Assembly: GCA_022561775.1 (NCBI GenBank)
Contig: JADFQO010000022.1
Location: 1-45,584, forward strand
Reading direction: 5' to 3'
DNA: 45,584 bases
From: Myxococcales bacterium
GTDB lineage: Bacteria > Myxococcota_A > UBA9160 > SMWR01
Program-made: the position numbers and the translations under genes
Shown: positions 1 through 45,584 of the stretch, in pieces
How positions within the stretch are numbered: the first letter of the stretch is position 1
Layout: every line of letters begins with the position of its first letter
Notes under the pieces: model-generated
What the model saw: the letters and a program-made list of their open reading frames with translations, nothing else
Database searches by the model: none
Told to the model about the DNA's origin: nothing

Positions 1-851
1 CGCCCAAGCCGCCCGCGCCCGCGCGCAGGGCTCTCGCCGAGCGGCGCAAGCTCGACTTCGCGCCGGCGATGCAGACCGTGCAACCCCAGATCGTCAACAA
101 ACGCGTGATCGCCAACGCCGCGCCTGCAATCGATGCAGAAATGTTCCAGATGGATTCGCTCAACGCCGCTGCGGCGCCGACGCAGGTGAAACGCTCCGCG
201 ATCGACGTCGATCGCGTTTCGGCCATTGGTGCGGTCGGTGGTTTTCAGGCCTCGAAGGTCGAAGTCCATCAGGCGGCGGGGCCGGCGGTGCGCGGTCCGA
301 TCGAAGCGGTTGGACCGGTCGGTCCATCGGTGGGTCCGCGCAAAGTGGCCGGCACCAACGGGAACAGCTTCGGAACCGGATCGCTCGCGATCAACCAGGG
401 TTCATCGGTCCGCGATGGCGTGCTCACCTCTCGCGACGTGGTCGGCTCGCCCGCGGGCGCGGTTCTCGTCAGCGTAAACACAGCGGTCGGCGAGGGGAAT
501 CTGAGCGGCCCCGGCGGAACCGGAACCGGGCTCTCGCCCGGTGGCGCCGCCACGGACTGTCTGAAGCGAACGGAAGTCAAGGCGTACATACAGGACCTGC
601 AACAGCGGATCTACTCGCGCTGGAATCTTCCCTATGGCGTCAACGACGCTCGCGTGATACTGCGCTTTGCGATCGATGTTGCGGGATCCGCCTCGAGCAT
701 TCAGCTTGTCAGGGGCGACAACGCGATCGGCGCGAGCGCCATCGACGCCATGCGAGCGTCCTCCCCCTTTCCCCCAATGCCCGATCGCGTGCGGTGTCTT
801 GCCAACAAGAACATCAACGCGACCTTTTCCAGCTCATCCGTTGCAGGCTGA
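1..851 (+). CDS. TonB/TolA-like energy transducer, C-terminal part (5' end outside window)
   Basis: The frame is already open at the left edge and reads Pro/Ala-rich sequence (PKPPAPARR) before its first Met at 69, so the N-terminus, expected to hold the inner-membrane anchor, is missing. The middle is low-complexity Ala/Gly/Val/Pro, including VGPVGPSVGP, as in periplasm-spanning linkers. The last 95 residues fit a TonB/TolA C-terminal domain: YIQDLQQRIYSRWNLP, then a beta strand (VILRFAIDVAG) and the SPFPPMPD turn. Such domains pass proton-motive-force energy to outer-membrane partners; TonB and TolA/AgmX-like roles cannot be told apart from this fragment. It ends 31 bp before the next gene, so the two may be co-transcribed. 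Confidence 0.75.
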   Translation, partial: PKPPAPARRALAERRKLDFAPAMQTVQPQIVNKRVIANAAPAIDAEMFQMDSLNAAAAPTQVKRSAIDVDRVSAIGAVGGFQASKVEVHQAAGPAVRGPIEAVGPVGPSVGPRKVAGTNGNSFGTGSLAINQGSSVRDGVLTSRDVVGSPAGAVLVSVNTAVGEGNLSGPGGTGTGLSPGGAATDCLKRTEVKAYIQDLQQRIYSRWNLPYGVNDARVILRFAIDVAGSASSIQLVRGDNAIGASAIDAMRASSPFPPMPDRVRCLANKNINATFSSSSVAG

Positions 852-882
852 TCGGACCGAATCAAACTGGCTGGGCTACCGG

Positions 883-3800
883 GTGGCCACCGTCAGGTCG
901 GCTGTCGCGCCGTTTCTCGCGCTGCTGGCCGCGGTTGCCGCGCCTCTCGCCGGCGCCCACGCGGCCTGCCCTCCCATCGAGCTCCTCTACGACGAAAACG
1001 AAGACGTCCACGAGAAGCACGTCGACCACAACAAGGACTGCAAGTTCGACGAGTTCGTCTACTACGCCAGCGGCAAGCCCGAACGAGCCGAAAAGGACAC
1101 CGATCTCAACGGCGTGATCGACGTCTGGATCTTCTACGAGCGCAACGGCGAACCGAGCCGCCAGGAGCAGGATACCACCGGAGACGGAAAGGCCGATCGC
1201 TGGGTCCACTACAAAGACGGCAAACCGAGCACCCAGCTCGACGACAAGAACGCCGACGGCAAGGCCGACACGATCCTCACCTACAGGGATGAACTGCCCG
1301 AACGTCTCGAGGAGGACACCAACTTCGACGGCAAGCCCGACCGCATCACCACCTACGAGGGCGGGGTCGTCGTTGCCATCGAGGCAGATCACGACCACAG
1401 TGGACGTCCGGACGTCCGCGCGCGGTTCAATCCCGATGGCAGCAAAAGCGTGGAAGAGCAGGATACTACCGGCGACAGCAGATACGACACTGCGATCTAT
1501 TACGAGAACGGCCTCAAGGTGCGACTCGAAGAAGACACCACCGCCGATGGCAAGAAGGACGTCGTCACCTTCTTCGAAGCGGGCGTCATCGTCAAGAAAC
1601 AGGCCGATACCACCGGCGATGGGCATTTCGATCGGGTCGCCCGCTATCAGAACGGCATCGAACGCACCCAGATTCAGGACGTAGACGGTGACGGCAAGCC
1701 GGAGCGCGTGGTCCACCTCGACGCCACCGGCAAGATCGAGCGCGAGGAAATCGACAGCAACGGCAACGGGAAAGCCAACCTCTTCCGCTTTTACCAGGGC
1801 GGAAAGCGTGTGCGGGAAGAGGAAGACACCAACGGGAACGGCGAAGCCGACGTCATCACCCTCATGGAGGGCGAAACTCCGATCCGCCGAGATGCCGACA
1901 CCACGGGAGACGGCCGCAAGGATACGGTGATCGAATTCCGCGGCGGAAAAAAGGCCAGGCAATTCGAGGACCGCAACGCCGACGGAAAACCAGACGCCCG
2001 CTACACGTTCGACGAGAAAGGACACGTGGAGATCGAGGACCTCGATGAGGACCGCGACGGGCACTTTGAAATCACCGTCGAATACCAGGCCGGAAAGCGA
2101 ACCCGCCGCCTCGTAAAGGCGAAGGAGACAGATCGGATCGAGCGAATCGAATTCTTCGAAGCTGAAAAACTGGTTCGCGTCGAGTTGGATGAAAACGGCG
2201 ATGGCCGCACCGATCTCTGGAATTTTTACGCGTCGGGCGGCGCGCTGATCCGCCAGGAGCAAGACACCGATTACAATGGCAACGTCGATTCCTGGATCGA
2301 ACTCGATCCCGAAAGTCACAAAGAGATCGCAGTGCGTCGCGACACCGATGGCGATCAGAAAGTCGACAGCTGGCGCACCAACGATCGCGACGGCGCCCCG
2401 GTTACGCTCGAGGAAGACCGGAATCGCGACGAGAAGGTCGACCGCAAAATCTCGTTCACGGACGGCGAGCCATCGAGCTTCGAAGAGGACACCGACTTCG
2501 ACGGCCGGATCGATTTCCGCGGAACGCTCGATGCGCTCGGCGACACGCAGCGAGAGGAGCGCGACACCACCGGTGACGGAAGTTTCGACACCGCGATCAC
2601 GTATCACAGTGGAGTCAAGATCCGAGAGGAACGAGACACTCGGAGCGATGGAAAATACGACGCCGTCACCCACTTCGAAAAGGGTATTCGGGTCCGGCAA
2701 CAGCGCGACACGCAGGGCGATGGAAGGTTCGATTCGACGATGATCTTTGAAAATGGTCGAGAGAAGATCCAGAGCCGCGATACCAACGGCGATGGCAGAC
2801 CGGATGTCGTCGTCTACTTCAACGAGGAAAACCAACCAGAGAGAGATGAGATCGATACCAACGCCGATGGGCGGCCAGATCACAAGAACCATTACAAGAA
2901 CGGTGTGCTGGTTTACGACGAAATTGACCAGGACTTCGATGGCAGGTTCGAATTGGTCACCACCTACAGAGAAGGCAAGCCCCACCGAACGGAAGCCGAT
3001 CTCGATGGCGACGGTTCCCCCGACCTGATGATCGAATACGAGAACGGCCGAAAGAGCGTGCAGCGAGAAGATCGGAATTCAGATGAGAAGTTCGATCTGG
3101 TCACCTACTTCGACGAGAACGAGAGCCCGAAGCGCGTCGAAGACGACGTCGACCACGACGGAAGATTCGAAACCGTCACCTTCTACGAAGGGGGCAAGAA
3201 GGTACGGGTCGAGAAGGACCGCAACGGCGATGGGAAACCAGATATCTTGATCTACTTTGACGGCGACGTCATTGCGCGCCAGGAGGAAGACAGCGACTTC
3301 GACGGCGTCGTGGACGTGCGCAACAGAGTGGGCGCAAAGGGCGAGCGGGTCCAAGAGGTGGACACCGACTCCGACGGTAGGATGGATACCTGGCTCACGA
3401 GCGACGCCGAGGGGAACGTCGTCAAGAGAGAAGACGACCAGAGCGGAGATGGGAAACCGGACCGGACCGTCTATTTCAAGGACGGCAAGATCGAACGCCT
3501 CGAGCAGGACACCGATGCGGGAGGCTGCATCGACCTGAAACAGTGGTTTGATGGCGCTGAAAAAGTTCGAGCCGAATACCGGGATAGCACCGGGGACTGC
3601 AAGACCGATATCTGGAGCTACTTCGAGAAGGAAGTTCTGGTGCGGCAGGGTCAGGACACGCTGGGCAAGGGTCGACCGCAGCTCTTGAACCATTTCGATT
3701 CCAACGGGGCCTTGATCGTTCAGGAGGTCGCGAGCGAAAGCGGTCGCAACCCGGAGAAAAAGCTGTTCCTAAACGCTGCCGGCGATGTGACCGCTCAATG

Positions 3801-4161
3801 TCTACTGGATGCCGAAGGCAAGAAGCTCAACGTTCGCACCATCATCGTCGGGGGCGTGGTGGTCGAGGCTTTGATCGATACAACGGGTAACGGCGTGGCC
3901 GATAATCGAGAAGTGTACGAGGGCGGAGTTCACGTACGGACGGATGTCGACACGAACAACGATCGCAGGCCCGATGTCACGATCTCAGCGGGGCCGGGCG
4001 GCGTCTCGAGACAGGACGAGGACATCGACTTCGATGGAATCGTCGATCACCGCTTCGATGGCGACACGCCGGTCGACGTACCCGCTGACACGAAGTTGGC
4101 CGGAGAGAAATTCGGAAGACTCGATTGTGGAAGCTTCCACCGGTTCTGGTGGAAGCGATAG
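883..4161 (+). CDS. Secreted protein of about 40 calcium-loop/YwqK-like repeats
   Basis: I place the start at GTG 883 because it opens a good signal peptide (VATVRSAVAPFLALLAAVAA, cleavage near AHA-AC), giving 1092 residues; TTG 841 is an alternative and no clear ribosome site decides. Everything after the signal is one periodic array. Each unit of about 21-23 residues has an EF-hand/thrombospondin-type-3-like loop, D-x-[ND]-x-D-G-x-x-D (for example DTTGDGKADRW), then a short beta hairpin of the YwqK/MORN kind (Y-x-x-G-K). I count about 40 loops; a few near the C-terminus are degenerate (DTLGKGRPQLL). Inference: an extracellular or periplasmic repeat rod stabilised by calcium. The function is unknown. 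The TonB-like neighbour suggests an envelope role. Confidence 0.8.
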   Translation: MATVRSAVAPFLALLAAVAAPLAGAHAACPPIELLYDENEDVHEKHVDHNKDCKFDEFVYYASGKPERAEKDTDLNGVIDVWIFYERNGEPSRQEQDTTGDGKADRWVHYKDGKPSTQLDDKNADGKADTILTYRDELPERLEEDTNFDGKPDRITTYEGGVVVAIEADHDHSGRPDVRARFNPDGSKSVEEQDTTGDSRYDTAIYYENGLKVRLEEDTTADGKKDVVTFFEAGVIVKKQADTTGDGHFDRVARYQNGIERTQIQDVDGDGKPERVVHLDATGKIEREEIDSNGNGKANLFRFYQGGKRVREEEDTNGNGEADVITLMEGETPIRRDADTTGDGRKDTVIEFRGGKKARQFEDRNADGKPDARYTFDEKGHVEIEDLDEDRDGHFEITVEYQAGKRTRRLVKAKETDRIERIEFFEAEKLVRVELDENGDGRTDLWNFYASGGALIRQEQDTDYNGNVDSWIELDPESHKEIAVRRDTDGDQKVDSWRTNDRDGAPVTLEEDRNRDEKVDRKISFTDGEPSSFEEDTDFDGRIDFRGTLDALGDTQREERDTTGDGSFDTAITYHSGVKIREERDTRSDGKYDAVTHFEKGIRVRQQRDTQGDGRFDSTMIFENGREKIQSRDTNGDGRPDVVVYFNEENQPERDEIDTNADGRPDHKNHYKNGVLVYDEIDQDFDGRFELVTTYREGKPHRTEADLDGDGSPDLMIEYENGRKSVQREDRNSDEKFDLVTYFDENESPKRVEDDVDHDGRFETVTFYEGGKKVRVEKDRNGDGKPDILIYFDGDVIARQEEDSDFDGVVDVRNRVGAKGERVQEVDTDSDGRMDTWLTSDAEGNVVKREDDQSGDGKPDRTVYFKDGKIERLEQDTDAGGCIDLKQWFDGAEKVRAEYRDSTGDCKTDIWSYFEKEVLVRQGQDTLGKGRPQLLNHFDSNGALIVQEVASESGRNPEKKLFLNAAGDVTAQCLLDAEGKKLNVRTIIVGGVVVEALIDTTGNGVADNREVYEGGVHVRTDVDTNNDRRPDVTISAGPGGVSRQDEDIDFDGIVDHRFDGDTPVDVPADTKLAGEKFGRLDCGSFHRFWWKR
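4133..4156 (+). terminator. Stem-loop at the 3' end of the repeat-protein gene
   Basis: GCTTCCACC pairs perfectly with GGTGGAAGC (9 bp) around the six-base loop GGTTCT, ending two bases before the TAG stop. There is no T-run, so intrinsic termination is uncertain; it could also protect the mRNA 3' end or simply be coding sequence. The next gene converges on this point. Confidence 0.35.
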
Positions 4162-4265
4162 GCCGATCCGATCAGCTCACGCCTTGCAGCGGGTTCGGCT
4201 ATAGCGCGAGCGAGGGTCTATTCCCCCGATGCTCATTCCGAGCAATAAAGCGCGGCGTACTTTTC

Positions 4266-5275
4266 CTAATCGCCAATCTGCTCCCAGGCTGCCCGAAGCT
4301 CGTCGCGGAAATCGGGGTGCGCGAGCGCGCTGTTGATCGAAACGAATTTCCGATTCCGCGAGATGATCGCGGGAGAATTCACCTGATCGACGGGCAAGAA
4401 GCGCACCTCTTCTCGACCATCCAACCAATCATAGAGTTCCCGCGTACCTGCGGCGAAGGTGGTGATCGACAAACCATCGTGTATTCCCTTCCGGTTTGTC
4501 ACCTTTCCCGCCTCGTGTAGACGCATGAGTCCGGTCGTGAACATCTTGGTGTGTATCCCGTAGTCGGAGCCGGAGTTCTCGACCAGGAGATCGGCGAGCT
4601 CACCGGGTACACCGCCGATTCCGATCTGGATCGTCGCGCCGCTTTCGATATACGGCAGCGCATACCCGGCGATCGCCCGATCGAGGGGAGTGCTGGGGGG
4701 GTCCGCGAGAACGAAAGGCGCCCGGTCACTTTCGACGATTACATCCGCTTCCTCGATGCAGAGGGTGTGCGGGAATTCGGGCGGGATTCCCAATGTTTGC
4801 GGCAGCGCGGGATTCACTTCCACGATCAGCAGCCGCTCCGGGTCACGGCCCGCGCGGTGCAACTCGTCGACAGAGGCTCCCGCGTGGAGCGAGAGGCTCA
4901 TCTGATCTGCCCGCTCTCGTTCGGCGGTGTCGCTGCAGTGGCCATGACTCGCGGGCGCAGAGTCGCCGGGAATTCGCGAAATCGACGGAAATCGGCGGGT
5001 ACGAAACGCACGTCGTGGCCGGCCGCGCGGAGCCCGCGCTCCACGGGTCCAAAGAATCCGCTGCGTAACTGGACGCCGCGCCGCGTGAAGACGCGGAAAA
5101 AGTCACTCAGTAATGCGCTGAATACGACGAGTTCTTCGAAATCATCTCGCTCCCCGAGCGCATGGATGAAGGCTGCCGGCTGGCCCGGGGCCAGCGGCAG
5201 GCCCAGCGTGTCCCGCACCGCAACCAATGCGGCCGCATCCGCCATCGAACGGATTTTCGTCTTCCAGGCCGTCAT
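4266..5275 (-). pseudogene. Acetyl-CoA hydrolase/CoA-transferase family, broken by a frameshift and an internal deletion
   Basis: The two halves lie in different frames. The N-terminal half (start ATG 5275, GGGGAGG upstream) reads the family's LGLPLAPGQPAAFIHALGER and ends at MATAATPPNESGQIR-stop (4898). The C-terminal half continues in another frame from MSLSLHAGASVDELH to 4266. The switch point holds a tandem 5-bp duplication (CAGATCAGAT on this strand); removing one copy restores TPPNESGQMSLSLHAGA, a normal family junction. A second lesion is in frame: FVSINSAL runs straight into AHPDFRDELRAAW, where relatives have about 95 residues more, beginning EVDLxGQVN. From family knowledge that Glu is the likely catalytic residue. 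The intact protein would be about 430 residues; this encodes about 334. Almost certainly inactive, though the frameshift alone could be a sequencing error. Confidence 0.8.
4900..4909 (-). repeat. 5-bp tandem duplication causing the frameshift
   Basis: The plus strand reads ATCTGATCTG (CAGATCAGAT on the coding strand). One unit too many puts TGA in frame immediately afterwards and separates the two halves of the CoA-transferase. Loss of one unit by slippage would restore the frame. Confidence 0.75.
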
Positions 5276-5480
5276 CTCGAGATCACCACCTCCCCAACCT
5301 GGCGCCGACACTCTTCCGGAATGCTCGGCCGATTCAACAGCACGTCCTCAAGGGAAGTTCGCGAAGGCAGCCGCGATTTGCGACTTTCCTGCCGTCTCAT
5401 GCCTGAGACCCAGGCTTTGTGGGCGTTTTCGGGGCCAACCGTCCACCGCAGCTCGAAAGGCCGGACGCGGTCTGGCGGCG

Positions 5481-5735
5481 ATGACGACCGGCTTTCTGGA
5501 GGTTCCGGGCAATATGGTGGCGGCGACGCGCGAGCAAGGTCCCGCCATGGGCCTGCCGCTCGGCTTCGTTATCGGACTCGGGAAGCTCGTGGTTCGCGAG
5601 CTCGTGGGGGTCTACGAATTCGTTTCTGCTCCATTCGAAGCGCCCGCCGGTTTTCAGCCGATCATCGATCCTGAATACCCGTGGGATTATTTCCAGAAGG
5701 GCGGCGCGTCCTCAAACGACAAGCGCTCCAATTAG
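5481..5735 (+). CDS. TIGR04073-like (exosortase-associated) protein, N-terminus missing or displaced
   Basis: The sequence TTGFLEVPGNMVAATREQG...GVYEFVSAPFEAPAGF...PIIDPEYPWDYF matches my memory of the TIGR04073 family, small exported proteins found in genomes with exosortase systems. The family core normally starts a few residues earlier, and here the in-frame upstream codons also read AGRGLAAM, so homology extends before the only Met at 5481. No signal peptide or start codon precedes it in this frame, and the other two frames give none either. I therefore annotate from ATG 5481 (84 residues) but suspect a 5' truncation or frameshift. It lies back to back with the broken CoA-transferase. No exosortase is visible in this window. 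Confidence 0.55.
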   Translation: MTTGFLEVPGNMVAATREQGPAMGLPLGFVIGLGKLVVRELVGVYEFVSAPFEAPAGFQPIIDPEYPWDYFQKGGASSNDKRSN

Positions 5736-5863
5736 ATAGGCGAATTGAACGCCCGCTTTCCTCGGCGTCGACGAGCCTCTGACCGCCTCTTATCGTACGC
5801 CTCGGACCGCTGGATCCAGCGGAGTCGATCACCTTCTCGGCTCGGCTCGCGCAAACCGAATTC

Positions 5864-6622
5864 CTAGTTTTTCGAGACTCCTGCCGCGGAGGCGCCGACC
5901 CATCTTCGGTAGAAGGGTGGCGCGGTGAAGGAGAGCCACAGCGCGATCACGGAGATGACTTCGACCAATCCGAGAGAGACGTCGAGCCATCCCGACCACA
6001 CTCCGTGGAGTTCGTAGACGATGTACATGGGTATGTAGAGGACGTAGGTAAAAGAGGCGAGTGCCGCGTAGAATCCGATCAAGAAATACCGATTACGGAC
6101 GACCGGATCGATCAAACCGAGCGGGACTCGGCGTCGCGAAACCAGGTACTCCACGAAGGATTCGATCGACAGCCACACGAAGGGCACCGTGCAGCCGACC
6201 CATTCGAGCCAGAATCCCTTATAGGACAGCGGCGAATAGCCCTCCCAGTCTCCCTCCAGCGCCGAGATCGTCAGGCCAGCAGCGATCACCGCGGCGGCGC
6301 TTCCGACCGCAAGGCCGCCCCAACGCGTGTGGCTGCGGAAGACACGCCACGCGAACAGGGCAATCGAAATGGAACAGGCGGCCGAACAGATCCTCGCTAT
6401 GAAGGTGAGCGGCTCGAGGAATTGATCGACGTTCGCAACGAAGGAGATTTCCGCGAAACCGAACGAGAAGCCGTTACAGAGAAACGCCAAGCCCAGCCAG
6501 AAACTGGGGCCACCGTTTTCGCGAGACGTCGTCTGAAGCAGGTAGATTCCTACACCGATATAAGAAATTCCAGCAAGAAATACGATCAGCGTGCCCGCTT
6601 CCTGTGCTAGTTCTTCGAGCAT
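5864..6622 (-). CDS. Seven-helix membrane protein of unknown function (paralogue of 44516-45262)
   Basis: The start is ATG 6622 (AAAGG seven bases upstream); the preceding TTG is less likely. The 252-residue product has about seven hydrophobic segments and almost no soluble parts. I recognise no named family. It aligns along its whole length with the protein at 44516-45262: FWLEWVGCTVPFVWLSIES against FFMEWLGYTIPCIWMGCEA, DPVVRNRYFLIGF against PAIVANRYLLLAL, and LVEVISVIALWLSF against GAEIASVTLLWLAF. The invariant E-W, P-x-x-W, N-R-Y and E-[IV]-x-S-V residues inside or beside helices suggest a sensor or channel rather than a simple anchor; that is inference. It stands alone here, without the small partner genes found beside its paralogue. 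Confidence 0.75.
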   Translation of the reverse strand: MLEELAQEAGTLIVFLAGISYIGVGIYLLQTTSRENGGPSFWLGLAFLCNGFSFGFAEISFVANVDQFLEPLTFIARICSAACSISIALFAWRVFRSHTRWGGLAVGSAAAVIAAGLTISALEGDWEGYSPLSYKGFWLEWVGCTVPFVWLSIESFVEYLVSRRRVPLGLIDPVVRNRYFLIGFYAALASFTYVLYIPMYIVYELHGVWSGWLDVSLGLVEVISVIALWLSFTAPPFYRRWVGASAAGVSKN

Positions 6623-6809
6623 CAAAACGCCTTTGAGGCCAGGGTTTCTCGCGAGGGACCGGGTGTCCCACCGCTATACATCGACTGGTCGATCGCAGAC
6701 TTGAAGCTGCTAAGCGCCAGGAGTGCGGTTTCTGGAACCGGCGATCCCGCGCCCACCGCGAGATCGCAGTGTCAGCGGTCCGCTAGAGCAACACGGCGTC
6801 GGCAGCCCG

Positions 6810-7874
6810 CTACGCGAAGCGGTCGGCGAGGGCCCGGTGTTCGGCGTAGGGAGGAGCGAGAGGCTTGCCGTCGGCGTTCTCTAATGATTCACGCAAACCC
6901 GCATAGCGCCGTTTGAGATCGATCATGCGCCGCAATGGGTTTTCGAGTTTCGCGTCGGGCGCGCGCTCCAACTGGCGAAGCACCTCTTCGCGGAGTCCGG
7001 GGTCACTGCAAACCAGCAGTGAGTCCAGATCGGCCTCCAGGCAGCCGTCGACCATCGCTTTCGGGCTGTGGTGATCGGCGACGGCCTTCATCTCCAGATC
7101 GTCCGAAAATACGACGCCATCGTACGCGAGTTCGTCACGCAGGATCGCCATCACGTCGGGCGACAGCGTGGCGGGCCTCTTTGCGTCGAGGGCGGGTAAC
7201 AATACGTGGGCCGTCATGATGCTCGCGACCCCGGTCTCGATGGCGGAGATGAACGGAAGCAGCTCCACCGCGCGCAGACGCGCGAGGTCGTGGTCGAGGC
7301 GCGGCAACTCGAAGTGGCTGTCGCAGGCCGTATCACCGTGGCCGGGGAAGTGCTTCGCGCAAGAAGCGACACCCGCCTCTTGCATGGCGCGGATGAAATG
7401 AGCGGCGTGGACCGCCACGCGCGTCGGTTCGCTGCCGAAGCTGCGGTCTCCGATGATCGGGTTCGCGGGGTTCGTGTCGACATCGACGCAGGGCGCAAAA
7501 TCGAGGCCAATCCCGAGATCCGACAACTCCACCGCGAGTGCCCGCGCGACCGCGGCCGTCAACTCCGGATCGTCGGTCTCGCCGAGTCTTTGCATCGGGG
7601 GCCACTGCGTCCAGGGATCGAGGAGCCGCTGAACCCGGCCACCCTCTTGATCGATCGCAATCAACAGCGGTGCGCCTTCGGGCGCGCAGGCGTGAAGCGC
7701 CGCATTCAGATTTCTGACCTGTTCGGGGTCACCGATATTGCGCGCGAACAGGACTATCCCGCCGATGCGGCCAGCGGCGATCAGACGCGCGATGTCCTCA
7801 GGCGGCTCGAGCCCCTCGAAACCCGCAAAGAGCAGCTGTCCGGGTTGCCATTTAGACGACATGCTCACGCTCAT
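6810..7874 (-). CDS. nagZ: Beta-N-acetylhexosaminidase NagZ (glycoside hydrolase family 3)
   Basis: A 354-residue GH3 enzyme that removes N-acetylglucosamine from cytoplasmic muropeptide fragments in peptidoglycan recycling. Visible marks are the GGIVLFARN strand, IDQEGGRVQRL, the family loop CAKHFPGHGDT near residue 175 (His/Asp general acid-base pair) and VVFSDDLEM near residue 256 with the nucleophile Asp. There is no signal peptide, as expected for NagZ. Met1 (7874) and Met5 (7862) both lie in or beside the last unit of a 23-bp repeat array, so the start is uncertain; Met5 begins the conserved part (SSKWQPGQLLFAGFEG). It lies 63 bp downstream of aroA on the same strand and may be co-transcribed. 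Confidence 0.93.
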   Translation of the reverse strand: MSVSMSSKWQPGQLLFAGFEGLEPPEDIARLIAAGRIGGIVLFARNIGDPEQVRNLNAALHACAPEGAPLLIAIDQEGGRVQRLLDPWTQWPPMQRLGETDDPELTAAVARALAVELSDLGIGLDFAPCVDVDTNPANPIIGDRSFGSEPTRVAVHAAHFIRAMQEAGVASCAKHFPGHGDTACDSHFELPRLDHDLARLRAVELLPFISAIETGVASIMTAHVLLPALDAKRPATLSPDVMAILRDELAYDGVVFSDDLEMKAVADHHSPKAMVDGCLEADLDSLLVCSDPGLREEVLRQLERAPDAKLENPLRRMIDLKRRYAGLRESLENADGKPLAPPYAEHRALADRFA

Positions 7875-7918
7875 TCAGACGACGTACCCACGCCCAATCA
7901 GGCAACGTACCCACGCCC
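7850..7918 (-). repeat. Three tandem 23-bp units across the aroA-nagZ gap and nagZ start
   Basis: On the minus strand, units begin at 7918, 7895 and 7872. The first two share GGGCGTGGGTACGT exactly. The third (18 of 23 matching the second) contains the start codons of nagZ. The array looks like a stepwise duplication of the nagZ initiation region. Confidence 0.75.
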
Positions 7919-7937
7919 ACGCGACACCGGTGCAGAC

Positions 7938-9269
7938 TCAAGGTCCGACTCGATCCGGCGTAGTCGCGACCATCCCGAGTCGCTCGAGTTCCCCAAAATA
8001 ATCTGGGAAGGTCTTCGCCACACAGCCCGGATCTCGAATTGCGACGTCTCCGACCATCGAAAAGGCCATCGCCACGCGGTGGTCGTCATAGGTGTCGATC
8101 GAAACTCCGAGTTTCAATCCCGCGTTCGGGGGTTCGATCAGGAGCCCATCCACGCGCTCTTCGACCGTCGCGCCGAGCTTGCGAAGTTCGCGCGTCGCGG
8201 CCGCGATCCGATCGGTTTCGTGGTGCCTCAGCACCTCGACGCCGCGGATCGCCGTACTTCCTTCGGCGAAGAGCGCCGCAACGGCTAGCGTGAGCGCCAT
8301 GTCCGGCATCTCTCCCATGTCGACTTCGATACCGCGCAGCCGGCCGCTACCGCGAACGCGCGTGATCGTCTCGGTCTGTTCGACATCCGCGCCCATCCGC
8401 TCGAGTACGCGGCAGAACGCGGCATCCCCTTGGAGGCTATGGGATCCAAGCCCCCGAATCGCCACTTCTCCGCCGTGGATCGCGGCCAGTCCGAGGAAGT
8501 AACTCGCAGATGAGGCGTCTGGCTCGACCGCATAATCCCGCGCCATCAGCTCGCGCGGCTCGACGGCGATCACTGTACCGCTCTCCCAGCGCGCGAAGCC
8601 ACCGAAATGCACCAGCAAGCGGATCGTCATCTCGACGTAGGGACGTGCGGGGGTCCCCTCGCGAAGGATCACGCGCATCGGTTCTTCTGAAAGGCCAGCG
8701 GCCAATAGCATCGCCGAGACGATTTGTGAGGAAGCGGGGCGCGAAAACGCCACTTCGCCGCCGCGAAGTGGCGAGTTGGGGCCGATCGCGATCGGCAGAT
8801 GCCCTTCTGCCTCGAGGCATCGAATCTCCGCACCCTGCTCGCGCAATGCATCGAGCAGTTGGCCCATCGGACGCGCTCGCATCTGGGGAGAAGCGTCGAG
8901 CTCGACCGCTTCTCGCGTCCCTGCTGACTGCGCTGCGAGCACCGCGGCGAGAAAGCGCGCGACCGTTCCAGCGGATCCCGCGTACAGCGGCCCGTCGCCG
9001 GTCGGCGGCGCAAACGTGCCCCCGCAACCGTCAACCTCGAGCGTCGTCGGATCCCTCTCGCGTATCGAGACTCCGAGTCGCTCCAGGCACGTCCGCATGC
9101 TTTGCGTATCGTCGGCGAGCAGAAGACCGGAAAGCCGCGTCCTGCCCCGCGCGAGCGCTGCGAGCAGGAGGGCCCGATTCGTGAGGCTCTTGGAGCCGGG
9201 AGGGCTCACTTCGGCATCGAGCGCCGCGGGCGCCTTCAACTGCAACAACGAAGCGTCGTTCCCGGTCAT
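7938..9269 (-). CDS. aroA: 3-phosphoshikimate 1-carboxyvinyltransferase (EPSP synthase)
   Basis: This 443-residue enzyme transfers enolpyruvate from PEP to shikimate-3-phosphate in the chorismate pathway. Marks in order: PPGSKSLTNRALLLAAL (phosphate binding), AGSAGTVARFL (PEP/glyphosate loop), the catalytic segment DMGEMPDMALTLAVAA, RHHETDRIAAATRELRKLG, and YDDHRVAMAFSMVG near the C-terminus. Length and residues are those of a working enzyme. The loop differs from the E. coli type: Phe occupies the position of Pro101 and the usual LGN is replaced by AGS. The start at ATG 9269 leaves a short non-conserved N-terminus. nagZ follows on the same strand. Confidence 0.95.
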   Translation of the reverse strand: MTGNDASLLQLKAPAALDAEVSPPGSKSLTNRALLLAALARGRTRLSGLLLADDTQSMRTCLERLGVSIRERDPTTLEVDGCGGTFAPPTGDGPLYAGSAGTVARFLAAVLAAQSAGTREAVELDASPQMRARPMGQLLDALREQGAEIRCLEAEGHLPIAIGPNSPLRGGEVAFSRPASSQIVSAMLLAAGLSEEPMRVILREGTPARPYVEMTIRLLVHFGGFARWESGTVIAVEPRELMARDYAVEPDASSASYFLGLAAIHGGEVAIRGLGSHSLQGDAAFCRVLERMGADVEQTETITRVRGSGRLRGIEVDMGEMPDMALTLAVAALFAEGSTAIRGVEVLRHHETDRIAAATRELRKLGATVEERVDGLLIEPPNAGLKLGVSIDTYDDHRVAMAFSMVGDVAIRDPGCVAKTFPDYFGELERLGMVATTPDRVGP

Positions 9270-9329
9270 CCCGAAGATCTCGAGCTACGGGATCCGCTGA
9301 GCATCCGCAGCGGCGACCCAGCCACACCG

Positions 9330-9878
9330 CTACTCGGCGATGGGGCGATAGCGCAGCAGGACTCGACTTCCATCCGCGAGGCCCTTTTTGAAACGCGGGC
9401 CATAGGTGCCCCAGCCCTCATCTGCATATTTGGCGCCCATGGCTTTCAGCGTGCGCTCCACCGCTTCGGCATCGTTCGAGATATGCTCGCCCCGGGCGAG
9501 AAAGGTGGGCGCATTCCGGAACGCACCGTCTGAGCGCTTCCAGACACCGTAATCACCGACCCAGATTCGCGCGCGATCGAGCCCCCGCTTCACGGCCTGA
9601 GACCGCCAGAGCCCCTCCTTGGTCACGACGTAAAGACCCGCGCCAATTGCGCAGAACCAGACCTCGGCGTGGCAGGAGCTCTCCGTTCCATCGCTCTTGA
9701 TGGGTGTGATGTAGATCAGTTTGCTCGTCTCGATCGCCGCCGGTGCGGCTTTCGAGACTCGCAATCCCACGTCGCGTGACCACACGAGACTCGCGGGCAG
9801 CAGAACCACACCCGACAGCGCCGCAGCGCCGCGCATGAATGCTCGACGTGAAACGACTCGTTCGCTGAATTCGACCAT
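9330..9878 (-). CDS. Tat-exported protein of unknown function, split beta-barrel-like
   Basis: The start ATG 9878 has GGAGG seven bases upstream. The N-terminus carries a twin-arginine signal (VSRRAFMRGAAALSGVVLLP), so the folded 182-residue protein probably reaches the periplasm. The body (KLIYITPIKSDG...AEVWFCAIGAGLYVV...WRSQAVKRGLDRARIWVG) resembles proteins of the pyridoxamine-phosphate-oxidase or F420-type split-barrel group, in which a small-molecule or flavin site would explain Tat export. I cannot name a family securely. It lies 60 bp upstream of aroA on the same strand. Confidence 0.7.
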   Translation of the reverse strand: MVEFSERVVSRRAFMRGAAALSGVVLLPASLVWSRDVGLRVSKAAPAAIETSKLIYITPIKSDGTESSCHAEVWFCAIGAGLYVVTKEGLWRSQAVKRGLDRARIWVGDYGVWKRSDGAFRNAPTFLARGEHISNDAEAVERTLKAMGAKYADEGWGTYGPRFKKGLADGSRVLLRYRPIAE

Positions 9879-9986
9879 CGCGAGGCCTCCGGAAAACCGA
9901 CCAGACGTCAGTCTAGCCGGGTTCGGCGATCTTCCGAAATGGAATCAAGGGCCGCCGAGGCTTCGCTTCGGGTGCGGGCGGGTGGC

Positions 9987-11030
9987 TCAGGAAGAGCCGG
10001 GCGAGCAGGTGCGGTTGCGGCCCAGGGACTTGGCGCGGTAGAGCTCCGCGTCTGCGGCGTCCACCAGCTGGCTGGTCGCGGTGATGTTGATGCCGAATGA
10101 GGCCACTCCGACACTTATCGTGAGGGACTCTCCGCCGTCGAGCGAGATCCCCTCGATGGCGGTTCGCAATTTGTCGCCGAAGGCGTGCGCACCATCGAGC
10201 GTGGTCTCCGGCAGGATGACCGAAAACTCCTCGCCACCGTAGCGCGCCACGATGTCGTGTGCGCGTGAGCGATCGCCGATGATCCTCGCCACGGCGACCA
10301 GGGCCTGATCGCCGGCGCGGTGGCCGTGGCGATCGTTGTACTGCTTGAAGTAATCAATGTCGATCATCACCAGCGAAAGGCCGCGCTCGTATCGCCTGGA
10401 CCGCTCGATCTCGCGGTCGAGCGTCTTGTAGAAGTAGCCGTGGTTCGCGAGCCCGGTGAGCGCATCGATCTGCGAGAGGCGCAGCGTGTCTTCATATTTT
10501 CGGGCGTTGCCGAGCGCAACCGAGGCGTGCGCGGCGATCGCTTCGAGCAGGCGGAGATCGTGTGGCTCGAAGGGCTCTCGGTTGGTCTTGTTGTTGATGT
10601 TGATCACGCCGAGCAGGGCGCCGTTGCGAATCAGTGGAGCCGAAATCAGCGTCGACGTGTAGTAGCGCTCGCGGTTGCGGCGGCGGAAAATGGGGTGCGC
10701 CTCGACATCTTCAACGATCAGCGGTTGCCCGTGCAGCGCGACGTGACCCGAGATGCCCTCGCCGATTTTCATTTGCGTGCGCTCGACGACTTCCGGAGGA
10801 AGTCCCTTAGCCACCATGACGCGCAGTTGATCGTCGTCTCCCAGTAGGAGAATCGATCCGATCTCGGCTTCGAGGTGCTCCAGAGTGCGGTCGAGAAGGC
10901 GTTGCAGGACCCGGTCGACGGAGAGCGTCGAATTCAGGTCCTTGACCGTTTCGTAGAGGAGTTCGAGATCCGCGTTGCGCCGGCGCAGAGCGTCGATGGC
11001 TTGTTCCCTTGAATCCGACCGCATACCCAT
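9987..11030 (-). CDS. GAF-GGDEF diguanylate cyclase
   Basis: This 347-residue protein has an N-terminal coiled segment (ALRRRNADLELLYETVKDL), a GAF sensor domain (about residues 20-165, with GEGISGHVALHGQP and APLIRNGALLGVININN) and a GGDEF domain (about 180-345). The active-site motif is GGEEF. An RxxD product-inhibition site (RAHD) lies five residues before it, so c-di-GMP synthesis with feedback is likely. There is no membrane segment. Two starts have ribosome sites: ATG 11030 (GGGGAGG, 9-base spacing) and ATG 11066 (GGAGG, 4-base spacing), the latter adding 12 residues. It is transcribed divergently from gabD. Confidence 0.9.
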   Translation of the reverse strand: MGMRSDSREQAIDALRRRNADLELLYETVKDLNSTLSVDRVLQRLLDRTLEHLEAEIGSILLLGDDDQLRVMVAKGLPPEVVERTQMKIGEGISGHVALHGQPLIVEDVEAHPIFRRRNRERYYTSTLISAPLIRNGALLGVININNKTNREPFEPHDLRLLEAIAAHASVALGNARKYEDTLRLSQIDALTGLANHGYFYKTLDREIERSRRYERGLSLVMIDIDYFKQYNDRHGHRAGDQALVAVARIIGDRSRAHDIVARYGGEEFSVILPETTLDGAHAFGDKLRTAIEGISLDGGESLTISVGVASFGINITATSQLVDAADAELYRAKSLGRNRTCSPGSS

Positions 11031-11343
11031 CGAAGAAAGCCTCCCCTTCTGGCACCCGCTAATCATCGTCCCTCCGGGACTAAATATTGAGATTCCCGGG
11101 TACCGATCGACCGCAGATCGGACGACTGGAAGCCGTCGCATCTCTGTGGAAGATTCGAACGCTTCTGGACTCGAAAAGCGCCAGCTAAAGCGAATGGGGA
11201 GTCGGAATTCGCTGCTCTGCGAGCCCGATGGAGCCGCGACCTGCGCCCGACCCGATTTTCCATAAACTTGACGCGGGGAAACGAGCGCGATTAGATTTCG
11301 GACCCGGTAGCGAACGCCGGCTCCACCCAAAGGAGATCCCCCC
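11031..11343. other. Divergent intergenic region, diguanylate cyclase / gabD
   Basis: I see no coding sequence here. It holds the ribosome sites of the cyclase on the minus strand and, near the right end, a candidate sigma-70 promoter and an AAAGGAG ribosome site 8 bases before gabD. Confidence 0.6.
11268..11297 (+). promoter_or_regulatory. Candidate sigma-70 promoter of gabD-gabT
   Basis: TTGACG (11268-11273) and TAGATT (11292-11297) are spaced by 18 bp and lie 46 bp before the gabD start. The -35 matches five of six consensus bases and the -10 four of six. The assignment is by sequence only. Confidence 0.4.
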
Positions 11344-12807
11344 ATGAGCCCGATCCGCGATTCTCGTCTGCTTCGGAGCGAGGCCTACATCGGCGGCAGC
11401 TGGGTCGCATCGAGTTCCGGCAAGACCTTCGAGGTGACGAATCCCGCCGACGGAGCGGTGGTGGGCTCGGTCGCCGATCTCGAGGTGGCTCAGGTTCGCG
11501 ACGCGATCGACGCCGCCGGCTCCGCCTGGCCGGCCTGGCGGGCCAAGACCGCCAAGGAGCGCGCCGTGCTCCTGATGCGCTGGTACGACCTCATGCTCGA
11601 GAACCAGGACGACCTTGCGATGATCATGACGCTCGAGCAGGGAAAGCCGCTCAGCGAGGCGCGCGGCGAGATCCTCTACGCCGCCTCCTTCATTCAGTGG
11701 TTCGCCGAAGAGGGCAAGCGCACCTATGGTGACGTGATTCCTTCGCACGCGCCCGACAAACGTATCTTGACCCTCAAGCAGCCGATCGGCGTGGTGGCCG
11801 CGATCACACCGTGGAACTTTCCGAGCGCGATGATCACCCGCAAGGTCGGGCCAGCGCTCGCAGCGGGCTGCCCGGTCGTGGTGAAACCGGCTTCAAGCAC
11901 ACCGTTGTCCGCGCTCGCGCTCGCAGAACTCGCCGATCGCGCCGGTTTTCCCGCCGGTGTCGTGAACATCGTCCCCGCGACGCGCGCCAGCGCTGTCGGT
12001 GCGGAACTCACGGGCAATCCGACCGTCCGCAAGGTGTCGTTCACGGGCTCGACGGAAATCGGAAAATTGCTCATGCAGCAATGCGCCCAATCCGTGAAGA
12101 AGGTTTCCCTCGAACTCGGCGGAAACGCGCCGTTCATCGTCTTCGACGATGCGAACCTCGACGCCGCGGTCGCGGGCGCGATCGCGTCGAAGTACCGCAA
12201 CGCGGGACAGACCTGCGTTTGCGCCAACCGAATCCTCGTTCAGGACACCGTCCACGACGAGTTCATGCGCAGGTTCTGTGAAGCCGCGAGTGCGATGAAG
12301 GTCGGCCCTGGGGTGGAGGACGGCGTCACGATCGGGCCGCTGATCAATGAATCGGCCATCCTAAAGGTTGAGGAACTGGTCGCGGACGCGATCGAAAAGG
12401 GAGCAACGGTGGTCCTCGGTGGGAAACGACACGCGCTCGGTGGTTGCTTCTACGAGCCGACGATTCTGACCAACGCGACGGCCGAAATGGCCTTCGCAAG
12501 TGAGGAGATCTTCGGCCCCGTGGCTCCGGTCTACCGATTCAGCACCGAGGCGGAGGCCATCGCAATGGCGAACGACACCAAGTATGGCCTCGCCGCGTAC
12601 TTCTACGCGCGCGACATGGGTCGGGTGTGGCGGGTTTCGGAAGATCTGGAGTACGGCATCGTCGGGATCAACGAGGGAATCATCTCAACCGAGGTGGCAC
12701 CCTTCGGCGGCGTCAAGGAATCAGGCATCGGACGCGAAGGGTCGAAGTACGGCATCGAGGACTATCTCGAAATCAAATACCTCTGCATGGGTGGAGTGAC
12801 CAGCTAG
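11344..12807 (+). CDS. gabD: Succinate-semialdehyde dehydrogenase (NAD(P)+)
   Basis: A 487-residue aldehyde dehydrogenase that oxidises succinate semialdehyde to succinate, the last step of the GABA shunt. It shows the order expected of the family: [20 protein letters not shown] (cofactor binding), [25 protein letters not shown] with the general-base Glu, GQTCVCANR with the catalytic Cys, and [12 protein letters not shown] near the C-terminus. The start ATG 11344 follows AAAGGAG. The gene lies 50 bp before gabT, and the pairing with a 4-aminobutyrate aminotransferase supports the substrate assignment over other aldehydes. Confidence 0.93.
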
Positions 12808-12857
12808 CAGCCCCCCTCAGGCCGGAGGCAAACACCGGCCGACACGGAGCAGCCATC

Positions 12858-14144
12858 ATGCCAAGCAACTCGGATCTGTTGAAACGCCGCCAGGACGCCA
12901 TCCCCGCAGGCCTCGGGACGATGTTTCCGATCTTCTGCGAGCGCGCCCAAAACGCGGAACTCTGGGACGTGGAGGGCAATCGCTTCATCGATTTCGCGAG
13001 CGGAATCGCGGTCGTCAACACGGGGCACCTTCACCCCAAGGTGAAGGCGGCGGTAATCGCCGAACTCGAGAAGATGAGCCACGTCTGTTTTCAGGTGACG
13101 CCCTACGAGCGCTATATCCAGCTCGCTGAGCGCCTCAACGCGCTGGTTCCCGGGAATACGCCCAAGAAGACGCTGCTGCTCTCGACGGGGGCCGAGGCGG
13201 TGGAAAACGCCGTGAAGATCGCGCGCGCCCACACGGGCCGTTCCGCGGTGATCGCGTTCAGCGGCGGCTTCCACGGGCGCACGCTCTTTGCGCTCGGACT
13301 CACCGGCAAGGTCGCCCCTTACAAGACCGGCTTTGGTCCCTTCCCGGCGGAGATTTTTCACGCCCCCTACCCGATCGATTACCACGGGATGAGCGTCGAT
13401 GCCGCTCTTGCCGCAATGGATCGACTCTTCGCGTGCGACGTCGACCCCGCGTGCGTGGCCGCGATGATCATCGAGCCCGTGCTCGGCGAAGGCGGGTTCT
13501 ACCCGGCGCCGCCCGAGTTCCTGCAGGCACTCCGGGGCATCTGTGACCAGCACGGAATTGCGTTGATCATCGACGAAATCCAGACGGGCTTTGCGCGCAC
13601 GGGTCGCATGTTCGCCATCGAGTACGCGGGCATCGAACCCGACCTGATGACGATGGCAAAGAGTCTCGCGGGAGGATTCCCGCTCTCCGCGGTAACCGGC
13701 AAGGTCGAGATCATGGACGGCCCGAAACCCGGCGGGCTGGGCGGTACCTATGCGGGCTCGCCGATCTCCTGTGCGGCGGCACTCGCCTCGATCAACGTGA
13801 TGGAAGAGGAAAAACTCGCCGAGCGCGCATTGCGGCTGGGCGACCTGATCGCCAAGCGGATCCGGGCGCTGTCGGAGGAACCAGCGGGATCCTGCATCGG
13901 CGAGTTCCGAAACCTCGGCGCGATGGCAGCCATGGAACTCGTGTCCGACCGCAACACCCGCGAACCCGACGCCGATCTCACCAAGGCGCTGGTGCAGAAG
14001 GCGGCCACCAAGGGATTGGTGCTCCTCCCCTGCGGCGTGCGCGGCAACGTGGTTCGCTTCCTGCCTCCGCTCACGGCGAGCGACGACCTCGTCAACGAGG
14101 GTCTCGATATCCTGCGCGAGTCACTCCTGGAGCTGCGCGCCTAG
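12858..14144 (+). CDS. gabT: 4-aminobutyrate aminotransferase
   Basis: This 428-residue class-III PLP aminotransferase moves the amino group of GABA to 2-oxoglutarate and gives succinate semialdehyde, the substrate of gabD just upstream. Seen: STGAEAVENAVKIARAHTGR, AFSGGFHGRT, IIEPVLGEGGFYPAP, the PLP-contacting IIDEIQTGFARTG, the Schiff-base Lys in MAKSLAGGFPLSA and GGTYAGSPISCAAALA. The start ATG 12858 has GGAG upstream; the frame stays open further left, but that part overlaps gabD and is not conserved. Likely co-transcribed with gabD. Confidence 0.92.
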   Translation: MPSNSDLLKRRQDAIPAGLGTMFPIFCERAQNAELWDVEGNRFIDFASGIAVVNTGHLHPKVKAAVIAELEKMSHVCFQVTPYERYIQLAERLNALVPGNTPKKTLLLSTGAEAVENAVKIARAHTGRSAVIAFSGGFHGRTLFALGLTGKVAPYKTGFGPFPAEIFHAPYPIDYHGMSVDAALAAMDRLFACDVDPACVAAMIIEPVLGEGGFYPAPPEFLQALRGICDQHGIALIIDEIQTGFARTGRMFAIEYAGIEPDLMTMAKSLAGGFPLSAVTGKVEIMDGPKPGGLGGTYAGSPISCAAALASINVMEEEKLAERALRLGDLIAKRIRALSEEPAGSCIGEFRNLGAMAAMELVSDRNTREPDADLTKALVQKAATKGLVLLPCGVRGNVVRFLPPLTASDDLVNEGLDILRESLLELRA

Positions 14145-14196
14145 CCGGGCACGCAGCTCTTACGCTCCGGCCCCCGGCATACCACTGCTGACGCGT

Positions 14197-14262
14197 GGGG
14201 CGGTGACGAGAGGCTGGTGCGCGACATGGGGTTTGAGCGCGCCGGCCTCTCGTCACCGCCCC
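14197..14262 (+). terminator. Hairpin with 18-bp perfect stem downstream of gabT
   Basis: GGGGCGGTGACGAGAGGC (14197-14214) is exactly complementary to 14245-14262. Inside, GGTGCGC can pair with GCGCGCC for seven more base pairs. There is no T-run. It starts 52 bp after the gabT stop, so it could end the gab transcript or protect its 3' end, or it could be a copy of a dispersed palindrome. No second copy is apparent in the window. Confidence 0.5.
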
Positions 14263-14422
14263 CTGGCAGCCAATCCCCACAAACAGCAAAGCCCCACTGA
14301 AAATCCGTCGGGAATGCCCGATCGTTCTCCACGGCGGGTGGTTAATCGCCGGTGGATTCGGCCAATTTCCGCCAACGGGACCGCCCAGATGCCGCTACGC
14401 GAACGCGCGAACTCGTAACCGC

Positions 14423-14438
14423 TGGCATGCCAATTGCT
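14423..14438 (+). promoter_or_regulatory. Sigma-54 (RpoN) -24/-12 promoter
   Basis: TGGCATGCCAATTGCT matches the RpoN consensus TGGCACG-N4-TTGC[AT] at all but one base, with GG and GC correctly spaced. The predicted transcript begins near 14449, about 22 bases before the GTG start of a sigma-54 activator, suggesting autoregulation. Confidence 0.7.
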
Positions 14439-14470
14439 CTGACAGCGCACCGAGGGAGACGGAGGCTGCG

Positions 14471-15832
14471 GTGGATTCGATCCGATCGATTGTCTGGATT
14501 GGCGACGAGCGACTGGCGGTGGAGTTGGCGGCCGATTGCCCGACGCTGGAACTCGTCTGGGAACGCGACGTCGCGGGAGCGAGCGCCCTCCCCCTTGGCG
14601 ATTTCGATGTGTTGCTACTCGCCTGCAAGAATTCAAAACAAGCGCTCGAGGCATTGAAGGATCTCGCCCATCGGCGCCCTCTTCCACCGATTTTCGTTCA
14701 ACTCGAATCCGTCGACGACTTCTCGTTGCGCGAGTTTCGCGAACGCGGTGCAGCGGAAGTGTTCGGCTGTGGCGGAGGCGCCACCGCTCAGCATGTAAAA
14801 CGGGCGCTGCTGCAAGGACTCGCGAGGATGAATCGGCCCGCGAAGCCGGCCGCGGCATCGGGAGCTGAACGGCCTCGTCTCCTGCCGAACACGAAGATCG
14901 TCGCAGCCAGCCCGCAGATCGCAGAGGTCCTCGCGCTCGTCGGATACGCCAGGAAGTCCCGTGTGACCGTGCTCATCACCGGAGAGACCGGAACCGGAAA
15001 AGAATTGTTCGCACGGGAGATCCACCAGAAGAACTCGAATCGAGCAGCGCCTTTCCTCGCCGTCAACTGCGCGGCGTTTCCAGAAGCGCTGCTCGAAAGC
15101 GAATTATTCGGCCACACGAAGGGCGCGTTCACAGGCGCAGATCGCAACAAACCCGGCCTGTTTGAAGCCGCCAACGGCGGCACTCTCTTCCTCGATGAGA
15201 TCGGCGAGACCACCCGCCCCTTTCAGGCAAAACTGCTTCGCGTACTACAAGAGAGGGAGGTGCGACCGATCGGCAGTTCCCGAACGCGCAGAATCGACGT
15301 CCGCGTCATTGCGGCGACGAATCGAAATTTGCGCCGCGAGGCGAGCGATGCGCAGTTCCGACCCGACCTCTATTACAGACTCGCGGTGTTCCCGATTCAC
15401 GTACCTCCGCTGCGGGAGCGGCCCCTCGACATCCTGCCTCTCGCCGACCACTTTCTCTCCCTCTACGCGACGCGCGACGGGCGGCCCCGTGCGTCCCTGT
15501 CCGCCGAATCCTGCCACCTGCTGCAATCCTACGGTTGGCCGGGAAACGTGCGAGAGCTCGAAAACGAGATCCAGCGAGCCCTCGCCGTGGCGGAACCCGG
15601 CAGCGAACTCGCTCCCGCACAGTTCTCCGCACGCCTGTTCGAGATACTCGAGCCCGTACAGGCCGTTGTTCAGCCTGGCGAATCGCTACGCGAGACGCTC
15701 GCGCGCGTCGAAGCCTGGCTGATCCGCCGCGCGCTCGACACCAACAGCGGACGCCGGACCACGACGGCGCGGCTGCTCGGGATCACCCGGGAGGGCCTCT
15801 ACAAAAAAATGAAAAGGCATGGAATCACGTGA
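14471..15832 (+). CDS. Sigma-54-dependent transcriptional activator with degenerate receiver domain
   Basis: The start GTG 14471 has GGAGG five bases upstream. The 453-residue protein has an N-terminal receiver-like domain (about 1-115), a AAA+ activator domain (about 140-370) and a Fis-type helix-turn-helix (about 405-453). The AAA+ part has Walker A GETGTGKE, the sigma-54-contacting GAFTGA loop, Walker [11 protein letters not shown] and [12 protein letters not shown]. In the receiver the strand that normally ends in the phospho-acceptor Asp reads DVLLLACKN, so Ala replaces Asp and classical phosphorylation is unlikely; input may come from protein or ligand binding. Its own promoter is RpoN-type. 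The gene ends in a duplicated 42-bp tail. Confidence 0.9.
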
Positions 15833-15874
15833 GAAGGTCTCTACAAGAAGATGAAGCGGTACGGGATCACGTAA
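15791..15874 (+). repeat. Tandem duplication of the last 42 bp of the activator, stop codon included
   Basis: Units 15791-15832 and 15833-15874 abut exactly. Both encode EGLYKKMKR[HY]GIT followed by a stop (TGA, then TAA). They differ at 10 of 42 bases, yet only His/Tyr changes the protein. The second unit is in frame after the first stop. Confidence 0.85.
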
Positions 15875-16002
15875 TCCAACTGCGCGGCAATGCGATCGCC
15901 ATCGAACAGAGGAGCGCTCGGCTCGAACGCGGCCGCAGTGCCAGGTACCGAGATTCGAGCAGATTGGAATCGGTGCGCGGTCGGCCTTTAGCGGATCGCT
16001 CT

Positions 16003-19000
16003 TCATCCCGGATCTGTCTGCGGATCTTGTTCCGAAGTGGGTGATTCTCCGCCTAGTTCCACGACGGGGCCGCCCACTCCGAGGCGATCCGCGCTCATCG
16101 GCCGGCAGAAGTAGAAACCCTGGGCGAAACCACAGCCGAGTTCGATCAAGAGATCCATCTGCTCCCGGGTCTCGACGCCCTCGGCCACGACCTCGAGATG
16201 CAGGCTCTCCGCCATCGAGTTGATGGCGCGCAGCAGAGAAATTCCGCCCTCATGGCCGACAGCACCGTGCACGAATGCACGGTCGATCTTGAGCACATCG
16301 AAGGGATAATTCTGCAGATAGCTCAGAGACGAATAACCGGTGCCAAAATCGTCGATACAGAGTCGAACCCCGAGGTCCTTGATCTCTGCGAAGGTCGTCG
16401 CGACCCGCTCCACATCGTCGAGGAGAACGCGCTCGGTGACCTCGATTTCCAGAAATCCAGCGGGCAGACCCGAACGAACCAGTGCATTCTGGATCGACTT
16501 CACCGCGTCGCCCCGGTCCACCTCACGCGGCGAGAGATTGACCGCGACGCGCAAATCCGGCCAGTCAGCATCGTGCCACTCTTTCACCTGGCGACAGGCC
16601 GTTTCGAGCACCCATGCCCCGATCGGCACGATTATCCCGCTGCGCTCCGCAATCGGAATGAACTCGCCCGGCGAAACCGGGCCCAGCAGCGCATTTTCCC
16701 AGCGAAGGAGTGCTTCCACGCCGACCAGCCGGGCTTCCGGAAGCGCCACGATCGGCTGGTAGTAGACTTCGAACTCGCCGAGCTCGAGCGCTTTCCGAAG
16801 CTGCGTCTCGACCTGGAGCCTCCTGGCCGCGCTTTCGTTCATCTCCTCAGTGAAGAATTCGAGCGAATTGCCACCGCTCTTCTTGCTGCGATACATCGCG
16901 ATGTCCGCGTCGCGCAGCAGGTCCTCGTCGTTATCGGAATCCGTGGGATAGATCGCGATGCCAATGCTCGCGGTCAGAACGACTTCCTCATTGTGTACTT
17001 CCAATGGCTCTGCGACCGCGGCCAGGATCCGCTGCGCAATGCCTTGGGCATCATAAGCATTCTCGATTCCCGGCAGGATCAGCGCGAACTCATCGCCACC
17101 AAGTCTTGCGGCGGTATCTGCGTCTCGAAGGGCCTGGTTGATTCGTTTCGCAATTTGGCGCAGTGCTTCGTCTCCAGCCGCGTGACCGAGAGTGTCGTTG
17201 ATCTTCTTGAATCCGTCGAGATCGATGAACACCAACCCGACAGACGAATGGTCACGCTTGGCTCTGAGCAGCGCCCGTCGCAAACGGTCCCTGAACAGGT
17301 ATCGATTCGGAAGCTTCGTCAACATGTCGTAATTGGCCTGCTGGGCGATGACCTCTTCGGAGTTCTTCCGCTCGGTCATATCGTTGAAGACCATGACGAC
17401 CTGCTCGATGTGAGCCTGATCACCGACCGTACGGCCAACCGAAACCCAGGCGGGAATCCGCCTGCCTTCTTTGTGGCGGATCCAGATCTCGCCCTCCCAC
17501 TTTCCGGCCCGATTCACCTCCTCGATGATGGATCCGAAAAAACCCATCCCGTGCCGATCGACGCTCAACACATCTGCATTTCGACCGACCACTTCGCTGT
17601 GGCTGAAGCCCGTCGTCGCCGAGAATGCGGCATTGACATCGACAATGATTCCGGCGGCATTCGCGATCACGATGGATTCGGTGGCGGTATCGAACACCGC
17701 AGCCGCGCGTCGAAGTGCCTCCTCGGCGCGACGGCGCGCGGTGACGTCACTCGCCGCGCCGAATACGCGAAAAGCATTCCCATCGGCATCGCGCTCCACA
17801 TGCCAGAGAACGCTGTAGTGGCGAAGCTCTCCAGCTGCCGAGAAAGCCCGCAACTCCGCCCCTTCGCTGACAGACGTCCCATCGATCAGCGCGCCCAACG
17901 CGGTGGCGACCCGCCCGCGGTCCGCCGGGTCGATGCTCTCCCTTAACTCTTCGCCAGTCGGGGGGCCCGCCTCGATGTCTCTCCCGTAGATCCTGAAAAG
18001 TTCGTCCGACCACCACCAGGAACCATCTGAGAGATCGAGCTTCCAGCTTCCCATCTGAGCGACTTTCTGAGCTGCGCGTAGATGTTGCTCGCTCTGGCGC
18101 AGCGCTTCTTCGCCCCGTCGGCGCTCGCGGATCTGCTCTTCGAGCTTGCGCAGCATATTCCCGAACTCCCGGCTGATTTCACCGATCTCACCTTCTCGCT
18201 CGGTGTCGAGCGACAGGTTGAGGTCACTCGTCTTGCGGAAGATGCGCAGCTGGAGCGAGAGCACGCGGAGCGGCGCGATGATCGCGCGGTGAAGGGGCAC
18301 CATGATGATGAATACGAGAATTCCACCCTGGAGAACGATCCAAAGCACGCAGAGTCGACCGATGTAGGTCGCCGACTGCGCCATTTCCCGGGGTAGCTTC
18401 GCGCCGATGATGATTGCCGGATTGCCGACCAGATCAGGGAGCAACCGGTAGACGTCGAGCTGATTCATTTCGGAATCGACGATCGTTACCACGGAGTCTC
18501 CATCGCCTCGCCTCAGCGAGGCGCTTACCCCTGCGGGTACATCGGGGTCTGTCGCAAGCCAGAGGCGCAAAGCCAATCCCACCCGCTCCCCGAGTTCACG
18601 CACGAAAGCGGCGCTCAGCGCCTGGCCCATCACGATATGACCGCGAGACGGCCCCTCTCCGAGGCTCGTCAGGATGTTCCTCGAGGCGACGATCACCGGT
18701 CCATCGCGGGTCACCATCACTCCGGCGATCCGGTTTTCCGGAGTGCCTCCCGAAAGAAGCGGGTGCGAGAGATCCCACTGCCCCTGCGGAATCTCTGGAG
18801 CCGTGATCAGCTGGTGCGTTTTGATATCGTGGATCGGGCCGGATACCACGCGTCCGGAGGCGTCCACGACAACGACCCAATTGAGGGCCGAATCAGGCTG
18901 CACATCGGGACTGAAGTTTTCGTCATAGTACTCTGGATCGCCGGATACCACGTACTCATAGGTGGCATCCCAGCTCGAATATTCGAACACCAGGCCATCG

Positions 19001-19179
19001 AGATGAAAGATCTCACGCTCGAGGGCCTCGGCGACCTGCAGCATGCTCTTTTCAGCCGATCTCTGTTCGAAACCTTCAAATGCCGGATCAATCAGATTGC
19101 GCTTGATCGCATAACCAAAGCCGATGTTCGCAATCGTAAAAAGCGCAACGATGAGAGCCGTCTTATGAACCAGTGTCAC
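16003..19179 (-). CDS. Membrane CHASE4-PAS-PAS-GGDEF-EAL c-di-GMP signalling protein (copy 1)
   Basis: This 1058-residue protein starts at GTG 19179 (GAGGA nine bases upstream). Order: a membrane helix (about 6-27), a periplasmic CHASE4-like sensor (to about 265), a second helix, HAMP (about 300-350), two PAS domains (to about 615), GGDEF (about 620-785) and EAL (about 790-1045). The cyclase site is intact (GGDEF) with an RxxD inhibition site (RDAD) five residues before it. The EAL domain keeps EALLRW, the Asn in NLSPREVD, EVTERVLL, DDFGTGYSSL and EGVET, so phosphodiesterase activity is plausible. It probably turns an external signal into c-di-GMP changes. The tandem neighbour is a close paralogue. 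Confidence 0.92.
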   Translation of the reverse strand: MTLVHKTALIVALFTIANIGFGYAIKRNLIDPAFEGFEQRSAEKSMLQVAEALEREIFHLDGLVFEYSSWDATYEYVVSGDPEYYDENFSPDVQPDSALNWVVVVDASGRVVSGPIHDIKTHQLITAPEIPQGQWDLSHPLLSGGTPENRIAGVMVTRDGPVIVASRNILTSLGEGPSRGHIVMGQALSAAFVRELGERVGLALRLWLATDPDVPAGVSASLRRGDGDSVVTIVDSEMNQLDVYRLLPDLVGNPAIIIGAKLPREMAQSATYIGRLCVLWIVLQGGILVFIIMVPLHRAIIAPLRVLSLQLRIFRKTSDLNLSLDTEREGEIGEISREFGNMLRKLEEQIRERRRGEEALRQSEQHLRAAQKVAQMGSWKLDLSDGSWWWSDELFRIYGRDIEAGPPTGEELRESIDPADRGRVATALGALIDGTSVSEGAELRAFSAAGELRHYSVLWHVERDADGNAFRVFGAASDVTARRRAEEALRRAAAVFDTATESIVIANAAGIIVDVNAAFSATTGFSHSEVVGRNADVLSVDRHGMGFFGSIIEEVNRAGKWEGEIWIRHKEGRRIPAWVSVGRTVGDQAHIEQVVMVFNDMTERKNSEEVIAQQANYDMLTKLPNRYLFRDRLRRALLRAKRDHSSVGLVFIDLDGFKKINDTLGHAAGDEALRQIAKRINQALRDADTAARLGGDEFALILPGIENAYDAQGIAQRILAAVAEPLEVHNEEVVLTASIGIAIYPTDSDNDEDLLRDADIAMYRSKKSGGNSLEFFTEEMNESAARRLQVETQLRKALELGEFEVYYQPIVALPEARLVGVEALLRWENALLGPVSPGEFIPIAERSGIIVPIGAWVLETACRQVKEWHDADWPDLRVAVNLSPREVDRGDAVKSIQNALVRSGLPAGFLEIEVTERVLLDDVERVATTFAEIKDLGVRLCIDDFGTGYSSLSYLQNYPFDVLKIDRAFVHGAVGHEGGISLLRAINSMAESLHLEVVAEGVETREQMDLLIELGCGFAQGFYFCRPMSADRLGVGGPVVELGGESPTSEQDPQTDPG

Positions 19180-19245
19180 GTTCTCGATTCCTCACCGTCT
19201 GCCGCGGCTACGCGAACAAGGTCGCGCGGCCTGCAGCGCCAACCG

Positions 19246-22200
19246 TCAATCATTGGGAACCTTCAGCATCCGAAGCCAACCTTGCGGTTCCTCTTGGACG
19301 CGCGATGGCCCCGCGTCGAGATCGACGATCGGTCCTCCAATCCCGATTCTCGCGGCACTGAGTGGCGCGCAGAAGTAGTAGCCTTGAGCGAAGCCGCAAC
19401 GCAGCTCGCAAAGCAGGCCGAATTGCTCTTCGGTCTCGACTCCCTCTACGACGATTTCGAGATCGAGGCTATCGGCCATCGCGATGATCGCGCGCAGGAG
19501 CGAGACACCCCTCACGTGACGCATCGCGTCCTGAACGAACGCGCGGTCGATCTTGAGCACGTCAAACGGGTAGTTGCGCAGGTAACTCAGCGATGAGTAA
19601 CCCGTTCCGAAATCGTCGATGCAGAGCCGAACCCCGAGTTCCTTGATTTCGCGGAATGCCGATCCCGCCTTCTCCACGTCGTCGAGGAGCACGCGCTCTG
19701 TAACTTCAATCTCCAGAAACTCCGGCGCCAAGCCGCTCCTGCTGAGCGCATTCGATATCGACTTGATCGCGTCACCGCGATCTACCTCTCGCGGAGAGAG
19801 GTTTACGGAGACGCGCAGATCAGACCAGCCAGCCTCCTGCCATTCCTTGATCTGCCGGCACGCGGTTTCCAGCACCCAGGCACCGATGGGGACAATGATG
19901 CCCGTGCCCTCCGCGACGGGTATGAATTCCACGGGTGAGACCACTCCCAATTCTGCGCTTTTCCAGCGCAACAGAGCCTCGAGACCGACCATCCTGCCCT
20001 CAGGAAGCGCGACGATCGGCTGATAATGGACTTCGAACTCTCCCACCTCGAGCGCATGCTGCAGCTGGGATTCCAGCTGGACGCGCCGCGTGGCCCGTTC
20101 GTTCATTTCCGCGGTGAAGAACTCGATCGAATTTCCGCCGCCATTCTTGCTGCGATACATCGCAATGTCCGCATCTCGAAGGAGTTCCTCATCGCTCTCG
20201 GAGTCTGTCGGGAAGATCGCGATTCCAATGCTTGCGGTCGTCAGAACATCCTGTCCCTGCACATTCATCGGAACTGCCACCGCATCGAGAATTCGCTGGG
20301 CGATCGACTCGGCATCGATCACGTCCTGGAGCGTTGGTGCGATTACGGCGAATTCATCTCCGCCAACCCGCGCGGCTGTGTCCACGTTTCGAATACTCTG
20401 GGTAATTCGATCAGCAGTCATTCGGAGGACTTCGTCTCCCGCCGAATGCCCAAGCGTATCGTTGATCTTCTTGAAGTCGTCCAGGTCGATAAAGATCAGC
20501 GCGACACCTCGACCGCTCCGCTCAGCGCGCAACGTCTCCTGGGAAAGTCGCTCGATGAACAACGTGCGATTCGGGATGCCGGTTAGCAGGTCGTAGGTGG
20601 CCTGGCGGGAGATGACTTCTTCGGCGTTCTTCCGCTCCGTCATATCGTTGAAGACCGCAACGATCTGCTCGGTGGACGACTCTCGTCCGAGTGTTCGTCC
20701 GATCGAAGCCCAGGTCGGAATCGCCGCGCCGCCTTTGTGGCGAATCCAGATTTCGCCTTCCCATTTCCCGGACTGCTCGACTTCTGCGGAAATGCTCTGA
20801 TAGAAGTCGAAATCGTGGCGTCCGGAGTTCAGCATTTCCGCTTTCCTCCCGATGACGTCATCGCGGCCGTGCCCCGTGATACTCGAAAATGCAGAGTTGA
20901 CGTCGATGATGTTTCCGCTGGAATCTGCGATCACAATGCCCTCGGTGGCGGTCTCGAAGACCGCGGCGGCACGGCGCAGTGCCTCCTCGGATCTGTAGCG
21001 TTCCGTCACGTCGCTCACGGTTCCGTAGACGCGGAGCGGTCGACTTTCGAGATCTCTCTCGACGTTCCAGAACACGTCGTGATGTTGCAGATCACCGTTC
21101 GCAACGACAAAGCGGGCTTCGATTCCGTTCGAATCTGAATCTTGTTCGATCAGCGCGCGAAACGCCTGCTCCACGCGATCTCGATCGTCCGGGTGGATGC
21201 TCGAGCGGATTTCTTCCAGGCTCGGGGGGCCAGAGGCGGCCTCTCTCCGATGAATCCGAAATAGTTCGTCGGACCACCACCACGACCCGCTCGTCAGGTC
21301 GACTTCCCAGCTCCCGACCTGAGCAACCTGCTGGGCTTCCTGGAGACGCTCTTCACTGTGGCGCAGTGCGTCTTCGCTCTTCCGGCGTTCATCGATATGT
21401 CTGCCGAGCTGGTCGAGCATGCTTCCGAATTCTCGACTGAGTTCGCCGATTTCATCGTTTCGCGCCGTGGACACGTCGACCGTGAGGTCGTTCGTGCTCC
21501 GGATGACTCGGAGTTGGCGGGTCAAAACGCCAAGCGGAGCGATGATCGCGCGATGCAACGGAACCATGATCAGAAACGCGAGGGCCACTCCCTGGATCAG
21601 AAACCACACCAGACTCAGGCGATTGACGTAGGCCGCCCGCTGGGTGATCTCGCGAGGAAGGCTCACGCGGAGGATGAGTGCCGGAGCACCTGTGACGTCC
21701 GTCAATAGCGTATAGACATCGAGGCGTTCGTCATTGGGCCCGGAAATCGAGTGCAATGGGTCGGCGCCATCGCTGAGCAACGCTTCGCGCACCGAAGGAG
21801 GAGCGGATCGATCCGAAAGGGGCCAGGCAGCGAGATCGATACTGGTACGCTCGCCGATACCCTCGACAAACGCCGCGTCAAATCTCCTGCCCATGATGAT
21901 CCGACCGCGTGACGGCCCACCGTCAAGGCTGGTGAGGATATCGCGAGCCGCGACCAGCATCGGGCCGCCACTCGTCCCGATCAGGCCAGCGATCGGTTCG
22001 ATCCTCGTATCGCCGAGAAGGAGCGGATGCGATTTGCTCCATCGCTCCTTAGAAAGTCCCGCGATTTCCAGCGGTTCCCCAGTTTGAACGTCGCGAATCG
22101 GGCCCGAGATCAGCTCTCCAGAAGAGCCGACGACGATCACCAAATTGAGCACGGTTGTCTTGAAGGAAGCGGGGCTGAGATTCGACTTGTAGAAGTCGGG

Positions 22201-22443
22201 ATTGCGAGACTTCGCGAACTCGTAGCCGGCGTCCCAGCTCGCGGTATCGTGGGCGAGGACACCCAGGAGAAACGCCTCGCGCTGGATGGCCTCCAAGGCG
22301 CGCTTCACATTCTTCTCGACCTCTCGCTGCTCGAGGTCGAAGAATTCCGGAGCCACCACGCTGCGATGGATCGAGTATCCGATCGCGACGTTGGCCGTTG
22401 CAAAAAGGGCAACGATCAGAGCGGTCTTCTGCGAAAGCGTCAA
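19246..22443 (-). CDS. Membrane CHASE4-PAS-PAS-GGDEF-EAL c-di-GMP signalling protein (copy 2)
   Basis: Same architecture as the neighbour at 16003-19179 and similar along its whole length. The start is set by that comparison: TTG 22443 begins LTLSQKTALIVALF, lining up with the GTG-initiated MTLVHKTALIVALF of copy 1, and GGAG lies eight bases upstream, giving 1065 residues. GGDEF and EAL signatures are intact (VGGDEFAVI, EALLRWKSAELG, DDFGTGYSSL, EGVETEEQ). The periplasmic domain is the most divergent part, so the two probably answer different signals with the same output. The pair lies 66 bp apart on one strand and arose by tandem duplication. Confidence 0.92.
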   Translation of the reverse strand: MTLSQKTALIVALFATANVAIGYSIHRSVVAPEFFDLEQREVEKNVKRALEAIQREAFLLGVLAHDTASWDAGYEFAKSRNPDFYKSNLSPASFKTTVLNLVIVVGSSGELISGPIRDVQTGEPLEIAGLSKERWSKSHPLLLGDTRIEPIAGLIGTSGGPMLVAARDILTSLDGGPSRGRIIMGRRFDAAFVEGIGERTSIDLAAWPLSDRSAPPSVREALLSDGADPLHSISGPNDERLDVYTLLTDVTGAPALILRVSLPREITQRAAYVNRLSLVWFLIQGVALAFLIMVPLHRAIIAPLGVLTRQLRVIRSTNDLTVDVSTARNDEIGELSREFGSMLDQLGRHIDERRKSEDALRHSEERLQEAQQVAQVGSWEVDLTSGSWWWSDELFRIHRREAASGPPSLEEIRSSIHPDDRDRVEQAFRALIEQDSDSNGIEARFVVANGDLQHHDVFWNVERDLESRPLRVYGTVSDVTERYRSEEALRRAAAVFETATEGIVIADSSGNIIDVNSAFSSITGHGRDDVIGRKAEMLNSGRHDFDFYQSISAEVEQSGKWEGEIWIRHKGGAAIPTWASIGRTLGRESSTEQIVAVFNDMTERKNAEEVISRQATYDLLTGIPNRTLFIERLSQETLRAERSGRGVALIFIDLDDFKKINDTLGHSAGDEVLRMTADRITQSIRNVDTAARVGGDEFAVIAPTLQDVIDAESIAQRILDAVAVPMNVQGQDVLTTASIGIAIFPTDSESDEELLRDADIAMYRSKNGGGNSIEFFTAEMNERATRRVQLESQLQHALEVGEFEVHYQPIVALPEGRMVGLEALLRWKSAELGVVSPVEFIPVAEGTGIIVPIGAWVLETACRQIKEWQEAGWSDLRVSVNLSPREVDRGDAIKSISNALSRSGLAPEFLEIEVTERVLLDDVEKAGSAFREIKELGVRLCIDDFGTGYSSLSYLRNYPFDVLKIDRAFVQDAMRHVRGVSLLRAIIAMADSLDLEIVVEGVETEEQFGLLCELRCGFAQGYYFCAPLSAARIGIGGPIVDLDAGPSRVQEEPQGWLRMLKVPND

Positions 22444-22659
22444 GTGCGCGACTCCAAACGACAGACCACGACACAGCGGTCCGGAGCAGAGCCCAGTCCG
22501 CCAATCTATTGATCGGTTGATTCGAAGTCCGACTTGCATGCGCGGCGCCGATAAACGCGCTTACAGACGGCTGACTTGCCGGTCAGTTGCGCATGAGCTG
22601 CGCGTTTGAGCGGTTGTGCGAGTTTTTGCGGGCCACCGCAGGCGAACATGCCGGCGCGT

Positions 22660-23367
22660 TCAGGCGAGCTCCGACCGGAAGAAAGCGAGCAGCGCGTCCC
22701 AGCTATCGGCGGCGGCGATTGCGTCGTAGACATCGAGGCGCGCATCGTTCATGTAGCCATTTCGAACTCCCGCTCTTACCTCGACGCTGGCGTTCACGCC
22801 CGCGCGCTGCAGGCCCGATTTGAACGCATCAACGGCTGACTCGGTAACCGACTCCTCCTCGCCGGCGAAGATTGCCAGGACCGGGACTGACACGCGGTCG
22901 AGTTCGGGAAGAAGCTCGGGGTGGGCGCCGTACAGGTCGACGGCTGCGCCAATTCGGCGGTGACGACTAGCCAAGAAGAGCGCGAGTGAGCCTCCCAGAC
23001 CGAGGCCCAGCACGCCGACCTTCGACCCTGCCGTCGCGCTCTGGTTGAAGAGTTCCGCGACCGCAGATTCGAGATCCGCGTCAGCGCAATCAAGTTCGAG
23101 TTCCTTCGACAGCTGCTCTGCGGTCACTTGATCATCCGCGATGCGACCGTGAAAGAGATCAGGCGCCAGGGCTACGAAATCCGCTCGGGCCAGCCGATCG
23201 CAGACGTCGCGAATGAATTCGGTCAGCCCCCACTCATCGTGGATGACGATGATCCCGCGACCGGTATCCGACGCCGGTTTGGCGAGATAGGCCGACGCGA
23301 CATGCCCGTCTCCGCCAGATGCGATCCCCTGATACTCGATGCCGGCGCCCTCTCGCCCGATCGTCAT
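22660..23367 (-). CDS. Dienelactone-hydrolase-family protein lacking the catalytic triad
   Basis: The start ATG 23367 has GGAGGAG seven bases upstream; 235 residues. The alpha/beta-hydrolase fold is recognisable: AYLAKPASDTGRGIIVIHDEWGL, RDVCDRLARADFVALAPDLF, VGVLGLGLGGSLALFLA and NDARLDVYDAIAAADSW. The nucleophile motif GxCxGG reads GLGLGG (near residue 123), so the Cys is Gly. The Asp region reads AGEEESV instead of GxxDxxV, and the HGFxN motif reads NGYMN, so the His is Asn. All three triad residues are changed. It may bind a ligand or use another mechanism, but ordinary hydrolase activity is doubtful. It is divergent, 77 bp away, from another gene with a degraded active site. Confidence 0.85.
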   Translation of the reverse strand: MTIGREGAGIEYQGIASGGDGHVASAYLAKPASDTGRGIIVIHDEWGLTEFIRDVCDRLARADFVALAPDLFHGRIADDQVTAEQLSKELELDCADADLESAVAELFNQSATAGSKVGVLGLGLGGSLALFLASRHRRIGAAVDLYGAHPELLPELDRVSVPVLAIFAGEEESVTESAVDAFKSGLQRAGVNASVEVRAGVRNGYMNDARLDVYDAIAAADSWDALLAFFRSELA

Positions 23368-23444
23368 CGTCGATCTCCTCCTCGTGGGATTCGAAAGATA
23401 GCTCAGCGACCCCCGGACTCCCGCAGGCCGGTTACCATTCGACC

Positions 23445-24644
23445 ATGAGCGACCTCTCCGTGCCGAGCGCCGTTGTGCAGGTCGGTCAGAAGATGATCGA
23501 AGCCGGACACGCATCCTTTCTGGTCGGGCCTGGACTGCGCGACCTCCTGACCGGCATCCTTCCGTCACACAGTGAACTGTCAACGGACGCGCCACTCAGC
23601 GAGATCCTGGAACTGTTTCCGAACGGAGTCCTGATCGGAAAGCGAAGGGATACCGTGATGATTCCCAGCCAGGCGGGCCCCGTGGACGTGAGCCCATTTC
23701 GCGCGGGCGCGCGCATCGAGAATGACCTCGCTCATCGCGACTTCACGATCAACGCCATCGCCTACGACATCGCCGACGGGAAATGGATCGATCCACACGG
23801 CGGTCGAGCCGATCTCGAAAACGGCCTGATTCGCGCGGTGCACCGCGCACGGGATCGCATCGCTGAAGATCCGATCCGGGCGCTTCGGGGGGTTCGGCTC
23901 GCGGCGACTCGGGGCTGGGAGCTGGAGCAGGAGGTCGAGGCCGCACTCGAGAGCGCCCGAACGGCGCTCACCAAGATCCCGCGCGAGCCCGTTCGTCGCG
24001 AGCTGGTCGCGATCCTGCTCTCGACAGGTGTTGCCCGGGCCCTGGAGCAGCTCGATCGAAGCCGCATTACTTCAGAGCTCGCGCCGGGCGCGACGCCGGG
24101 CTCGGGCGCCGTGGTGGATCGATTGCCTCGCGACCTCGAGTTGCGGCTGGCCGGTTGGCTCCGCGGCGCTCACGTCAGGGCTGTGTTGCAACGCCTGCGG
24201 TTTTCTCGCGCTACGATCGACCGCGTCGAGTTGCTGCTGCGATGCCACCATTCGGATGGCCAGATCAACGCGATGGGTCCGGCCGCTGCCGCTCGGTTCG
24301 CCCGCCGCACCGGAGCTCGCAACCTGGCTGCATTGATTGCGCTTCGAGAAGCCGAGATCGAAACCGTGGGCGATGCGCCCGCCGCAGCTCGAAACGCGCT
24401 GCAAAAGCTACGGGTGTCACTGGCTTCGCTGTGCGACTCCGAGCGGACAGCGAGCGGACGCAACCAACTGGTGATCTCCGGTGCCGACGTGATGGAGTGC
24501 CTCGGCTGCGAGCCAGGACCTCGCGTCGGGCGCGCAATCGAATACCTTGCTGAGCGCACCCGCCTGGACCCGGCCCTCAACTCGCCGGATGCGCTGCGCG
24601 ATCTTCTGCGCGACTGGATCGACAAGGCCGGCGAAACTTCCTGA
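23445..24644 (+). CDS. tRNA nucleotidyltransferase/poly(A) polymerase-like protein with altered active site
   Basis: This 399-residue protein follows the plan of CCA-adding enzymes and bacterial poly(A) polymerases: FLVGPGLRDLLTG, VDVSPFRAG, HRDFTINAIAYDIADG, DPHGGRADLENGLIRAV and EDPIRALRGVRLAATRGW, then a helical RNA-binding half and a C-terminal HD-like remnant. The catalytic metal-binding motif (normally P-x-D-x-D-L-A-T) reads PSHSELST at about residues 39-46, so His and Glu replace the two Asp, and VGGAVRD has become VGPGLRD. The reading frame is long and intact, arguing for a kept but changed function, perhaps RNA binding without nucleotide addition. No clear ribosome site precedes ATG 23445. 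Confidence 0.8.
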   Translation: MSDLSVPSAVVQVGQKMIEAGHASFLVGPGLRDLLTGILPSHSELSTDAPLSEILELFPNGVLIGKRRDTVMIPSQAGPVDVSPFRAGARIENDLAHRDFTINAIAYDIADGKWIDPHGGRADLENGLIRAVHRARDRIAEDPIRALRGVRLAATRGWELEQEVEAALESARTALTKIPREPVRRELVAILLSTGVARALEQLDRSRITSELAPGATPGSGAVVDRLPRDLELRLAGWLRGAHVRAVLQRLRFSRATIDRVELLLRCHHSDGQINAMGPAAAARFARRTGARNLAALIALREAEIETVGDAPAAARNALQKLRVSLASLCDSERTASGRNQLVISGADVMECLGCEPGPRVGRAIEYLAERTRLDPALNSPDALRDLLRDWIDKAGETS

Positions 24645-24667
24645 TCGGCGGAGCCGACGATCTTGGA

Positions 24668-24889
24668 TCAAATGCTCCGGATCTTCGACAGGATCTCATC
24701 GTCCTCTGGAAAACGGCCCGACTCGTGCTTGGAGAAGATCATCTCGCCGTCGACAACGACGTCAAAAATCCCTCCGCCTCCGCAGACGAATTCAGATTCG
24801 ACGCCAATCTCGCTTTTGATGGTGGCTGCCAAACTGGTAGCCTGGGGTAGGTAGTTTCATTGTCCGCAATAGGTGATCGAAATCTTCAC
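24668..24889 (-). CDS. SelW/Rdx-family selenoprotein (in-frame TGA = selenocysteine)
   Basis: The start GTG 24889 has GGAGG eight bases upstream. The frame reads VKISITYCGQ, then TGA (24859-24857), then NYLPQATSLAATIKSE and continues to TGA at 24668, 73 residues in all. With selenocysteine at codon 11 the sequence is a standard Rdx/SelW thioredoxin-fold protein: the CGQU redox motif, EFVCGGGGIFDVVVDG and FSKHESGRFPEDDEI. The family is often CxxU or CxxC and is thought to act in thiol redox chemistry; its substrate is unsettled. A SECIS-like hairpin lies at the correct distance after the TGA. A peroxiredoxin is divergently transcribed 230 bp away. The gene converges with the nucleotidyltransferase-like gene. 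No selA, selB, selC or selD is in this window. Confidence 0.88.
24824..24842 (-). promoter_or_regulatory. Bacterial SECIS element
   Basis: Read on the minus strand, GGCTACCAGTTTGGCAGCC folds into GGCT/AGCC, one A-C mismatch, then CCA/TGG closing the loop GTT. The loop begins with G and starts 23 bases after the TGA codon, which agrees with the published bacterial SECIS pattern (short loop with an early G, roughly 16-37 bases from UGA). Confidence 0.75.
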
Positions 24890-25119
24890 GATGAGATCCT
24901 CCGCCTCCCGCGCGGGTTAGGCGCGCTCGGGGCTTCCTGCGGCTCAGCGCCATTTGCAGGGGATCAGGATAGTCCGCTCCAACGAATCGCGCTCCCCGCG
25001 GGTCCCCGCTCGATCGGGCAGCTGCAACGCCTGATCGTCTTCGCGCTGCTCCCCCGGCCACGGAATTCGTTAAGATGTGGTGTTCGATCGCGGAACCGTT
25101 CACAACAGGAGGATGACGG

Positions 25120-25602
25120 ATGGCCATCTCGGTAGGCGACAAGATTCCCGCCGGAACGCTCAAGATCTCTGCACCCGGCGGCACGAAGGACGTATCGACC
25201 GACGAGCTCTTTGGCGGCAAGAAGGTGGTGCTCTTCGCCGTACCCGGCGCATTCACGCCGACCTGCTCGGCGAAACATCTACCGGGCTTCATTGACAAAG
25301 CCGGCGACATCAAGGCCAAAGGCGTCGACAGTATCGTCTGCCTTGCGGTCAACGACGCATTCGTGATGGACGCATGGGGAAAGGCCCATAACGTGGGTGA
25401 TGCCGTGATGATGGCCGCGGACGGCAACGCGGAGTTCACGCGCGCCCTTGGGCTGGAGTTCGACGCCTCCGATTTCGGAATGGGTGTGCGCTCCCAGCGC
25501 TTCGCGCTGATCGTCGATGATGGCGTAGTGAAGGGCGCCTATGTCGAAGCGCCGATGAAGTTCGAGGTGAGCAGCGCGGAAGCCATCCTCGAGCAGCTCT
25601 AG
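25120..25602 (+). CDS. Prx5-type peroxiredoxin
   Basis: This 160-residue protein starts at ATG 25120 with AGGAGG upstream. It has the Prx5/AhpE-TSA pattern: VVLFAVPGAFTPTCSAKHLP with the peroxidatic Cys and the Thr-x-x-Cys support, VDSIVCLAVNDAFVMDAWG, and the active-site Arg in GVRSQRFALIVDDG. It reduces hydrogen peroxide or organic peroxides; no glutaredoxin domain is fused, so an external thiol donor is needed. There is no signal peptide. The divergent neighbour is a SelW-like selenoprotein, which makes a shared redox role possible but unproven. Confidence 0.93.
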   Translation: MAISVGDKIPAGTLKISAPGGTKDVSTDELFGGKKVVLFAVPGAFTPTCSAKHLPGFIDKAGDIKAKGVDSIVCLAVNDAFVMDAWGKAHNVGDAVMMAADGNAEFTRALGLEFDASDFGMGVRSQRFALIVDDGVVKGAYVEAPMKFEVSSAEAILEQL

Positions 25603-25699
25603 GCGAAAAAGAGCCGCTTTGCGATTGCGCGCCGCGCGTTCCTCGACGGCGCGAGATGCCGATCGTCCACTCGCCAGCCCCAGCGAGGAGAGCTGAACC

Positions 25700-27139
25700 C
25701 TGGCCTTCCAAGAATACGCAGACTTCGACGGCCTGGGACTGGCGGAGCTGGTTACCAAAGGCGAGATCACTTCGGCGGAGCTCGTCGAAGAAGCCATCGG
25801 CCGCGCGGAAAAGCACAACCCCACGATCAACGCGCTGGTCTACGAGATGTACGACTCGGCGCGCGATGCGGCCCGCAAGACCGACGCCGATGGAACTCCG
25901 GCCCCGTTTCGCGGCGTCCCTTTCCTGCTGAAGGATCTGATGGGGAACTGTTCGGGTGTGCCGACCACCTGCGCGAGTCGCTTCCTCGACGGAGTTCCCG
26001 CAAATCACGACAGCGAACTCGTGATGCGCTTCCGGCGGGCCGGCCTGATTCCGATCGGAAAGACCAACTGCTCCGAGTTCGGGCTCCTTCCGACGACAGA
26101 GTCCCACCTGCACGGGGCTTGCCGAAATCCGTGGAACACCGATCACTCGTCGGGAGGCTCGAGCGGGGGTTCGGCTGCTGCTGTGGCGGCCGGGATCGTT
26201 CCCGTTGCCCACGCGAGCGATGGAGGCGGTTCCATCCGAATTCCAGCGTCCTGCTGTGGGCTCGTGGGGATGAAACCGACCCGAGCGCGCAACACGCTCG
26301 CGCCGCTCATCGGCGACCTCATGAACGGGCTGGTTGTTGAGCATGCGGTGTCCCGCACCGTGCGGGATAGCGCGGCGCTCCTCGACTGCACGGCCGGACC
26401 GGGCATCGGAGATCCCTACGTCGCACCTCCACCGGAGCGACCCTACCTCGAAGAAGTTTCCCGAGATCCGGGTCGACTGCGCGTAGCGACCTGGTCGCGG
26501 AACATCCGCGGCGGGGAAATCGACCCCGAGTGCCTCGATGCGATCGAGAACACCGCCTCCCTGCTGGCCGAACTCGGTCACGAGGTCGAGGAAGTCGCCC
26601 CGCCCATCGACGCCGACATGATCACCGACGCCTTCCTCACGATCTGGACAGCCGGCGTCGCCACGACGATCGATCTGTTGCAGCTGAGCACGGGCCGCAA
26701 GGCGACCCGCGACTTGTTCGAGCCGCTTACCTGGGCCCTCTACGAACGTGGCCATACGATCCGCGCTTCGGCTTATCAACGCGCAGTGGCTCTGACACAG
26801 CTCGCGTCGCGACAGATTGCTGCATTCTTCGAGACCTACGACGCGTGGTTTTCACCAACGCTCGAGAAGCCCCCACTACCGCTCGGCAGTTTCGACAGCC
26901 GCGAGACCGACATCGAACGGGCCTTCGCGCCGATCATCGAGTACGCGACCTTCACGCCGATCTTCAACCTTACCGGTCAGCCGGCCGTCTCGTTGCCGCT
27001 TCATTGGACGGCCTGCGGGCTGCCGGTCGGGGTCCAGATCGCGGGGCGCTTCGGCGACGAGGGCCTGCTCTTCCGACTCGCCGCACAACTGGAGATCGCG
27101 CAGCCGTGGATCGAACGCAAGCCGCCAACCTGGGGCTAG
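25700..27139 (+). CDS. Amidase signature family enzyme, apparent CTG start
   Basis: This 479-residue amidase has the Ser-cisSer-Lys triad: Lys in [10 protein letters not shown] (near residue 78) and the Gly/Ser-rich [17 protein letters not shown] followed by [20 protein letters not shown]. Such enzymes hydrolyse amides; the substrate is not predictable here, and there is no gatB or gatC nearby to suggest GatA. The conserved N-terminus ([20 protein letters not shown]) begins well before the first ATG (25847), and no GTG or TTG lies between. An in-frame stop occurs at 25694. CTG 25700 aligns with the Met of relatives (my recollection) and has GAGGAG nine bases upstream, so I take CTG as start. 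Confidence 0.88.
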
Positions 27140-27195
27140 GAGCGCGATCCCAGCATGGGATCGCGCTCCGCCGCAAGCGAATCCAATGGATTCGC
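27139..27195. terminator. Two hairpins between convergent genes (bidirectional terminator)
   Basis: The first has a 13-bp perfect stem, GGAGCGCGATCCC (27139-27151) with 27157-27169, loop AGCAT, overlapping the last base of the amidase stop. The second has an 8-bp stem, GCGAATCC with GGATTCGC, loop AAT (27177-27195). Both lie between convergent genes. Neither has a strong T-run. Confidence 0.6.
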
Positions 27196-27241
27196 CCGCT
27201 AGATGCGCTGCTCCCGGATGGCATGCCAATGACGGATCGGT

Positions 27242-27913
27242 TCAGTCGCCGAGTCGTGCCAGAAACTTCAGGAGCGCTTCGTGAAAGAGATCCGGCTGAT
27301 CGAGGTAGGCGGGGTGCTTGGCCTTGGGAAGGATCACCACCTCGGCCGTCTTGAAACTCGCAGCCAGTGTTTTCGCCATCGCGGGGCGAAACAGCCGATC
27401 CTGCGCCCCCCATACGACCAGCGCCGGCACTGGACTCTCCTTCAACTCGCTCGCGTATTCCTTGACGCCGACCGGAGCGATCGGAACGTAACCGGACACC
27501 TTTTCGGGATGATCGAGGATCAACGGAAAGCTCAGATTCCCGCTTCGAGACGGCGAGATCACGACCGGCCGTCCGATCTCGAGCGAGCCGATCAGTTCCG
27601 CGAGAAAAGTCTTCTGATCCACCTGCCAGCCCGGAGACTTGCCGGCGCCGGGAAGATCGATTGCGACCGCGCGATAACCCGCATCCGCGAGAACGTCCAG
27701 CGTGCCGAGCTTCTTCCAGGTACCAGAGTCGTACCTTCCGCCATGAAGCAGCAAAACGGCGCGGCCCTTTTTCGGGCCGGCGCTGAGCAGGTGCATCTTA
27801 TGGCCCTGGAATTCGACCGAACTCTCCGCGACTTCTGCAACAGCCGCTGCGACGTTCATCAACAGGGCGGCGGCCAGCGCACCCGACAGGTAGATCCATC
27901 GAATCATCTTCAT
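27242..27913 (-). CDS. Exported alpha/beta hydrolase (ABHD14-like)
   Basis: A 223-residue protein starting at ATG 27913, with a signal peptide (MKMIRWIYLSGALAAALLMN...AVAEVAE). The hydrolase core follows: VLLLHGGRYDSGTW (oxyanion region), AVAIDLPGAGKSP, the nucleophile segment VVISPSRSGNLSFPL, Asp in VVWGAQDRLF and His in AKHPAYLDQP. The SPSxSG nucleophile elbow is that of ABHD14/CIB-type hydrolases rather than the common GxSxG. The substrate is unknown. It lies 100 bp downstream of the methyltransferase gene on the same strand. Confidence 0.85.
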   Translation of the reverse strand: MKMIRWIYLSGALAAALLMNVAAAVAEVAESSVEFQGHKMHLLSAGPKKGRAVLLLHGGRYDSGTWKKLGTLDVLADAGYRAVAIDLPGAGKSPGWQVDQKTFLAELIGSLEIGRPVVISPSRSGNLSFPLILDHPEKVSGYVPIAPVGVKEYASELKESPVPALVVWGAQDRLFRPAMAKTLAASFKTAEVVILPKAKHPAYLDQPDLFHEALLKFLARLGD

Positions 27914-28013
27914 CGCCTTTGAGTTTCCCGGTTCCGCTGCTAGCGCGCAATCCCAATCGGCTTCGCGCGGATCCAGCGCGCGTCGAAAGCGGAGGCCTCC
28001 CGACCCGCGTCGT

Positions 28014-29168
28014 TCAACAACAGCCTTTTTGTCCCGGCTTCCGCGTCGCGCGATATCCGGCGCCTTTGGTTTCTCGCGGATCTCGCAACCGCACGCTCTC
28101 GAAGTCGGGCTGTTCTTCCTCGGGCACGGAAACCCGCGGGGGAATCTCCACGAACTCGCCCCCGTAGGGGGCGTCACGCAGGGTTTGGAAAGCCATCGCG
28201 CTGACCGCCGTGCGCTCGCCACGCACGAACCTGTTCCCCCATTCGTCCTCGACCGCTTTCCACGGCCCCCGGTAGAGCAACGCCTGGTTGGCGTCGCGAC
28301 CCGGCCCGACGTCTGCTTTGCGGGCCGTGACGGTGATCGAGCGGAACTCGATTCCCTCCACGACCGCGAAGGGCTCGGTTTCCCATTTGTCGAGCGCGAT
28401 GCTGCGGAAACCTGCCGCTTCGAGGGCGAGCAGAAACTCCAGTTCCTGAAAGGCGCCCGACACACAGCCGCTCCAGAGCTCGGGATCTGCCTTCAGGTCA
28501 TCGGGTACCGGTTCATCGCTCACGATGTCTGAGATCGCGATGCACCCGCCGACCTTGAGGACCCTGAAGATCTCCTCCATGAGCTGGACCCGATCCAACT
28601 CTCGCACGAGATTGAGGACGCAACTCGAAACGACCAGATCCACCGAGGCGTCAGCGATCAGCGTGGACTCGCGCCTGAGCTTCTCACTCGCCTCTTCGAG
28701 TGCTGCGAGCTCCGCGACACCGCGCACGGGGTGCTCGACCAACCAGGAGTCGAGAGCATCCAGATCCAATGCGAGGTCCTGGATGCGAGCGCGGTGAAAC
28801 TCGACATTCGCGTACCCGAGCGCCTCTGCGACCTGGGGCGCAGAGGCGCGAGCGAGGCGCAGCATTTCTTCGTTCAGATCCACGCCGATCACCGCCCCCT
28901 TCGGTCCCGCGATCTGGGCCGCGATGAAGCAGATCTTGCCCGCACCGCTCCCCAGATCGAGAACGACATCGCCCTCGCGGACGAAGCGCGAAGGGTCCCC
29001 ACAGCCGTAGTCGCGCTCGAGGACCTCCTGCGGAATCAGCTTGAGGTACTGCGGGTCGTAGTCGACCGGGCAGCACAGCGCCACTTCTTTTGCGCGTGCC
29101 GCGGCGCTGTATCGCTCGCGGACAGCGCTCTCGGTGTTGGTGTCGGAGGCGCGAGGATCAGATCTCAT
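28014..29168 (-). CDS. ArsM-like class I SAM-dependent methyltransferase
   Basis: The start ATG 29168 has GGAGG seven bases upstream; 384 residues. The N-terminal half is a Rossmann methyltransferase: EGDVVLDLGSGAGKICFIAA (motif I), VIGVDLNEEML (acidic loop), VDLVVSSCVLNLV and LKVGGCIAISDIV. It resembles arsenite methyltransferases, including an early Cys pair (ALCCPVDYD) and YGCGDPSRF. The C-terminal half (EGIEFRSITVTARK...LLYRGPWKAVEDEWG...RDPRETKGAGYRAT) is conserved in a subgroup of such proteins that end, as here, in GCC. Thiol or metalloid chemistry is likely; the true substrate is not determined by sequence. No ars regulator or pump is adjacent. Confidence 0.82.
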   Translation of the reverse strand: MRSDPRASDTNTESAVRERYSAAARAKEVALCCPVDYDPQYLKLIPQEVLERDYGCGDPSRFVREGDVVLDLGSGAGKICFIAAQIAGPKGAVIGVDLNEEMLRLARASAPQVAEALGYANVEFHRARIQDLALDLDALDSWLVEHPVRGVAELAALEEASEKLRRESTLIADASVDLVVSSCVLNLVRELDRVQLMEEIFRVLKVGGCIAISDIVSDEPVPDDLKADPELWSGCVSGAFQELEFLLALEAAGFRSIALDKWETEPFAVVEGIEFRSITVTARKADVGPGRDANQALLYRGPWKAVEDEWGNRFVRGERTAVSAMAFQTLRDAPYGGEFVEIPPRVSVPEEEQPDFESVRLRDPRETKGAGYRATRKPGQKGCC

Positions 29169-29360
29169 ACCGGAACCTCCTGGGAAGCCTGACAACACGA
29201 CGACCGCCAGTTCTCGAACCGCGACCGCGGCGAACGCTCGTCGACGCGCTGGAGGGGAACCGAAATGCAGCACACGCGGGTACCGGCGTCGCTCGGGATG
29301 CTACAGCGCTTCCCGCCTGGCTGCAGCATTGGATCCGCGATCGCTGGAAATCGCGACGCG

Positions 29361-30962
29361 CTACGCGACCTCCAGGTCGAAGGCTGCGCTCATGAGCCGA
29401 CGCGTGTAGGCCTGTTGCGGATTTTCGAAGATCTGATCCGAGGTGCCCTGCTCGACCACCTGCCCGTTGCGCATGACGAGGACGTAATGGCTCATTGCCC
29501 GTACCACGCGCAAATCGTGACTGATGAAAAGGTAACTCAGACTGTATCTCTGCTGCAGATTGCGCAGAAGATCTACGATCTGCGCCTGCACGGAGCGATC
29601 GAGCGACGATGTCGGCTCGTCGAGCACCATGAATTTCGGCTGCAGGATGATGGCACGCGCTATGGCGACGCGCTGCCGTTGCCCACCCGAAAACTCGTGG
29701 GGATAACGGTGACGACTCTCGGAATCCAATCCCACCTCTTCGAGAACCCGGATCACCTGGCGTTCGCGCGACTCGGCGTCACCGAGCTTGTGGATCACGA
29801 GACCTTCTTCCACAATACTGCCGACCGACATGCGCGGGCTCAGGCTGCTGAAGGGATCCTGAAACACCATCTGCATCTCGCGGCGCAACGGGCGGGTCTC
29901 CTTCCAGCGAAGATCTTGGATCTCGCGGCCGCGAAATTGGATACTCCCGGTGCTGCTCTGCAATCTCAGCAGGGCGAGGCCGAGGGTCGTCTTTCCGCTC
30001 CCGCTCTCGCCCACGACGCCCACCGTCTCACCCTCGCGCACCGCAACCGACACGCCCTCGACGGCCTTCAGGTGCGAGACCGTGCGGCGAAAGACGCCTC
30101 TTTTGATCGGAAACCAGACCCGCACGCCGTGGCTCTGCATGACTGGTTGCGCCTGGGCCCGCGGCGTCGGAGGTTCTCCCTTCGGTTCCGAGGCCAGCAG
30201 GTGTTGCGTGTAGGGATGCGCCGGGGCCGTGAAAACCCTTTCGACGGCGCCCGCCTCGACGATTTCTCCGTTCGTCATCACGCAGACGCGATCGGAAACC
30301 TTGCGCACGATGCCGAGATCGTGGGTGATGAGCAGCATCGCCATGCCAAACTCGGCCTGGAGCTTTTTCAGCAGGGCCAGGATCTGGGCCTGGATCGTAA
30401 CGTCGAGAGCGGTCGTGGGCTCATCGGCGATCAAGAGATCGGGATCGTTCGCGAGCGCCATCGCAATCATCACACGCTGACGCTGACCGCCCGAAAGCTC
30501 GTGCGGATAGCTGTTCAACCGACCCTGTGGATCTTGGATGCCGACAAGGTCGAGCAGTTCGAGCGTGCGAGCCCTCGCATCGGAAGCGGTCGCTCCCCTG
30601 TGGAGCATCAAGGTCTCGGCGATCTGTTTTTCCACCCGGTGCAGCGGATTGAGCGAGGTCATCGGCTCCTGGAAGATCATTGCGATCCGATCGCCCCGAA
30701 CCTTCTGCAGCGCTTCCACCGGCGCACCGACCAGCTCGCGCCCCTCGAAGCGAATGCTTCCCGAGGGATGCCACGCGGTGGGATAGGGCAGGAGTTGCAA
30801 CACGGACAGGGCGGTGACGGACTTTCCGGACCCGCTCTCCCCGACCAGCGCAACCGTCTCGCCACGATTCACATCGAACGACAACCCCCGGACAGCCTCG
30901 AGTGGGCCGCTGGCAGTCGTGAAGGTCACCCGTAGATCCGAGACCGATAGCAGCGGGCTCAT
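29361..30962 (-). CDS. yejF: Peptide ABC transporter, duplicated ATP-binding subunit YejF
   Basis: This 533-residue protein has two ABC ATPase domains in one chain, as in YejF. The first has Walker A GESGSGKS, signature LSGGQRQRV and Walker [14 protein letters not shown]; the second has [17 protein letters not shown] and [12 protein letters not shown]. Its start ATG overlaps the yejE stop by four bases (ATGA), indicating translational coupling. Powers uptake of peptides through YejB/YejE. Confidence 0.95.
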
Positions 30963-32035
30963 GAGGGCACCGTCGCTTCGTATCCGGTCTGCTCGGGCGG
31001 CGGCGCGCCCGCGCGGAAGCTCTTGCGCGGATCGAATGCGTCACGCACCGCTTCGCCAACGAAGATCAACAGACTCAACATCAACGCGAGCAAGAAAAAC
31101 CCCGACAGGCCGAGCCAGGGAGCGCTCAGATTGTTCTTGCCTTGATTGAGCAACTCACCCAGCGAAGCGCTGCCCGGCGGCAGCCCAAAACCGAGGAAGT
31201 CGAGGGCTGTCAATGACGTGATCGCGCCGCTCAAGATGAAGGGCAGAAACGTCAGCGTCGCCACCATCGCGTTGGGAAGGATGTGATTGAACATGATGGA
31301 AAGATCGCTAGCCCCCAGGGCGCGCGCAGCTCTCACGTAATCAAAATTTCGCGTGCGCAGGAACTCCGCGCGCACCACGCGAACCAGTTCCGTCCAGCTG
31401 AAGAGCAGCAGGAGGCCTAGCAACCACCAGAAGCCCGGTTGGACGACGCTTGCGAGAATGATCAGTAAATAGAGAGTCGGAAGACTCGACCAGATCTCGA
31501 TGAAGCGCTGGAAGATCAGATCGATTCTCCCACCGAAATACCCCTGAACCGCACCGGCCGCGATGCCGATCAGCGAGCTGACCAGGGTCAACGCCAATCC
31601 AAAGAGCACCGAGATGCGAAAACCGTAGATCAAGCGGGCGACGACATCGCGCGCCTGGTCGTCGGTCCCCAGCCAGTTCCGGGTGGTGGGTGGTGACGGG
31701 GCGGGTGTGGGCAAATCGTAGCAGAGCGTGTCGAAACTGAACGGAATCAGCGGCCAGAGAATCCAGCCCTTCGCTTCGATGAGCTCCTGGACTTCCGGAT
31801 CCGAATATTCGGCTTCAGTTTCCAGAAATCCCTCAAAAGTCGTCTCCGGATACGCCTTGAGGATCGGCAGATAGAACTCACCGCGATAGCGTACCAGCAG
31901 GGGTTTGTCGTTGGCGATCACCTCCGCGAACAACGTGACCAAGAAGAGCGCGGAGAAGATCCACAGCGACCAGTAGCCCCGGCGGTTGGCCTTGAAGGTG
32001 CTGAGCCTTCTCCGCCCGATCTCTCCGAGCGCCAC
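30959..32035 (-). CDS. yejE: Peptide ABC transporter permease YejE
   Basis: A 358-residue inner-membrane permease starting at GTG 32035 (MALGEIGRRRLSTFKANRRG). An N-terminal helix is followed by a long periplasmic stretch typical of YejE (GEFYLPILKAYPETTFEGF) and then the transport domain with the ATPase-contact EAA-like loop (EFLRTRNFDYVRAARALGAS). The start codon lies inside an 87-bp partial duplication of the yejB/yejE junction: a diverged copy of the same start (MALEAVGQRRIRTFN) lies just upstream but runs into a stop after 27 codons. Confidence 0.95.
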   Translation of the reverse strand: MALGEIGRRRLSTFKANRRGYWSLWIFSALFLVTLFAEVIANDKPLLVRYRGEFYLPILKAYPETTFEGFLETEAEYSDPEVQELIEAKGWILWPLIPFSFDTLCYDLPTPAPSPPTTRNWLGTDDQARDVVARLIYGFRISVLFGLALTLVSSLIGIAAGAVQGYFGGRIDLIFQRFIEIWSSLPTLYLLIILASVVQPGFWWLLGLLLLFSWTELVRVVRAEFLRTRNFDYVRAARALGASDLSIMFNHILPNAMVATLTFLPFILSGAITSLTALDFLGFGLPPGSASLGELLNQGKNNLSAPWLGLSGFFLLALMLSLLIFVGEAVRDAFDPRKSFRAGAPPPEQTGYEATVPS

Positions 32036-32164
32036 CGGCTAGGGCTCCCGCGCTTCAAAGTCGATCCGCGGATCGACGTTGAAGGTCCGGATTCTGCGCT
32101 GCCCGACGGCTTCGAGCGCCACCGGCTAGGACTCCCGCGCTTCAAAGTCGATCCGCGGATCGAC
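32026..32164 (-). repeat. Duplicated yejB-end/yejE-start junction (87-bp offset)
   Basis: Segments 32026-32077 and 32113-32164 (52 bp) differ at one base. Each encodes [11 protein letters not shown], a stop and then GTGGCGCTCG, the start of yejE. The 35 bases between the copies align with the true yejE start at about two thirds identity without gaps. Confidence 0.88.
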
Positions 32165-33223
32165 CAGCGCGTAGGTGAGGTCTGCCACGAGCCCCATCAG
32201 CAGGCCGAGCAGCGTAAAGAAATAGAGGGTTGCGAACATCACCGGATAGTCGCGGTTGATCGCCGCCTCGAAACCCAGCAGACCCAGCCCATCTAGCGAG
32301 AAGATTACTTCGATCAGCAGCGCTCCGGTGAACAGGATGCGGATGAATGCCGACGGGAATCCGGCGATCACGATCAACATGGCGTTGCGAAAAACGTGAC
32401 CGTAGAGCATGCGATTTTCACTGAGTCCCTTGGCCCGAGCCGTTACGACGTACTGCTTTCCGATTTCGTCGAGAAATGAATTCTTCGTAAGGATGGTTAG
32501 AGAGGCGAAACCACCGATCACGAGAGCGAATACGGGCAGCGCAATGTGCCAGAAATAATCTTTCACCTGATCGAACCAACCCAGCTCTTTCCAGCCGTCC
32601 GAATGGAGGCCTCGCAGTGGAAACCAATCCAGATATTGACCACCTGCGAAAACGACGATCAGGAGGATGGCGAACAAGAAAGAAGGCACCGCGTTGCCAA
32701 TCACGACGACGGTGCTCGTTGCGACGTCGAAGCGCGAGCCATCCCGAACCGCCTTGGAAATTCCCAGCGGAATCGAGATCAGATACACCAGCAACGTGGT
32801 CCACAGCCCGAGCGAGATCGACACCGGCATCTTGTCGAGTACGAGCTCGGTGACGCTACGATCGCGGTAGTAGCTCTTGCCGAAATCGAAGACCGCAAAA
32901 TTGCGCATCATCAATAGAAATCGCTCGTGGAGCGGCTTGTCGAAGCCGAATTGCCGCTCCAACTGCTCGATGAACTCCGGTGGCAGCCCCTGGGCGCCTC
33001 GATAGATCTTGCCTCCACTTCCTCCCGAGAGGCCACCGACCGCGATCTCACCACCCTCACCCGAAACGCGCGCCGTTGCAGAAACCGCGCTGTCATCGAG
33101 CTGCGCGAGAATCCGCTCGATCGGCCCGCCAGGCACGACTTGCACGATGAGGAAATTCACCAGCATGACCGCGAACAACGTCGGAATGACCAGGAGAAGA
33201 CGCCGGATGATGTAGGAAATCAT
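32126..33223 (-). CDS. yejB: Peptide ABC transporter permease YejB
   Basis: A 365-residue permease starting at ATG 33223 ([20 protein letters not shown]), close to the E. coli YejB length. It has the long periplasmic loop after helix 1 ([17 protein letters not shown]...[15 protein letters not shown]), characteristic of YejB, and the cytoplasmic ATPase-contact loop [20 protein letters not shown]. It lies 36 bp after yejA. Its last 11 codons are duplicated just downstream. Confidence 0.95.
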
Positions 33224-33259
33224 CTTACGGCACTCTGTTTCGGCAGGGCCGCCATAAGG

Positions 33260-35137
33260 TCACCGGGCGCCGGCTCCCCGAGCGGCCTCGAGGCGAGAAG
33301 CCTTCTCGACATCGTACCACCAGGTGCCGATCGCGACGCCCCGATTCGGCGAGATTTCGGGCTTGCCGAATCGATCCCAATAGATCAACCGGTCGGCGGT
33401 GATGTACCAGTGGGGAATCAGATAAAAGCCCCACTGCAGCACGCGATCCAGGGCGTGAACGCGCGTAACGAGATCCTCGCGGGTCGGCGCAGCGATCACG
33501 AGTTCGATGAGCTCGTCGATCGCGGAGCTCTCGATCCCCATCTGATTGCGTCCGCCCTCGCGCTTCGCCACTTCACTCGACCAGTAGTCGCGCTGTTCGT
33601 TGCCGGGGGAATCGGACTGCCCGATCCGCGTCACCGTCATGTCGAAATCGTAGGTATCAAGGCGATACCGGTATTGGGAAGTGTCTACCGTTCGAACCGA
33701 GACGTCGATGCCGAGGCGCTCCAGATTCTTTTTGAATGGAAGCGCGACTCGCTCGAAGCTCGGTGACACCAGTAGAATCTCGAATGCCATCGGAACGCCA
33801 GTCTCACCATTGGTGAGTTTTCCGTCTTCTACCCTCCAGCCGGCCTCCGCAAGCAGCTTGGTAGCGATTCTCAGGTTGCTGCGAATCCTTCCCGAGCCGT
33901 CTGTCTTCGGCGGTTGATACTCCTGCGTAAAGACTTCTTTCGGGATCCGGCCCTTCAGCGGTTCGAGAATTGCGAGCTCCGCCGGACTCGGCAGGCCCCG
34001 TGCAGCGAGCTCCGAGTTTTCGAAGAAGCTGCGGGTCCGTTTGTATTCGCCGTAGAAGAGCGTTCGATTCGACCACTCGAAGTCGAACGCGTAGGAAAGC
34101 GCCTCTCGCACCCGTCGATCTCGAAACAGCTCGCGCCGCAGATTGAACGCGAAGCCCTGGACGCCTTGATTTCGCTGGTGGGGGAGGAGCTCCTTGCGGA
34201 GCCTACCTTCGCGGACATCTGGGATGTCGTAGGCGGTGGCCCACTTCTTGGCGATGTTCTCGATGCGGATGTCGTAGGCGTCGGCCTTGAGGGCCTCGAC
34301 GGCGACATCCATGTCGCGGTAGTAATCAAAGCGCATCGAAGCGAAGTTATTTTGGCCGCGGTTGACCGAGAGCTCAGCCGCCCAATAGTCCGCGCGTCGC
34401 TTGTAGTTCACGAAACGACCCGCCTCGAAGGATTCGATCTCGTAGGCACCACCGCCGAGGGGAGGCTCCAGCGTCGTCTTATCGAAGACCCGGCCCTCCC
34501 AGTAGTGTTTGGGCAAGATCGGCAGTTCGCCGAGAATCAACGGCAATTCGCGGTTGTCACCCGGCTTGAACGCGAACTTGACCCTCCGCTCGCCCGCCTT
34601 CTCGACCCGTTCGACGCCGCCGTAATACAAGCCGTACAGAGGCGAACCTTTCTCCACCAACGTATTGAAGGTCCAGATCACGTCGTCGACGCTGACCGGC
34701 CTACCATCGGCCCAGCGCGCCTCTTTTCGCAGCGTAAAGGCGACCCAGGAGCGATCCGCGGGTGTTTCGATCGTCTCCGCCAACAGACCGTACCGGCTGA
34801 AAGGCTCATCGAATGAAGGAGCCATCAAACTGTCGTAGATCAGACTCTGCCCGAGAAACGCAAAGCCCGCGGCAGGATTGCCCTTTACGATGAACGGATT
34901 GAAGCTGTCGAAGGTCCCGATCGCGGCTCGTCGGAGCACACCGCCCTTCGGCGCGTCGGGGTTTGCGTAGCGGAAGTGGCTGAAATCGGCGGGATAGGCG
35001 AGGTCGCCGTGCATGGCGATGCCGTGAGCGGGCACGGCGTCGTTCCCCAGAGCCGGCGCCAGAGCGATGAATCCCGATCCTACGAGCAGCGCGAGCGCCC
35101 CACCGAAACGGATCCTCGTATGCAAATGAGCCTCCAT
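33260..35137 (-). CDS. yejA: Periplasmic peptide-binding protein YejA
   Basis: A 625-residue extracellular solute-binding protein (family 5) with a Sec signal peptide (RIRFGGALALLVGSGFIALA, cleavage before about NDAVP). Matches to YejA: HGDLAYPADFSHFRYANPDAPKGG, FTLRKEARWADGRPVSVDDV, RELFRDRRVREALSYAFDFEW and TRIGQSDSPGNEQRDYWSS. It captures peptides (in E. coli, microcin C-type and other oligopeptides) for the YejBEF complex. It is first in the operon, and no strong ribosome site is visible upstream. Confidence 0.95.
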   Translation of the reverse strand: MEAHLHTRIRFGGALALLVGSGFIALAPALGNDAVPAHGIAMHGDLAYPADFSHFRYANPDAPKGGVLRRAAIGTFDSFNPFIVKGNPAAGFAFLGQSLIYDSLMAPSFDEPFSRYGLLAETIETPADRSWVAFTLRKEARWADGRPVSVDDVIWTFNTLVEKGSPLYGLYYGGVERVEKAGERRVKFAFKPGDNRELPLILGELPILPKHYWEGRVFDKTTLEPPLGGGAYEIESFEAGRFVNYKRRADYWAAELSVNRGQNNFASMRFDYYRDMDVAVEALKADAYDIRIENIAKKWATAYDIPDVREGRLRKELLPHQRNQGVQGFAFNLRRELFRDRRVREALSYAFDFEWSNRTLFYGEYKRTRSFFENSELAARGLPSPAELAILEPLKGRIPKEVFTQEYQPPKTDGSGRIRSNLRIATKLLAEAGWRVEDGKLTNGETGVPMAFEILLVSPSFERVALPFKKNLERLGIDVSVRTVDTSQYRYRLDTYDFDMTVTRIGQSDSPGNEQRDYWSSEVAKREGGRNQMGIESSAIDELIELVIAAPTREDLVTRVHALDRVLQWGFYLIPHWYITADRLIYWDRFGKPEISPNRGVAIGTWWYDVEKASRLEAARGAGAR

Positions 35138-35199
35138 CGAAGTGAAGCTGCGCTGGGTGATCGGGCTCGGAAATTACTGCCCGATCGGAATGGATCCCC

Positions 35200-35406
35200 C
35201 TAACGCTTGGACGGAAGGCGCAGAATCAAGCTCGAGCCGACTGTCGTGGCCCGGAGGTTCGACCACTCGGCCAGCAGGCGACAGCGCGTCACCTGTGCGC
35301 TCCCAGGCGATCCCATTCGTATGCGGAACTCACCCTTTGGACTGTTGTTGAGGCGCTCGATGATGGCCGGCCAGTTTTTCGTTCGTGCCACGGGATCTCC
35401 AATCAT
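35200..35406 (-). CDS. Small protein of unknown function (68 residues)
   Basis: I do not recognise this one. The sequence looks coding: balanced composition, a likely helix (NWPAIIERLNNSP) and a beta-rich remainder (GEFRIRMGSPGS, TRCRLLAEWSNLRATTVG, SSLILRLPS). It has ATG and TAG but no clear ribosome site. The opposite strand also has an open frame, but it is Arg-rich and shadow-like. It lies between yejA and the sirtuin on their strand. Confidence 0.45.
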   Translation of the reverse strand: MIGDPVARTKNWPAIIERLNNSPKGEFRIRMGSPGSAQVTRCRLLAEWSNLRATTVGSSLILRLPSKR

Positions 35407-35447
35407 GTGAACGGGGGTGGGAAACTAGCACGGGGGCAAGCGCCCCC

Positions 35448-35532
35448 CAACCAGTTCGATTCAGCGGCTCAACCAACCAGTTCGATTCAGCGGCTCTCGA
35501 CCAGGCGTTCAATCAAGCGGCTCGACCAGGCG
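35448..35532 (-). repeat. Near-tandem ~26-bp repeats at the end of the sirtuin gene
   Basis: A 23-bp word is repeated exactly at 35448-35470 and 35474-35496. A diverged third unit (about 35499-35523) covers the last codons and stop of the sirtuin gene. The core is TTCGATTCAGCGGCTC on the plus strand. Confidence 0.7.
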
Positions 35533-36288
35533 CGGCAGGATGTCGCTGATCGAACCGCGGATTACGGCATCCGCGAGCGCGTCCATCTCGGTGGGTTGTT
35601 CGTTCAAAATCACGACCCGGGCGCCCGCGGCCTTCGCGAGTGGAACGACGTTGGCGATCGGGAAGACGCTAAGCGTGGTGCCCACCGCCAGCATCAAATC
35701 GCATTGCTGAGCGGCTCTTTCAGAACGCTCGAGGTCTTCGGGCACCAGACCCTGTCCGAACGAAATCGTGGCGGCCTTGAGGATGCCCCCGCAGCTGCAA
35801 CAGGCGGGGTCCGCTTCACCCGCGCGAACCCGGTCGAGAACGTCCGACATCGGACTCCGCTCCGCACACGCGAGGCAGGCGACTTCGCGAAAGGTGCCGT
35901 GAATTTCGACCGTTCGCTCCGGAGCCAATCCCGCATCGAAGTGCAATCCGTCGATGTTCTGGGTAATCAGTAGGTGCAGCTTTCCCCCCCGCTCCAACTC
36001 GACCACCGCGCGGTGACCCGCATTCGGATCGCCGAGTCGATTCGCGAGTTCGAGCCGACTTTGCCACGCGAGTTTCCGCACCGCGGGATCGCCGACATAG
36101 TGGTCGAAGGTCGCCAGCTTCTCGGCGGCGGGATTGCGGGTCCACACCCCCTTGGGCCCACGAAAATCGGGGATGCCCGAATCCGTCGAGATCCCCGCGC
36201 CCGTCAGGACGACCACGCGATCGCTCGCATCGATCCAGCCTCGCGCACTCGCGATCAAGTCCTCGGGGCCCCGATCTACACCACGCAA
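35509..36288 (-). CDS. cobB: NAD-dependent protein deacylase (sirtuin)
   Basis: A 259-residue SIR2 family enzyme. Motifs: TGAGISTDSGIPDFRGPKGVW (NAD binding; the usual PDFRG-W), TQNIDGLH, the catalytic His in EIHGTF, zinc ligands CLAC and CCSCGG, and the NAD-binding AVGTTLSVFPIAN. It removes acyl groups from protein lysines and makes nicotinamide and O-acyl-ADP-ribose. The start TTG 36288 is supported by GGGGAG six bases upstream. The 3' end is followed by copies of its own tail sequence. Divergent from the RND transporter. Confidence 0.93.
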   Translation of the reverse strand: MRGVDRGPEDLIASARGWIDASDRVVVLTGAGISTDSGIPDFRGPKGVWTRNPAAEKLATFDHYVGDPAVRKLAWQSRLELANRLGDPNAGHRAVVELERGGKLHLLITQNIDGLHFDAGLAPERTVEIHGTFREVACLACAERSPMSDVLDRVRAGEADPACCSCGGILKAATISFGQGLVPEDLERSERAAQQCDLMLAVGTTLSVFPIANVVPLAKAAGARVVILNEQPTEMDALADAVIRGSISDILPRLVEPLD

Positions 36289-36450
36289 GCGTGACTCCCC
36301 GTCAGATTCGCCCGCTCCTCGATGAGCAGTTCCGCGTTGATTCTCGGCCGGATCGCGATCCGCGCAACCTCCCCGCCGCCCCCCCGCGGGTAGCTCGGCG
36401 ATTCGAGCCCATAGCCGTGACTCCGGGCATTTTGCTATCCCTCGCGCCGG

Positions 36451-39126
36451 GTGTCAGGTTCCAACGATCTACTCACGAACGCATTGACGGGCTGGGTGCG
36501 CGCCATCTCGCGCCGACCCCGCACGGTGGTCATCGCGACCGGGCTGCTCACGCTCGGCTTGGCGTTCTACGCGGCAACCCACCTCGGGATCAACTCGGAC
36601 AATGTTCGGCTGATCTCCAAAGACCTCCCATCACGAAAGAATCACGAAGCCTTCGCGGCTCTCTTTCCAAACCTCGAGCACGCACTGCTGATCGTCGTGG
36701 AGGGTGAAACACCCGAACTCGCGCGCGACGCTGCGAACGCATTGACGGCGGAACTCCGAACACGGCCCGAGACCTTCACCGACGCCTACATCCCGGGCGG
36801 CGGGAGTTTCTTCGAGCGCACGGGCCTGCTCTACCGAAGCGTCGCGGAACTCGAGGAATTCGCCGACCAGATGGCACGTGTTCAACCCCTGTTGGCTGAA
36901 CTCGAACGCGATTCCAGCATCGCCAACCTCACTGCACTGGTACGGCAAGGCCTCGACGCCATAGGCGACGAGCCCGACGAGATCGACCAATGGGTGAGGG
37001 TGCTGAACCAGATCGGCCATGCCGCGGTCGAGGTCTACAGCGAATACCCGCTCGCGGTCTCCTGGGAGGAAATGCTGGTACAGGGCTCCTCTCTCGAGGT
37101 GAAGAACCGGCGGGTCATCGTCGTTCATCCGGTGCTCGACTTCGAGAGCGTATTCGCGGCGGCGCGCCCCATGGAGATCATCCACCGGCTGGCTGACGAC
37201 CTCGGCTACACGGCCGAACGCGGCGTTTCGATTCGCATTACCGGCAACCCGGCCCTCAACTACGAAGAGATGATCGGCATCGCGTGGGATGTGGGTGGAG
37301 CCGGAGCCTTCTGTTTCGCGTTGGTGGTCGGGATTCTCGTAATCGCGCTGCGCTCGATCAAGCTCGTCTCCGCGGCAGTCATCACGCTGCTTTCGGGTTT
37401 GATCTGGACGCTGGCTTTCGCGGCATTCTCGATCGGCCATTTGAACCTCGTGTCGGTGACCTTCGCGGTGTTGTTCATCGGCCTGGGAGTCGACTTCGCA
37501 ATCCACCTGGGAATGAGTTATGCGGACCTGCTCCACACCGGGAAGAACAACCTCCAGGCGCAGGAAGATGCGGTGCGGAACGTGGGGAAGTCGCTCGTGC
37601 TCTGCACGGTGACCACTGCGATCGGATTCTTCGTCTTCATTCCGACCGACTACCGGGGAGTCGCGGAACTCGGACTGATCTCGGGAGTCGGGATGTTCAT
37701 CATCCTCTTTGTCACCCTGACGCTAATCCCCGCACTTCTTTCCTCTTGGCTGGCTCCCGCGGAGAACGACAGATCATCGAGTAGCCTGCGATTTCGGGAT
37801 CGATGGTGGAGACACCTCGATCGCTACGGCGCTTGGGTGCGCCGCATCGCAGCGGTCGCCGGGTTCGGTGCCATCGCTCTGCTACCGGATGCACGCTTCG
37901 ACGAAAACGTCATCAACATGCGCGATCCGGGTACCGAGTCCGTTCAGGCCTTCAACGACCTGCTGAGCCAGTCGGGAATGGCGTCTCCATGGTTCGTCAA
38001 CGTAGTCGCCCGGGATCTCGAATCCGCGCAGCGGCTCGCAGACCAGCTCGAGGGTTTCGAGAGCGTGGCGCACACCGTGACGCTGGCAGACTACGTTCCA
38101 TCCGAGCAGGACGAGAAGCGGGAGATCCTCGTGGATATCGGATATTTCTTTCCCCCGCCCACCGCGTACCCGGAGGCGCCCAAGCCGGAACCCATCGAAG
38201 AACAAATCTCGGCGCTGAGGGAGTTGCACGCCTACCTCGATCGACACGGAGCCGTGAGCGGCGAATCGCCACTGCTCGATAGCATGAGCATGCTGCGCGC
38301 CGTGTTGGCGCGCTTCCTCGAGAAGATCGAGGAGAATGGAGACGCCGAGGCCGCGCTTGCGAACCTGGAGACGATCTTGTTGTCGGGCTTTGCGGACCAG
38401 ATGAAGCGCCTTCGAAATGCACTCGAGCCCGGCGAGATCGCTCTAGCCGATCTTCCGGCGCCACTCGTTGGAAGGATGGTTGCGGCAGACGGAAGCGCTC
38501 GGGTCCAGGTCTATCCGCGCGAATCGCTGATCGACGAGATGGCCTTCTCGCGATTCGTGGCCGACGTACAAGAGATCGCGCCCGAGGCAGCCGGAGTCGC
38601 CATCAGCCTGGTCGGATTTGCCAATGCCACGAAATCATCCTTTCGACAGGCGCTGCTTTCCGCGCTGATCGCGATTGCGGCGTTGCTCTGGTTGCTCTGG
38701 CGGCGAACTTCCGACGTCCTGCTCGTGCTCACCCCGCTGATCTTGAGTGCGCTCCTCACCAGCGCGGCCATGGTCCTGCTCGACCTGCCCTTCAACTTCG
38801 CCAACGTGATCGTCATTCCGCTGCTACTCGGAGTCGGCGCGAACAGCGGCATCCATCTCGTCCATCGCTCCAAGAACATCGCGAGCAGCAACGAAGAGCT
38901 GCTCGCAACGACCACCGCCCGTGCGGTCTTCTACAGCGCGCTGACGACAGCGGCGAGTTTCGGCACCCTCGCATTTTCCTCCCATCGCGGGATGGCGAGC
39001 CTGGGCATCGTCCTCAGCATCGGAATGCTCTTGACCATCCTGTGCACGCTGATCGTGCTGCCCGCCCTGCTCGAGTGGCAGGGCGATCACAGCAAAGTCA
39101 AGCCTGCCGCCGCGAGTCGTTCGTAG
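36451..39126 (+). CDS. RND/MMPL-family lipid exporter (HpnN-like)
   Basis: An 891-residue inner-membrane protein with two RND halves, each with one helix, a large periplasmic domain and a block of about five helices. Halves are clear at GINSDNVRLISKDLPSRKNH, ITLLSGLIWTLAFAAFSIGH...FIGLGVDFAIHLGMSYADLL, and again VIVIPLLLGVGANSGIHLVH. This pattern matches MMPL transporters of the hopanoid-associated HpnN type, which move lipids to the outer membrane. Hopanoid genes are not in the window, so the cargo is inferred. GTG 36451 is used as start; no good ribosome site is visible. Confidence 0.88.
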   Translation: MSGSNDLLTNALTGWVRAISRRPRTVVIATGLLTLGLAFYAATHLGINSDNVRLISKDLPSRKNHEAFAALFPNLEHALLIVVEGETPELARDAANALTAELRTRPETFTDAYIPGGGSFFERTGLLYRSVAELEEFADQMARVQPLLAELERDSSIANLTALVRQGLDAIGDEPDEIDQWVRVLNQIGHAAVEVYSEYPLAVSWEEMLVQGSSLEVKNRRVIVVHPVLDFESVFAAARPMEIIHRLADDLGYTAERGVSIRITGNPALNYEEMIGIAWDVGGAGAFCFALVVGILVIALRSIKLVSAAVITLLSGLIWTLAFAAFSIGHLNLVSVTFAVLFIGLGVDFAIHLGMSYADLLHTGKNNLQAQEDAVRNVGKSLVLCTVTTAIGFFVFIPTDYRGVAELGLISGVGMFIILFVTLTLIPALLSSWLAPAENDRSSSSLRFRDRWWRHLDRYGAWVRRIAAVAGFGAIALLPDARFDENVINMRDPGTESVQAFNDLLSQSGMASPWFVNVVARDLESAQRLADQLEGFESVAHTVTLADYVPSEQDEKREILVDIGYFFPPPTAYPEAPKPEPIEEQISALRELHAYLDRHGAVSGESPLLDSMSMLRAVLARFLEKIEENGDAEAALANLETILLSGFADQMKRLRNALEPGEIALADLPAPLVGRMVAADGSARVQVYPRESLIDEMAFSRFVADVQEIAPEAAGVAISLVGFANATKSSFRQALLSALIAIAALLWLLWRRTSDVLLVLTPLILSALLTSAAMVLLDLPFNFANVIVIPLLLGVGANSGIHLVHRSKNIASSNEELLATTTARAVFYSALTTAASFGTLAFSSHRGMASLGIVLSIGMLLTILCTLIVLPALLEWQGDHSKVKPAAASRS

Positions 39127-39158
39127 TCGTCTCGGGGCAAGGCTCCGAGGTAGCCGGC

Positions 39159-39683
39159 TCAGAGGGGCTCGTCGAGATCGACGTCGACCATGAGCTCGTG
39201 AGCCAGCGCTTCGAGATCCTTGCGCAACAGCTCGAGGTCGAGGCTTGTGGGAACCCGGAGCTCTGCGTTGGCGAGAAAGAGCAGTTCGCCGGACATCGGC
39301 GCACTCATGATCTCCGTGCGCAGCTCATCGACATTGATGCCCCGATCCGCGAGAGCCTGTGAGATTTCGTGCACGATCCCGGGTCGATCACTGCCGAGAA
39401 TTTCGAGCCGGAGTTCTCGCGTGTCGGGGGCGGGCGGTTCCGGTTCGCTGCGCGCCAGGCGGATCTGTAGGCTCTCGGGTTCCAGGGATTGGAGCGCCCG
39501 AGTGAGCGCGTCCACCTGCTCTTCGGGAATGCTCACGCGCAGGATCCCCACAAAGTGGCCCGCGAGTCGCGCCATCCGGCTCTCCAACCAGCTGCCCTGG
39601 TGGCTTGCAATCACTTGCGAGAGGGTCTCGACCAGGCCCGGCCGATCGCGGCCGCTCACCGTCAAGACGAGAGATATCGACAC
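39159..39683 (-). CDS. GcvR-like double ACT-domain regulator
   Basis: The product has two ACT domains: SISLVLTVSGRDRPGLVETL (first) and LRLEILGSDRPGIVHEISQA (second), with WLESRMARLAGHFVGILRV between, which is typical of glycine cleavage system repressor GcvR-type proteins. Such proteins bind amino acids and act through a partner. I place the start at GTG 39683, giving 174 residues, because GGGGGA lies just upstream and the conserved region begins there; a TTG four codons earlier is possible. It converges with the RND transporter. Confidence 0.85.
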   Translation of the reverse strand: MSISLVLTVSGRDRPGLVETLSQVIASHQGSWLESRMARLAGHFVGILRVSIPEEQVDALTRALQSLEPESLQIRLARSEPEPPAPDTRELRLEILGSDRPGIVHEISQALADRGINVDELRTEIMSAPMSGELLFLANAELRVPTSLDLELLRKDLEALAHELMVDVDLDEPL

Positions 39684-39870
39684 CACTTCCCCCAAGTTCG
39701 CGCGGCGATCACCCAGTCACCCGATCACCCAATTGACGTATCGGCAGCAAATGACCTGGCGCGGCAACACCCCCCAAAGCGGGCCATCCCTACCCCACCA
39801 GCGAGCATCATCGCCTGCCGAGCAGCCTTTCGTCAATCGCTTCTTTCTGCGCGGGACCGTTCGCCGAACG

Positions 39871-40125
39871 TCAGCCGCCCGCAATCGGCGGAAAGATGCT
39901 CACGGTCTGCCCATCCTCGAGGGTTCGCCTCGCGCGCTCCTCGCGGCTTTTGGGCTGTTGCAGGCCGTCGATCAGCACCATCTGCGCGAGCGGGTCGGGA
40001 ATTTCGAGTCGCTCGATCAGGTCGGCGAGGGTTGCGCCCTCGTTGAGTTCGACCTCGCCCCGGCCGCGATCGTCACTCGGAAAACGATCTCGCAGGCTCG
40101 CAAACAGGCGCACTCGAATCCGCAT
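39871..40125 (-). CDS. MoaD/ThiS-family ubiquitin-like sulfur carrier
   Basis: An 84-residue beta-grasp protein (MRIRVRLFASLRDRF...GATLADLIERLEIP...DGQTVSIFPPIAGG) ending in the essential Gly-Gly that is adenylated and thiocarboxylated in molybdopterin or tungstopterin synthesis. It follows the FAD oxidoreductase by eight bases. In genomes with tungsten aldehyde oxidoreductases, a MoaD-like gene and an FAD oxidoreductase commonly sit beside the AOR gene, and an AOR remnant is present upstream here, so it likely belonged to that cofactor route. Confidence 0.9.
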   Translation of the reverse strand: MRIRVRLFASLRDRFPSDDRGRGEVELNEGATLADLIERLEIPDPLAQMVLIDGLQQPKSREERARRTLEDGQTVSIFPPIAGG

Positions 40126-40133
40126 CGACCGAT

Positions 40134-41522
40134 CTACGGTGCCCTGCCCGAGAGCAATATGTCGTGGTGAGAGGAGCGTTTGCGAAGTGCCGGCAGCGGC
40201 GGAAACCGGAACCCGCGGCCCACCGAAGCGCGACCCGTGAGCAGATTCGACTCCAGGAGTTTTTGGGCAGCGCCGGTCGCCACGTAGACGCGGCGCAGGT
40301 CGAGTGGATTCTCTTCGAGGTAGGCCTTCCAGAGCCCGACCCGGACGCCGGTCTGGATCAAACCCTTCAACATCCCGACATCGTTCACACCCGACAGCGC
40401 GGCGGACGGTCCCACCAGGATCCCGCCGACCAGCGCGTCTCCATCCCAGGTATATTTGCGATAGATGCGGTTGGCGGGATTTTCGACAACCGTGGTTTCG
40501 CGGCCCGCGCCCTGCCAATCGCCGAAGCTGCAGGCCTCGAGGCCCTGGGTGGCCAGGATGTTCATGATCAGGCTGCCCGCGTAGCGAACGTCGGCGCCGG
40601 CCATGTTGGCAGCCGCGACCCGGCCGTGGTCGACAGCGGTCGGCTGCACGGCGTGCACGCGCCGCTCGCCGGTCAACAGGTCCGCGGCCTCCGCCACATC
40701 GCCGGCCGCGTAGACTCCTCCGGCGCTGGTCTGCAGCTTCTCGTCGACGAGAACCCCGGCTCCTCGCCCCTCTCCGAGCTCGATACCCGAGCTCTCGAGA
40801 AACTCGACGTTTGGCGCGACACCCGCGGCGATGACGACCGCGTCACACTCGAGATCGGAGCCTCCCGAGAGCCGCAATCGACGCTTCCCGGCCAGCTGTT
40901 CGATCCCTTCGAGCCGAGCACCCGTGCAGACCTCGATGCCGGCCTGCTTGAGGTGGTCCGCCATCAGCGCGGAGCTCTCCGCGTCGAGCATGTTGGGTAG
41001 CACCCGATCCTCGATCTCGAGAATGGTGACGCGATCACTGCGCTCCGCGATGGCATCGAGGATCGTAAACGCGATGAAACCCGCGCCGACGATCACCGTA
41101 TGGGGCCGCGGCTCCGCAAGAAAGTGCTTCGCATCCGCGAGGGTCCAGAGATTGACGATGCCGGACCCGTCGAGCCCGTCGATCGGTGGACGCGCCGCGC
41201 GGGATCCGGTCGCCACGAGCAATCGGTCGTAGCCGAGCCGGGCGCCGTCATCGAGAACCACCTGATTCGAACCCGGATCGACTGCCGTCACGCGAACGCC
41301 CAGATGCGTGGTGACGCCGCGCTCGGAAAACCACGCCTCATCCCCCGTCATCACCGCGCGCTCCTCGATCTTGCCCTCGAGGTAGTAGGGCAAAACCATC
41401 CGCGCATAGGCCGGCTCGTCGCAGATCAGTGCAATTTCGCAATCGGAATCGATCGCGCGAAGGGTTTCGATCGCGTTGATTCCCGCCGGTCCGGCGCCGA
41501 TGATCAGGTGTCGCGTTGCCAT
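40134..41522 (-). CDS. NAD(P)/FAD-dependent oxidoreductase, AOR-cluster type
   Basis: The start ATG 41522 has GGGAGG five bases upstream; 462 residues. Two Rossmann motifs are visible, FAD-binding LIIGAGPAGINAIETL at the N-terminus and NAD(P)-binding VIVGAGFIAFTILDAI, plus the FAD ATGSRAARPP and GVYAAGDVAEA motifs. It lacks a redox CxxC, as in rubredoxin- or nitrite-reductase-type flavoproteins. It probably passes electrons between NAD(P)H and a partner; gene order suggests the partner was the aldehyde:ferredoxin oxidoreductase now reduced to a stump just upstream. Confidence 0.88.
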   Translation of the reverse strand: MATRHLIIGAGPAGINAIETLRAIDSDCEIALICDEPAYARMVLPYYLEGKIEERAVMTGDEAWFSERGVTTHLGVRVTAVDPGSNQVVLDDGARLGYDRLLVATGSRAARPPIDGLDGSGIVNLWTLADAKHFLAEPRPHTVIVGAGFIAFTILDAIAERSDRVTILEIEDRVLPNMLDAESSALMADHLKQAGIEVCTGARLEGIEQLAGKRRLRLSGGSDLECDAVVIAAGVAPNVEFLESSGIELGEGRGAGVLVDEKLQTSAGGVYAAGDVAEAADLLTGERRVHAVQPTAVDHGRVAAANMAGADVRYAGSLIMNILATQGLEACSFGDWQGAGRETTVVENPANRIYRKYTWDGDALVGGILVGPSAALSGVNDVGMLKGLIQTGVRVGLWKAYLEENPLDLRRVYVATGAAQKLLESNLLTGRASVGRGFRFPPLPALRKRSSHHDILLSGRAP

Positions 41523-41627
41523 CTCATCCTCCCGGATCGCCTCGCGCGGCCCACGCATCGGGGCTCACGGGCCTTTCACCCGGTCGATCTCGCAACCCTC
41601 CGGGCAGGCTGAGCCTCGGGCATGGGT

Positions 41628-42083
41628 TCAAGCGATGCCGAGCTCTCTGAGCTTGTCTGCACTCGGCTCGCCCGCTGCGCTCCAGCCGCGCTCTCGGTAG
41701 TAATCGGGCAGCATTTCCGAAAGCCGATTCACTTCTCCCTGTGCGGGCCCGCTCGGGATCGCCTCTTCGAGTATTCGCTTGGGCAGCGTGTCATCCGCAG
41801 CCGTAAATCCCGCCCGCATGTTCCAGACCCTTTCGAGATTCCAGATCCGCTCGCCGACGCGAACCATCTCTTCATCATCCAGGTCGATTCCGGTGGCCGC
41901 CGTCAGGATCGGGCGGATGCGCTCGAGGGTCGTGCCAAAGGTCAGAAACAGGCAGAGGCCGGTCGCATCGACGGCGGTCGAGACATTCTGGAACGCGATC
42001 GCGAGTCCGGCCTTGCCCTCGGTTGTGCGCGGGTCCACCGACTCGGGAATCCCGATGATCTCGGCGGAAACCGTGTAGGCGCG
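41628..42083 (-). pseudogene. Aldehyde:ferredoxin oxidoreductase, C-terminal remnant
   Basis: About 150 residues match the C-terminus of tungsten AOR enzymes: RAYTVSAEIIGIPESVDPRT, AFQNVSTAVDATGLCLFLTF (the second pterin-binding DxxGLC motif with an iron-sulfur ligand Cys), MVRVGERIWNLERVWNMRAG and LPDYYRERGW. Full enzymes have about 600 residues; the tungstopterin domain, the first DxxGL motif and three of four cluster Cys are gone. The frame extends 34 codons further upstream (to 42185), but that part is not AOR-like. It is cut off near the start of the POT transporter. It cannot be active alone. Confidence 0.85.
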
Positions 42084-42206
42084 CACCCTGGATCCGGAAA
42101 TCGGGAGAGGGCGGATCAGAGGTGCTACACCCTGGCCGCGGCTGCTACTCCTCCCCCGCGCAGCTCGATGAGCAAATGGTGGCATCCCCCCACTTCACGG
42201 AGGCCC

Positions 42207-44066
42207 ATGACCGCCACGAGCCCGCCGCCCGCGTCCGCGACGCTCTTCGGGCACCCGACCGGCCTGTTCACGCTGTTCTTTGCGGAGATGTGGGAGCGCT
42301 TCTCCTACTACGGAATGCGCGCGCTGCTGGTCTTCTACATGATCAAGGGGTTCCTGGGCTACGGGGACGCCGAGGCGTACGCGGTCTACGGCGCCTACAC
42401 GGCGCTGGTCTACGCGACGCCGTTCATCGGCGGCATGCTCGCGGACCGGCTCCTCGGCAAGCGGCGCGCGGTGGTCGTCGGTGGCCTGTTGATGGCCGCG
42501 GGCCACCTGCTGATGACGATCCAGCACGAGACGGCGTTCTTTACTGCGCTCGCGTTGTTGATCTGCGGAAATGGCTTTTTCAAACCCAACATCTCCACGA
42601 TGGTCGGCACCCTCTATCCAGATGGGAGCCCACGACGCGACGGCGGCTTCACGATCTTCTACATGGGGATCAATCTGGGCGCCGCCATGTCACCGCTGAT
42701 CTGCGGCTACATCGGGGAAACCTACGGCTGGCACTACGGCTTCGGCCTCGCGACGGTCGGAATGCTGGTTGGCATCGCGGTCTTCGTCGCTCCGATCCGA
42801 TTGACACAGATCCTGATCCTCTCCGGCGCGCTGGGCACATCGGTTGCGCTGTTGTTCCTGCAGGACAGCGGATTACAGCTCATCGTGAACGCAGCCGTGG
42901 CGGTCGCGCTCGCAGCCGGGGGCATCATCGCATGCGTCGCACTGGCCCGGGGTGGGTTGCCTCCCGAAGCGGGTGCGCCACCGGACCCCGGCGCGCTCAC
43001 TCGAAAGATCGCCGGCGCGCTGCGCGCCGACCTCGCGGTCTATCTGGGTGTGGTGATCGCAATCCCCATATTCGCATTGCTCGTGCAGCGCAATCAAATC
43101 GCCGGCTGGATGCTGTTTCTCTTCGGAGGCGCGGCGGTAATCTCGCTGCTCGCCGAGGCGTTCCGTTCGCAAACCGTCGAACGCCAGCGCTTGTTCGTCG
43201 TTTTGATCCTGACCTTCTACTCGATGCTCTTCTGGTCCTTCTTCGAGCAGGCGGGCAGCTCGGTGAACAACTTTACGGACCGCAACGTCGACCGCGTGAT
43301 GGAAGGCCGCAGCATCGAGGCCTCGGAGGTCGGATCCACGATCGCGATCGAACTCAATCAGGAGCAGCTCGGTTACAGGCTCGGCGATCGGCTGATCGTG
43401 CTCGACGACGTCGATGCGGCGCGCGCCAGCGGCAAAGCCGAGGTGAAATGGCTGATCGGCGAAGAACACGTGGGGATGGGCGTCGGGGGCTCGGAAATCA
43501 AAGCCACGATCTTCCAGGCCGCGAATCCGATCTTCATACTCGTATTCGGCCTCGCACTGACCGGGCTCTGGGCCTTTCTCGGCCCGAGGGGTTGGGAGCC
43601 GAGCACGCCCGTCAAATTCGCACTGGGATTGCTTCAACTGGGACTCGGATTCGGCGCGTTCTGGTACGGCGCTCATAGCGCGGATTCGCGCGGGATGGTC
43701 GCGATGTCCTGGCTGTTGATCGGCTACCTGCTCCAGACCACGGGGGAACTCTGCCTGTCACCCGTGGGGTTGTCGATGATCACGAGGCTCTCGCCCAAAC
43801 GCATCGTGAGTACCGTGATGGGCGCCTGGTTCCTGGCCTCCGCGTTTTCCAATTATCTGGCGGGAATCATCGCCGGCTTCACGGGCATCGAGCACGAGGC
43901 GGGCGGATCGCAGGGCATTCCGCCTCCGATCGAGACCGTCGGAATCTACGGCGAGGTCTTCGGGAAGATTGCGATCGCGGCAATCGTGTCTGCGGCCAGC
44001 TTGTTCGCGCTCGCGCCACTGCTGAACCGCTGGACCCACAGCAAGTTCGACACGTCAGCGGATTGA
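42207..44066 (+). CDS. POT/PTR family proton-coupled peptide transporter
   Basis: This 619-residue transporter starts at ATG 42207 (GGAGG three bases upstream; the longer open frame runs into the AOR remnant). The POT signature ExxERFxYYG is present (EMWERFSYYGMRALL), as are FFKPNISTMVG, FYMGINLGAAMSPLICGYIG and TGELCLSPVGLSMITRLSP. It imports di- and tripeptides with protons. It is longer than the roughly 500-residue enterobacterial proteins because of a soluble insertion at about residues 355-432 (EGRSIEASEVGSTIAIELNQ...). Divergent from the AOR remnant. Confidence 0.92.
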   Translation: MTATSPPPASATLFGHPTGLFTLFFAEMWERFSYYGMRALLVFYMIKGFLGYGDAEAYAVYGAYTALVYATPFIGGMLADRLLGKRRAVVVGGLLMAAGHLLMTIQHETAFFTALALLICGNGFFKPNISTMVGTLYPDGSPRRDGGFTIFYMGINLGAAMSPLICGYIGETYGWHYGFGLATVGMLVGIAVFVAPIRLTQILILSGALGTSVALLFLQDSGLQLIVNAAVAVALAAGGIIACVALARGGLPPEAGAPPDPGALTRKIAGALRADLAVYLGVVIAIPIFALLVQRNQIAGWMLFLFGGAAVISLLAEAFRSQTVERQRLFVVLILTFYSMLFWSFFEQAGSSVNNFTDRNVDRVMEGRSIEASEVGSTIAIELNQEQLGYRLGDRLIVLDDVDAARASGKAEVKWLIGEEHVGMGVGGSEIKATIFQAANPIFILVFGLALTGLWAFLGPRGWEPSTPVKFALGLLQLGLGFGAFWYGAHSADSRGMVAMSWLLIGYLLQTTGELCLSPVGLSMITRLSPKRIVSTVMGAWFLASAFSNYLAGIIAGFTGIEHEAGGSQGIPPPIETVGIYGEVFGKIAIAAIVSAASLFALAPLLNRWTHSKFDTSAD

Positions 44067-44081
44067 AGCGGGACGCGATCG

Positions 44082-44107
44082 GCCTGAAGCCCCTAAAGCG
44101 CTCAGGC
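44082..44107 (+). terminator. Weak hairpin after the POT gene
   Basis: GCCTGA pairs with TCAGGC, with GC/GC beyond a one-base bulge. It starts 15 bp after the transporter stop and has no T-run. Weakly supported. Confidence 0.25.
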
Positions 44108-44155
44108 TCGATTTCCGATTAGACGGGGGCGCTTCCGGAGCCGCGAAAACCCCCG

Positions 44156-44497
44156 ATGGTGGATTCGAGCGACAGCAGAATGGAAGAGAACACCACACTA
44201 TTTGACGTCGCCGCCGAAAGGCTCGAGACCAGCACCGAGATGGCGCGACTCGCGGCCCGCGGAACGCTTCGCCTCGCGCTGAAGGAGGCGGGGTTGGACA
44301 GCCAGAATCTGACCCTCCCGCAACTTCGGGTGGTTTTCGAGAAGCTGATGCCCAAGGAGCTGGAAACGCGCGGCGTCACGGACGCGGTCGCAACCTGCAA
44401 AACCGTGATGGACGAGATCGCGCGCACCGCGAGCGAGGCCGAACGGGCGGCGGCGATTTCCCCTGACGAGATCTTCAAGCGCCTCGGCGAGAGCTGA
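44156..44497 (+). CDS. Small soluble helical protein, copy A (unknown family)
   Basis: Up to 113 residues; ATG 44156 or Met9 at 44180 (MEENTTLFDVAAERLE) could start it. The body is predicted helical and charged, without signal or membrane segment: TLFDVAAERLE, MARLAARGTLRLALKEAG, TLPQLRVVFEKLMPKELETR, PDEIFKRLGES. It is nearly the same as the protein at 45266-45577, including a 39-bp stretch of identical DNA. I know no family. It lies 18 bp before the seven-helix gene, so it should be in the same operon. Inference: a soluble partner of that membrane protein. Confidence 0.75.
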   Translation: MVDSSDSRMEENTTLFDVAAERLETSTEMARLAARGTLRLALKEAGLDSQNLTLPQLRVVFEKLMPKELETRGVTDAVATCKTVMDEIARTASEAERAAAISPDEIFKRLGES

Positions 44498-44515
44498 GGA
44501 GCAGGCGAGGATAAA

Positions 44516-45262
44516 ATGGAAGAAAACGCCTACATCACTGCGATCGCGGCAGGCACCTTCTACTTGATCGCGAGCTATCGCTTGCTACGACTGAGCCGGC
44601 GAACCCGCGAGCGCCCCGAACTTCTGCTCGGGCTGTACTTCGCGCTCTCGGGCCTCTACTACCTCGTCTACAACAGCCCGAGCCTCCTCGGAATCGATCA
44701 ATGGCCCCTACCCATCGGGATCGCGATCGAATGGACCTACACCATCGGTGTGCTTCCCTATCTGTTCTTCATTCGCGCCGTTTTTCGCCGCGATGACGCC
44801 TGGGCGGGCTGGCTCGTGGGCGCCTGTTCGGCCTTCATGCTGGTGGGCATGACGGAGGCGACCGCAACCGGACGCGTAGAGCCTGTACTCGATAATCCGT
44901 GGTTCTTTATGGAGTGGCTGGGATATACGATCCCCTGTATCTGGATGGGCTGCGAGGCGATGCTCTGCCGACAAGGCGCGAAGAAGCGCGCTCGGATCGG
45001 GCTGTGTCCGGCGATCGTCGCCAACCGCTATCTGCTTCTCGCACTCTTCGGTGGGTTTCAGGTACTGGCGTGCTTCGCGGACCTGTATTGGGCCCACGAC
45101 AAGGCGGGCGGCGAGGCGGTTAGCATGATTTCGGATGCGCTGCTCGGCGGGGCCGAAATCGCGTCCGTTACGCTGCTCTGGCTGGCGTTCTTCCCACCTC
45201 GCAGCTACGAGAACTGGATCACGGAGCGGGCGGTGATTCTGCCAACGCCGATGGAGGAGTGA
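44516..45262 (+). CDS. Seven-helix membrane protein of unknown function (paralogue of 5864-6622)
   Basis: The start ATG 44516 is preceded by GAGG. The 248 residues form about seven helices, with a basic loop after helix 1 (LLRLSRRTRERPE) and another before helix 6 (RQGAKKRARIGL). Shared marks with 5864-6622 are EW[LV]GxT[IV]PxxW, NRYxL and E[IV]xSVxxLWL. Sequence gives no enzyme motif; the layout recalls seven-helix input modules but lacks an attached output domain. It sits between two copies of a small soluble protein with 18-bp and 3-bp gaps, so output could pass through them. Confidence 0.78.
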   Translation: MEENAYITAIAAGTFYLIASYRLLRLSRRTRERPELLLGLYFALSGLYYLVYNSPSLLGIDQWPLPIGIAIEWTYTIGVLPYLFFIRAVFRRDDAWAGWLVGACSAFMLVGMTEATATGRVEPVLDNPWFFMEWLGYTIPCIWMGCEAMLCRQGAKKRARIGLCPAIVANRYLLLALFGGFQVLACFADLYWAHDKAGGEAVSMISDALLGGAEIASVTLLWLAFFPPRSYENWITERAVILPTPMEE

Positions 45263-45265
45263 TCC

Positions 45266-45577
45266 GTGGCGGCCACGCTCTTTGACGTTGCCTCCGAAAG
45301 GCTCGAGGCCGGCGCCGAAATGGAGCGACTCGCGGCCCGCGGAACGCTTCGCCTCGCGCTGAAGCAGGCGGGGTTGGACGCCCAGAATCTGACCATCCCG
45401 CAACTTCGCGCGGTGTTCGAGAAGCTGATGCCCAAGGATCTCGAGGCGCGAGGCGTCAGCGACGCGGAGGCGACCTGTAGAGCCATCATGGCCCAGATCG
45501 CAGCTTCAGCCGACCTGAACGAGATCGCGTCCCCGACCTTGCCCGATGACGTCTTCAAACGTCTCGGCGGGAACTGA
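45266..45577 (+). CDS. Small soluble helical protein, copy B (unknown family)
   Basis: A 103-residue protein starting at GTG 45266, three bases after the stop of the membrane gene, with GGAGGAG inside that gene's end as ribosome site. Same body as copy A: LFDVASERLEAGAEMERLAA, LRLALKQAGLDAQNLTIPQL, FEKLMPKDLEARGVSDAEAT and FKRLGGN. Differences are concentrated in the tail (about residues 75-95), which could set partner choice. It ends seven bases before the window edge, so the operon may continue. Confidence 0.78.
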   Translation: MAATLFDVASERLEAGAEMERLAARGTLRLALKQAGLDAQNLTIPQLRAVFEKLMPKDLEARGVSDAEATCRAIMAQIAASADLNEIASPTLPDDVFKRLGGN

Positions 45578-45584
45578 AGGCGCT

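Follow-up and report, generated by a model that had tools for sequence, protein, structure and literature searches.

A predicted SelW-like selenoprotein gene with a Cys-Gly-Gln-Sec motif in a Myxococcales bacterium

According to the available excerpts of the papers cited here, SelW-like selenoproteins with a CxxU motif have been in print since at least 2005 and, of the marine selenoproteins, were some of the most abundant. SelW-like proteins form the most abundant family of the Sargasso Sea set, with 48 genes; a redox function was inferred there from the CxxU motif, and an interaction with glutathione is mentioned (PMC1088965). A table for the GOS data gives 427 Sec forms against 56 Cys forms (PMC2398784), and a survey from 2006 reports that Cys forms are very few or absent in Sec-using organisms (PMC1794560). 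For Epsilonproteobacteria, the excerpt describes SelW genes that were missed by genome annotation (PMC4607533). Most recently, a review from 2026 lists SELENOW-like CxxU proteins as predicted with high confidence (PMC13188914).

Here, we analysed a gene of this kind in a stretch of 45,584 nucleotides from a Myxococcales bacterium, which as a whole we call the window. With the SelW-like bacterial selenoproteins in those excerpts (Sargasso Sea, GOS and the SELENOW-like group of PF10262), the gene shares the Pfam family, the CxxU motif and a downstream small-loop hairpin that holds a G. Only the sequence, a CGQU variant, and the host lineage differ, and we saw no mechanistic difference. We conclude that this is very likely a bacterial SelW-like selenoprotein gene whose internal TGA is read as selenocysteine, with a predicted Cys-Gly-Gln-Sec active site, because this TGA is shared by the close relatives found, most of them have a matching hairpin and the genome has the Sec machinery.

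The gene, its product and its annotation

The features of the gene and of its stored annotation are as follows.

24671 to 24889, minus strand: predicted SelW-like (Rdx family) selenoprotein gene of 73 codons with a GTG start, from Pfam and NCBIfam matches and full-length conservation
24668 to 24670, minus strand: final stop codon TGA of this gene, read from the sequence
24857 to 24859, minus strand: in-frame TGA at residue 11, the predicted selenocysteine codon, in a column conserved in relatives
24866 to 24868, minus strand: codon of Cys8, which forms the CxxU motif with residue 11
24898 to 24902, minus strand: Shine-Dalgarno-like GGAGG, 8 bases 5' of the GTG, read from the sequence
24671 to 24832, minus strand: stored gene call P0003 of 54 amino acids with a TTG start 3' of the TGA, a cut-short annotation

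The translation starts with V (GTG) and KISITYCGQ, reaches the TGA, continues with NYLPQ and ends in KIRSI. A preliminary description of this locus had claimed a 73-codon frame with a ribosome site that is broken only by a TGA at the redox position of an Rdx/SelW protein. This description holds: the GGAGG precedes the GTG, the single interruption is a TGA at the second redox position (C-G-Q-U), and apart from it there is no frame damage.

When Sec was passed as Cys, the protein matched the Pfam family Rdx (PF10262) with an E-value of 4.9e-19 and 68.7 bits (cut-off 22.6). It also scored above the cut-off for the NCBIfam family TIGR02174 (56.4 versus 34.2) and, by one bit, for NF041051, the SelT/SelW/SelH family (seleno)protein SelTWH_Campy (89.0 versus 88); among six relatives, two pass this last cut-off (88.3 and 89.7) and four fall short of it (75.5–86.7). 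An AlphaFold model, with Cys put in place of Sec and 26 aligned sequences, has a mean pLDDT of 96.3. In the model, a strand spans residues 3–8 and a helix residues 14–28, so that Cys8 ends strand 1, residue 11 stands just before helix 1 and the CxxU motif lies between them. Its best PDB matches have TM-scores by query of 0.85–0.93 and are the SelW-related 2fa8, which ranks first (0.93), the SelW-related 2p0g and the SelT/SelW/SelH domain 2obk. The product is thus predicted from the model to be a SelW-like protein of 73 residues with a thioredoxin-like fold. Fold and family are shared with the bacterial Rdx structures 2fa8, 2obk, 2ojl, 2oka and 2p0g, which we take to be Cys-type. The SelW fold is also shared with mammalian SelW and MIEN1 (2npb and 2ljk; identities of 22% and 34%), and in eukaryotes the SECIS element is located in the 3' UTR.

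The stored gene call P0003 is, past its first letter, identical to residues 21–73 of the full frame. Sorting 75 stored homologues with a script pattern, with the letters inspected for about a dozen, gave 71 that start after the TGA, two with W at its place and two with an altered active-site region. The gene had been called unannotatable; gene calling does cut it, as the 54-residue stub and the 71 homologues illustrate, but the word is too strong, as homologues are stored and several of the records already carry names such as 'selT/selW/selH-like putative selenoprotein'. One could take the stored calls at face value and propose that the real gene begins only past the TGA and has a product of 54 residues, with the upstream codons not being translated together with it. 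The start positions of the 71 homologues agree with this proposal; however, such stubs would be the necessary output of any caller that treats TGA as a stop. Furthermore, the codons before the TGA (KISITYC) are as well conserved as those after it, the GGAGG stands at the upstream GTG, and in the stub the fold would lose strand 1 together with its two redox residues. We consider the shorter gene very unlikely and refer in the following to the full frame of 73 codons.

The TGA in relatives and the selenocysteine machinery

A homologue was found in 15 of 17 genomes in the family-level search (own genome included), and the best match has the TGA in all 15 of them; genome G002 lists two TGAs. In the class-level search, 78 of 90 genomes had a match: by hand count, 69 of them have the TGA form (own genome included) and nine have Cys-type matches only, with 12 genomes giving no match. 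Full-length matches of the TGA form scored 64.8–149.3 bits and one TGA fragment at a contig end 48.5 bits; the 22 matches without TGA scored at most 54.1 bits. In G017 there is also a TAG, and the same applies to one Cys-type match in G070.

Beyond the class, we scanned species genomes and found the TGA at the Sec column in 80 of 80 relatives, these being the best 80 of 92. They come mostly from separate assemblies, whose titles are deltaproteobacterial, planctomycete, acidobacterial, gammaproteobacterial, Marinimicrobia and other. The scan was not biased toward TGA, since one of its six search patterns had Cys at the Sec place and the other five did not cover this site. In a gammaproteobacterial relative (L117:4001-4219), TGA occupies the Cys column as well as the Sec column, and the motif reads YUTQU; this single case is possibly a SelW with two Sec residues or a sequence error.

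The preliminary description had named as counterevidence relatives with a stop at this place and nothing conserved beyond it. Such relatives were not what we found, as conservation extends over about 60 codons past the TGA. It had also suggested a comparison with Cys homologues. At the TGA column, 22 Cys loci (TGC or TGT) can indeed be aligned, all of them lower-scoring and of other subtypes. Among the loci that we read, no close Cys orthologue was found; the 22 Cys loci are more distant C-RWL and C-GY paralogues.

These comparisons bear on the explanation that the TGA is a nonsense mutation, a sequencing error or the mark of a decaying pseudogene. A single change can put one stop into a short frame, and the assembly is a draft. 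Yet this explanation is contradicted by the TGA in the same column in the relatives of many phylum labels and in the class genomes, and by the otherwise undamaged frame, which leaves it with a practically negligible probability.

If the TGA is read as selenocysteine, as we predict, selA, selB, selC and selD should occur elsewhere in the genome, as had been proposed. All four were found above their cut-offs in the same assembly, which is a draft of 2.72 Mb in 60 contigs and 77% complete. The tRNA-Sec scored 69.2 bits (cut-off 47) and was called tRNA-SeC with the anticodon tca by ARAGORN. SelA scored 500 (cut-off 268), SelB 280 (cut-off 242) over positions 1–329 of the 581 of the model, and SelD 325 (cut-off 125). 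The SelD gene (G000:C2:142109-143029) has one in-frame TGA, and SelD is thus itself likely a selenoprotein. The tRNA-Sec, SelA, SelB, SelD and the SelW-like gene are located on five different contigs. Among 14 named control genomes, the cut-offs were passed by tRNA-Sec in five, SelB in two, SelA in one and SelD in two.

Across the class, SelA was found in 84 of 90 genomes: 68 of the 69 that carry the TGA form have it, as do 16 of the 21 that lack this form (hand tally; Fisher p 0.0023, which is only indicative for related genomes). The sole genome with the TGA form and without a SelA match is G084 (85% complete).

A different decoding, in which TGA encodes tryptophan or some other standard amino acid, either genome-wide or by suppression, was also considered. 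Two stored homologues (P0012 and P0034) have W at the column, as one would expect if the caller had translated TGA as Trp. Against this decoding, TGA acts as a normal stop at other places in the window, for example in a methyltransferase gene, the tRNA-Sec, SelA, SelB and SelD are present, and a hairpin with an invariant loop G is kept downstream of the TGA. We thus regard it as exceedingly unlikely and return to selenocysteine as the predicted residue.

The hairpin downstream of the TGA

Two further features lie within the frame, where +1 denotes the base right after the TGA.

24824 to 24842, minus strand: predicted bacterial SECIS hairpin at +15 to +33, with seven pairs, one mismatch and a 3-base loop
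24832 to 24834, minus strand: apical loop GUU at +23 to +25, whose initial G occupies the second position of an AGT serine codon

In this hairpin, +15 to +18 pair with +30 to +33 and, after an A/C mismatch, +20 to +22 pair with +26 to +28. The preliminary description had proposed a hairpin with a 3-base loop starting with G, which is correct, and had let it begin 23 bases past the TGA; it is the loop that starts at +23, and the hairpin starts at +15.

The hairpin is the minimum-energy fold of +1 to +40 (−8.6 kcal/mol). When the TGA and the following 45 bases are folded, six of its pairs have probabilities of 0.93–0.975 and the seventh 0.64. In four longer single segments of 61–81 bases, other folds win, with z-scores from −0.43 to −2.15; such folds by themselves would not reveal the hairpin, and the evidence against chance comes from the comparison of relatives. 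According to the available excerpt, the published bSECIS model has a loop of 3–9 nt with G in the first two loop positions, an upper stem of 4–16 bp, a UGA-to-loop distance of 16–37 nt and a minimum free energy of at most −7.5 kcal/mol (PMC13188914). The hairpin fits this model in its loop (GUU), stem (seven pairs, four plus three around the mismatch) and spacing (22 nt from UGA to loop). Its energy is borderline with respect to the limit in the excerpt, with −7.1 kcal/mol for the bare 19-mer, just short of it, and −8.6 kcal/mol for +1 to +40. An Rfam search of the whole window at curated thresholds gave no match, and a search of 24600–25000 at loose thresholds gave two weak matches, neither to a SECIS family.

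To compare the hairpin among relatives, we read 172 loci (L022–L193), of which L120–L193 were picked from class matches with and without TGA. They comprise 150 TGA loci and the 22 loci with TGC or TGT. Some records are repeats of one assembly in two collections, and the TGA loci yield 129 different sequences downstream of the TGA. The fixed hairpin has a negative energy in 128 of these 129 rows, with a median of −8.4 kcal/mol, and the RNAalifold consensus contains the inner five pairs only.

The loop base +23 is G in all 129 distinct TGA sequences. The codon that contains it (+22 to +24) is AGT in 108 rows, GGT in 16 and AGG in five, so that serine is always encoded by AGT here (108 of 108). 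Elsewhere in the same frames, AGT accounts for 23 of 407 Ser codons (about 6%), and in 12 ORFs of the window for 38 of 397.

The pair +18/+30, which joins two third-codon positions, is standard in 129 of 129 sequences, compared with a mean of 65.9% and a maximum of 75.2% in shuffles. It is formed by six types of pair: CG in 93 sequences, GC in 14, TA in eight, GT in six, TG in five and AT in three. For +15/+33, 109 of the 129 sequences keep the pair (shuffle maximum 79.1%), and for +21/+27 all 129 do so (shuffle maximum 97.7%). The remaining pairs, +16/+32 (118 of 129), +17/+31 (128), +20/+28 (128) and +22/+26 (129), do not exceed the shuffles because one of their sides hardly varies. Thus, of the seven pairs, +18/+30 and +15/+33 clearly exceed the shuffles and +21/+27 does so slightly, with shuffles that ignore relatedness.

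In the 22 Cys loci, most of the pairs fail: they are kept in six (+16/+32), three (+17/+31), 10 (+18/+30), 10 (+20/+28), 11 (+21/+27), seven (+22/+26) and 18 (+15/+33) cases, and +23 is G in 16, mostly via the Trp codon TGG. These loci are an imperfect control for the hairpin, since they belong to the distant C-RWL and C-GY paralogues. Overall, the sequence comparison supports the predicted SECIS hairpin, above all through compensatory changes at one pair.

One might go further and suppose that in this clade the protein sequence is dictated by the RNA. Eight residues past Sec, only Ser, Gly or Arg would then be possible, since the codon there has to be (A/G)G(T/G) for the SECIS loop to form, and close Cys orthologues would be absent as the clade cannot leave selenium. 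We offer this notion of a Sec-only SelW clade tentatively, as a possibility that we are inclined to doubt.

Neighbouring genes, proposed function and significance

We searched for partner genes at 118 loci, with flanks of up to 1.5–4 kb that were in part cut by contig ends, and found no conserved operon partner of the SelW-like gene among them. The window has a divergent peroxiredoxin gene at 25120–25602, which we found elsewhere in just one genome, of the same genus (L037). At L041 and L042, a membrane-protein-like ORF, presumably Bax-inhibitor-like, lies between an amidase-like gene and the SelW gene, at the place that the peroxiredoxin has in the window. The convergent gene beside the SelW gene looks like a CCA-adding nucleotidyltransferase and has matches in 12 of the 118 loci, a count that includes the window's own record and repeated ones. 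The available excerpts report a neighbourhood of peroxiredoxin and SelW from metagenomes (PMC2398784, PMC13188914); as a conserved feature it was not seen here, given the single occurrence beyond the window among the 118 loci.

The window was also screened by codon usage for other genes with an in-frame TGA. The length filter left 327 candidates, of which 25 were listed and six viewed by eye; these six looked like parts of neighbouring genes or readings in the wrong frame, or were otherwise unconvincing, in a screen that is weak, as the SelW gene itself fell outside its 25 listed candidates. An ArsM-like methyltransferase gene at 28014–29273 on the minus strand (NF040538, 346.7 bits, below the cut-off of 500) has weak matches to NCBIfam selenoprotein models. 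We rejected it as a selenoprotein candidate, as its strong matches have no internal stop (one 20-bit match has a TGA). Its product ends in Cys-Cys before the TGA stop in the window and in six relatives, and in this control (these seven of ten loci) conservation right after the stop was not evident by eye. Elsewhere in the window, two similar ORFs on the plus strand (44123–44494 and 45263–45574, with TLFDVA.ERLE...) stand on either side of a membrane-protein-like ORF, an arrangement that resembles a duplication. Two adjacent long ORFs on the minus strand (16003–19179 and 19246–22539) are similar to each other, have the look of GGDEF/EAL/PAS signalling proteins and are probably a tandem duplication. 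A plasmid search gave no match.

By its family, the SelW-like protein is likely a small CxxU thiol/selenol oxidoreductase. In the mechanism that we propose, SelB with Sec-tRNA and GTP would bind the hairpin, whose loop opens with the invariant G after a spacer of 22 bases from the TGA, and this complex would deliver Sec at the internal TGA codon. The product would be a soluble enzyme that cycles between CxxU in its reduced state and a form with an internal Se-S bridge, with glutathione or thioredoxin as candidate electron donors.

Most stored records of this SelW-like clade are truncated, and a well-supported full-length gene is now added to a known selenoprotein family. The finding is sound but ordinary and leaves the picture of selenium biology unchanged. 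The class-wide set (69 of 90 genomes) gives a clean comparative view of a SECIS element with its loop fixed within a codon, and it can be used to study how the requirements of the SECIS restrict the protein sequence.
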